Positions 1-44,298 of a stretch of 44,298 nucleotides of DNA are shown here, piece after piece. The notes below the pieces were generated by a model. The model searched no databases, was not told the origin of the DNA, and was given only the letters and a program-made list of their open reading frames with translations. Each line of letters starts with the position of its first letter. The first letter of the stretch is position 1. The stretch is taken from assembly GCF_000732535.1 (NCBI RefSeq), contig NZ_APNK01000030.1, positions 1 through 44,298 on the forward strand, written 5' to 3'. The stretch is from Salinisphaera hydrothermalis C41B8. GTDB lineage: Bacteria; Pseudomonadota; Gammaproteobacteria; Nevskiales; Salinisphaeraceae. Made by a program: the position numbers and the translations under genes.

Positions 1-5
1 ACGAT

Positions 6-41
6 CCCGTCCTCAACGTAACCCACGAGCTTGAGGACGGG
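6..41. other. Perfect 11-bp inverted repeat at left edge
   Basis: CCCGTCCTCAA at 6-16 is exactly complementary to 31-41 across a 14-nt loop. No T-run follows on either strand, so this is not a clear intrinsic terminator. It lies downstream of the leftward cls gene and could help end that transcript or one entering from outside the window. I see no convincing gene between 42 and 449. A 108-codon reading frame there has no recognisable motif, no ribosome-binding site and a composition unlike neighbouring proteins. Confidence 0.5.
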
Positions 42-449
42 CAGGTCAATCCATGGTGTCTAACCCGACCTACATCGGACGCCGGTCACCGTTGAACGCT
101 CGGGCTGCGTTCCGCGAAGACAACAGTCCGCAGATCGACGCCGATGCAGTTGTGCTTTCGCGATGTAGCGGATTCGAGGCGCTACCCTGCGCTGAGTCGA
201 ACACAGCTTGTGGCTTGAATGATGCATTCGGGAACGAAGCACATAAAGCCCTCCGCGCCATGACCAAACGCATGCCCCGAAACCTAACCGCATCTGTGTC
301 ATCTGCGAAATCTGCGGATCAATGCCTCAAGGCGTCAGCACGGCGCCCCGAAGCCATTTGCGCCTTTGGCGTTCATTAGCGGACTAAAAACGCCAACACA
401 GCCTGTCGGCCGAATCCGATGAGCGAGCCGGAAATCCGACGGCGCTGAT

Positions 450-1898
450 CTAAAGATACGGCGAGAACAGCCAGAAGAACGAGTCGCGCAGGCGCGTCGG
501 CAGGCTACGAGCCGCAAAGTCTTCGCGGGTATAAGGTTGGCTGCGGCCGATGGTGCTCACAACGTACGCGGCGAGCGTGGATACGGTCTCGACGTGGAAC
601 AGCTCCACGGCCAGCTCGAAGTTCAGACGCAGGCTGCGCGGGTCGATGTTCGGCGAGCCGATCAGGGCATAGTCGTGGTCGATGATGAACAGCTTGGTAT
701 GCGCGAACGGCCGCGGCTGGAAGTACACGTTGACGCCGCGCGTGACCAGTTCCCCGAGATCATGACGCGCCGCCCAGGCTACCGGCGGCAGATTGTTGCT
801 CTCGGGCAGGACGATCGACACCTCGACACCGCGCAGCGCCGCGGCCTGTAGCGCCCCCACCAGCGCCGGGCCGGGCAGGAAGTACGGCGTGACGATGAGA
901 ATACGTTCGTAGGCGCTCGACACCGCGGTCACCAGGAGCGTGCTCAGGCGTTCGATGTCGTGGGTCGGGCCGTTCTCGATCGTGCGACAGGCCGCATGCC
1001 CGAGTGCCGGCAGTTCGCGCGCGCTGATCGCACTCTGCTGGCCGGTAGCAAACGCCCAGTCGGAGAGAAACACGGCTTCAATCTGGCGCACGATCGGCCC
1101 GGCCAACCGGAAATGCATATCCGCCACGCCCGAGTTGGCGGAGACGAAATGCCGATCGCCGATGTTCATGCCACCGGTAAAGGCGATCCCACCGTCGGTG
1201 ACCAGAATCTTGCGATGGTTACGCAGATTGAGCCGTAACGCCGGCGGCCAAAGCCGAGGCGGCAGAAAACGCGCTACCGTCACGCCGGCCGCCTCGAGCT
1301 CGCCGACCGGACGCTTGCCCGGCCATGCATACCACTCGCCCACGCCGTCGATCAGCACGCGGACATCCACGCCGCGGTCCGCCGCACGGGACAGCGCGGC
1401 AATGAAGCGTTGCCCAACCCGATTGGTTTCGAAGATGTAGGTGGTCAGATAAACGAATTCGGTGGCTGCCTCGATCGCCTCGACCATCGGCGGATAGGCC
1501 TTGTCGCCGTTGTTGAGCACGTCCACGCGATTACCCGCCACCACCGGCCAGGCCGATAGCCGATCCCCGGCGGCGGCCAATCCCAGCCGTCGATGACCGA
1601 TGAAGGCACGATAGTCGCAGAGCTCCGCGTCAGCCCCGGTGCGATGCGCGCCCAGACCGTGGCGCGAGGCCCGATCCAGCCGCCGGGCCCGGATACGCAC
1701 ACGATTGACGCCGAACATGTAGTACAGCAACGGGCCGAGCGGCGGGAACAGCAGAGAAATACCGATCCAGCCAAAGGCGCTGCTCGGCGTCTCGCGCGTG
1801 AGCAGGGCATGCACGGCCGCCGCAATGGCGCTGCCGGCCACGATTGCGATGGGCAACCAGAATTCGATAAGGCCGAGCACCGCTTCGGCCGACATCAT
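450..1898 (-). CDS. cls: Cardiolipin synthase (PLD superfamily)
   Basis: This enzyme joins two phosphatidylglycerol molecules into cardiolipin and glycerol at the inner membrane. The 482 residues fit the bacterial Cls family. Two N-terminal hydrophobic segments (about residues 7-30 and 40-62) are followed by two phospholipase D domains. Their HKD motifs are visible as HRKILVTDGG...GGMNIGD and HTKLFIIDHDYALIGSPNID, the second ending in the usual N-x-D pattern. Two adjacent ATG codons open the gene (1898 and 1895) behind a G-rich stretch; either could be used. It lies 235 bp downstream of the opp genes on the same strand and is probably a separate unit. Cardiolipin rises in many bacteria under osmotic stress, which would suit the osmolyte genes nearby, but that link is inference. 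Confidence 0.93.
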   Translation of the reverse strand: MMSAEAVLGLIEFWLPIAIVAGSAIAAAVHALLTRETPSSAFGWIGISLLFPPLGPLLYYMFGVNRVRIRARRLDRASRHGLGAHRTGADAELCDYRAFIGHRRLGLAAAGDRLSAWPVVAGNRVDVLNNGDKAYPPMVEAIEAATEFVYLTTYIFETNRVGQRFIAALSRAADRGVDVRVLIDGVGEWYAWPGKRPVGELEAAGVTVARFLPPRLWPPALRLNLRNHRKILVTDGGIAFTGGMNIGDRHFVSANSGVADMHFRLAGPIVRQIEAVFLSDWAFATGQQSAISARELPALGHAACRTIENGPTHDIERLSTLLVTAVSSAYERILIVTPYFLPGPALVGALQAAALRGVEVSIVLPESNNLPPVAWAARHDLGELVTRGVNVYFQPRPFAHTKLFIIDHDYALIGSPNIDPRSLRLNFELAVELFHVETVSTLAAYVVSTIGRSQPYTREDFAARSLPTRLRDSFFWLFSPYL

Positions 1899-2133
1899 CG
1901 TGTTCGCCCCCGCGAACCGCCGGCTCTATGCGTCCCTGTGGATTGCCGGCTCGTCATGCCCGTTACCCGTGTCCGTGACCTCGCCACGCCTGACCGCGGC
2001 TGCTGGCGTCGATCTTAGGGGGTCCATGCCGCACATGCATCCGTCGAAGCCCGGGGGCAAGCAACGACGGGGCGCGATGCCGCTCCCGATAGACGGATTG
2101 CGCCGCCGATAGCATGACCGCGAGCGCCGAGAC

Positions 2134-2937
2134 TCAGCCTTCGAGGCGCGGAATCGCGGCCAGCAAGTCGCGGGTATACTCGGCCTCGGGCGCGTTGAAC
2201 ACCTTATCGATCGAGCCGTGTTCGACCAGATCGCCAGCGCGCATGACCAGCGCCCGGCTGCACTGGCCGGCCACCACGCCAAGGTCATGGGTGATCAGCA
2301 ATAGCGCCGTGTTGGTGCGCTCGCGCAGCTCGGCGATCACGTCGAGAATCTCATCCTGCACGGTCACGTCGAGCGCGGTGGTCGGCTCGTCGGCAATCAG
2401 CAGCTCCGGCTCGCAGGACAGGGCCATGGCGATCATCACGCGCTGACGCATGCCGCCCGAGAACTGATGCGGGTAGTACTTGATCCGGCGTGCGGCCTCG
2501 GGAATACGCACGGCCTCCATCATCTCGATGGCCGCCTTCATTGCCTCGCGTCGGCCCATGCCGCGATGCGTTCGCAGCAGCTCGATCATCTGTGTGGAGA
2601 TCTTCAAGTGCGGATTGAGCGCAGTCATCGGGTCCTGAAAGATCATGGCGATGCGCGCCCCGCGCACCCGGCGCAACACGCGAGGTTTCGCGCCGACGAG
2701 CTCGATCGAAGGCTCGCCGGCTTGGGCCGATGCCAGTTTCGCCGAGCCGGACACGCGGGCGTTGCCCGCCAATAGGCCCATCAGCGCGAGCACGCTCTGG
2801 CTCTTGCCCGAGCCGGATTCGCCGACAATGCCCACAGCTTCGCCGCGATCGATGGAGAACGACAGATCGTGGACCGCGTCGACCCGGCCGGCATGGGTCT
2901 CGAAATCGATCTTCAGGTTCTGGACGTCAAGCAGCAT
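2134..2937 (-). CDS. oppD: Oligopeptide ABC transporter ATPase, short OppD
   Basis: This cytoplasmic ATPase would power the OppBC peptide channel. Walker A (GESGSGKS, about residues 39-46), the Q-loop ([10 protein letters not shown]), the signature FSGGMRQRV and Walker [13 protein letters not shown] are intact, followed by the switch histidine in LLITHDLG. The protein is 267 residues, against roughly 320-340 for typical OppD. It stops at [13 protein letters not shown], exactly where the C-terminal oligopeptide-transporter extension (oligo_HPY) would continue. It begins 8 bp after oppC and is the last gene of the operon. The partner ATPase OppF, normally next, is absent: the next gene is cls. 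Either this protein works as a homodimer, or an OppF is encoded elsewhere. Confidence 0.9.
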
Positions 2938-2945
2938 GATCGCCC

Positions 2946-3836
2946 CTACCGGTCGTTCGGATCGAGGGCATCACGCAGCCCGTCGCCGATGAAGTTGAAA
3001 CAGAACAGCGTCACGGCCAGGAAGATCGACGGAATGACCAACAGCCACGGCGCACGTCCCATTTCGCCCACGCCGTCGTTGATCAACGCGCCCCAGGACG
3101 TCATCGGTTCCTGCACGCCGAGGCCGAGGAAGCTCAGGAACGATTCGAACAGGATCACCTGGGGAATCGTAAGCGTGACGTAGACGACGATCAGCCCCAG
3201 CAGATTGGGCACGATATGGCGCACGATGATCGCGGTGCCCGAGGCCCCGGCCATGCGTGCCGCCTCGACGTAGGGTTGCTGCTTGATGGTCAGCGTCTGG
3301 CCGCGAACAATACGGGCCATGTCGAGCCAACTGACCGCGCCGATGGCGAGGAACATCAGAAACAGGCTCTGGCCGAAGAACACGACCATGAGAATCACCA
3401 GGAACATGAACGGCAGCGCGTAGAGAATATCCACGGTGCGCATCATGAACCCGTCGATCCGGCCGCCGATAAAGCCGGCCGTAGCGCCATAGGCCACGCC
3501 GATCAGCAGGCTGACGAAGGCCGTGACGATGCCGACCATCAACGAGATCCGGCCGCCGACCATGGTCCGCACGAACAGATCCCGGCCGACGCTGTCGGTG
3601 CCGAAGATATGGCCGTGCGCCAGTGTTGGCGCCTGCCAGATCGCATCGTAGTCCTGGCTGTAATAGTTGTTCGGGGTGAGCCACGGGCCCACGATCACCA
3701 TGAGCACGACCAGCCCGAGCACCGCGATCGAGGCGATCGCCGCCTTGTTGGCCGCGAGCCGGCGCATGGCATCGCGGCCCAGGCTGTTGCCTTTAACCGC
3801 CTTTTCCATGGCTTCCTGCTGGGTCGATTTCGCCAT
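2946..3836 (-). CDS. oppC: Oligopeptide ABC transporter permease OppC
   Basis: Inner-membrane half of the peptide channel, 296 residues. The protein starts MAKSTQQEAMEKAVKG with a cytoplasmic N-terminal stretch. One membrane span (about residues 35-56) follows, then a periplasmic loop, then the conserved permease core. That core includes GTDSVGRDLFVRTMVGGRISL and the ATPase-coupling EAA loop EAARMAGASGTAIIVRHIVPN. The start at 3836 is chosen because its ATG shares one base with the oppB stop codon (TGATG), a translational coupling typical of opp operons. A longer frame upstream merely runs through oppB in another frame. Confidence 0.93.
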   Translation of the reverse strand: MAKSTQQEAMEKAVKGNSLGRDAMRRLAANKAAIASIAVLGLVVLMVIVGPWLTPNNYYSQDYDAIWQAPTLAHGHIFGTDSVGRDLFVRTMVGGRISLMVGIVTAFVSLLIGVAYGATAGFIGGRIDGFMMRTVDILYALPFMFLVILMVVFFGQSLFLMFLAIGAVSWLDMARIVRGQTLTIKQQPYVEAARMAGASGTAIIVRHIVPNLLGLIVVYVTLTIPQVILFESFLSFLGLGVQEPMTSWGALINDGVGEMGRAPWLLVIPSIFLAVTLFCFNFIGDGLRDALDPNDR

Positions 3837-4750
3837 CAGTAGGTCACCCGCGGATCGAGCCAGCCATAGATCAAATCGACCACCAGGTTGAAGGCGATCA
3901 CGATCAGCCCGTAGAACAGCGTGATGCCGAGCACGAGCGTGTAGTCGCGATTGAGCGCCCCGTTGACGAAGAACCGGCCAATGCCGGGCATGCCGAAAAT
4001 TTCCTCGATGACCACCGAGCCGGTCAGAATCGCCGCGGCCGCCGGCCCAAGATAGGACACCACCGGCAGAATCGCCGCCGGCAGGATGTGCACGCCGTAT
4101 ACCCGTGCGGTCGACAGCCCCTTGGCGCGGGCGGTACGTACGAAATTCGAGCGCAGCACCTCGATCGTCGAGGCCCGCATGATGCGCAGGATGTAAGCCG
4201 TGAACATCGCCGCCAGGGTGATCACCGGCAGGATATAGCTCTGCCAACTATCGACGCCGCCGGCCGGCAGCCAATCGTTGTAGACCGCGGCCCAGAGGAT
4301 GAGCAGCGGCGCGATCACGAAGCTCGGCATCGAAATACCGCCCAGCGCGATCGCCGAGCACAGATAATCGGTGATCCGGTTCTGGCGCACCGCCGCCAGC
4401 ATACCGAGCGGCACGCCGAGGACGAGCGCGAGCAGCAGCGCAAAGCCGCCGATCGTCAGCGAGACCGGAAAGCCCTCGGCGATCAGGTCGTTCACCGTCG
4501 TGTCCTTGTACTGGTACGACGGGCCGAAATCGAAGTGGGCGATGTTGAGTAGATAGCGACCGTACTGCTCGTAGATCGGCTCATCCAGATGATATTTCGC
4601 CTCCAGATTCGCCTTGACCTCGGGCGGCATCTCGCGCGCCATAGAGAACGGGCTGCCGGGCGCGGCATGCACCAGGATGAACGACAGCGTGAGCAGGATG
4701 AACAACGTCGGAATCGCGCCCAGCAGACGCTTGATCGTATAGGCCAGCAT
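3836..4750 (-). CDS. oppB: Oligopeptide ABC transporter permease OppB
   Basis: First membrane subunit of the peptide importer, 304 residues, close to the usual 306. It opens with the typical MLAYTIKRLLGAIPTLFILLTLSFILVHAAPGSP-type transmembrane start (described here in part), carries about six membrane spans, and has the EAA-like coupling loop VRTARAKGLSTARVYGVHILP. The C-terminus DLIYGWLDPRVTY is characteristic of this family. It follows oppA by 50 bp and overlaps oppC by one base, so oppA-B-C-D form one transcription unit running leftwards. Confidence 0.94.
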   Translation of the reverse strand: MLAYTIKRLLGAIPTLFILLTLSFILVHAAPGSPFSMAREMPPEVKANLEAKYHLDEPIYEQYGRYLLNIAHFDFGPSYQYKDTTVNDLIAEGFPVSLTIGGFALLLALVLGVPLGMLAAVRQNRITDYLCSAIALGGISMPSFVIAPLLILWAAVYNDWLPAGGVDSWQSYILPVITLAAMFTAYILRIMRASTIEVLRSNFVRTARAKGLSTARVYGVHILPAAILPVVSYLGPAAAAILTGSVVIEEIFGMPGIGRFFVNGALNRDYTLVLGITLFYGLIVIAFNLVVDLIYGWLDPRVTY

Positions 4751-4800
4751 CTACAACGCTCCCTGAAACAGACGGTTGGGCGAAAGAATCAGGCGACGCA

Positions 4801-6471
4801 TCATGAGCCGCCACCCTTCTGCCCGGCCGGCACGATATTCAGATAGCGGGTGAGATACACATCCAGCGGATTGCCGACGAAACCCTTCACATAGGGCTTG
4901 ATCAGGTGGTGATTCGTGACGAACCACAGCGGCACCACCGGATTCTGCTTGAGAATCAATGCCTCGGCCTTGTGCATCACGGCAGTGCGCTGCGGCCCGT
5001 TCGGCATGTGCTCGGAGGCGGACTGCAGCCGGTCGTACTCGGCGTTGTCCCAGCCCGGCTCGTTGTTGCCGGAATGCGAATTCAGGATCGACAGGAAGGT
5101 ATTCGGATCCTGGTAATCGCCAATCCAGCCGGCAAAGAACAGCGTCGTATCGATATGTCGGTGCACGGTCGACAGATAGACCTTCCATTCCTGGTTCCAG
5201 GGAATGACGTCGGCCCCCAGCACCCGCCGCCACATGGCCGACGCCACGATCGCGATCTGCTTGTTCGACTCGCTGGACGGATACAACAGCTTGACCTTGA
5301 GCGGATGATCCTTGGAATAGCCGGCCTCGTGATAGAGCTTGCGCGCCATGGCCTCGCGCTTCTTGTCCGGCCAGTTCGTCCACGGATAGGTCACGCTGTC
5401 GTAACCGTGCATGTCGCCCGGGATGTACGAAAATCCCGGCGGCTGTCCGCCGCGCAGGATCTTCTGGACGATGATGCGTCGATCCAGCGCCATGGACAGC
5501 GCCATGCGCAGTTTCGGATTGTCCTTGAACGGCGGTCGCGTGACGTTGAAGCCGAAGTAATACAGCCCCAGACCGGGCACCGCATGCATCTGCTTCGGGA
5601 TGTGCTTGTGGATCGCCTCGAGCTTGGAGCTCGGCGCGCTGTAGGTGAAATCCAGCGCGCCCGACTGGTAGCGCGACAGCTCTGAATTGCTGTCGCCGAT
5701 CGGGGAGTAGACGACCCGATCGATCTTCGTGTCCTTGTTATCCCGATAATAGCGATTGCGCGTGAGCACGATCTTGTTGTTGACCTGCCAACTCTTGAGT
5801 ACGTACGCGCCGTCGCTCACGGCATGGGCCGGCTGGGTAAATTGGTTACCCCATTGCTTCACCGCTGGCGGATACACCGGATAACTGCTCGGATGCGCCA
5901 GCGTCTGTAGAAAGAACGGCGTGCGGTCGTGCAGCTGGATCTTGAGTGTATGCGCATCGATGGCCGTCACGCCCAGTGTGCTCGGATCCTTCTTGCCGGA
6001 CGTGATCGCCGAGGCATTCACGATCGGCGAATGGATATCGGCATACGGTGAAGCCGTGGCCGGCGCGACCGCCCGCCGCAGGCTGAACACGAAATCCTGG
6101 GCGGTCACCGGCTTGCCATTGGACCAGCGCGCATCGTGGCGCAGATGGAAGATATAGGTCTTGCCGTCGTCGCTGACGTCCCAGGATTTGGCGACGCCGG
6201 GAATGACGTCACCGGTCCGCGAATAGGTAACCAGCCCCTCGTACATGTCGTAGAGCACGTTGGCTGCCGGTACCCCCGAGGCCTGGGCCGGGTCCAGCGT
6301 CTGCGGCTCGGCACCATTGCCCTTGCGCAGGGTCTTGGTGCCGTCAGGACCGATATCGGGGCTGATGCGATTGGGGAATTTATGATCTTCGCCGCTGCCG
6401 CAACCCACTAGCCCGATACAGACCAGCAGCGCAACGCTGATAATGCGAAGTCGACGCATAGCACCCCTCAT
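4801..6471 (-). CDS. oppA: Peptide-binding lipoprotein OppA
   Basis: Substrate-binding component of the Opp importer (SBP_bac_5 family). It would capture peptides in the periplasm and deliver them to OppBC. The N-terminus is a lipoprotein signal peptide with lipobox LVGC, making Cys24 (from the first Met) the likely lipidated residue. Family landmarks include GAEPQTLDPAQASG, the YDMYEGLVTYSRTGDVIPGVAKSW region (quoted in part) and the AGWIGDYQDPNTFL motif. Length is 556 residues, or 552 if translation starts at the second ATG (6459), which has AGGGG four bases upstream. The first ATG has GGAG at a similar distance, so the start is not settled. It is the first opp gene, as usual. Confidence 0.93.
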   Translation of the reverse strand: MRGAMRRLRIISVALLVCIGLVGCGSGEDHKFPNRISPDIGPDGTKTLRKGNGAEPQTLDPAQASGVPAANVLYDMYEGLVTYSRTGDVIPGVAKSWDVSDDGKTYIFHLRHDARWSNGKPVTAQDFVFSLRRAVAPATASPYADIHSPIVNASAITSGKKDPSTLGVTAIDAHTLKIQLHDRTPFFLQTLAHPSSYPVYPPAVKQWGNQFTQPAHAVSDGAYVLKSWQVNNKIVLTRNRYYRDNKDTKIDRVVYSPIGDSNSELSRYQSGALDFTYSAPSSKLEAIHKHIPKQMHAVPGLGLYYFGFNVTRPPFKDNPKLRMALSMALDRRIIVQKILRGGQPPGFSYIPGDMHGYDSVTYPWTNWPDKKREAMARKLYHEAGYSKDHPLKVKLLYPSSESNKQIAIVASAMWRRVLGADVIPWNQEWKVYLSTVHRHIDTTLFFAGWIGDYQDPNTFLSILNSHSGNNEPGWDNAEYDRLQSASEHMPNGPQRTAVMHKAEALILKQNPVVPLWFVTNHHLIKPYVKGFVGNPLDVYLTRYLNIVPAGQKGGGS

Positions 6472-6571
6472 CAGGCTCCGGACACCGGGCAGCCTATACC
6501 AAACAAACGACGGCGGGCCGCGACCTCGACGAAGGGGCTAGGCTTCGTCCAGTCATGCACCGCAATACGGA

Positions 6572-8488
<1,917 letters not shown>

Positions 8489-8605
8489 GGCAATACGTGC
8501 CCGTTACGGGCCTGTTGTTCGTATGGGTCGGCAGGCGCGATGGCGCGCTGCACTACCGTCTCAAAGACGGTCGGCGAATCGTCGCCGGGGTTCATAAGAC
8601 GCGAG

Positions 8606-8611
8606 ATTATA
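8606..8611 (-). promoter_or_regulatory. Candidate -10 box of mnmG
   Basis: On the minus strand this reads TATAAT, a perfect sigma-70 -10 hexamer, 118 bp upstream of the mnmG start in otherwise GC-rich DNA. No good -35 box stands at 16-18 bp, so the call rests on the -10 alone. The resulting leader of about 110 nt could form two small stems, ACCGTC/GACGGT and GGCGA/TCGCC (near 8536-8585), without a T-run. The rest of the 302-bp gap between mnmG and the DUF945 gene (8489-8790) shows no gene or repeat. Confidence 0.4.
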
Positions 8612-8790
8612 ACGCCTCGTTCAAGACCCCGAGACGAATCGGTCCGATTTTCAGCCATCCGCTCTGAACCGGCCGATAGGCGCGGCGCTCGCTGGCGTAT
8701 CGTTCAATATTCTTTCCGCATTCCGCGGGTGGTTTACGCCCAAATACAACGATTATCCGGCCCGTACTCGCCGGGTAGCGCGACGCCCCA

Positions 8791-10164
8791 TCAAAGCCCC
8801 TGGGCCGCAGCCTGCAGCTGCTCGACCAATGACCGCCATTGCGCCCGGTTGCGGCCGTTGATCGTCATCTGCCCGCCGTGCAACACCAGATGCAGGCGAT
8901 ATCGCTTGCCGTCGTCGACCGGCGCGATCAGATCGCGGGCCGTCAGCGTCTCAAGGCGCGCATCGATCGCGGGCCCGGGCCGGGCACGCTCGGCTGGCCC
9001 GAGCGTACGCTGAATCAGACGCCGCAGCACCGGCCGCGGGAACGATAATTGCAGCTGCGCATCCAGCTGCGACAACAGCCCCACCGCGCCCGTCGGTGGT
9101 TTGAAATCCTTCGGCGTATGAATACGCGCCTGAGCACGGATCGCCCCGTCACGGGTCGCCAGCTCGAACCGGCCGATCCGGAGCCGCGAGCCCGGCGGGA
9201 ACAGAGCGGGCACCACATCGCGATACAGCTCGGGCGCGTTCAAGGCGCCGCCCGACCAGCCGCCGAGCTGAGTCCAGCGGCTGGGCAGCGTCGCCCATGC
9301 GAGTGCGCGCATGCCATGCTGCCGGCCATCGACAATCAACGTGCCCTGGGTGTTATCCGGCAGCACCAGCTTGTCGATACGCAACGACACCGCGGTCGTA
9401 TCCGGCGACGGGCGTCGAGTCGTCAGCTTCAACCCGGTGAATCGGGTGGCCTGCCCCCGGCCGTCATCCAGAGTGACCGAATCGGCACTCAATTGACGGT
9501 TGGCCAGGTCGCCATTGGCGGCGGGGCGGGCCTGAAAATGCACGTGGCGCCAGCCCAGATGGCCGGCGGATTGGCGAACCAGCGAAAACGATGGCCAATC
9601 CAGGTCGAGCCCCTCGATACGACGCCCCATGATGCCGGATTCCAGATCACCCGAGACGGTCGCGGTCTCGACGTGGGCCACCGGCTTCTGGCGGGCGACG
9701 TCGAACGTGGCCCCGGCGAGCGAGAGGTTCGCCTGCCCCCGGCTGTCCCAGCGAATACGCGACGTGATCGTCAACGGGCCGGGCGCTGGCGAAAAGACAT
9801 AGCGCGGCCAGAGCGAGGTCAAATCGGCCCGGGTCTTCACCACGGCCCATACCGGCACCAGCGACACCGGCTCGGCGCCCCAGGCCAACGGGCCGTGATC
9901 GATGCGGCTGTGGAGCGTCATCACCGGGCACGGTTTCGTGTGGCACAACGGCCCGATCGGCCGTAGCACGACGGTCGCATGCGAGACGAACCAGCCGCGA
10001 TGGAAATCGCGCCGTACGACCTGAAGATAACCCGGCACCGCGAGATGGGCCACAGCGTGGTCGAAACGCCCGGCCAGCAGCCAGCCCACGCCGTAGGGGG
10101 CCCCCACACCGAGCAGCGCCAGCACCGCCGCGCCCCAGAGCAGCGTCTTGATCAACAACCGCAT
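8791..10164 (-). CDS. DUF945 (YdgA-like) periplasmic-facing protein
   Basis: Protein of 457 residues with an N-terminal membrane anchor (about residues 4-28). It is followed by the region typical of DUF945/YdgA proteins: GRFDHAVAHL, then a short beta-rich stretch VVRRDFHRGWFVSHATVVLR. The remainder is long, beta-strand-rich and ends in a helix. YdgA-type proteins resemble AsmA-like inner-membrane proteins with a large periplasmic part, and their exact function is not established. It is transcribed leftwards and its start faces repeat copy A at 10251-10520. No operon partner is evident, since mnmG is about 300 bp downstream. Confidence 0.75.
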   Translation of the reverse strand: MRLLIKTLLWGAAVLALLGVGAPYGVGWLLAGRFDHAVAHLAVPGYLQVVRRDFHRGWFVSHATVVLRPIGPLCHTKPCPVMTLHSRIDHGPLAWGAEPVSLVPVWAVVKTRADLTSLWPRYVFSPAPGPLTITSRIRWDSRGQANLSLAGATFDVARQKPVAHVETATVSGDLESGIMGRRIEGLDLDWPSFSLVRQSAGHLGWRHVHFQARPAANGDLANRQLSADSVTLDDGRGQATRFTGLKLTTRRPSPDTTAVSLRIDKLVLPDNTQGTLIVDGRQHGMRALAWATLPSRWTQLGGWSGGALNAPELYRDVVPALFPPGSRLRIGRFELATRDGAIRAQARIHTPKDFKPPTGAVGLLSQLDAQLQLSFPRPVLRRLIQRTLGPAERARPGPAIDARLETLTARDLIAPVDDGKRYRLHLVLHGGQMTINGRNRAQWRSLVEQLQAAAQGL

Positions 10165-10250
10165 ACCCAGCCTCCGCCTGCGGCCACACCCGCGTGCGCC
10201 GCCTGTCGCTGTCCCAGCCGTGAGCTGCCGTTGATCATGACCTTCATATT

Positions 10251-10520
10251 AGGGACTGTTGCCGTTTCGTGCGCGCGCCGCGTTGGAGACCGCAAATCGT
10301 GTCCGGCAAGGCGCGAGTCGCCGCGTCGTGGCGTGCCACGACCCAGACTCGCAACGCCGAAGGGCGCGATTTGCGGCCCAACCCTTCGGGACAAGCGCTG
10401 TTTTGCGGCAATACAGCGTTATAGCTCTCTCGCGTAGGCCCACTACGCCGCGTTCGCTACGCCTCGTCTTGCCGCAAAACAGCACTTGGCGCGGACGCGC
10501 ACGAAACGGCAACAGTCCCT
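10251..10520 (+). repeat. Structured inverted-repeat element, copy A
   Basis: This 270-bp element has perfect 23-bp terminal inverted repeats (10251-10273 and 10498-10520), beginning AGGGACTGTTGCCGTTTCGT. Inside are nested stems: CCGCAAATCG at 10290-10299 pairs with 10367-10376; within it GCGAGTC at 10313-10319 pairs with 10346-10352; and within that GTCGTGGC/GCCACGAC form a hairpin at 10325-10342. A second arm pairs 10393-10410 with 10470-10487 (17 of 18). The predicted fold is a stem with two arms. The element carries no gene. It is related to copies B (inverted), C and D. Flanking dinucleotides are TA on the left and TG on the right, close to a TA target duplication. It separates the DUF945 gene from the phosphorylase gene. 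Confidence 0.85.
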
Positions 10521-10700
10521 GGAGCCTATTCCAATAGGACGGCGTGGACTGCGGCGCCCGGTGAACCGAGCCGGCCGGTCTGGTATGTATTTTGGTTCTA
10601 TTGAGCGTAGACCCGCACCTTCACACCCTTGCACCAAACTGGAGCATCGCCCCTTGGCCACGCACCACCCGCATGCTCGAGTTCAGAACAGGTTGATGCC

Positions 10701-12425
10701 ATGACCGACCGTGTCCGAGGCGCCACGCCCGATGAAGCCAAACGGGAACTCTTCATCGAATGGCTCGCGCCGCTCTACGGCGACGGCGCCGCTCGCGACT
10801 GCATCGAGGCGATGACCGAATCGGCCCGCCGCCACGGCCTGCCGCGCGACACCGGCCTGGTGGTCGATCAATCGTTGAACCTGATGATCACCTACCCCGA
10901 CATCGTCCAGCGACCGGGCGAAGCGCCCCTGGCCACGCTGCGCGATTTCATTGCCCAGAACATCGGCGATGCCATCACCGCCGTGCATATCCTGCCGTTC
11001 TTTCCGCACAGTTCGGACGAAGGCTTTTCGGTGATGAACTATCGCGAGGTCAATCCCGAATTCGGCGACTGGGGCGACATTGCCGCGCTCGCCGAGGACA
11101 AGCCGCTGATGTTCGATCTCGTGCTCAACCATGCTTCGCGCAAGGGCGTTTGGTTCGCCCACTACCTCGCCGATGCCGACCCGGGCCGCGATTACTTCAT
11201 CGAAGTGGACCCGAGCGCGGACCTGCGCTCGGTGGTCCGGCCGCGGGCGACCCCGCTGCTGGCCGAGGTGGTCACGGCCCGGGGGACGAAACATCTCTGG
11301 GCGACTTTCTCGGACGACCAGATAGACCTCGACTTCGCCAATCCACAGGTACTGAACGAATTCGTCGACATCATCTTCGAATATGTCGCCCGCGGCGCAC
11401 GCCTGCTGCGCCTCGACGCCGTGGCCTTCCTGTGGAAGGAGGTCGGCACCCCCTGCATCCATCTGTGGCAGACCCATCGGGTGATCAAGTTCTTCCGCGC
11501 GGTCCTCGAGTATTACGCGCCGGGGCTGCAGCTGATCACCGAAACCAACGTCCCGCACGCCGAGAATATTTCCTATCTCACCGATGGCGATGAAGCCCAC
11601 GTCGCCTATCAGTTCGTGCTGCCGCCGCTGGCCGCTTATACCCTGCTCACCGGCGAGGCCACGCGCCTGACGGAATGGGCCTCGAGCCTGCCGCCGCTGC
11701 CGCCCGGGTGTCATTTTCTCAATTTCACCGCCAGTCACGACGGCATCGGCCTGCGCTCGGTGGAAACCATCCTGTCCGACGCCGAGCGCGATGTCCTGGT
11801 CGAGACCACGCGCGAACGCGGCGGCTTCGTCTCGACCCGCGCCATGTCGGATGGCAGCACGCGGCCCTACGAACTCAACATCACCTACTACGACCTGCTC
11901 GGCGCGCCCGCGGAACGCGACAGCACGACCCATATCGATCGATTCGTCGTCAGCCAGGCGATCGCCATGGCGCTGGCCGGCATACCGGCGCTGTATTTCC
12001 ACAGCCTGGTCGGCACCCACAACGATCTGGAAGGCGTCGAGGCCTCCGGCCACAGCCGCTCCATCAACCGGCGCCGCTACGATCTCGGCGAGATCAACTA
12101 TCAGCTCAGCATCGATTCGCCGCATGCCCGCGTGCTGGCGCGCCTCAAGCGGCTGCTGGTAGTCCGCGCTCGCCAGCCCGCGTTCCACCCCGACGCGGCC
12201 CAGTCGATCGTCGACCTGGGCCCGTCTTTGTTCGCCGTGCAGCGCACCACGCGCGATCAGACCCTCCTCGCCCTGCACAACGTCACCGACAAACCGGTGA
12301 AAGTGCCGGGCCACATGCTTCCGGAAGCGCGTGTACGCCGCAACGTAACGGCCGGCACCCAGATCAGCGGCGCCCAGCGCACGATCTCTCTGGCGCCTTA
12401 TGAAATCGCCTGGATCAGCGACTGA
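10701..12425 (+). CDS. GH13 phosphorylase, probable glucosylglycerate phosphorylase
   Basis: This protein belongs to the sucrose-phosphorylase branch of glycoside hydrolase family 13 (subfamily 18). Those enzymes use phosphate to split alpha-glucosides into glucose-1-phosphate. The expected catalytic residues are visible: nucleophile Asp239 in RLDA, acid/base Glu281 in ITETN, and Asp347 in ASHDG. Length is 574 residues from the ATG at 10701, which matches the family's N-terminus; an upstream in-frame start at 10629 adds nothing recognisable. Sequence alone does not fix the acceptor. The adjacent glucosyl-3-phosphoglycerate synthase and phosphatase genes make glucosylglycerate (known substrate of some family members, including the E. 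coli YcjM type) more likely than sucrose. CCTATT/AATAGG, an interrupted palindrome at 10524-10537, lies in the 180-bp upstream region. Confidence 0.8.
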   Translation: MTDRVRGATPDEAKRELFIEWLAPLYGDGAARDCIEAMTESARRHGLPRDTGLVVDQSLNLMITYPDIVQRPGEAPLATLRDFIAQNIGDAITAVHILPFFPHSSDEGFSVMNYREVNPEFGDWGDIAALAEDKPLMFDLVLNHASRKGVWFAHYLADADPGRDYFIEVDPSADLRSVVRPRATPLLAEVVTARGTKHLWATFSDDQIDLDFANPQVLNEFVDIIFEYVARGARLLRLDAVAFLWKEVGTPCIHLWQTHRVIKFFRAVLEYYAPGLQLITETNVPHAENISYLTDGDEAHVAYQFVLPPLAAYTLLTGEATRLTEWASSLPPLPPGCHFLNFTASHDGIGLRSVETILSDAERDVLVETTRERGGFVSTRAMSDGSTRPYELNITYYDLLGAPAERDSTTHIDRFVVSQAIAMALAGIPALYFHSLVGTHNDLEGVEASGHSRSINRRRYDLGEINYQLSIDSPHARVLARLKRLLVVRARQPAFHPDAAQSIVDLGPSLFAVQRTTRDQTLLALHNVTDKPVKVPGHMLPEARVRRNVTAGTQISGAQRTISLAPYEIAWISD

Positions 12426-12440
12426 ACGCCGCGCGGCCGA

Positions 12441-12881
12441 TCAACGAAACAGATAGGCCGCGATGAATCGTCGCTGCGGCCGATCGGGCTGACCGAGCCA
12501 GATGATCTTCGAGGATTTCGGGCCCATGGCCCGCTGGCCCTGATTGACCACGAGCGCGCCCACGGCCTGGTCGGACGACGGCGTCATCAGGCTCACCAGG
12601 CTCTCGCCGGAACAGTCGTGCGGCTTGCAGCCCGACAGCACGGCATAGTCGGCGCCTTCGATGGTGATGCGCGAAACCGGCGTCTCGGTGCCCATCGAAC
12701 TCACCCAGCCGTGTTGTGCCTGGATCGGCGCCACCAGGTTGTCGTATTGCGTCTTGAGCGCTGGCTTGCTCTTGAGGAGCTGGCTCGGATAAAGCGCATC
12801 CGAACCGGAACCGGCGGCGAAAGCGGCCGGCATCGCAAGCACGGCTCCCACAAACAGACTGGCGGACACGAAACGGCGCAT
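12441..12881 (-). CDS. ivy: Ivy-family lysozyme inhibitor, periplasmic
   Basis: Small secreted protein that by family would bind and block C-type lysozyme, protecting peptidoglycan. The diagnostic CKPHDC motif is present at residues 85-90. In E. coli Ivy this disulfide-flanked loop carries the histidine that enters the lysozyme active site. A signal peptide (MRRFVSASLFVGAVLAMPAAFA) precedes a mature part of about 124 residues. The start at 12881 is preferred because AGGAG lies six bases upstream; an in-frame start at 12908 lacks this. The gene lies 146 bp downstream of the GT81 synthase and converges with the phosphorylase gene, 15 bp away. No functional tie to osmolyte metabolism is evident. 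Confidence 0.85.
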   Translation of the reverse strand: MRRFVSASLFVGAVLAMPAAFAAGSGSDALYPSQLLKSKPALKTQYDNLVAPIQAQHGWVSSMGTETPVSRITIEGADYAVLSGCKPHDCSGESLVSLMTPSSDQAVGALVVNQGQRAMGPKSSKIIWLGQPDRPQRRFIAAYLFR

Positions 12882-13027
12882 GGGCAACTCCTGATCGACA
12901 CGATTCAATCCCGGGCTCAGTCGACGCCACGCCGCGATTCAACCGCGCGAGCGCCGGCTCGGCCCGGCTCAGGGCTCCAGAATACGCGAAGGTCCCGTCA
13001 CCGCGGACACACTCTGGCGTCCGACAC

Positions 13028-14260
13028 CTACCGACGCTTGCCGACCGCCTCGTCGTGATCGGCCTCGACGGCGTCGTAGAAGTGATCCAGAAAATCCGGA
13101 AACGCCGCGCGTACGCGATTCCAGGTCGGCATGAACGGCACCTCCATCGGATTCGCCAGGTATTCCTCGCCCGCATTGATGATGGATTCGACGAACACCT
13201 CGACCGTTTTCTCCTCCTTGTGCCGATCGAGCGTCAGGCCGTTGATCTGGGCATCGAAATAGAACCGTTCGACCGCATCGAGCGCGTTGCGCAGATACAC
13301 CGCCTTGATGGTGCGAATAGTTTCCGGATTCATGGTCACGCCGTAAGTCGCGAGCTTGCGATACAACGCCTTGGCGATGTCCGCGCTCATCTTGGCCAGG
13401 CCGTTGTTGGCCTCGTGCGTGGAGACGTCCTGATGCTTGTGATCATAGCGATCGGCGATATCCACCTGGCAGACCGCGTTCGGGCCGTAGGTGCGATGCA
13501 CTTCGGCGAGGATGCCCACCTCCAGCCCCCAGTCGCTGGGAATACGGATCGATTCGGCCACCGACGCGCTCATGGCGCACTCGCCGGACAACGGATAGCG
13601 GAAGCTGTCCATATAGTCGAGATAGTCCATATGGCCGATCACGGTGGTCAATGCGCGCAGGATCGGCGTCATGAACAGCCGCACCACCCGGCCGTTGATC
13701 GAGCCCTCGGCCACCCGTGCGTAGTAACCCTTGGCGAACTTGTAGGTAAAGTTCGGATGCACCATCGGATAGAACAGCCGCGCGAGCAGGTCGCGGCTGT
13801 AGGTACGGATATCGCAGTCGTGCATGGCGAGCACGCGCCCGCGCCCGGAGGCGAGGAAATACCCCATGCAATTCCAGACGTTCGCGCCCTTGCCCGGCCG
13901 CGCCGGCGCCAGCCCTTCGCTGTCCAGCTGGTCATAGAGCGATTGCAGGCGCGGACCGTCGTTCCAGAGCAGGCGATGGCGCGGGCCAAGGCCGCTGAAG
14001 AAATCGTGGGCATGGGCGTACTGCTCTGCGCTGGCGCCGTCCAGGCCGATGATGATCTCGGACAGATAATCGACGTCGGCCAGGGCCTCGACGATGGCCG
14101 GCAGCGCATCGCCTTCGAGTTCCGAATATAAACACGGCAGGATCAGCGACATCGGCCGCCGTCGCGAATATTTGGCGAGCTCGCTTTCCAGATCGTCGAT
14201 CGGCCGCTCGTACAGACGATGCAGCGTGGTGATGATGCCGTTCTGATGAAAATCAGCCAT
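13028..14260 (-). CDS. gpgS: Glucosyl-3-phosphoglycerate synthase (GT81)
   Basis: This cytoplasmic glycosyltransferase would transfer glucose from a nucleotide sugar to 3-phosphoglycerate, the first step of glucosylglycerate synthesis. The GT-A nucleotide-binding start SLILPCLYSELEG, the PGKGANVWN motif and the metal-binding HDCDIRTYSRDLL are in the order expected for GpgS/MpgS-like retaining enzymes. Later conserved blocks include YPLSGECAMS, DWGLEVGILAEV and HKHQD. Length is 410 residues. The start has GGAGG six bases upstream. The phosphatase gene lies 47 bp upstream on the same strand, so the pair is probably one operon. Mannosyl-3-phosphoglycerate synthase is the main alternative; the glucose-specific phosphorylase next door favours the glucosyl reading. 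Confidence 0.85.
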   Translation of the reverse strand: MADFHQNGIITTLHRLYERPIDDLESELAKYSRRRPMSLILPCLYSELEGDALPAIVEALADVDYLSEIIIGLDGASAEQYAHAHDFFSGLGPRHRLLWNDGPRLQSLYDQLDSEGLAPARPGKGANVWNCMGYFLASGRGRVLAMHDCDIRTYSRDLLARLFYPMVHPNFTYKFAKGYYARVAEGSINGRVVRLFMTPILRALTTVIGHMDYLDYMDSFRYPLSGECAMSASVAESIRIPSDWGLEVGILAEVHRTYGPNAVCQVDIADRYDHKHQDVSTHEANNGLAKMSADIAKALYRKLATYGVTMNPETIRTIKAVYLRNALDAVERFYFDAQINGLTLDRHKEEKTVEVFVESIINAGEEYLANPMEVPFMPTWNRVRAAFPDFLDHFYDAVEADHDEAVGKRR

Positions 14261-14307
14261 GCCTGTCCTCCTCGTCCGATTCGCGGCTGGGCTGGGCGCG
14301 CTGCGGA

Positions 14308-15153
14308 CTAGATTTCGTTGTTGTCGATCATCGCCTCGACGGCCGCGGCCCAGCCGGCCGGGCCGATGCCCGGCGCATGACGAATCGACCCACCCGCCGG
14401 CGCCTGATAGCTGCCGTCGGGACGAGCCACCCAGTAGCCGATGTCGGCCGCAGCCAGCATGTCGGCGTCGTTGGCAGAGTCTCCCAACGCAATCGCAAGA
14501 ATCGGGCCGTGCACCGCGGCAAAGCGCTGCTTGAGCCAGTTCAGGGCATCGCCCTTGTCGGCATGGCCGAGCAGATGCACGAAGCGCCCCCCCCGGCGGG
14601 TGGTGAATCCGGCCTCCTCGACCCGCGCGGCGAAATCCCGCTCGGCAGCCTCGCTGTCCTGCCAGAGCAAGGGCTCCGATGCATCGCGGGTCCGCGCGGC
14701 AGCCGCCGCCTCGCGATCCAGACCGGTGGCCTCGACCACATCGTCGACGGTCATATCGCCGAAACCGACGTAGCGATAGCCCTGCCTCTCGCGCAAGGCA
14801 ACGGCGAGCGCGCGCAGCTCGCGCCGGTCGGCGCCCAGCGTGCTCACGACCAGATCATCCGGATCCGGCGCGCCGGACGGCTCGAAATAGCCCCGCGGTA
14901 CCGCGACCACCCCACCGTTCTCGGCCGCGAACGGTGCGTCGTTGCCGAGCTGGCGACGTAACACCCGGATCTCGGCGGCCGTCTTGCTGGTACACAAGCA
15001 TACGGGCACCCCGCGTGCGGCCAGCGCGGCCAGCGCACCGGCCGCCGGCGACCAGTCGTAGCTGTCGTGGTCCAGCAGCGTGGCGTCGAGATCGGTAAAA
15101 ACCACGGGGTGAGCACGCGATTCGGACATACGACGAAAAAATACGGAAACCAT
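14308..15153 (-). CDS. gpgP: Glucosyl/mannosyl-3-phosphoglycerate phosphatase (HAD)
   Basis: HAD-superfamily phosphatase of the mannosyl-3-phosphoglycerate phosphatase (YedP/MpgP) type. It would remove the 3-phosphate from glucosyl-3-phosphoglycerate to release glucosylglycerate. Motif I reads FTDLDATLLD (Ala where many HADs have Gly). Motif II is the CTSKTAAEI stretch. The cap-domain region AENGGVVAVPRGYF and the motif IV region IALGDSANDADML are intact. Length is 281 residues from 15153; an ATG at 15129 (MSESRAHP) gives 273 residues and fits the family start better, but neither start has a clear ribosome-binding site. The first start lies only 9 bp from repeat copy B, so any promoter must be inside or beyond that repeat. 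Confidence 0.83.
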   Translation of the reverse strand: MVSVFFRRMSESRAHPVVFTDLDATLLDHDSYDWSPAAGALAALAARGVPVCLCTSKTAAEIRVLRRQLGNDAPFAAENGGVVAVPRGYFEPSGAPDPDDLVVSTLGADRRELRALAVALRERQGYRYVGFGDMTVDDVVEATGLDREAAAAARTRDASEPLLWQDSEAAERDFAARVEEAGFTTRRGGRFVHLLGHADKGDALNWLKQRFAAVHGPILAIALGDSANDADMLAAADIGYWVARPDGSYQAPAGGSIRHAPGIGPAGWAAAVEAMIDNNEI

Positions 15154-15162
15154 GGATTCAGT

Positions 15163-15449
15163 CTAGGGTCTGTTGAGGTTTCGTGGGAGTCCGCGCCAAG
15201 CGCTGCTTTGCGCCAAGGCGAGGCGCCAGCAAGTGCTGCGTAGTCGCTCTACACAAGCGCGCTGCAACGCGGTATTGCCGCCCATATTCCATTTTTGGGG
15301 AGCCCCTGTCCCAAAGGGTTGGGCTTCAAATCGCCTCAGCCGGCGTTGCAAATCTTGATCATGTCGCGCCACGACCGGCGACTCGCGCCTTGCCGGCCAC
15401 GATTTGCCCGCGCCAACGCGGACTCGCACGAAACCTCAACAGACCCTAG
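15163..15449 (-). repeat. Structured inverted-repeat element, copy B (inverted)
   Basis: This 287-bp element has 29-bp terminal inverted repeats with one mismatch (15163-15191 and 15421-15449); the conserved part starts AGGGTCTGTTGAGGTTTCGT. Its interior matches the reverse complement of copy A over most of its length, with a divergent centre (about 15275-15310) containing GGGGAGCCCC. Both ends are flanked by TA next to the GGG/CCC termini, consistent with a TA target duplication. It fills nearly the whole gap between the phosphatase gene (starts 15153, leftward) and the response-regulator gene (starts 15480, rightward), leaving 9 and 30 bp. Both genes must therefore be transcribed from within or across it. 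Confidence 0.85.
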
Positions 15450-15479
15450 AATCGGCGCAACAACGTCGGAATCTGCCCC

Positions 15480-16160
15480 ATGCGCATACTCGTCATCGAG
15501 GACAACGAAGACCTCGCGGCCAACATCATCGAATTTTTGTCGGTCCGGGGACATGTGGTCGACAGCGCCACCGACGGTGTCACCGGCCTTCATCTGGCCG
15601 TGGTCCACAACTTCGACGCCATCGTGCTCGATCTCATGCTGCCCGGCATCGACGGGCTCGCGCTGTGCGATCGTCTGCGCGGCGAAGCCGACAAGCAGAC
15701 CCCGATTCTGATGCTCACCGCGCGCGACACCATCGACGACAAGCTGGCCGGCTTCGCCTCCGGCGCGGACGACTACCTGATCAAGCCGTTTTCGCTGCTC
15801 GAACTGGAAGCCCGTCTGGCGGCCCTGGGCAATCGCGGGCCCCGGCGCAGTACCCACCAGCTCAAGGCCGGCGAGCTGTCGCTGAACCTCGATACCTGGC
15901 AGGCCGAACGCGAAGGCCAGCAGCTCTCGCTCACCCCCACGGCCCTGCGGTTGCTGGAGGTTCTGCTACGGGCCTCGCCGAAACTGGTTCGCCGCGCCGA
16001 ACTCGAAGCCGCGATCTGGGGCGACCATCCGCCGGACTCCGAGGCGCTACGCACGCATATTCATGCGCTGCGGGCGGCAATCGACAAACCGTTCGCCAAG
16101 GCCATGCTGCAGACCGTGCCGACCATGGGATACCGGCTGATCGATCCGGATGGCTCCTAG
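15480..16160 (+). CDS. OmpR-family response regulator
   Basis: DNA-binding response regulator of 226 residues. The receiver domain (about 1-120) has the acidic pocket EDNED at 7-11, phospho-acceptor Asp51 in LDLMLPG, the conserved LTARD threonine, and the lysine in IKPFS. A winged-helix output domain (about 130-222) follows, with the typical LTPTALRLLEVLLRASPKLV and TVPTMGYRLI segments. The stop overlaps the start of the kinase gene by 11 bp, so the two are co-translated. The target genes are unknown. Only 30 bp separate it from repeat copy B, beyond which the glucosylglycerate synthesis genes diverge, so they are natural but unproven targets. Confidence 0.9.
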   Translation: MRILVIEDNEDLAANIIEFLSVRGHVVDSATDGVTGLHLAVVHNFDAIVLDLMLPGIDGLALCDRLRGEADKQTPILMLTARDTIDDKLAGFASGADDYLIKPFSLLELEARLAALGNRGPRRSTHQLKAGELSLNLDTWQAEREGQQLSLTPTALRLLEVLLRASPKLVRRAELEAAIWGDHPPDSEALRTHIHALRAAIDKPFAKAMLQTVPTMGYRLIDPDGS

Positions 16161-17442
16161 ACACAGACTGCGCCGGCTGCTTCGAACGCCCTGGGACAGC
16201 CTGCAGTTCCGCGTGGCGTTTGCACTGGCGATGTTCGTGGCGGTCGTGGTGAGCACCGTCATGCTGGCGCTGTTCACCATCAACACGCGTCTCAAGACCG
16301 ATCTGCTCAACGCCATCGTGGCCAACGAGATGTCGGAACTGGTCGAGGATTATCCGACCCAGGGCGCGGACGCGATCCCGCACTCGGCCAATCTGATCGG
16401 CTATGTCGTAACGCCGGCCCAGCGCAACCAACTGCCCGAGCCACTGCGCGGGCTGGGGCCGAACGTCAAGGGCGTCACGCTGACGTACAACAACCACACC
16501 TATCGGGTGGGCACGCACGCGCTCGGCGATAATAAACAGGTGTATCTCGCCTACGACATCACGGCGATCGAGAGTCGCGAGTCGTTGTTCAAGCTGATCG
16601 CCATCGTGGCCGCGATCCTGGTTCTGATCCTGGCCGTGCCGCTGGGCGCCTGGATCGCCCGCATCAGCCTCAAGCCCATCAACGCCCTCGCCGAACATGT
16701 GGCCAACCTGCATCCCGGTGAACGCACCGCCCGGCTGGCCGAACAATTCGAGCATTACGAAGTCGGCGTGATCGCCCACGCGTTTGATCGTTTCATGAGC
16801 CGGCTGGATGAATTCGTCGAACGCGAGCGCAGCTTCACCGCAGACGCCAGCCATGAACTCCGTACGCCGCTGGCCGTGATTCAGGGCGCGGTCGAGGTCC
16901 TGCAACAGGACCCGAAGCTTGTCGAAAGCGGGCCGCTGACGCGCATCGATCGAGCCTCGCACCAGATGGCCGAGCTGATCGAGGCCTTGTTGTTCCTGGC
17001 CCGCGATGAACAGGCCGAGGCCGATGGCGCCGCGCCGTCGTGCCGGGCCGACCAGGTCGTCAGCGAAGTAGTGGATGCCTATCGCCCGCTCATGGCGCGC
17101 AAAACGGTCGAAGTCAGCGCGCTCGACCCCTGCGAGATCGGCGCGCCGCGCATCGCGCTTGTCATCGCCTTCGGCAATCTACTGCGTAACGCCTTGCGCC
17201 ACGGGGGCGACGAGATCCGCGTCACCCTGGCCGATCGACGCCTGACGGTCGCCGACAACGGCGACGGTATGACCACCGAAGAACTACAGCACGCCTTCGA
17301 ACGGGGTTATCGCTCGGGCCCGGGCGCCGGGCTCGGCCTTGGGCTGTATCTGGTCAAGCGCGTGGCCGACCGCTACGACTGGCGCATCCGCTTGGCCAGT
17401 CGGCCCGAGGAAGGCACCCGAATCGAACTGCAGCTCGCCTGA
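16150..17442 (+). CDS. Membrane sensor histidine kinase
   Basis: Inner-membrane sensor, 430 residues. Two membrane spans (about 21-45 and 152-173) enclose a periplasmic sensor region of about 105 residues with no domain I can name. A HAMP-like linker (about 174-226) follows. The dimerisation/phospho-acceptor helix has His235 in SHELRTPL. The catalytic ATPase domain shows the N box NLLRNALRHGG, the G1 box VADNGDGM and the G2 box GLGLGLYLVKR. It overlaps the response-regulator gene by 11 bp and would phosphorylate it. The stimulus is unknown; envelope or osmotic stress is a guess from the neighbourhood. About 137 bp without a gene separate it from the next gene. Confidence 0.9.
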   Translation: MAPRHRLRRLLRTPWDSLQFRVAFALAMFVAVVVSTVMLALFTINTRLKTDLLNAIVANEMSELVEDYPTQGADAIPHSANLIGYVVTPAQRNQLPEPLRGLGPNVKGVTLTYNNHTYRVGTHALGDNKQVYLAYDITAIESRESLFKLIAIVAAILVLILAVPLGAWIARISLKPINALAEHVANLHPGERTARLAEQFEHYEVGVIAHAFDRFMSRLDEFVERERSFTADASHELRTPLAVIQGAVEVLQQDPKLVESGPLTRIDRASHQMAELIEALLFLARDEQAEADGAAPSCRADQVVSEVVDAYRPLMARKTVEVSALDPCEIGAPRIALVIAFGNLLRNALRHGGDEIRVTLADRRLTVADNGDGMTTEELQHAFERGYRSGPGAGLGLGLYLVKRVADRYDWRIRLASRPEEGTRIELQLA

Positions 17443-17579
17443 ATCGCCGGGCGCGGCCCGTCGGTGTTTGTCGCGATCGACGCCGGATGCGGCCCGGTTT
17501 AATCTCGGCTTGATATATTGCTGACAGCGTATGCAGGCGGCGCTGGGCATCCTACGTTTTTTCCCGATCAGAACGACCC

Positions 17580-18698
17580 GTGAGCCAGAAGCGCGCAGCA
17601 CAATCCGCAGGTTTCGGCGCGGCCGGCAAGCGCTGGCGGCGCAACAATCGCCGTCGTTTCAATCGTTTCCTGGCGCGTCTGCTGGGCACGCCGGAAGCCC
17701 GCCGTCGCCCGCTGGCACCCGATACCCGTCGCATTCTCGTAGTACGGCTCAATAAGCGGCTCGGCAATATCCTGTTTCTGACCCCGATGCTGCGCAGTCT
17801 CGCGGCAACCCTGCCCGAGGCGCGCATCGACGTGGTCATCCAGAGCCCGGCCCAGGCTCGACTGCTCCAGAGCTTGCCCGGCATCGGCCGGATCTGGATT
17901 CAGGAGAACCGCGTGTTAGCGGTGCTGCGCCTGCTGCGCAACCTGCGCGCCCAACGCTACGATCTCGTCATCGACCCCACCGGCAACTCGGCGAGCAACC
18001 GCATCGGCGTGGCCCTGGTCCGCACCCGCCAGCGCATGGGGTTCGCCAAGACCGACCAGTGGCTGCCGCTTACGCATGCATCGGGCAAAACCAAGAGTCG
18101 CCACCAGGCGTTACAGGCGGTGGAATTGTTGACCGGCTCGATCTCGGAACCGCCGGTCACCACCTTCGATACGCTGGCCGTGTTTCCCGATGCCGACGAC
18201 CAGCGCGCCGCCGACGCACGCTGGCAGGCGGTGCTCGGCGCGCGGGCCCACGGCGCGCCGGTCATCGGTTTTTTCAGCCGCGCGACCGGACGCAAGGCGC
18301 TGCCGCGTCATTGGTGGCAAGCCTGGATCCTGGAAGTGCGTCGCACCGTACCGCAGGCCGTCCTGCTCGAGATATTACCGAGCGAGGATGCCGCGCCCGT
18401 GGTGCCTGAAATCGCGCATGTCGCGATCAAGCCGTTGACCGAGCTGGCCGCGCTGATGTCGCGCCTGGATCAGTTCGTTGCCGCCGACAGCGGCCCCATG
18501 CATCTGGCCGCGGCCTCGGGCACCCCTGTGATCGGCCTGTTCCGGGCGACCCTGCCGAGCGACTACGCGCCGCTGGGTCAGGACTGCGAAACCGTCGACG
18601 GCGATGGGCTCAAGCCGGAGCACGTGGCAGCCCGGCTGTCCGAGCGCCTGGCCCGGCGCGAACGCGCCCATCCACGGTTCAGCGGATTGCGCTCGTAA
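17580..18698 (+). CDS. GT9 glycosyltransferase (heptosyltransferase-like)
   Basis: Glycosyltransferase family 9 protein, related to the enzymes that add heptose to the lipopolysaccharide inner core. The N-terminal domain starts at about residue 50 with ILVVRLNKRLGNILFLTPML, the acceptor-binding GT-B fold of WaaC/WaaF/WaaQ. The C-terminal donor-binding motif FVAADSGPMHLAAASGTPVIG is intact. A basic stretch of about 45 residues (rich in Arg) precedes the fold and may touch the membrane. The only sensible start is GTG at 17580; it lacks a strong ribosome-binding site. AT-rich sequence around 17508-17520 (TTGATATATTG) could hold a promoter. The 3' end overlaps the oppositely oriented cyclotransferase-like gene by 20 bp. 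The exact sugar is unknown. Confidence 0.8.
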   Translation: MSQKRAAQSAGFGAAGKRWRRNNRRRFNRFLARLLGTPEARRRPLAPDTRRILVVRLNKRLGNILFLTPMLRSLAATLPEARIDVVIQSPAQARLLQSLPGIGRIWIQENRVLAVLRLLRNLRAQRYDLVIDPTGNSASNRIGVALVRTRQRMGFAKTDQWLPLTHASGKTKSRHQALQAVELLTGSISEPPVTTFDTLAVFPDADDQRAADARWQAVLGARAHGAPVIGFFSRATGRKALPRHWWQAWILEVRRTVPQAVLLEILPSEDAAPVVPEIAHVAIKPLTELAALMSRLDQFVAADSGPMHLAAASGTPVIGLFRATLPSDYAPLGQDCETVDGDGLKPEHVAARLSERLARRERAHPRFSGLRS

Positions 18699-19200
18699 CG
18701 TTTGCAGGGATCTCGTCGAGAATCACTCGATTCTCGGCGGCACGCTCGGCATTCGGATCGGGGACGGTCGGGACCTTGGCCAACCCGTCGATCCAATGCG
18801 GCGGCAGCCCGTGCTCGGCGGCGCCGGTCACGACGAAATCGCGATACCAGTCGAACGGCGTGAGCGCATCGTCGAGCCAGTCAGCGCGGCCACGATAGAT
18901 CGCCGCGGTGGCCTGCCCCGTAGCATGGCCCGTGGTCAGCTCGAGAAAATCGTAGGCCGGCCCCTCGGCGGCATGCAACCGATCCAGTCGCGCCGGGTCC
19001 AGTTCGAACAGCACGCCGTATACCCGGTCGCCCGGATCGCCGGTTTCCACCACATTGCACTTGCCCGACCCATCATTGCCCACCAGGTGCCAGTGCAGTC
19101 GATGACCTGACAGCCAGGCCGGCCCGACCGGGGCAACGCTGGGCACGCGCCGGGCCAGACGGGCAGTACACATGTTTGAACCGTAGGCGAAGTAATACAT
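18679..19200 (-). CDS. Gamma-glutamylcyclotransferase-like protein
   Basis: Protein of 173 residues with the AIG2/GGCT fold. The N-terminal YYFAYGSNM forms the substrate-binding loop, and the glutamate in HAAEGPAYDF fits the catalytic acid of gamma-glutamylcyclotransferases, which release 5-oxoproline from gamma-glutamyl amino acids. Many bacterial homologues are uncharacterised, so the exact substrate is open. It is transcribed leftwards, diverging from glycerate kinase with 124 bp between starts, and its last 20 bp overlap the end of the GT9 gene. Confidence 0.82.
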   Translation of the reverse strand: MYYFAYGSNMCTARLARRVPSVAPVGPAWLSGHRLHWHLVGNDGSGKCNVVETGDPGDRVYGVLFELDPARLDRLHAAEGPAYDFLELTTGHATGQATAAIYRGRADWLDDALTPFDWYRDFVVTGAAEHGLPPHWIDGLAKVPTVPDPNAERAAENRVILDEIPANVTSAIR

Positions 19201-19324
19201 GACGAGTGTCGATTGAGGCCAGTATCCGGCCGATGTCGTAGGATGAGGTAAACCCTACACCAAACCACACGCCGACCCGGGACCACTGTGATTGCAGCAG
19301 CCTCGCCGGCGAAAGAGATCAGGT

Positions 19325-20449
19325 ATGGCCGAGAATACCGTCGTCATCGCTCCCGACAGCTTCAAGGGCAGCTTGTCGGCCAGCGATGTCGCCAAGGCGC
19401 TCGCCGAGGGGCTGGCTGCCCACGACAATCCGCCGCGCACCGAAATCGCGCCCATGGCGGACGGTGGTGAAGGGCTACTGGATGCGGTGGCCACCACCTG
19501 CAAGGGCCACTGGCACACCACCACGCTGGTCGGCATCCATGGCCGTTCGCTCGAGGCGCCCTGGTACGCCATGGCGGACGGGCCCGCCGTGCTCGAGTCG
19601 GCTACGGTGCTGGGGCTGCCGCTGATCGAGGCCATGGACGACGCACCGCCGCTGGCCGAACGCAGCAGCTATGCGCTCGGCACGCTGATCGCCGATGCGT
19701 TGGACTCCGGCGCCACCGATCTGGCCATTGGCCTGGGCGGCAGCGCCTGCAACGACGCCGGGCTCGGCATGCTGGCCGCACTGGGCGCGGTCCCCTATGA
19801 CAACGCCGGACAGGTCATCGCACCGAGCATGAACGGCCTGCTTTCGCTGGCTCGAATCGACTTGTCCGGACTGGATTCACGCTTGGCGAATGTCCGGTTG
19901 CGCGCACTGTGCGACGTGGATAACCCGCTGCTCGGCGAAGCCGGTGCCAGCCGGATCTACGGCCCACAAAAAGGTCTGACCGACGCCGATATCGCCAAAG
20001 TCGAAGCCGCGTTCGAGCATCTGGCCGAGACCACCGGCGCGCGCGACAAGACCGAATGGCCCGGCAGCGGTGCCGCTGGCGGGCTCGGCTTTGCTCTGGC
20101 GCTCATCGGTGCCCGGCTCGAATCCGGCGCGGAAGCCGTGCTCCGGATGACCGGGTTGGCCGAGCGTATGGCCAACGCCCGCTGTGTGATCACCGGCGAA
20201 GGCCGCTCCGACCGCCAGACCCTATCCGGCAAGCTCCCGCTGGCAGTCGCCAAGGCCGCCCGTCCGACCCCCACACTGCTCGTCTGCGGCGACATCGCCG
20301 ACGATGCACGCGACGAACTGGCCACTTATTTCGCGCGCACTTACACGCTGGTCGAGCGGGCCGGCAGCGTCGAGGCGGCGATCGCCGAACCGGCGCGCTG
20401 GCTGTTCGAGATCGGCGCCGATCTGGTGGACACCATCAACGATCTTTAG
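19325..20449 (+). CDS. Glycerate kinase (GarK/GlxK type)
   Basis: Phosphorylates D-glycerate with ATP, giving 2-phosphoglycerate in the GarK/GlxK-type family, and so feeds lower glycolysis. The family start VVIAPDSFKGSLSASDVAKA is clear, followed by MADGGEGLLDA, the glycine-rich IGLGGSACNDAGLGMLAALG, and SGAAGGLGFAL. GEGRSDRQTLSGKLP near the C-terminus is also typical. The chosen ATG at 19325 begins directly at the family N-terminus (374 residues) with AGG close upstream. The gene diverges from the cyclotransferase-like gene. Glycerate is a product expected from the glucosylglycerate phosphorylase encoded 7-9 kb upstream, so the two could act in one recycling pathway. Confidence 0.93.
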   Translation: MAENTVVIAPDSFKGSLSASDVAKALAEGLAAHDNPPRTEIAPMADGGEGLLDAVATTCKGHWHTTTLVGIHGRSLEAPWYAMADGPAVLESATVLGLPLIEAMDDAPPLAERSSYALGTLIADALDSGATDLAIGLGGSACNDAGLGMLAALGAVPYDNAGQVIAPSMNGLLSLARIDLSGLDSRLANVRLRALCDVDNPLLGEAGASRIYGPQKGLTDADIAKVEAAFEHLAETTGARDKTEWPGSGAAGGLGFALALIGARLESGAEAVLRMTGLAERMANARCVITGEGRSDRQTLSGKLPLAVAKAARPTPTLLVCGDIADDARDELATYFARTYTLVERAGSVEAAIAEPARWLFEIGADLVDTINDL

Positions 20450-20616
20450 GGCCCCGCTGCCTTGGGCCCGCCGCTGGATCAAAGGCGATCCGGCCGGCCA
20501 AACCCAAGCACCCGTGAAATCTCGAGCGGCTGAGGCGGCACAGGCCGTTTCTGGGCGACATTCGTCGGGTGCTGCCCTATCATGGCCGCGCTCGCCCCAT
20601 AGACCGGAGACTGGCC

Positions 20617-21570
20617 ATGCTGCGCAGCTTTGCCATCAACCACGGCCGTATCGTCGAAGATCGTTCGCAGGACACACCGTTGGCTAAGCGGTTGTCGCAT
20701 GCCCACTGGATCGACGCGCTTGAGGCCGATGAGGCCGAGCGCGCCGAACTGACCCGGTTTCTCACCGACGAACTCCCCGAAGACGAAGACGTTGAAGAAA
20801 TCGAGGCCTCGGCCCGTTACTTCGTCGACCCCGACGGCATTCACGTGCATTCGCTGTTCCTGTCGCAAAGTGAGGGACGGCACGACACCGAAACCGTGGC
20901 CTTCATCCTGCAACCGGAACGCCTGATCACGCTGCGCGACGACGACCTGGCCGATTTCCGCCTGCTGCGCATGCGCGCGCGAGCCGGGCAGGTCGAGGTC
21001 GACTCGCCCGAGTCGCTTCTGGTCACGATCTTCGACCAGAAGGTGGAAAACCTGGCCGATACGGTCGAGGATATCCATCTCGATCTGGAAAAAGTCAGCC
21101 ATACGGTGCTCGAGGACGAAGAGGCCGACTACGAGGGCGCCATCGACGCCCTCGCCAAGCTCGAAGACTCCTCCGGCAAGATCCGGCTTTGCCTGATGGA
21201 TACCCAGCGTTCGATCTCGTTCATATTGCGGCACCTGCCGGCGCGGGCCCCCGAACGCGAAATGGCACGCGAAATCCTGTCCGACGTGGAAACGCTGATG
21301 AGCCATATCGCGTTTCTGTTCGACAAGATCAACTTCCTGATGGACTCGACCGTGAGCTTCATCAACATCGAGCAGAATCAGATCATCAAGATCTTCTCGA
21401 TCGCGGCCGTCGTCTTTCTGCCGCCCACGCTCGTGGCGAGCATCTACGGCATGAACTTCCAGCACATGCCCGAACTGTCATGGCACTATGGTTACCCGAT
21501 GGCGATCGGACTCATGGTCGCCGCGGGTATCGCGCCGTATCTGTACTTCAAGCACAAGAACTGGCTCTAG
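20617..21570 (+). CDS. corA: CorA-family magnesium/cobalt channel
   Basis: Pentameric inner-membrane Mg2+ channel. The large cytoplasmic N-terminal domain (about 1-255) contains long helices. Two C-terminal membrane helices follow, the first ending in the selectivity motif YGMNF. Length is 317 residues from the ATG at 20617, which has GGAGA six bases upstream and matches the family start. The stop codon TAG (21568-21570) lies inside the left terminal repeat of repeat copy C, so the last bases of the coding frame are part of that element. The C-terminal sequence YLYFKHKNWL still looks like a normal CorA tail. Confidence 0.92.
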   Translation: MLRSFAINHGRIVEDRSQDTPLAKRLSHAHWIDALEADEAERAELTRFLTDELPEDEDVEEIEASARYFVDPDGIHVHSLFLSQSEGRHDTETVAFILQPERLITLRDDDLADFRLLRMRARAGQVEVDSPESLLVTIFDQKVENLADTVEDIHLDLEKVSHTVLEDEEADYEGAIDALAKLEDSSGKIRLCLMDTQRSISFILRHLPARAPEREMAREILSDVETLMSHIAFLFDKINFLMDSTVSFINIEQNQIIKIFSIAAVVFLPPTLVASIYGMNFQHMPELSWHYGYPMAIGLMVAAGIAPYLYFKHKNWL

Positions 21571-21840
21571 GGCGTGTTGAGGTTTCGTGCGAGCGCCGCG
21601 TTGGCGTCCGCAAATCGTGACCGGCAAGGCGCGAGTCGCCGCGTCGTGGCGTGGCACGACCCAGACTCGCAACGCCGCCGGGCGGGATTTGCGGCCCAAC
21701 CCTTCGGGACAAGCGCTGTTTTACGGCAATCCAGCGTTATAGCTCTCTCGCGTAGGATGACTACGCCACGTTCGCTACGCCTCGTCTTGCCGCAAAACAG
21801 CGCTTGGCGCGGACCCGCACGAAACCTCAACACGCCCTAG
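21567..21840 (+). repeat. Structured inverted-repeat element, copy C
   Basis: This 274-bp element has perfect 25-bp terminal inverted repeats (21567-21591 and 21816-21840), reading CT then AGGGCGTGTTGAGGTTTCGT. It has the same orientation and internal plan as copy A. An arm pairs 21711-21728 with 21788-21805 (17 of 18), and the GCGAGTC...GACTCGC stem encloses a GTCGTGGC-type hairpin with one change. Both ends carry TA next to the GGG/CCC termini. It starts inside the last codons of corA and provides that gene's stop codon. Confidence 0.87.
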
Positions 21841-21846
21841 GGATTT

Positions 21847-22196
21847 CGCGCTGTAGCGCGACCCCCTTTCATTTGCTTGTCCAAACGAACGGAAGCAAAG
21901 GAAAGGACACCCTACCTTGCGCCGATGCTACGCATCGGTGCCCTGCGCGGCTCCGGCCGCAAGAGGGACAGCCGCGAAACTCGCGCTGCTACGCAGCACT
22001 CAGACACACGGCTGTCTTTTTCCTCTTGCGCCCTCCACTGCTCGGCGCTGCGCTCAAGGGGACCCGAATACAGACACGGCCCGCGAAGGTTGGGCGTTCG
22101 CGCCTGTGTTCGAGCCCGTCTGAGGCGACGCCGACGCACAGCGGCGAGGAGTATCCGGCACATGCGCCGGTGCGGCCAGCCTGTCTGAGCGTCGCC
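21847..22196. ncRNA. Hairpin-rich non-coding region (candidate structured RNA)
   Basis: No credible protein is encoded in 21841-22344, but at least six base-paired units follow one another. CGCGCT/AGCGCG lies at 21847-21860. A 13-bp stem (one mismatch) pairs 21866-21878 with 21893-21905. CCGATGC/GCATCGG at 21922-21938 has a TAC loop. A long stem pairs 21958-21973 with 22010-22030 (16 pairs, five-T bulge) around GCTGC/GCAGC, also with a TAC loop. 22065-22073 pairs with 22104-22112 around CGCGAA/TTCGCG. 22124-22131 pairs with 22189-22196. The strand is unknown. It could be an RNA gene or part of a larger repeat. 22197-22344 shows nothing I recognise. Confidence 0.45.
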
Positions 22197-22344
22197 AAAA
22201 CGACGCGAGTTCTGACCGCATGCCGTCGTCGCGAGCATCAAAGTGACTCGCACATATCAGTGCGAAACTAAAGCCTGACTCGCCCCAGGGCTCCAAAGAT
22301 CCGCGACCGAACCGGAACCGGCACGTGCACTTTGCAAGCGCCCC

Positions 22345-22520
22345 AGGGTCTGTTGAGGTTTGGTGCGAGCGCCGCGTTGGCGTCCGCAAATCGTGTCCGG
22401 CAAGGCGTGAGTCGCCGGCTCTGGGCGTGCCACGACCCAGACTCGCAACGCCGCCGCGCGCCCCTGGTTAATTTTCAGGGAGCGCTTGGCGCGGACTCGC
22501 ACTAAGCCTCAACAGACCCT
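22345..22520 (+). repeat. Structured inverted-repeat element, copy D (internally deleted)
   Basis: This 176-bp copy has 25-bp terminal inverted repeats with two mismatches (22345-22369 and 22496-22520), starting AGGGTCTGTTGAGGTTTGGT. The left half matches copies A and C closely through the GACTCGCAACGCCG stretch. About 95 bp of the right arm are missing and replaced by a short sequence containing CCCTG...CAGGG. The two TIR mismatches would be G-U pairs in plus-strand RNA. Flanking dinucleotides are CA on the left and TA on the right. It lies 74 bp from the end of mlaA. Confidence 0.8.
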
Positions 22521-22594
22521 AAGCGGTTCCGTCGCAGATCCGAGCGTTCATCAGCCGCCTTCCGCGGTCGCGCCGACACCCGCGCGGCTTTCCG

Positions 22595-23359
22595 CTAATG
22601 CGCCACCTGCAACGCGCGATAGTTGATGTAGACCAGCCGCACCAGCGTGTATTCGAACGGCGAACCGGTCTGGTAGTAGCGGAAATTGGTCTGATCGCGC
22701 TTGTTGATGACGTACATCAGGTTATAGGCCAGACTCGCCGGCAGGTTGCCGTGGGTCTGCACCGGATCGAGCACATAGAGCAAGCCTTGATCGGCCGCCA
22801 GTCCGCCCGCGTCACGCAGGTCGGACGGGCCAAAGAACGGCAGCACCAGGTACGGCCCGGTGCCCACGCCATAATGCCCCAGGGTCTGACCGAAATCCTC
22901 GTCGCGCTCCTTGAGGCCGATATGTGTCGCCGGATCGAACAATCCGCCGATGCCGACCGTGGAATTGATCACGAACCGCGATGCGGTCACCGCCGAGCTC
23001 TTCGGCTTGAGCTGCAGCACGCTGTTGGTAAACGTCGTGATCTCGCCGATATTGGAGAAGAAGTTGGCCACGCCGGTCCGCATGAAGCCGGGCGTATAGC
23101 GATCGTAGACGTGCACCACCGGTAACAGGACGTATTCGTCGGTGAGCGCGTTGAAGCGATAGACCCGGCGGTTGAACCCCTCGATGGGGTCCGAAATCGC
23201 CAGCGGGTTGGCCGTGGTCTGACTCGCCGGCGTACCGGCGGGCGTGGAGCTGTCGATGGTTTTGGGCGGAGGCGTGGACGCACAGGCGCCAAGCATTAGG
23301 CTCAGCGCCACGACAACCAGCGCCTGCCGACCCGATCGAACGTGTCGCGAGGCATTCAT
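22595..23359 (-). CDS. mlaA: MlaA (VacJ) phospholipid-transport lipoprotein
   Basis: Outer-membrane lipoprotein of the Mla system, which removes misplaced phospholipids from the outer leaflet. The lipobox LGAC follows a signal peptide. After a Pro/Thr/Ser-rich linker comes the MlaA domain: DPIEGFNRRVYRFN, then FFSNIGEITTFTNSVLQ, FVINSTVGIGGLFDPA, DFGQTLGHYGVGTGPYLVLP (the last exactly 20 residues) and PSDLRDAGG. Length is 254 residues, usual for the family. Its ATG overlaps the upstream hydrolase stop codon by four bases, so the two are translated as a pair. No mlaBCDEF genes lie nearby. Confidence 0.94.
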   Translation of the reverse strand: MNASRHVRSGRQALVVVALSLMLGACASTPPPKTIDSSTPAGTPASQTTANPLAISDPIEGFNRRVYRFNALTDEYVLLPVVHVYDRYTPGFMRTGVANFFSNIGEITTFTNSVLQLKPKSSAVTASRFVINSTVGIGGLFDPATHIGLKERDEDFGQTLGHYGVGTGPYLVLPFFGPSDLRDAGGLAADQGLLYVLDPVQTHGNLPASLAYNLMYVINKRDQTNFRYYQTGSPFEYTLVRLVYINYRALQVAH

Positions 23360-24711
23360 TGGGTAAAGTAATCCTGAAGCGCGTGGATCGTCTTCTTGTA
23401 GCTCAGATTGCCGAGATGGCCGCCGTGCGGACGAATCCGCGCCCGGTTTCCGAAGGTCCGACGCAGAAAGCCGACTTCATCGGCATCGAGGATCGGATCG
23501 TCGGCGTTGGTGAATACGGCCATGTGCTTGTCGCTGGCCAGAAACGGCGCGATCGTGTGCATGTCGGCCTCGGATATGAGTTCCGACTTGCTTACATGTC
23601 GGCCATCACGATTCCAGTACGGCACCAGCAGCTGGTTGATGTAATCGGAAAACGACATGCGGAAAGAACGACGGAAATAGACGCCGAGCGAATCGTAGGG
23701 GCCGAGCTTGACATTTTCCGGCACGATCACGTCCGAATGCGTGATCACATCCGCGGCGAACGCCATGTTGGCCAGCGACAGGCGGAAAGCCAGGCCCACG
23801 ATGGCGCCGATATCCTTCTTGTCGAACGTACCGTTCTCATAGGCCCGATACAGTACATCCTCGTTGAAACGCAGCGGTTGGCCCTGGCCTTCGCTCTGCT
23901 GGATATTACCCAGCACTTCGGCCAGGAAGTTGGGCAACGCATCGAACCCGCCCGGCAGGTTGCGCTTCAGCAACACATCCATGCGATCCACCGAATCCCA
24001 GACGTTGACCGCCGGATTGAGCAGCAGCACGTGCTGGAAACCGAACACCCCGCGCTGCTGATCGAGCTTGGCCAGAAACGCCGCTTGGGTGGCACCGAGG
24101 CTCCAACCCGTCAGCGAGTAGCCGGTGATATCGACATCGCCCGACAGATCGTCGCGCACGGCCTGCATCATGCGATACAGATCGGCCACGTCGGTTTTCA
24201 TGCGCCCGGGCACCGGGTATTTGGCCGCTCCCAGCATGAACGTGACACTGGTGGGCGACGGCAGACAGGCGACGCTATAGCCGACCTGGTACAGCGCCCG
24301 CGACAGCAGCACGCACTTGCTCGACAAGGCCGAGTCGCCGGTGCCGGCGATCACGAACGCCAGCGGCGCCGGATGATCCTGAGCCGCCAACAAATACTGC
24401 AAAGGCCGCGCATAGCGCAGCGTCGGCGGCGTCTTGCGATCGACCAGCGGCTTGAGCGTGCGAATCGAGAAATTCGCTTTCTTGGGCAGCTGCGCCTTCA
24501 GGCCGTCGGGCGTACCGAGCACGGTGGCCGTCAGCGCGTTCTTGAATGGATAAGGCTTGACCTGATGATCGCCAGCAGTGGCATGTCCCGCAGAGGACGA
24601 AGCATCGGTATCGGAGTTCGCTACTGAAGGCCCGCCTTGGGTGGCACAACCGGCCAGGGCGAGCAAAAGCAGCAGACCGGCCATGACGTGCCGGTGAGAA
24701 GCTGACAACAC
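23356..24711 (-). CDS. Lipoprotein alpha/beta hydrolase, linked to mlaA
   Basis: Probable outer-membrane lipoprotein of 451 residues with signal peptide and lipobox LAGC. The alpha/beta-hydrolase fold is indicated by the nucleophile elbow GWSLGA and by the histidine of GGHLGN near the C-terminus. An acid in the DDPILDADE stretch could complete the triad. The strand AFVIAGTGDSALSSK would hold the oxyanion region. The gene overlaps mlaA by four bases and precedes it. Hydrolases of this kind occur next to mlaA in other Proteobacteria as far as I recall, suggesting a role in lipid handling, but the substrate is unknown. Its start lies 81 bp from a divergently oriented oxidoreductase gene. Confidence 0.75.
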   Translation of the reverse strand: MLSASHRHVMAGLLLLLALAGCATQGGPSVANSDTDASSSAGHATAGDHQVKPYPFKNALTATVLGTPDGLKAQLPKKANFSIRTLKPLVDRKTPPTLRYARPLQYLLAAQDHPAPLAFVIAGTGDSALSSKCVLLSRALYQVGYSVACLPSPTSVTFMLGAAKYPVPGRMKTDVADLYRMMQAVRDDLSGDVDITGYSLTGWSLGATQAAFLAKLDQQRGVFGFQHVLLLNPAVNVWDSVDRMDVLLKRNLPGGFDALPNFLAEVLGNIQQSEGQGQPLRFNEDVLYRAYENGTFDKKDIGAIVGLAFRLSLANMAFAADVITHSDVIVPENVKLGPYDSLGVYFRRSFRMSFSDYINQLLVPYWNRDGRHVSKSELISEADMHTIAPFLASDKHMAVFTNADDPILDADEVGFLRRTFGNRARIRPHGGHLGNLSYKKTIHALQDYFTQ

Positions 24712-24792
24712 GAGTCTCCTGAACGAGCTCTAAATTTGCTTCATCATACCGACAACCGGATTCCCCGGGTATGTCATTTCCGAGGATCACGC

Positions 24793-25790
24793 ATGACCGA
24801 CATCCTGATCATCGGCGCCGGCGTCGCGGGCATGGCCGCCGCCGAGCATTTGTCCGCCGCCGGCTATTCGCCGCGACTCGTCGACAAGGCGGCTCGGCCA
24901 GGCGGGCGCTGTGCCACGCGCCGGATCGCCGCCGATCGCGACGCCGACTGGTTCGACTATGGCGCCCAGTACTTCACGGTCCGCGATGACGGCTTCCGGG
25001 CCCTGGTGGACGCCGATCTCGAGGCCGGACGGCTCGCCCGCTGGTCGCCGGCACCTGGCTGCTCACCCCGTCGCCGGACGATCGCGAACGCTTGATCGGG
25101 CCCCGCGGGCTGAATGTCTGGGTCCGCGAGCGACTGGCAGCGGGCGGTTTCGACATCGCGACCGAACGCCGCGTCGAACGCGCCGTGGCCGACCAGAACG
25201 GCTGGCGCATCGATTACAGCAACGGCGAACACGATCGCGCCGATGTGGTGATCTTCACGCCGCCCGCGGTCCAGACCGCGGCCCTGCTCGGCCCACGGGC
25301 CGCCGATATCCCCGCTCTAGCCGACGCGGGTGCCGCGCTGGCGGCGTGCCATTCGGTTGTCGTCCGGGCGCCCGCCCTGCCCGAACGTCAGGCCATCTTC
25401 TTCAAGTCGGGACGTCTGTCCTGGGTGGCCGACAACACGCACAAGGCGGGGCGAGATGGCGACCGGCATCTATGGACGCTGCATGCTGACGCCGAATTCA
25501 GCGATGCCCATGTCGATACGCCCACCGCCGAGCTGGCGGATGAGTTGATCGCGGAATTTGCCGCCGCGACCGCCCAACGGGCCGCCGACATGGAAATCGT
25601 GCGCACGCACCGCTGGCGCTATGCCCGCCCCGGCCGCGGCGCCCCGGATGCCGACGATCTGTGCTGGACCCATACTGCCGCCGGGCTGGCGATCGCCGGC
25701 GACTGGCTCGCCGGGGGACGCGTCGAGGGCGCCTGGCTGTCCGGGCGCGAAGCCGCGCGCCATCTGATCGCGGCTTACGCGCTGGGCTGA
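24793..25790 (+). pseudogene. FAD-dependent amine-oxidase-like gene, frameshifted
   Basis: Two adjacent reading frames make up one protein of the renalase/NAD(P)-binding oxidoreductase type (COG3380-like). The first part, from 24793, has the Rossmann motif ILIIGAGVAGMAAAEHLSAA and RPGGRCATRR and runs to a stop at 25095. The second continues in another frame with AGTWLLTPSPDDRERLIGPR and ends with LAIAGDWLAGGRVEGAWLSG at 25790. The crossover lies around 25040-25065, and a net loss of one base there explains it. The rest of the gene is intact, so either it is a recent pseudogene or the sequence has an error at a GC-rich spot. Together the pieces would give about 332 residues. It converges with ndh, 32 bp away. 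Confidence 0.8.
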
Positions 25791-25822
25791 CGGTTCCGGC
25801 CCGGCGGCCGGATCGACAAGAC

Positions 25823-27127
25823 CTAATGCAGTTTCAGGCGCGGCCGCAGCACGCTGTTCAGCCCGTCCACGATCGCCTTGAGCGTGGTCTTGAAGACGCC
25901 GTGGATCGCGCGCTGGTGCATGCGATACAACGAGACATAGAACATCTTCGCCAGCTTGCCCTCGATGAACAGGCTGCGCCCGGCGGCGCGACCGCGCATG
26001 AGACTGCCCACGGCATCGAAATGGGCCAGCGAGATCAACGAGCCGAAATCGCGGTATTTGAACGGCTTGAGCGACTTGCCCTCGATCGTGGCCATCACAT
26101 TGGCGTAAACCGTACTCGCCATCTGATGCGCCGACTGGGCACGCGGCGGCACCCACTTGTTCTCGCCCATCGGGCAGGCAGCACAGTCGCCGATGGCGAA
26201 GATTCGCTCGTCGTCGATACTCACCAGCGTTTCGTCGACCTGAATCTGGTGATTGGGTCGCGTGGTCAGCCCGAGCTCGGAAAGCACCGAGGCGCCGCGC
26301 ACGCCGGCCGCCCAGACCGTCAGATCGGCATCGATACGATCGCCGGCCTTGGTCAGGAACCCCGTATCGTCGGCCTGCGTGATCATGGTTTCGGTGTGGA
26401 TATTCACACCCAGCTTTTCCAGCTGCTCGGCCACCGAACCGCTGATCCGCTCGGGCAACGCCGGCAAAATCCGCGGCGCGGCCTCGATCAGGTGCACATC
26501 GAGCTGCTCGCGATCGATCTTCGAATAGCCATAGGACGACAGCATATCGGTGGCCGACAACAGCTCGGCCGACAGTTCCACGCCGGTCGCCCCGCCGCCG
26601 ACGATGGCAATCGACAGCTTGGTGGCATGCCCCGGACCGCCGTCGCTATGGCGCAGGAACGTATTGAGCAATGCCCGGCGGAATGTCTCGGCCTGGCGGG
26701 TACTGTCGAGAAAATAACAATGATCGGCCACGCCCGGGGTGCCGAAATCGTTCGATACGCTACCGATCGCCAGCACGAGATAATCGTAGGGCAGCTCACG
26801 CTCGGCAAGAATCTGTTCGCCGTCCTCGTCGTGGATCGGGGCCAGTTGCACCGTGCGCGCGTTGCGATCGACTCCGGTCATCGCCCCGAGCTGGTAGCGG
26901 TAGCCGTGGGTTCGCGCATGCGCCGGATACGACACTTCGTCCAGGCTCTGGTCGAGCGCGCCGGTTGCCACCTCGTGCAGCAACGGCTTCCAGATATGCG
27001 TGGGGCTGGCATCCACCAGCGTGACATCGGCCTTGCCGCGGCGGCCGAGCTTCCGCCCCAGCCGGGTGACCAGTTCCAGACCGCCGGCGCCTCCGCCGAC
27101 GACCACGATTCGCGGTGTTTCAGACAT
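25823..27127 (-). CDS. ndh: Type II NADH dehydrogenase (NDH-2)
   Basis: Single-subunit, non-proton-pumping NADH:quinone oxidoreductase on the inner face of the membrane. Two dinucleotide-binding motifs are clear: VVVGGGAGGLELVTRLG near the N-terminus for FAD, and IAIVGGGATGVELSAELL in the middle for NADH. The FAD motif RIFAIGDCAACP and the quinone-site region PRAQSAHQMA are typical, and the C-terminus has the amphipathic membrane-binding stretch. Length is 434 residues from the ATG at 27127, which matches the family start; AGGAA lies somewhat far upstream. TATGAT at about 27221-27226 (minus strand) is a possible -10 box without a good -35. It lies 149 bp downstream of the OPT gene. Confidence 0.93.
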   Translation of the reverse strand: MSETPRIVVVGGGAGGLELVTRLGRKLGRRGKADVTLVDASPTHIWKPLLHEVATGALDQSLDEVSYPAHARTHGYRYQLGAMTGVDRNARTVQLAPIHDEDGEQILAERELPYDYLVLAIGSVSNDFGTPGVADHCYFLDSTRQAETFRRALLNTFLRHSDGGPGHATKLSIAIVGGGATGVELSAELLSATDMLSSYGYSKIDREQLDVHLIEAAPRILPALPERISGSVAEQLEKLGVNIHTETMITQADDTGFLTKAGDRIDADLTVWAAGVRGASVLSELGLTTRPNHQIQVDETLVSIDDERIFAIGDCAACPMGENKWVPPRAQSAHQMASTVYANVMATIEGKSLKPFKYRDFGSLISLAHFDAVGSLMRGRAAGRSLFIEGKLAKMFYVSLYRMHQRAIHGVFKTTLKAIVDGLNSVLRPRLKLH

Positions 27128-27276
27128 AGCGATGTCGTTTCCTGACAGCCGGCCACACCCGCGGCGCACCGGCGAAACCAAGCCCGCATCACTTTCCAAT
27201 GAGCGGCCGCCGGGCCGCATCATACTTTAGTCTAAGATACGTTGCCGAACCTCTCCGTTACACGCGTCTCATCGCA

Positions 27277-29238
27277 TCAATCTCGTACGCGCCGCATGGT
27301 CGAGCGATACAGCAGCGCGGTGACGACGAAGAACACGACCGTACCGAGCACCAGCGCGGTCGGCGCGAACCCGTCACCGACGACGGCCAGCGGCGAATCC
27401 GTCCCGCTGCCCGCCACGATACCGGCGAACACCACGCCGAACAGGCTCTCGCCGACGATCATGCCGGTCGCCGTGAGCACGCCTAGGCGCTTGGCGAATT
27501 CCGCGTTCTTGCGCTGCGATGCCCAGCGATCGTAGAACCGGCCGATCACCGCGCCCACCACCACCGGCAACGTCACGCCCATCGGCAGGTAGACGCCGAT
27601 GCCGATCGCCAGCGGCGGCAGCCGCATGCGGCCGGTGCGGGCCAGCAGTTCGTCGACGATCACCGCCAGCACGCCGATTGCGGCACCGAGGCCGATCATG
27701 CCCCAGTTGAGGTCGCCGCCAAGCACGCCCTTGGCCAGCGATGAAATCAGCGCCGCCTGAGGCGCCGGCAGCGCGTTGGCGGTCGCGTTCGCCGCGCCGG
27801 CAAAACCGAAGGCGGTATTGAGCAGCTCCATGACGGGCGGAATCACCAGCGAGCCAAAGGCCACGCCGAACACCAGGGCCACCTGCTGTTTCCAGGGCGT
27901 GGCGCCGACCAGTTGGCCGGTCTTGAGATCCTGCAGATTGTCGTTGGAGATGGTCGCCACGCCGAAGACCACGCCGGTGACGATCAGCGCATAAGCGACC
28001 AGAGCCTGAGTGGTCGCCGGCGGATGATCGCGCCCGAACAGGCCGACCAGCAGCAACGAAGCCGCCACGATCGACAAAATGCCGATGCCCGAGATCGGGC
28101 TGTTCGAGGAGCCGATCAGTCCCGCCATGTAACCCGACACGGCCGCGATGATAAGCCCGGCGACCACCACGAAGATCAGCGAGCCGGCGATCAGCGGCAC
28201 CGCCGCCGAGGCGAGCGCGCCGCCGTCGATCAACACCCAGAACAGGATGCCGATCGGCACCAGCGTGGCCAGCGCGACCGCGCCGACGAGCCCGATCGGC
28301 ATGTCGCGTTCCTCGACCGCGCGATCGCGACCGGCGCGGGCCGCCGATGAGGCCGCCATCGCCGACCGGATGCCGGCCAACACCGGGCCGATGATACGCA
28401 GCAGCGTCCAGATCGCGGCCACGCCGATCACACCCGCGCCCAGGAAACGAACGTCGGCCGAGAACACCGTACTGGCCACATGCTCGGCCGACCCGGTGAC
28501 GGTGCTCATGGCGGTGAGAATCGGCAGCGCCACCCACCAGCCGATCACGAGCCCAGCCAGCATTGCCATGCCGACCGACAGCCCCACCAGATGGCCCGCC
28601 CCGAGCAGCGCGAACGACAGGCTGCCGGAAATACCCGTAGCGCCACCGGCGCCGGTCCGAAACCACAGCGAGGCTTCGCCGACTACCAGCTTCATCTGCG
28701 CGGCCAGCGCAAATGCGGCCGAAGCCAGGCCGTTGACCACGATCACCGCTAGCCCGGCAGCACTCTCGGCCGCGCCTTCGCGCGAACCGGCGCCGACCTT
28801 GAGCACCTCCGCCGCGGCCCGGCCTTCCGGATACGGCAGATCAGCGTCGACCACGAGCGCCCGACGCAGCGGTACCGAGAACATCACGCCCAGCAGGCCG
28901 CCGGTGGCACAGATCACGGCCGTGGTGACGAAATCGAAGCCCTGCCACCAGCCGATCATGACCAGGCCAGGCAATACGAAAATAATGGCCGAGAGCGTGC
29001 CGGCGGCCGAGGCCACGGTCTGGACGATGTTGTTTTCCAGAATGGTGGAATCGGCGAAGACGCGCAGCACCGCCATCGAGATCACCGCGGCGGGGATCGA
29101 CGTGGCGAACGTCAGGCCAACTTTGAGGCCAAGATAGACGTTGGCCGCGGTAAAAAAGAAAGTGATGAGACCACCGAGGAGGATGCCCCGGACGGTCAGT
29201 TCGGCCACGCCCGAACCCTGACGGGTCGTACGACTCAC
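27277..29238 (-). CDS. OPT-family oligopeptide transporter
   Basis: Large inner-membrane protein of 653 residues with about 14-16 hydrophobic spans. The N-terminal block ELTVRGILLGGLITFFFTAANVYLGLKVGLTFATSIPAAV-type sequence (described in part) and LENNIVQTVASAAGTLSA identify the bacterial OPT/YSL superfamily. These proton-coupled carriers import peptides or metal chelates in other organisms; bacterial members are rarely characterised, so the substrate is unknown. Later family landmarks include GSSNSPISGIGI and ISNDNLQDLKTGQLVGATPWKQQ. The gene is transcribed leftwards towards ndh. No metal-handling gene is adjacent. Confidence 0.9.
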   Translation of the reverse strand: MSRTTRQGSGVAELTVRGILLGGLITFFFTAANVYLGLKVGLTFATSIPAAVISMAVLRVFADSTILENNIVQTVASAAGTLSAIIFVLPGLVMIGWWQGFDFVTTAVICATGGLLGVMFSVPLRRALVVDADLPYPEGRAAAEVLKVGAGSREGAAESAAGLAVIVVNGLASAAFALAAQMKLVVGEASLWFRTGAGGATGISGSLSFALLGAGHLVGLSVGMAMLAGLVIGWWVALPILTAMSTVTGSAEHVASTVFSADVRFLGAGVIGVAAIWTLLRIIGPVLAGIRSAMAASSAARAGRDRAVEERDMPIGLVGAVALATLVPIGILFWVLIDGGALASAAVPLIAGSLIFVVVAGLIIAAVSGYMAGLIGSSNSPISGIGILSIVAASLLLVGLFGRDHPPATTQALVAYALIVTGVVFGVATISNDNLQDLKTGQLVGATPWKQQVALVFGVAFGSLVIPPVMELLNTAFGFAGAANATANALPAPQAALISSLAKGVLGGDLNWGMIGLGAAIGVLAVIVDELLARTGRMRLPPLAIGIGVYLPMGVTLPVVVGAVIGRFYDRWASQRKNAEFAKRLGVLTATGMIVGESLFGVVFAGIVAGSGTDSPLAVVGDGFAPTALVLGTVVFFVVTALLYRSTMRRVRD

Positions 29239-29428
29239 GCTACCCCCAGAATCGTTGTTTTTCCTGCGCTATACACACGCAATGCGCCACAGTGTAGCGC
29301 GCCGCTCGACGGCTATGCCGGGTATTCAAGAATCGCGCCGCCTGTTGGGCGGGCCCGGCACGGTAGCCGGCGCTGGTCGCTGGCATTTCCGGCGGCCACA
29401 CGAGCCCAGCCGGAGCGCGAACCGGGAT

Positions 29429-29704
29429 TTACTGCACCAAAGCCAGATTGGTGGGGTGATCGATGCCCGCGACGTTCATATTGTGGATCGAGTAGGCCAG
29501 CGCGCCGCACTGGGCGAGGGTCAGGCCGGCCAGCAGACCGGCGCCGAACAGCGTTCTCCGCCGCGCGTTCCGGCTGGCGTCTTCGTCAAAAACGCCGTCG
29601 CGGGCATGGGTCTGGAATACCCGCTGTGCGGGCAAGAGCAGATTCAATACGACAACCGCCACCAGAGGCAGGTAGGCGATCGTCGATAAGAGCAACAAGC
29701 CCAA
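29429..29704 (-). CDS. Small two-span membrane protein, unknown
   Basis: I do not recognise this protein. It has two hydrophobic spans, LLLLSTIAYLPLVAVVVLNL near the N-terminus and FGAGLLAGLTLAQCGALAYS near the C-terminus. They are separated by a charged loop (VFQTHARDGVFDEDASRNAR) and followed by a short polar tail. The frame extends to a TTG at 29782 (117 residues). I prefer the TTG at 29704 (91 residues), because a GGGGGG run lies five bases upstream and the shorter form begins at the first span. There is no ATG in the N-terminal part. It diverges from the amino-acid ABC operon. 29239-29428 holds nothing I can name. Confidence 0.45.
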   Translation of the reverse strand: MGLLLLSTIAYLPLVAVVVLNLLLPAQRVFQTHARDGVFDEDASRNARRRTLFGAGLLAGLTLAQCGALAYSIHNMNVAGIDHPTNLALVQ

Positions 29705-29762
29705 TTTATCCCCCCAGCCGGCAAAATCCGGACGAATAACTAACCAGACTTCGGTGCACGAG

Positions 29763-29780
29763 GCAACGATACATCGTTGC
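29763..29780. promoter_or_regulatory. Perfect 8+2+8 palindrome, possible operator
   Basis: GCAACGAT and ATCGTTGC flank a two-base centre (AC). The site lies in the intergenic space between the small membrane protein (leftward) and the amino-acid ABC operon (rightward, first gene at 29894). Its size and symmetry suit a dimeric repressor. No matching second copy was noticed in the window, and no regulator gene adjoins it. Confidence 0.35.
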
Positions 29781-29893
29781 AATGGCTGAATCTCCGATCG
29801 CGGTATGCTTCAATAAGTCCCGATCTCCGTAATTCGCGCTGTCATCGACGGCGCCGGAGCGGCGTTCATATCTTTTTCAAACCGGAACTTGCA

Positions 29894-30718
29894 ATGCGCC
29901 TGATCTGTATTCTTTCGATCGCGCTTGTCGCGATGCTGGGCTCAACCGCCGCGCTGGCCAAGACTTATATCGCCGGCGTGGAGCCGTCTTTCCCGCCGTG
30001 GGCTTCGGTGGACCACGGCAAGGTGGTCGGTATTGCGCCCGATGCCGTGCGTGCGATCGCCAAGCAGCAGGGCTTCAAGGTCAAGTTCCGCTCGATGTCG
30101 TTTTCGTCGCTGATCCCCGCGCTCAAGGCCGGCAAGATCGACATGCTGGTCACCGGCCTGACCGTCACGCCCAAGCGCGCGAAGCAGATCGATTTCACCG
30201 TGCCGTGGTGGCAGATCAAGCTCGACGTGCTGGTGCCCGCCAATTCGAAGCTCACCGCGAAGACGGCGCTGTCGAACGGCCACACCATCGGCGTGCAGAC
30301 CGGCACCACCAACTACGACTATCTGAAGGATCAGATCGTGGGCAAAGGCGGCAACATCAACATCAAGACCTATGAACAGGGCACCACGGCCCTGCAGGAT
30401 CTGTTGATCGGCCGCATCGATGCCCAGTTCCTCGACGACGACACTGCGCACAAGTTCGTGGCCGACAACAAGGGCAAGGTGAAGATCGCCGGCCAGATCA
30501 GCCCGCAGCCGCCGCAGGTCTACGCGATCGGCGTCAAGAAGGGCAACACCGCGCTGCTGAAGAAGCTCAACGCCGGCGAAGTGGCCATCTACAAGTCCGG
30601 CGAATGGGCAAAGATCGTGCACCAGTACATGCCCAACGCCCAGGTTACCCCGGTCCCCGGCCCCATGCCGGCCGGCATCGATTCTTACAAGAAGCCGATT
30701 CCGGGTCTGGCGAACTAG
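29894..30718 (+). CDS. Amino-acid ABC transporter binding protein
   Basis: Periplasmic solute-binding protein of family 3 (SBP_bac_3), 274 residues. A signal peptide ends at about TAALA. The mature part has the ligand-pocket blocks EPSFPPWASVDHGKVVGIAPD, MLVTGLTVTPKRAKQIDFTV (exactly 20) and IGVQTGTTNYDYLK in the usual order. The family binds polar or charged amino acids; the exact ligand cannot be read from sequence. The start has GGAA seven bases upstream. It heads an operon with two permeases and an ATPase, but a terminator-like hairpin follows at 30737-30771, so this protein is probably made in excess over the rest. Confidence 0.9.
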   Translation: MRLICILSIALVAMLGSTAALAKTYIAGVEPSFPPWASVDHGKVVGIAPDAVRAIAKQQGFKVKFRSMSFSSLIPALKAGKIDMLVTGLTVTPKRAKQIDFTVPWWQIKLDVLVPANSKLTAKTALSNGHTIGVQTGTTNYDYLKDQIVGKGGNINIKTYEQGTTALQDLLIGRIDAQFLDDDTAHKFVADNKGKVKIAGQISPQPPQVYAIGVKKGNTALLKKLNAGEVAIYKSGEWAKIVHQYMPNAQVTPVPGPMPAGIDSYKKPIPGLAN

Positions 30719-30736
30719 CCCGCTCGTGGTCAACCG

Positions 30737-30771
30737 GCCGGCGGTCGCAACCTGCGATCGCCGGCTTTTTT
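30737..30771 (+). terminator. Intrinsic terminator/attenuator inside ABC operon
   Basis: GCCGGCGGTCGCA at 30737-30749 pairs with 30753-30765 (13 pairs, one G-U, three-base loop), followed directly by six Ts. It lies 18 bp after the binding-protein stop and 28 bp before the permease start. Partial read-through would give more binding protein than membrane parts, a common arrangement in ABC operons. Confidence 0.85.
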
Positions 30772-30798
30772 GATTCGTACTTTGCTTGACTCGCACCG

Positions 30799-31458
30799 AT
30801 GATCTACGAGGCCATCTGGGAGAATCTGCCCTATCTCGCCGAAGGCGCGGCGATCACGGTCGCACTGGCCGTGACGCTGCTGGCCATCGGCGTGGTGGTG
30901 GGCACCGGCCTCGGCCTGGCCCAGAGCTATGGCCATTGGGCGCTGCGTATTGGCGCAACGCTCGTTGAACGATTGTTCCGTGCTATTCCGGCGGTCGTGC
31001 TGCTGTTTCTGTTCTATTACGGCATTTCCAGCTTTTACGATATTTCCTCGTTCGCCGCGGCGGCGCTCGCGCTCGGATTACGTTCGGCGGCCTATCAATC
31101 GCAGATCGTGCGCGGCGCCATCGCCTCGGTGCCGTCCGGCCAGATGGCGGCAGCACGCGCCATCGGACTGACACGCCGCGCCGCGATCGTGCATGTCGTG
31201 CTGCCTCAGGCCATGCGGCAAGCCATCGGGCCGTGGACCAACGAGGCCCTGTCGGAACTCAAGGACACGTCTCTGGCCTACACCATCGGCGTGGTCGAGC
31301 TGATGCGCCAGGCCGACTACATCGTGTCCGCCAACTACGGCCACACACTGGCCGTGTACTCGGCGGCTGCGGCCGTCTATCTCGTACTCTCGCTCGCGGC
31401 GACCTGGGGCCTGTCGCGGCTCGATCGCCGTCTGCGCGTGCCCGGTTTCGCTCACTAG
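30799..31458 (+). CDS. Amino-acid ABC transporter permease (first)
   Basis: Inner-membrane channel subunit of the HisM/ArtQ type, 219 residues with about five spans. The N-terminal span pattern of this family, LPYLAEGAAITVALAVTLLA, is present. The ATPase-coupling EAA region reads AARAIGLTRRAAIVHVVLPQ, followed by NEALSELKDTSLAYTIGVVE, both typical. It follows the terminator-like hairpin and precedes the ATPase by 10 bp. A GAG-type ribosome-binding site is not obvious upstream, so translation may be weak. Confidence 0.9.
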   Translation: MIYEAIWENLPYLAEGAAITVALAVTLLAIGVVVGTGLGLAQSYGHWALRIGATLVERLFRAIPAVVLLFLFYYGISSFYDISSFAAAALALGLRSAAYQSQIVRGAIASVPSGQMAAARAIGLTRRAAIVHVVLPQAMRQAIGPWTNEALSELKDTSLAYTIGVVELMRQADYIVSANYGHTLAVYSAAAAVYLVLSLAATWGLSRLDRRLRVPGFAH

Positions 31459-31468
31459 GGTTGCGTCG

Positions 31469-32254
31469 ATGACTGGTTCCGCCACGCAGCTGATGCGGGT
31501 TTCGCATCTGACCAAACGCTTCGGCGAGCACACCGTGCTCGACGATGTCTCGCTCGATGTCACGGCCGGCGAGGTCAAGGGCATCATCGGGCCCTCCGGT
31601 GCCGGCAAGTCGACGCTCATCCGTTGTCTCAACGGGCTGGAGCCGATCGACGCGGGCGAAATCTGGCTCGACGACACCGAGTTGACCGCACGCAAGGCGG
31701 ATATGGACGCGCTGCGCTCGCGCATCGGTTTCGTCTTCCAGGACTTCAACCTGTTCACGCATCTGACCGTGGCCGACAACCTCATGCTGGGGCTGCGTCG
31801 GGTGCGCGGCCTGAAACGCGCCGAGGCCGAGACCATCGCCCGGCGCGAGCTCGATCGCGTCGGCCTGGCCGAGAAATGGCGCGCCTACCCGGCCGAGCTG
31901 TCCGGCGGCCAGCAGCAACGCGTCTCGATCGCCCGGGCGCTGGCGATGCAGCCGGAACTCATGCTGTTCGACGAACCGACCTCGGCGCTCGACCCCGAGT
32001 CGGTGGGCAGCGTGCTGCGCGTGATGCGCGAGCTCGTGGCCGAAGGCATGACCATGATCATCGTCTCGCACGAGATGGCGTTCATCGAAGCGGTGGCCGA
32101 CGATGTGCTGTTCATGGCCGAAGGTCGCGTGGTGGAAGAAGGTTCGGCACGCCAGATCTTTCACGAGGCACGCGAGCAGCGCACCCGCGGCTTCATCGAC
32201 GGCATCGCCGCGGCGCTGGTGGGCGAGGCCGACGACCCCGGGCAGGCGCGATGA
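31469..32254 (+). CDS. Amino-acid ABC transporter ATPase (GlnQ-like)
   Basis: Cytoplasmic ATPase of the polar amino-acid importers, 261 residues. Walker A IGPSGAGKST, the Q-loop VFQDFNLFTHLTV, signature LSGGQQQRVSIARALAM, Walker B LMLFDEPTSALDPESVG and the switch histidine in IVSHEMAF are all intact. The C-terminal VVEEGSARQIFHEAREQRTRGFI stretch is typical of HisP/GlnQ proteins. It overlaps the second permease gene by four bases (ATGA), indicating coupled translation. Confidence 0.95.
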   Translation: MTGSATQLMRVSHLTKRFGEHTVLDDVSLDVTAGEVKGIIGPSGAGKSTLIRCLNGLEPIDAGEIWLDDTELTARKADMDALRSRIGFVFQDFNLFTHLTVADNLMLGLRRVRGLKRAEAETIARRELDRVGLAEKWRAYPAELSGGQQQRVSIARALAMQPELMLFDEPTSALDPESVGSVLRVMRELVAEGMTMIIVSHEMAFIEAVADDVLFMAEGRVVEEGSARQIFHEAREQRTRGFIDGIAAALVGEADDPGQAR

Positions 32255-32907
32255 GCGACTGGTTCGCTTTTGCCTGGGCCAACCTGCCGGCGCTGCTGCA
32301 CGGCACCGTTTATACGCTGGAAATCTGGGTGGTCGCCATGCTCGGCGGCTTCGTGGCCGGCTGGGTGTTGGCCGTGGGCCGGGTCTACGGCGACCCGATA
32401 TCGCGCAAGCTCGCCACCGGCTATATCGAACTCATCCGGGGCACGCCGCTACTGGTGCAGATGTTCATCGTCTATCAGGGGCTGCCACAGATCGGCATCG
32501 TGTTTTCGCCGCTGGTGGCCGCGATGGTGGCCATCGGCATCAACACGGCGGCCTATCAGGCCGAGTATTTCCGCGCCGGCATTCGCTCGGTGCGCCCGGG
32601 CCAGCTGGCCGCCGGCCGAGCGATCGGACTGACATACATCCAGACCATCGGCCATATCGTGCTGCCCCAGGCCTGGCGTATTGCCCTGCCCCAGTGGTCC
32701 AACGAAGTGATCATCGAGCTGAAGTACACCTCGGTCGCCTTCGCCATCAGCGTCCCGGAGCTCATGGGCCAAGCCAAGATGATCGGCGCCGATAGTTTCA
32801 AGTATTTCCAGATCTTTCTGGTGGCCGCGATGATCTATCTGGTGCTGGTGAGCGCCGTGACGCTACTACTGGACGTCATCGAGCGGCGCTACGCGCTGCG
32901 CCAGTAA
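32251..32907 (+). CDS. Amino-acid ABC transporter permease (second)
   Basis: Second channel subunit of the amino-acid importer, 218 residues with about five membrane spans. It starts MSDWFAFAWANLPALLHGTV and contains IELIRGTPLLVQMFIVYQGLP and the coupling loop AAGRAIGLTYIQTIGHIVLP. It ends in the usual membrane span and a basic tail. The start is fixed by the ATGA overlap with the ATPase gene; a longer frame upstream only runs through that gene. It ends 21 bp from the convergent oxidoreductase gene. Confidence 0.93.
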   Translation: MSDWFAFAWANLPALLHGTVYTLEIWVVAMLGGFVAGWVLAVGRVYGDPISRKLATGYIELIRGTPLLVQMFIVYQGLPQIGIVFSPLVAAMVAIGINTAAYQAEYFRAGIRSVRPGQLAAGRAIGLTYIQTIGHIVLPQAWRIALPQWSNEVIIELKYTSVAFAISVPELMGQAKMIGADSFKYFQIFLVAAMIYLVLVSAVTLLLDVIERRYALRQ

Positions 32908-32928
32908 CGCCTGAGGCCCGCCGGCCGC

Positions 32929-33879
32929 TCAGGGAACGAACACCAGGCGCGCCTCCCGGGCCGCGCCCCAGACCTTTTCGACCTCGGCCAGCGGCGCCGT
33001 CTCGATCGCGATCTTCAGCCCAGCCGTCTCTACCGCCGACAATACGCCGCCGATCGAAACCACCAGATCGGTATGCGCGACACTACCGATCCCGCTGCCC
33101 ATCAACCGGATGCCGGAGCTGCGTAACAGCCCCGCCGGCAGGGCGATATCAGCCCCGGCGAGCGAGCCGATATTGACATAGCGCACTGGCGGCGACGCCG
33201 CCGGGCCGTGGCCGGTGAATGCCTGCATCAGGGCCAGGGCCGGCGGCCCCCAGAGATAATCGAGCACGACATCGACGCCGCGCGAAACGAGCTCGGCGAA
33301 ACGCTCGGAGAGCGACTCGGGTCTGTCTTCCAGGGCGATGTATTCATCGGCGCCGAGGCGGCGCAGCGCGGCCTCGGCCGCGGCGTTTCGCCCGGTCGCC
33401 ACGATATGGCCCGCGCCCAGATGCCGGGCGATGCGAATCGCCAGCTGTCCCGACGCGCCGGTGGCCCCCTGAATCAGCACCGTCTCGCCGTCGACGAGCG
33501 CCGCCCTGTGGTTCAATGCCGCCCAGGACGACATGCCGGGGTTGGCGATAGCCGCCGCGGTGACGTCGTCGACCCCGTCCGGCACCGCAACCATATATTC
33601 GGCACGCACCACGCTCTGTTCGGCCATGGCGCCAAACGGAGCCCGTGGAAACACGAAGTAGACCCTCCGGCCATCATCGAGCCGGCCAACACCGTCGGCG
33701 CCAGGCACGAATGGCGGCGCGCCACGGGTGTAGTGCCGCCCCGCAGACTGCGCTCGTACCAGCTGGCTAAGCGCAGCCGCGTGGACCGAGATCCGCCGCT
33801 CGCCGGCGCCCGGCGCGGGCGGGTCGAAATCGCGATAACGAGGCGGTCTTGCGAAATCCTCGACGACGGCAGCCTTCAT
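32929..33879 (-). CDS. Zinc-free MDR-family oxidoreductase (quinone reductase-like)
   Basis: Medium-chain dehydrogenase/reductase of the quinone-oxidoreductase type, 316 residues. The catalytic half begins MKAAVVEDFARPPRY and contains FVPGADGVGRL, typical of this branch. The nucleotide-binding half has the NADPH motif VLIQGATGASGQLAIRIARH. The zinc-binding cysteines of true alcohol dehydrogenases are absent, so it probably reduces quinones or enones with NADPH. The start at 33879 has AAGGA seven bases upstream; a longer frame adds 41 residues without family match. The substrate is unknown and no partner gene is adjacent. Confidence 0.82.
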   Translation of the reverse strand: MKAAVVEDFARPPRYRDFDPPAPGAGERRISVHAAALSQLVRAQSAGRHYTRGAPPFVPGADGVGRLDDGRRVYFVFPRAPFGAMAEQSVVRAEYMVAVPDGVDDVTAAAIANPGMSSWAALNHRAALVDGETVLIQGATGASGQLAIRIARHLGAGHIVATGRNAAAEAALRRLGADEYIALEDRPESLSERFAELVSRGVDVVLDYLWGPPALALMQAFTGHGPAASPPVRYVNIGSLAGADIALPAGLLRSSGIRLMGSGIGSVAHTDLVVSIGGVLSAVETAGLKIAIETAPLAEVEKVWGAAREARLVFVP

Positions 33880-34029
33880 CGACACATCCTTTAGATAAGC
33901 CTCGATATTAACCCGCTGCCAAACAGCTGATCCCCCACGGCTGTTCAACGCCCTCAATGAACAGCGGGCGGCCTTCCGGCGTTTTACCTGCTGTGTGGAC
34001 AAAGAGTTAGAAGGACTGCCTGCCTCTGT

Positions 34030-34066
34030 TCAACCCGGCATGAAGGCATTTTCCATGCCGGGTTGA
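34030..34066. terminator. Strong hairpin after the betaine-binding gene
   Basis: TCAACCCGGCATG at 34030-34042 is perfectly complementary to 34054-34066, with an 11-nt loop. It lies 14 bp past the stop of the leftward betaine-binding protein gene, so it most likely ends that transcript. No T-run follows on the minus strand, so a factor-assisted or processing role is possible. Confidence 0.6.
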
Positions 34067-34080
34067 TCATACAACGGCGA

Positions 34081-34959
34081 TCAGGAACTCTTGCCGAGCC
34101 AGGACTGGACCGTCTTCGGGTGTGCTTTGATGAATTTCTTGGCCGCCGCCTCGTAGGAGGTCTTGTTCGCATCGGCCAGCATGGCGTTGATCTGGTCGAT
34201 CGAGAATCGCATCCGTGACAGGAAGGCAGCGATCTCCGGCTCGTTCTTCTTCAACGACGGATTGGCGATCACGTCGACATGATCTTCCGTCCCGAGCACG
34301 TTTTTCGGATCCTTGAGATAACGCAGATTGAAGCGCTCCCACATCCAGTGCGGGCTCCAGGCCGTGACCACGATCCATTTGTGATGCTCGACCGCCCGCT
34401 TCAGGGCAGCGGTCATCGCCGGTCCGCTGGCGGTGATCAATTTCATATTGTCGAGCTGATAGGCCTTCATCGCCTTATGCGACAGCTGCATTTCGCCGGC
34501 CCCTGCCGAAATCCCCTGGATTCGGCCGTCGAGTTTCTTGGCAACCGCCGGCTTCTTCAGATCAGTGATGCTGTCGAGCTGGTCTTTGGGCACATAGTCG
34601 GGAACCGCCCAGCCGAGGCGGGCGCCCGGGTAGACCGTGCCGAGATCGTCCACCTGGTCTTTAACACGGGCCATGTAATCGGCATGCGTCTTGGGCAACC
34701 AGGCCGCCATGAACAGGCTGTTCTCGTTATGGGCCGCGCCCAGAAAGGCGACCCCGACCGACACGGCTTTCAGCTGGACCTTGGTGTCGTAGTGCGTTTC
34801 GATCAGATCGCGGGCGACGCGGCTGATCGCTTCATCCCCGGCGTAGTTATCGGTGTAGATGGTGACCGGTGCACTGCCGGCGATGGCGGTGCCGGTGGCC
34901 GTAAGCGCCACGAGCAGAGCCGTGGCGAAGCCGCAAATGCGGCGCATTGTTGTTGGCAT
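34081..34959 (-). CDS. Glycine betaine/choline-type ABC binding protein
   Basis: Periplasmic binding protein with an OpuAC domain, 292 residues. A signal peptide ends around TAIA. Conserved parts include VTIYTDNYAGDEAISRVA, the ligand-pocket block VVTAWSPHWMWERFNLRYLK with the tryptophans expected to hold a trimethylammonium group, and DVIANPSLKKNEPEIAAFL. It would deliver betaine or a related osmolyte to an importer. No matching permease or ATPase gene is adjacent, so it is an orphan here; the transporter must lie elsewhere. Betaine uptake would complement the glucosylglycerate genes in osmotic adaptation. Confidence 0.87.
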   Translation of the reverse strand: MPTTMRRICGFATALLVALTATGTAIAGSAPVTIYTDNYAGDEAISRVARDLIETHYDTKVQLKAVSVGVAFLGAAHNENSLFMAAWLPKTHADYMARVKDQVDDLGTVYPGARLGWAVPDYVPKDQLDSITDLKKPAVAKKLDGRIQGISAGAGEMQLSHKAMKAYQLDNMKLITASGPAMTAALKRAVEHHKWIVVTAWSPHWMWERFNLRYLKDPKNVLGTEDHVDVIANPSLKKNEPEIAAFLSRMRFSIDQINAMLADANKTSYEAAAKKFIKAHPKTVQSWLGKSS

Positions 34960-35063
34960 CCGGTGATGCTCCCCTCATTCAAGCGAGGGTTCAGCATGGC
35001 CAGAGGGGGCCCCACTTGCAACTTGCCACCCGAACCGGCAGGCGCTGGCGCGAGGATCGGTGA

Positions 35064-35630
35064 TCAGCGGGTGTAATCGCGAACCCCCTGCAGAATCCAC
35101 GGCGCATCGCTTGGATCGTGATGCTCGCCATGCAACACATTGATGTTGCCGGTGCCTTCCATGACCATTGCCCGCACTCGCGTCGGGTCGGAGATATTGG
35201 CCCGGCGCATATGCGCCCGCAGATCGTCTTCGGTCACGCGGGCGACCCGCAGGTTGGCGTGCTTGATCTCGCCGCCCGGCCCCATCAACAGGATCGGCCG
35301 GTTGTCGGCCAACGTCTCGACCGCCGAGAAGCGCGAGCGCAGCTGCGAAACCATGAGTTGCAGCGCATACAGCGTGGCCACCGCCACCACGCCCTGCAGC
35401 AGCGGCGGATTCTTCGACACCACGACGCTGGCCACCAGCGAGCCGAGCGCCACCGTCACGGCGATGTCGAAGGTCGACATTTCGGCGAAACTGCGCACGC
35501 CCGACAGCCGCGCAGCGACCACGATCACGACATAGAGCGCGATCGTGCACAGCGCCACCCAGACCAGATTGGCAGGGTGGGAGATGAACCAGTCGTTGAA
35601 CATGTCGATACCGTCGGTCGTCGTGATCAT
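35064..35630 (-). CDS. DUF421 (YetF-like) membrane protein
   Basis: Small membrane protein of the DUF421/YetF family, 188 residues from the ATG at 35630. Two or three N-terminal spans (NLVWVALCTIALYVVIVVAA and the next) are followed by a cytoplasmic or extracytoplasmic domain with the family block STFDIAVTVALGSLVASVVV. A C-terminal domain then shows LADNRPILLMGPGGEIKHANL and RVTEDDLRAHMRRANISD. The function is unknown in most bacteria. The start is uncertain: 35603 (MFNDWF) is also possible and neither has a clear ribosome-binding site. It is transcribed leftwards, divergent from asd. Confidence 0.78.
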   Translation of the reverse strand: MITTTDGIDMFNDWFISHPANLVWVALCTIALYVVIVVAARLSGVRSFAEMSTFDIAVTVALGSLVASVVVSKNPPLLQGVVAVATLYALQLMVSQLRSRFSAVETLADNRPILLMGPGGEIKHANLRVARVTEDDLRAHMRRANISDPTRVRAMVMEGTGNINVLHGEHHDPSDAPWILQGVRDYTR

Positions 35631-35794
35631 CGATCGCCGGCCGCGATCGAAAGCCGACAGTCTAGAAGCCATTATCCACAGGCGCGAGCGCACTCGGCCC
35701 GCCGCTCGTGGGCAGCATCGATTCGGCGAACGCCGCCGCACGCGTTAGACTGGCGCGTCGAACAACTCAACCCGACGACGCTCGAGGTAACACA

Positions 35795-36910
35795 ATGTTG
35801 AAAGTCGGTTTCGTGGGCTGGCGTGGCATGGTCGGCTCGGTACTCATGCAGCGCATGCTTGCCGACAACGACTACGAAGGGCTGGAACCGGTCTTCTTCT
35901 CCACATCCCAGGCCGGGCAGCCCGGCCCGGATATCGGCCGCGAGGTGCCGGCGCTGGCCGATGCGAAAGACATCAACGCGCTGGCCGAGATGGACGTGAT
36001 CGTGACCTGCCAGGGCGGCGACTATACCGGTGAGGTATATCAGCCACTGCGCGATTCCGGCTGGAACGGGTACTGGATCGACGCCGCCAGCAAGCTGCGC
36101 ATGGCCGACGATGCCACCATCGTGCTCGACCCGGTCAATCGCGACGTGATCGACGCCGAGCTGGAAAAAGGCACCAAGACCTTCTGCGGCGGCAACTGCA
36201 CGGTCAGCCTCATGCTCATGGGTCTGGGCGGCCTGTTCGAGCGCGACCTGATCGAGTGGATGTCGGCCATGACCTATCAGGCTGCTTCCGGCTCGGGCGC
36301 GCAGCACATGCGCGAGCTGCTCAACCAGATGGGCGCGCTGCATGCCGCGGTGAAGCCGCAGCTCGATACGCCGTCCTCGGCGATTCTCGACATCGATCGC
36401 GATGTCACCGCGACCATGCGCGGCGCGGATTTCCCGGTCGAGCAGTTCGGCTATCCGCTGGCCGGCTCGGCCCTGCCGTGGATCGATTCGCCGATGGAGT
36501 CCGGCCAGTCCAAGGAGGAATGGAAGGCCGGCGCCGAGTCCAACAAGATTCTCGGCCGCCAGGATCATCCGATTCCGATGGACGGCCTGTGCGTGCGCAT
36601 CGGCTCCATGCGCTGTCATGCCCAGGCATTCACCATCAAGCTCAAGCGGGATATTCCGACCGCCGAGATCGAGCAGATGCTGGCCGATCACAACGAGTGG
36701 GTGAAAGTCGTACCCAACGACAAGGACGCCACGCTCGAGCATCTCACCGCGGCGGCCGTATCGGGCACGCTCACCGTGCCGGTCGGGCGTATCCGCAAGC
36801 TGGCCATGGGCGGCGAGTACCTGACCGCCTATACCGTCGGCGATCAGCTGCTCTGGGGCGCGGCCGAGCCGCTCAAGCGCATGCTGGCCATTATTCGCGG
36901 CCAAATCTGA
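35795..36910 (+). CDS. asd: Aspartate-semialdehyde dehydrogenase
   Basis: NADPH-dependent enzyme converting aspartyl phosphate to aspartate semialdehyde, the branch point to lysine, diaminopimelate, threonine and methionine. The N-terminal nucleotide-binding motif [18 protein letters not shown] and the active-site [11 protein letters not shown] are plain, the latter with Cys135 at the same position as in E. coli. Length is 371 residues, as expected of the Gram-negative type. The start has GAGG seven bases upstream. A single-gene unit: a divergent DUF421 gene lies upstream and a strong hairpin at 36918-36955 follows. Confidence 0.97.
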
Positions 36911-36917
36911 TCGGCGC

Positions 36918-36955
36918 GATCGCGATACCGGCCGGCCCCGGGCGGTATCGCGATC
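36918..36955. terminator. Perfect 13-bp hairpin between convergent genes
   Basis: GATCGCGATACCG at 36918-36930 is exactly complementary to 36943-36955 with a 12-nt GC-rich loop. It lies 7 bp after asd and 25 bp from the end of the convergent patatin gene, so it could serve both. There is no T-run on either side. Confidence 0.6.
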
Positions 36956-36980
36956 CTGAGTACCGCCGCTACGCCCAGCG

Positions 36981-38264
36981 TTAGCTGCGCACGCTTCGCG
37001 AGCGTATCGCGGTCGCGGCGGGTCTGACCGCTGGCGCCTCGCCCATCAGAAACGCCTCGATCTCGTCGATACGATCGCTGGCGTCGTGATATCCGATATC
37101 GATGAGCGCCCGCGCATATTCCGGTTCGAACAACAGATAGCTGTTGAGATCCGCGCTGCGGGGATCGGGCTCGCCGAGCCCACTCAGCGCCAGTCGTAAG
37201 GTCCGTGGCATACGATACGACAGCTCGTCGGCGATTTCGGCCAGATCCACCGAAGGCGACACAACCAGCGGCTCGACCACTCGCATCGGTTCGACCAGAT
37301 CCGACTGGGCCGGCCGTTCGCCGGTCGCGCTTTCGTAGGTTTTCACGAAAGCGTTCATACGCATCAGGTGATCCAGGTCGGCATCCAGATGGTCGAGAAA
37401 GATGGCATTGAGAAACACGCCCATGATCTGCGCCAGCGGCGGCCGCCGCGGCATGCTCGCCTGCTCGCCCGTGCCCGGCTCGGTTTCCCGTTCCGCTAGC
37501 GTTTCGGCGGTACCGGCACAGCGCACGCCGATCGCCAGTATGCGTTCGGCGCCCAACCGGATCGCGGGCGACAAGGGATGCGTCAGGCGCATCGCGCCAT
37601 CACCGAACCAGGCCGAGCGCACACCGGTCGACAGGGCGACCGGCGGGAACACTAATGGAATCGCCGCCGAGGCGCAGATATGGTCGACCGTGATTTCGGC
37701 CGGCAGGACGATCCGCCGGCTCTTGCGCCAAACCGGATGGCCGGGCGCGCCCTGCACGAAGATATACGAGATGCCCGAGTGGTAGCCGGAAGCCGTGATC
37801 GCGATCGCCGACAGATCACCGCGTTCGATCGCCCGGCCGATGCCGTCGAGCGGCAACTCGCGCACCAATAGTGCCCGCAGTGGCGCGGCATCCAGCAGCG
37901 CCGCCACACGACCGGCGCCAAGCCAGGCGCCCAGACCGAAATCGAGCCCGGCCCGAACAGCGTTGCCGAGAATCGCGCGCAGATCGGTGCGATATACCTG
38001 TTCGGCGGTCAGCGCGGACCACAGCAGAGCCAGGCGCAGCGTGCCTTCGGAAAACCGATCGCTGTAGGCGGCCACCGCCGCCCCGTTGATCGCGCCTGCC
38101 GAGGCGCCGGCGACGATCGCGAACGGTGAACGCGACGCGTAGTGGCCCACACGTTCGCCAATGCGCTTGAGCACGCCTGCCTGATACGCGCCGCGCGCCC
38201 CGCCGGCGGTCAATACCAGTCCGACCGGTCCGCACGGCCTACCGCTCGTCGTGGAATACACCAT
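36981..38264 (-). CDS. Patatin-like phospholipase
   Basis: Serine hydrolase of the patatin family with a Ser-Asp dyad, 427 residues. The oxyanion hole GGARGAYQ lies at about residues 21-28, the nucleophile Ser55 in GASAG, and the catalytic Asp in FGDGAM. Such proteins release fatty acids from membrane lipids; some are autotransporters or toxins, but no such domain or signal peptide is present here, so a cytoplasmic role is likely. The start at 38264 has AGGAG six bases upstream; a longer frame upstream runs into the divergent gene's leader. It ends near the hairpin shared with asd. Confidence 0.87.
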   Translation of the reverse strand: MVYSTTSGRPCGPVGLVLTAGGARGAYQAGVLKRIGERVGHYASRSPFAIVAGASAGAINGAAVAAYSDRFSEGTLRLALLWSALTAEQVYRTDLRAILGNAVRAGLDFGLGAWLGAGRVAALLDAAPLRALLVRELPLDGIGRAIERGDLSAIAITASGYHSGISYIFVQGAPGHPVWRKSRRIVLPAEITVDHICASAAIPLVFPPVALSTGVRSAWFGDGAMRLTHPLSPAIRLGAERILAIGVRCAGTAETLAERETEPGTGEQASMPRRPPLAQIMGVFLNAIFLDHLDADLDHLMRMNAFVKTYESATGERPAQSDLVEPMRVVEPLVVSPSVDLAEIADELSYRMPRTLRLALSGLGEPDPRSADLNSYLLFEPEYARALIDIGYHDASDRIDEIEAFLMGEAPAVRPAATAIRSRSVRS

Positions 38265-38454
38265 GCCCCACTCCTGCCCGAGCGGGCATCCGGGTGTAAG
38301 ATGCGCGGCACGACTTGAAGGCGCCGCCCGCCAATCGTCTTCACTATCGCACGATTCCTGCATGCGATTGGCAGCGACCGCCGGCTGGGCCGGCGCGCCG
38401 CGCCCGCGCCATATATTTCCGGGCACCGATGCGCCCAAGAATCGAGGTTTGCGC

Positions 38455-39537
38455 ATGTCCACAACCCAATCCGCCGCCACCGCGGCCGACGCCGACGCCA
38501 ATACGCCGCGCTTTCTGGCCAGCGACAACACGTCGGGCATCTGTCCCGAGGCGATGGACTACATGCATCGCGCCAACGCGGCCGACGATCTGGCCTACGG
38601 CAACGATCGCTGGACGGCCGAGGCCAGCGATGCATTTCGTGATCTGTTCGAGACGGATTGCGAAGTCTTTTTCGTATTCAACGGCACGGCGGCCAACTCG
38701 CTCGTGCTGGCCTCGCTGTGCCAGTCATACCACAGCGTGATCTGTCACCAGCTGGCGCATATCGAGACCGACGAATGCGGTGGGCCGGAGTTTTTCTCCA
38801 ACGGCTCCAAGCTGCTGACCGTGCCGGGCGATTCCGGCCGCGTAACGCCCGGCGGCATCGAAAAGACGGTGACCAAACGCGGCGATATTCACTACCCCCG
38901 CCCGAAGGTGGTCTCGCTGACCCAGGCCACCGAGGTCGGCACCGTCTACGATCTGGAACAGCTGCGTGCGATTCGCGACGTCGCCGATCATCACGATCTG
39001 CGCGTGCATATGGACGGGGCACGATTCGCCAACGCCTGTGCGGGGCTGGATGTATCGCCGGCCGAGCTGACCTGGCGTGCCGGCGTGGACGTGCTGTGTT
39101 TTTCCGGCACCAAGAACGGGCTGGCCTTCGGCGAAGCCGTGATCTTCTTCGACAAGCGGCTGGCGCTGGACTTCGAATATCGCTGCAAGCAGGCCGGCCA
39201 GCTGGCCTCGAAGATGCGCTACCTGGCTGCGCCCTGGCTCGGCCTGCTGGAAACCGGCGCCTGGCTGTCCAACGCCCGCCATGCCAACGCCATGGCGCGG
39301 CGCCTGGCCGACGGCGTGGCGGATCTGGCCGACGTGAACCTGATGTTCGACGTGCAAGCCAACAGCGTGTTCCTGGAAATGCCCACGCCGCTACAGAATG
39401 CCCTGCGCGCGCGCCAGTGGACGTTCTATACCTTCATCGGCGAAGGCGGCGTGCGTTTCGTGTGCAGCTGGAACACCACACCCGAACTGATCGATTCGCT
39501 GATCGCGGATATCCATCAGGCGGTCGCGGCCGCCTGA
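38455..39537 (+). CDS. ltaE: Low-specificity L-threonine aldolase
   Basis: Pyridoxal-phosphate enzyme splitting L-threonine or allo-threonine into glycine and acetaldehyde. Conserved blocks include FLASDNTSGICPEAMDYM, YGNDRWT, the FNGTAANSLVLASL cofactor region, HIETDECGGPEFF, VHMDGARFANA and SGTKNG, where Lys220 would bind the cofactor. Length is 360 residues. The start has GAGG seven bases upstream. It diverges from the patatin gene (190 bp between starts) and converges with the LURP-one-like gene with 21 bp between stops. Confidence 0.93.
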   Translation: MSTTQSAATAADADANTPRFLASDNTSGICPEAMDYMHRANAADDLAYGNDRWTAEASDAFRDLFETDCEVFFVFNGTAANSLVLASLCQSYHSVICHQLAHIETDECGGPEFFSNGSKLLTVPGDSGRVTPGGIEKTVTKRGDIHYPRPKVVSLTQATEVGTVYDLEQLRAIRDVADHHDLRVHMDGARFANACAGLDVSPAELTWRAGVDVLCFSGTKNGLAFGEAVIFFDKRLALDFEYRCKQAGQLASKMRYLAAPWLGLLETGAWLSNARHANAMARRLADGVADLADVNLMFDVQANSVFLEMPTPLQNALRARQWTFYTFIGEGGVRFVCSWNTTPELIDSLIADIHQAVAAA

Positions 39538-39558
39538 CCCGGCACTCACGGGGCGGCG

Positions 39559-40209
39559 TTATTGCCGCCCTTCGATCGCCGCCAGCAACACGGCCATGGC
39601 GATCGCCAGGCGTCGGTCGACGCCGGCGACCGTATCCGGCGTCAGGTCGATATCCAGCTTGTAAATGAACGGGTTGAAGCGCTGATGATAGTGGGCGACC
39701 GCGCGCTGATGGCGGGTCAGCGCATAGCTCTGCGGAAAGAAATAGCCGAGCAATCCCACGAGCGGTATTTCGCCGGCGAATTCGATCAGCCGGCGCAGCA
39801 GCGACTTGCCGAGCGAATCTTCCTGTAATTCGGCCATCGGCTGGCCGGCCGGGTCGAGCATCTGCCAATGATCGCGGACGAAAGCCGATCGCAGCCCCGA
39901 GCGCCGCAAGGTGCCGATGCGCGCGTGCTGCCGACTGTCCTCGACGTCGTAGGCGCCCGAAAAATCGAGGATGCTCTCGGTTCGAATACGCAGCACTTCC
40001 TCGCGCATGTCGACGTCCGCGTACACGCGGATATCCTCTTTCAACCGGAAGCGCTTCATCTCGGCATACAGGCAGAGCCGGCCCTGCTCGTCACGAAGCT
40101 CGTAGGCACCGCCGAAAAACCGGAAGAAGCGGCTGCGCAACACATAGCGCCTGGCGTGCCACGGGTTATGAGAGGCGTCGGCCGAAGCGGCGGGCTCGGA
40201 GGATGACAT
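39559..40209 (-). CDS. LURP-one/scramblase-like protein
   Basis: Protein of 216 residues resembling the LURP-one-related/phospholipid-scramblase fold, a beta-barrel around a central helix. Regions such as RYVLRSRFFRFFGGAYELRD and DEQGRLCLYAEMKRFRLKED fit the first strands. The C-terminus FIYKLDIDLTPDTVAGVDRRLAIAM and a short hydrophobic end fit the barrel's closing helix. The function in bacteria is unknown. The start at 40209 has GGAG five or six bases upstream; starts further out (40230, 40314) lack this. It is transcribed leftwards from beside the DUF2267 gene. Confidence 0.68.
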   Translation of the reverse strand: MSSSEPAASADASHNPWHARRYVLRSRFFRFFGGAYELRDEQGRLCLYAEMKRFRLKEDIRVYADVDMREEVLRIRTESILDFSGAYDVEDSRQHARIGTLRRSGLRSAFVRDHWQMLDPAGQPMAELQEDSLGKSLLRRLIEFAGEIPLVGLLGYFFPQSYALTRHQRAVAHYHQRFNPFIYKLDIDLTPDTVAGVDRRLAIAMAVLLAAIEGRQ

Positions 40210-40325
40210 ACGAACTCCGGAATGAAGCATCGTCCGATTGTGCCCGAGGCGGGCGACGAACGCGGGCCGTTCGTCGCCAAACGCCACGCGGCACGAGAAA
40301 CGGCCGCGTGGCATCGCGGTAGCGA

Positions 40326-40712
40326 CTATGCGGTCAGCAACGCATCCAGCTCGCGCGGGGCATCAAGCACGATGTCGGTGGTTTCGCCGCGACTGAGGGC
40401 CCGCTTGAACACGGTGATCGCGGCGCGTACCGCCGGTTCGATCTCGGCACGATCACGCTCGGCGCGGATCGCAACCTGCTGAAAGAACTCGTCCTGCGAG
40501 ATTTCAGCCGGGTTTTCGGTGGTTTGCGTGCGGCCGTCCTCGGCGGCGCGTGTCATTTCGCGCGGCAGCTGCGACGCCAGCTCGCGGACCTGCTCGGCCG
40601 GCAGATGCGCGCAGATCGTCTCGACCGTCGCATGCGCAATGGTGGCGGCCTCGTCCTGATCAGACAGATCGGCGGCCCGGGCGACTTCGCTCACGAATTC
40701 TTCGGTCTGCAT
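40326..40712 (-). CDS. DUF2267 protein
   Basis: Small soluble protein of 128 residues matching the DUF2267 family, with helices such as EAATIAHATVETICAHLPAE and VRELASQLPREMTRAA followed by EFFQQVAIRAERDRAEIEPA and a final RELDALLTA. The function is unknown; relatives are often found beside stress genes, as far as I recall. The start at 40712 fits the family N-terminus; a much longer upstream frame is an artefact of GC-rich DNA. 40713-40855 contains an imperfect GC hairpin near 40829-40855 that could end the next leftward gene. Confidence 0.72.
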   Translation of the reverse strand: MQTEEFVSEVARAADLSDQDEAATIAHATVETICAHLPAEQVRELASQLPREMTRAAEDGRTQTTENPAEISQDEFFQQVAIRAERDRAEIEPAVRAAITVFKRALSRGETTDIVLDAPRELDALLTA

Positions 40713-40855
40713 GGTGTCGTGTCCGTTGGTTGGGGTATGAACTTGATCGGCCGAGTCTCGAAGCCGGGCGATCCCGAGTCCATCCGAAGGCCTACGGAGC
40801 TCGGGTTCTCCCGTAGTCCCGATCCGTCGCCGTGACCGGCGCTCGCCGGACGGCG

Positions 40856-41899
40856 TCAACGACGAGCCGTCATCACCAGGCTTGGATCGGCCCTCGGCCG
40901 GCTCATGCCGGCCAGCTGCATGGCCTCGACCAGTTCGTCGTTCAACACGGTCATTTCGGTCACGACTCGATCTCGGCCGCCGGCCGCCAGCGCCCACAAC
41001 GGCGGGCGTCCAAGAAACACCCCGCGGGCGCCCAGCGCCAGAGCCGTCAGTACATGACGCCCCGAGCGAATGCCGCCATCGACATAGACTTCGGCTTGGT
41101 CGCCAACCGCGGCCACCACGTCGGGCAGACAATCCGCCGTCGCTGCCGCCCCGTCGAGCTGTCGGCCGCCATGATTGGACACCCAGATCGCCGCGGCGCC
41201 GGCGGCCACGCAGCGCGCGGCATCGTCGGGCCGCAGAATGCCCTTCACCACCACCGGCAGCCCGGTCCGCTCGCGCAGCCACTCGATATCGGCCGGGCCC
41301 AGATCACGCGCCTTGGCATGCTCGGGCCGGCTGCCATAGTTGGCATCGAAATTGACCTGCAGCCAGTCGTCCTCGGCGATTTGCCAGATCGTCTCGGCGT
41401 CGCCGTCGTCCTTGTTTGCCACCACCGGCGTATCGGCGGTCAGCACGATCGCCCGCGCCCCGGCCTCGACCGCGCGCTCCAGCAACGGCAACGCGGCATG
41501 GCGATCGGACGGCAGATAGGCTTGCAGCCACCAGGCCACGCCGGTCTCGGCAATGGCCTCGAAGCGCGTGCCGGCGTTGCTCGAAACCGTCAACAGGCTG
41601 CCGAGCTCGGCCACCGCTGCGGCCATCGCCCGCTCGCCTTGAGGGTCGGCCGCGCGCTGGAAGGTGCTCGGCGCCACGGCAATCGGCGTGCGTACCGGAG
41701 TGCCCAGCAACGTGGTACCGGTTTCGACTTGCGACACATCAACGAGCGCATGCGGCAATAAACGCTGGCGCTCCCACGCGGTCACGGCTTCGGCGGTCGA
41801 TACCGATGCGCCGGATCCCTGACGAAAATAACGCGCGACCGCTACCGGCAGTCGTGCTTCGGCCTCGCCGGCCAGGCGCTCAAGACGATGGATACTCAT
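40856..41899 (-). CDS. FMN-dependent alpha-hydroxyacid oxidase/dehydrogenase
   Basis: TIM-barrel flavoenzyme of the lactate oxidase/glycolate oxidase family, 347 residues from the ATG at 41899, which has GGAG six bases upstream. Landmarks are DVSQVETGTTLLG, the QAY motif, the TADTP strand, the flavin-contacting lysine in VVVKGILRP, the catalytic histidine and substrate arginine in SNHGGRQLDG, and the phosphate-binding VDGGIRSGRHVLTALALGAR. It would oxidise a 2-hydroxyacid such as lactate or glycolate; whether the electron acceptor is oxygen or a carrier cannot be read. A longer start at 41914 is possible. It is a single leftward gene. Confidence 0.88.
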   Translation of the reverse strand: MSIHRLERLAGEAEARLPVAVARYFRQGSGASVSTAEAVTAWERQRLLPHALVDVSQVETGTTLLGTPVRTPIAVAPSTFQRAADPQGERAMAAAVAELGSLLTVSSNAGTRFEAIAETGVAWWLQAYLPSDRHAALPLLERAVEAGARAIVLTADTPVVANKDDGDAETIWQIAEDDWLQVNFDANYGSRPEHAKARDLGPADIEWLRERTGLPVVVKGILRPDDAARCVAAGAAAIWVSNHGGRQLDGAAATADCLPDVVAAVGDQAEVYVDGGIRSGRHVLTALALGARGVFLGRPPLWALAAGGRDRVVTEMTVLNDELVEAMQLAGMSRPRADPSLVMTARR

Positions 41900-42080
41900 G
41901 TCGATCTCCGGCACATCGAGCGGATGACGGGTTCACGGTAGCCGCTCACCCGTAGGTCGCCTCATCTTCGATGACAATCGGCCAGCACGGCCAGCCCGGT
42001 ATCAACGCGCCCGGGGCCGGGATAAAGACAGCGTGCCGGGCGTGTCGTCATGAGATACAGCGCCGGCACGGATCGACAAG

Positions 42081-42109
42081 CGTCCGGCGCGTCGACGACG
42101 CGCCGGACG
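42081..42109 (-). terminator. GC-rich hairpin after the sugar-binding gene
   Basis: CGTCCGGCGCGT at 42081-42092 pairs with 42098-42109 (12 bp; the five loop bases could extend the pairing). It begins 7 bp past the stop of the leftward sugar-binding gene and most likely ends the operon. The minus-strand sequence after it has no strong T-run. Confidence 0.65.
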
Positions 42110-42115
42110 GGCGTT

Positions 42116-43072
42116 TTACTGATACAGATTCTTCTGGATCTTCGGCTCGTCCATATTGGACTTGTCGTACCAGTAGAAGCCGGTATCGATGGTCTTCGGC
42201 ACGCTCTTGCCGTGGATGACCTTGAGCGCGGTATCGACCATGTCCTTGCCCATGCCGACCGGGTTCTGGGTGATCGAGCCGGTCAGCACACCGTTCTTGA
42301 TGGCATCGATCTGGGCCTTGCCCGAGTCGAAACCGATCGCGACGATGTTCTTGCGGCCGCTTTCCTTGATGCCCAGGGCCATGCCTTCGGCCGAGGCTTC
42401 ATTGGATGCGAACAGACCGTCGAGATGCGGATGCGAGGCCAGAATCGCCTTGGTGATGTCGGCCGCCTTGGACATGTCGCTGTTGCTGTACTGCGGTCGC
42501 AACATCTTGATGTTCGGCGCGTTCTTCTTCATCCAGTTCATGAACCCGTCGCGCCGGTCGGTGCCGGACACGCTGGTCTGGTCGTGGATGATCAGCCCGA
42601 CCGTGCCCTTGTCGTGCAGCAGCTTGGCCATGTGCTTGGCGGCTTCCGCGCCCGCAGCCTTGTTGTTCGTGGCCACGGTCGAAACCGGCACGTCGCTCTT
42701 CACGCCGGAGTCGAAGGCGATCACGGGAATGCCTTCGCTCTTGGCCTGCATCATCATCGGCGCGGCGGCCTGGCTATCGAGCGCGGCGAAGCCAATGGCG
42801 TCCGGATGCTTGTTGAGCGCGGCGGTCAGCTGGTTCATCTGGATCGCCACGTCGGACTCGGTCGGCGGGCCTTCGAAGGTGATGCGCGCGCCTTTCTTCT
42901 GGGCTTCTTCCTCGGCCCCGTGCTTCACGGCCTGCCAGTACTGCTGGGAAAAGCCTTTCGACACGATGGCAATATAGGGCTTGCCGCTGTCGGCCAGCGC
43001 CGGCGCGGCCGCACCGGCCGACAGTGCAAGGCCAACGGCCGCCGCGAGCAGAGCGGATCGAATAGGGGTCAT
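42116..43072 (-). CDS. Sugar ABC transporter binding protein (RbsB-like)
   Basis: Periplasmic binding protein of the ribose/galactose type (peripla_BP_4), 318 residues. The signal peptide MTPIRSALLAAAVGLALSAG... ends near APALA. Conserved parts include SKGFSQQYWQAVKHGAEEEA, VIAFDSGVKSDVPVSTVATN, GLFASNEASAEGMALGIKES and VAIGFDSGKAQIDAIKNGVL. The sugar is unknown. The start has GGAGG five bases upstream. It is the last gene of the operon, 51 bp after the permease. Confidence 0.92.
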   Translation of the reverse strand: MTPIRSALLAAAVGLALSAGAAAPALADSGKPYIAIVSKGFSQQYWQAVKHGAEEEAQKKGARITFEGPPTESDVAIQMNQLTAALNKHPDAIGFAALDSQAAAPMMMQAKSEGIPVIAFDSGVKSDVPVSTVATNNKAAGAEAAKHMAKLLHDKGTVGLIIHDQTSVSGTDRRDGFMNWMKKNAPNIKMLRPQYSNSDMSKAADITKAILASHPHLDGLFASNEASAEGMALGIKESGRKNIVAIGFDSGKAQIDAIKNGVLTGSITQNPVGMGKDMVDTALKVIHGKSVPKTIDTGFYWYDKSNMDEPKIQKNLYQ

Positions 43073-43123
43073 GGTCTCCTCCGTTTCGTTCTTATGGACG
43101 TTCGATGCGACGCCGTCGCGGCC

Positions 43124-44143
43124 TCAGGCCGCGGCGTTGCGTCGGAAGTTGTCGAGATAGACGGCCGCCAGGATCACCACGCCGAGGATCACGGTCTGCC
43201 ATTCCTGGGGTACCGAGATGATCTGCAGACCGTTGGTGAGCACCGACATGATCAGCGCGCCGATCACCGTGCCGAGGATCGAGCCCACGCCGCCGAACAG
43301 CGACGTGCCGCCAATCACCACCGCGGCAATGGCCTTGAGCTCGTAGCCCATGCCGAGCGCCGGCTGGGCCGAATTCAGGCGCGCCGAGATCAGCACCCCG
43401 GCCAGACCGATGAACAGCCCGCCGAAGCTGTAGATCAGGATTTTCCAGCGCCGGGTATTGATGCCCGACAACGCCGTGGCGTCTTCGTTGCTGCCGATGG
43501 CATAGGTATAGCGGCCGAACACGCTTTTATTGAGAATCACCCCGGCGATGATCGCGACTGCGATCCACAACAGCACGGCGTTGGGAATATCCACCCCGGG
43601 CAGGATGTGGCCCTGGGAGAGCATGTAGTAGCTCGGCGTATCGCTGAAATAGATCGGCGCGCTACCCGAGATCACCAGCGCCAGGCCTTCGGCGACCAGC
43701 ATCATCGCCAGCGTGGCGATGAACGGCGGGATCTTGAGCATGGTCACGTTGAAGCCGTTGACGAAGCCGATCAGGCCGCCGAAGGCCACGGTCAGCACCA
43801 CGCCAAGCGGCACCGGCAGGCCCCAGTAGGTGATGAACACCCCGGACATCACCGCGCACAGCGACATGCCGGTACCCAGCGACAGATCGATGCCGGCCGA
43901 GATGATCACGAACGTGGTGCCGATCGCCAGCGTGCCGATGACCACGGTCGCCAACAGGATCGACATCACGTTGGAAAACGTCAGGAAGTTGGGGCTGGCG
44001 AACGAGAAGAAGGCGAAGATCAGAATCAGCCCGCCGAAGGCCAGAAACTGCTGGAACTTGCCGCGCAGGCCCGCCGGCAGGCGCCCCGCGGCGGCCGGCT
44101 TTGCTTGTTCTGCCATAGAGATATTTTCCTTGGTCGCGCTCAT
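43124..44143 (-). CDS. Sugar ABC transporter permease (RbsC-like)
   Basis: Inner-membrane permease of the ribose/xylose type, 339 residues with about nine hydrophobic segments. Family landmarks are GTTFVIISAGIDLSLGTGMS, the GIN(T)RRWKILIYSFGG loop, and the C-terminal AAVVIGGTSLFGGVGSILGT, which together identify BPD_transp_2 proteins. The start at 44143 has GAGG seven to eight bases upstream; 44116 (MAEQAK) is possible. It lies between the truncated ATPase gene and the binding-protein gene, the usual order in these operons. Confidence 0.93.
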   Translation of the reverse strand: MSATKENISMAEQAKPAAAGRLPAGLRGKFQQFLAFGGLILIFAFFSFASPNFLTFSNVMSILLATVVIGTLAIGTTFVIISAGIDLSLGTGMSLCAVMSGVFITYWGLPVPLGVVLTVAFGGLIGFVNGFNVTMLKIPPFIATLAMMLVAEGLALVISGSAPIYFSDTPSYYMLSQGHILPGVDIPNAVLLWIAVAIIAGVILNKSVFGRYTYAIGSNEDATALSGINTRRWKILIYSFGGLFIGLAGVLISARLNSAQPALGMGYELKAIAAVVIGGTSLFGGVGSILGTVIGALIMSVLTNGLQIISVPQEWQTVILGVVILAAVYLDNFRRNAAA

Positions 44144-44153
44144 CGTTCGGTCC

Positions 44154-44237
44154 TCAGGCGATCTCGGCCGCGGGCGAAGACGACAGCGTGGCGTAGTGCA
44201 TGACGGTTTCCTGGTCGGCGTCGTCGGCATCGAGCAC
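44154..44237 (-). pseudogene. C-terminal remnant of sugar ABC ATPase gene
   Basis: The frame ending at 44154-44156 (TGA) reads ...VLDADDADQETVMHYATLSS then SPAAEIA. QETVMxxAT resembles the C-terminus of RbsA/MglA-type double ATPases, and the position directly before the permease (11 bp gap) is where that gene belongs. Upstream of 44237 the sequence changes to what looks like an insertion-sequence end, so only about 27 codons of the gene remain at this junction. The frame continues to an ATG at 44297 within the presumed insertion, which is probably accidental. The rest of the gene, if present, lies beyond the window. Confidence 0.5.
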
Positions 44238-44298
44238 TGAACTGGCCCCTGATTTCTGGACAGTGCGATAAGTGGCAAGCTGCTTCGCAAGAGCCATC
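44238..44298 (+). mobile_element. Probable end of an IS3-family insertion sequence
   Basis: The sequence from 44238 begins TGAACTGGCCCCTGATTTCT and continues GGACA. It resembles the terminal inverted repeats of IS3-family elements such as the IS150 group (TGTACTG...TTGGACG pattern). The remaining 36 bp up to the window edge show no gene. The element would extend to the right. The match is from memory of the family pattern and was not checked against a database. Confidence 0.45.

What the first reader, a model, noticed from the sequence alone, without database searches (positions are those of the whole stretch)
10251..22520. Repeat family whose terminal arms differ between copies yet stay complementary within each copy
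The four copies (10251-10520, 15163-15449, 21567-21840, 22345-22520) start AGGGACTGTTGCCGTTTCGT, AGGGTCTGTTGAGGTTTCGT, AGGGCGTGTTGAGGTTTCGT and AGGGTCTGTTGAGGTTTGGT. Copies A and C have arms that pair perfectly (23 and 25 bp) despite different sequences, and B has one mismatch in 29. Paired changes in both arms suggest either selection for a long stem (as RNA or cruciform DNA) or copying of one arm from the other during transposition. In either case this is not passive decay.
Basis: seen in the sequence. Interest (0 to 1): 0.8.

Follow-up and report, generated by a model that had tools for sequence, protein, structure and literature searches.

The report
Mobile DNA repeats with matched ends
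These are small non-coding mobile DNA elements, probably moved by a related jumping gene in the same bacterium, and their two end signals change together while the rest of the element changes independently, as if one end were copied onto the other.

Summary
The four copies belong to a MITE-like family of a Salinisphaera genome (105+105 ends found, 67 copies assembled; 63 of these are 267-310 nt). Their outer 16-17 bp match the terminal inverted repeats (TIRs) of a resident ISPa67-like IS5-family insertion sequence.
Arm positions 4, 5, 11 and 12 agree between the two ends in 66, 63, 65 and 66 of 67 copies (37-55 expected). Positions 17, 20 and 21 of the same palindrome agree only as often as chance. 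On a tree of interiors, end types change as often as shuffled labels (17 versus 17.0); three of six well-supported sister pairs differ at both ends, every copy staying matched.
Coupling also exceeds expectation in G004, G012 and G015 and is absent in Salinisphaera sp. Q1T1-3. In G012 it reaches positions 20 and 23, partly through a subfamily.
My best explanation is concerted evolution of the TIRs by end-to-end copying, with a precedent in another IS5-family element. The main rival is shuffling of interiors between copies with ends left in place.

The parts
10252..10519 (+). MITE copy A, 268 nt, both ends GGGACTGTTGCCG; arms 10252-10275 and 10496-10519
   Evidence: closest kin by interior is L013 with CG/AG ends (99/89)
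15166..15446 (-). MITE copy B, 281 nt, both ends GGGTCTGTTGAGG; divergent interior; flanked by CTA and TAG
21570..21837 (+). MITE copy C, 268 nt, both ends GGGCGTGTTGAGG; flanked by CTA and TAG
22346..22519 (+). MITE copy D, 174-nt deletion derivative, both ends GGGTCTGTTGAGG
10252..10267 (+). TIR (16 nt) of copy A, left end; partner 10504-10519 on the other strand
   Evidence: length taken from the TIR shared with the IS in L172/L173
21570..21585 (+). TIR (16 nt) of copy C, left end; partner 21822-21837; same TIR as the IS in L173

Best explanation
The repeats are MITEs: short, non-coding elements with the TIRs of a resident IS5-family (ISPa67-like) insertion sequence, inserted mostly at TA/CTAG-like sites and presumably moved in trans by its transposase (inferred, not shown). 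The two TIRs of one element evolve together. When one end changes, the change is copied to the other end, most likely by conversion between the two TIRs (TIR-TIR recombination, or repair of the end-to-end junction or folded strand during transposition). Later mutations then hit the ends singly. Shown: the family, the shared TIR, the coupling of the outer positions in this genome, and its independence of the interior. Inferred: mobilisation in trans, and the copying step.
For: Positions 4, 5, 11 and 12 are concordant in 66, 63, 65 and 66 of 67 copies (permutation means 39.2, 37.1, 54.3, 55.0); positions 17, 20 and 21 in 55, 50 and 54 of 67 (means 53.5, 51.0, 54.7). Left and right 4-5 are associated at z 22.8 (61 copies), while left 4-5 has p of at least 0.07 with every interior site tested; it is associated with 11-12 of both arms. 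Rare variants at positions 1-16 sit in both arms 5 times against 0.17 expected (two of the five are one shared allele in window A and L118, two are in the single copy L007b); at 17-24, 0 times. On the interior tree end types need 17 changes, shuffled mean 17.0; of six starred sister pairs, three (L084/L088, window A/L013, L007b/L107) differ at both ends with each copy matched and three have the same ends; L018/L109 (97/79, not starred) also differ at both ends. Independent pairs on starred branches go the same way in 5.0 of 5, 4.8 of 5, 3.0 of 3 and 4.0 of 4 at positions 4, 5, 11 and 12, and in 0.5 of 3, 0 of 2, 0 of 4 and 2.0 of 4 at 17, 20, 21 and 23. The IS in L172/L173 shares CTAG plus the TIR; no stretch shared with any of the 67 copies is longer than 19 nt; its transposase is IS5 family. 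Precedent: TIR-TIR recombination that abolished TIR asymmetry in the IS5-family element ISWpi1 (PMC3004938, passages).
Against: No copying event is seen directly. In Q1T1-3 the ends are uncoupled (position 5: 15 of 34, 15.0 expected; 30 of 30 loci of a second draw, positions 4, 5 and 12: 21, 20 and 17 against 20.5, 17.0 and 14.1) although an IS with 92%-identical transposase is present. In G012 positions 20 (17 of 35) and 23 (34 of 35) are associated as well, p 0.0002 and below, so the TIR limit is not clean there; a subfamily of about nine copies contributes. Position 23 is mildly coupled here (58 of 67, mean 52.4, p 0.0008). Four of 67 copies have unmatched 4-5 (L077, L081, L089, L100), as have IS copies L171, L211, L212 and L223. 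MITEPsy1 moves with clearly unequal outer TIR bases (PMC3189936, passages). Interiors are near linkage equilibrium, so exchange of interiors could mimic changes of ends. Sign tests on starred branches cannot reach 0.05 with five pairs.
Confidence: 0.48

Rival explanations
1. Ends stay with the insertion site; interiors are shuffled between copies by gene conversion. The outermost bases are insulated because strand exchange needs homology on both sides, so matched ends simply record the element that first inserted.
For: Interiors are near linkage equilibrium, and the inserted modules (mod117, mod165, mod259) occur with both main end types, CG and TC. In this genome coupling fades about where minimal recombination homology would begin (inference).
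Against: Left 4-5 shows no association with the sites tested 13-46 bp away (17, 20, 21, 23, 36-38, 51) although several interior pairs within 35 bp do. L018/L109 share six rare variants out to right-arm position 19 but differ at positions 5-6 of both arms, and at five other places. Both-arm alleles confined in this genome to one copy exist: L109's (listing cut part way through G004) and L007b's (one similar end in G013). In Q1T1-3 the ends are reshuffled, so ends are not insulated there. It does not explain how matched alleles arose.
Confidence: 0.3
2. Transposase specificity: several related transposases each need their own matched pair of ends, and selection at transposition keeps the pair matched.
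For: Positions 11-12 track the IS lineage: AG in the IS copies of this genome, AG/AT in that of Q1T1-3, CC in those of G009 and G011. By my reading, 16 of 20 IS copies with both ends visible have matched 4-5 and 19 of 20 matched 11-12.
Against: Q1T1-3 carries many mixed-end copies; TA lies on both sides in 17 of 34 there against 42 of 67 here, so they look like real insertions. Both-arm alleles found in single copies can hardly each have a transposase (inference).
Confidence: 0.13
3. Selection for a long RNA stem or cruciform.
For: Outer helix 98.9% paired, with 47 double-change cells against 9.3 shuffled. Whole copies fold at -118 to -180 kcal/mol, without a shuffle control. A small inner hairpin has compensatory changes in two copies. 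In G012 the association reaches position 23.
Against: Positions 17-24 of the same stem are 90.7% paired, with 10, 14 and 12 of 63 broken at 17, 20 and 21. Coupling is absent in Q1T1-3. No Rfam match in the window at gathering thresholds.
Confidence: 0.08

Closest known systems
ISPa67-like IS5-family insertion sequences (NF033580 transpos_IS5_3)
   Same: CTAG-like target, about 16-bp TIR of the form GG(G)NNTGTTGNN(G/A)TTT, variable NN matched between ends in 16 of 20 copies read
   Different: The repeats here carry no transposase; no stretch longer than 19 nt is shared with the resident IS
ISWpi1 (IS5 family, Wolbachia), TIR-TIR recombination (PMC3004938, passages read)
   Same: Recombination between an element's two TIRs can make them identical
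   Different: Reported there as inversions at 2 of 22 loci; here it is a family-wide signature and no inversion was demonstrated
MITEPsy1, IS5-like MITE of Pseudomonas syringae (PMC3189936, passages read)
   Same: Non-coding, 18-nt TIR, inserts after CTAG or YTAA
   Different: 100 nt; the ends of its six copies are identical from copy to copy, but its left and right TIRs differ in the outer bases
Correia/NEMIS, ERIC and similar palindromic repeats (recalled, not compared)
   Same: Genome-wide hairpin-forming repeats of 100-300 bp
   Different: Different ends and targets as I recall them; no Rfam family matched the window

Membership tests
MITE | Short, no room for a transposase gene | tested here: met
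   The 67 copies are 116-310 nt
MITE | TIRs shared with an autonomous element in the genome | tested here: met
   L172, L173: CTAGGGCGTGTTGAGGTTTC, 20 nt, 100% complementary between ends
MITE | High copy number | tested here: met
   105+105 ends, 67 assembled
MITE | Target site duplication | tested here: inconclusive
   TA on both sides in 42 of 67, CTA and TAG in 25 of 67; no clean canonical empty site found
MITE | Mobilisation in trans | not testable with these tools
   Needs a transposition assay
IS5 family (the partner IS) | DDE transposase of the family | tested here: met
   NF033580 257.7 bits, cut-off 110; PF13340 and PF01609 over cut-off
Described structured RNA family | Match to a described RNA family | tested here: not met
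   0 Rfam matches in the window at gathering threshold
Stem under selection | Coupling along the whole stem | tested here: not met
   In this genome coupled at 4-12, not at 17, 20, 21; in G012 also at 20 and 23

The most novel reading that the evidence does not exclude
The end pair behaves as an exchangeable cassette: transposition or repair routinely copies one roughly 16-bp end onto the other, so an element can switch the identity of both ends together while keeping its interior. This would be a general route by which bacterial transposon ends co-evolve without passing through a long-lived mismatched state.
Probability: 0.24. Interest if true: 0.72.

Novelty: new member of a known kind. Interest (0 to 1): 0.46.

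Why it matters
How the two ends of a DNA transposon stay alike while the transposase drifts is usually taken as given. Here dozens of copies in one genome separate three things that are normally confounded: shared descent, stem pairing and TIR function. In this genome the coupling follows the TIR best. Uncoupled relatives in Q1T1-3 give a natural contrast, so the question becomes testable in a laboratory transposition assay.

Tried and rejected
RNA-family identity: no Rfam match in the window. tRNA: none. Viral contigs: no exact end match. An autonomous element among long end pairs: the four pairs over 400 bp have a second end with 4-5 mismatches and, by my reading of their frames, no transposase; the partner IS came from family searches. 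End dinucleotides reset at each transposition: rejected, since five of six P. avellanae IS copies are identical, the sixth differs at 7 places, and all six have TC at both ends. Same-site comparison: one own/G012 pair (L007/L147) has different ends, matched within each copy, but independent insertion at the same CTAG is not excluded; the L089/L124 alignment was not informative. Paper searches, by listing unless said: Salinisphaera+MITE gave one unrelated paper; Salinisphaera+insertion sequence+transposase two unrelated; the palindrome search none; ISPa67 four passing mentions; some searches gave the two papers of which I read passages. Rows dropped: four of 67 copies under 250 nt were left out of the alignments of 63; B and L077 (the latter with unmatched TC/CG ends) were also left out of the 61-copy LD and tree analyses; the 67-copy counts include them all. 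Of 100 distinct-end places listed not every one could be paired; one search lists unpaired ends. For G015, 10 of 15 loci had both ends; one of the ten (L148) has a doubtful left end. In G013 two rows (L266, L275) look misplaced and were kept.

Full report
What is there. The four copies of the finding are real. They belong to a dispersed family in a 4.28-Mb, 91-contig genome whose genus is Salinisphaera. The 41 stretches with exact end matches in the named genome collection are all from Salinisphaera records, and a Q1T1-3 copy is found at 100% in G013, which the tool lists as the same genus as the window. The end pattern occurs 105 times on each strand within three mismatches (100 places listed), with no match of the reversed control. 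From the fetched loci I assembled 67 copies of this genome with both ends. Of these, 63 are 267-310 nt and four are 116-174 nt. Of 17 genomes of the family, 14 have the ends within two mismatches.

What kind of element. TA lies on both sides in 42 of 67 copies, and CTA plus TAG in 25 of 67. Some elements abut with only one or two bases (TA, TG or T) between their GGG/CCC ends. The same genome carries an insertion sequence of about 860 bp (L172, L173; L171 with altered, unequal ends). Its ends are CTAG followed by the same 16-17 bp; no stretch shared with the 67 copies is longer than 19 nt. Its 267-aa transposase is IS5 family (NF033580, 257.7 bits, cut-off 110; PF13340 and PF01609), and one plasmid relative is annotated ISPa67. 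The repeats therefore look like MITEs that depend on this kind of transposase. That dependence is inferred.

The coupling. Over 67 copies, arm positions 4, 5, 11 and 12 are concordant in 66, 63, 65 and 66, against permutation means of 39.2, 37.1, 54.3 and 55.0. Positions 17, 20 and 21 are concordant in 55, 50 and 54, as expected by chance; position 23 is mildly coupled (58 against 52.4, p 0.0008). On the alignment of 63 copies the outer 16 pairs are 98.9% paired with 47 double-change cells (9.3 shuffled), while pairs 17-24 are 90.7% paired. In this genome, then, the coupling follows the TIR better than the palindrome.

It is not explained by descent of the interior. Left 4-5 and right 4-5 are almost fully associated (z 22.8, 61 copies). 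Left 4-5 is also associated with 11-12 of both arms, but with no interior site tested (lowest p 0.07). On an interior tree of 61 copies the end types need 17 changes, the shuffled mean being 17.0; branches with strong support force at least 5 for the main type. Independent pairs on starred branches go the same way at both ends in 5.0 of 5, 4.8 of 5, 3.0 of 3 and 4.0 of 4 for positions 4, 5, 11 and 12, and in 0.5 of 3, 0 of 2, 0 of 4 and 2.0 of 4 for 17, 20, 21 and 23. Of six starred sister pairs three (L084/L088, window A/L013, L007b/L107) differ at both ends while each copy is matched, and three have equal ends; L018/L109 (97/79) also differ. L018 and L109 share six rare variants, out to right-arm position 19, and differ at positions 5 and 6 of both arms and at five other places. 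Rare variants at positions 1-16 occur in both arms of one copy 5 times (0.17 expected) against 21 single-arm cases; at positions 17-24, 0 times against 18. Four of 67 copies have unmatched 4-5.

Other genomes. In G012, positions 4, 11 and 12 are concordant in 31, 34 and 35 of 35 (26.4, 29.4, 27.9 expected; p 0.011, 0.0006 and below 0.0002). There positions 20 and 23 are associated too (17 and 34 of 35, against 9.5 and 22.1), which I read as partly due to a subfamily of about nine copies with its own inner arms. In G004, 21 end pairs read from a cut listing agree at 4-5 in 19 (10.3 expected). In G015, position 5 agrees in 9 of 10 (6.2 expected). In Q1T1-3 there is no coupling: 15 of 34 at position 5 (15.0 expected, a sample chosen by one exact end), and 21, 20 and 17 of 30 at positions 4, 5 and 12 in a second draw (20.5, 17.0 and 14.1 expected). 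Its IS, 92% identical in protein, has itself unequal ends at position 12.

IS relatives. By my reading, 16 of 20 IS copies with both ends visible have matched 4-5 (types TC, GC, CC and CG), and 19 of 20 have matched 11-12. Copies with only one end visible, and further near-identical copies, were not counted. In P. avellanae five of six copies are identical, the sixth differs at 7 places, and all six are TC/TC, so the end type is inherited through transposition and is not reset.

Mechanism. The best-supported account is concerted evolution of the two TIRs by copying between them. A published case in an IS5-family element shows TIR-TIR recombination that abolished the TIR asymmetry, with TIRs of only 23 bp (PMC3004938, passages). 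Against a need for it, MITEPsy1 transposes although its two TIRs differ in the outer bases (PMC3189936, passages). The strongest rival is that interiors are exchanged between copies while the ends stay put; the near linkage equilibrium of the interior keeps it alive. Stem selection is disfavoured by positions 17-21 in this genome and by Q1T1-3, but G012 keeps it from being excluded. Transposase specificity is disfavoured by the mixed ends of Q1T1-3.

Novelty. The family is a new member of a known kind (MITE with IS5-type ends). I found no description of it in the searches, which cover open-licence papers only. The coupling of the ends, decoupled from the interior, is the unusual part.

Noticed in passing
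L085:724-780: A roughly 50-bp CTAG-flanked piece made almost only of two facing TIRs, a minimal derivative of the family.
   Followed up: no
L219:1500-1775 (Azotobacter chroococcum plasmid pAcX50f): A related MITE of about 275 bp with TC/TC ends; query positions 1-144 match at 71%, in another genus.
   Followed up: partly
L084, L093, L095, L100; also L220:18600-20400: Elements abut with only one or two bases between them; two IS5 copies on a P. avellanae plasmid share one CTAG.
   Followed up: partly
alignment A2 columns 151-153 and 220-223: A loop triplet occurs as GAA (41 of 61 by column) or as its reverse complement TTC (19), and a hairpin loop has many four-base types, as if loops were inversion or mutation hot spots.
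   Followed up: no
alignment A2 columns 212-230, L073 and L074: A small inner hairpin is replaced by another sequence that still mostly pairs, including compensatory changes.
   Followed up: no
window 20569-21580: Copy C begins at the stop codon of a CorA-like gene: the TAG stop is part of the CTAG target.
   Followed up: no
L011, L012, L100, L151, L165: A different repeat of about 135 bp lies beside several copies in two genomes.
   Followed up: no
L007:2194-2461 and L147:2270-2290: Copy L007b sits at a site that is empty in G012, but its flanks lack the usual TA, so the insertion is non-canonical or its borders were changed.
   Followed up: no
G012 loci L139, L141, L155, L157, L159, L161, L162, L166, L168: A subfamily with its own inner arms (left GTACACGTG, right mostly GTCCGCGTC), which carries much of the association at position 23.
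   Followed up: partly
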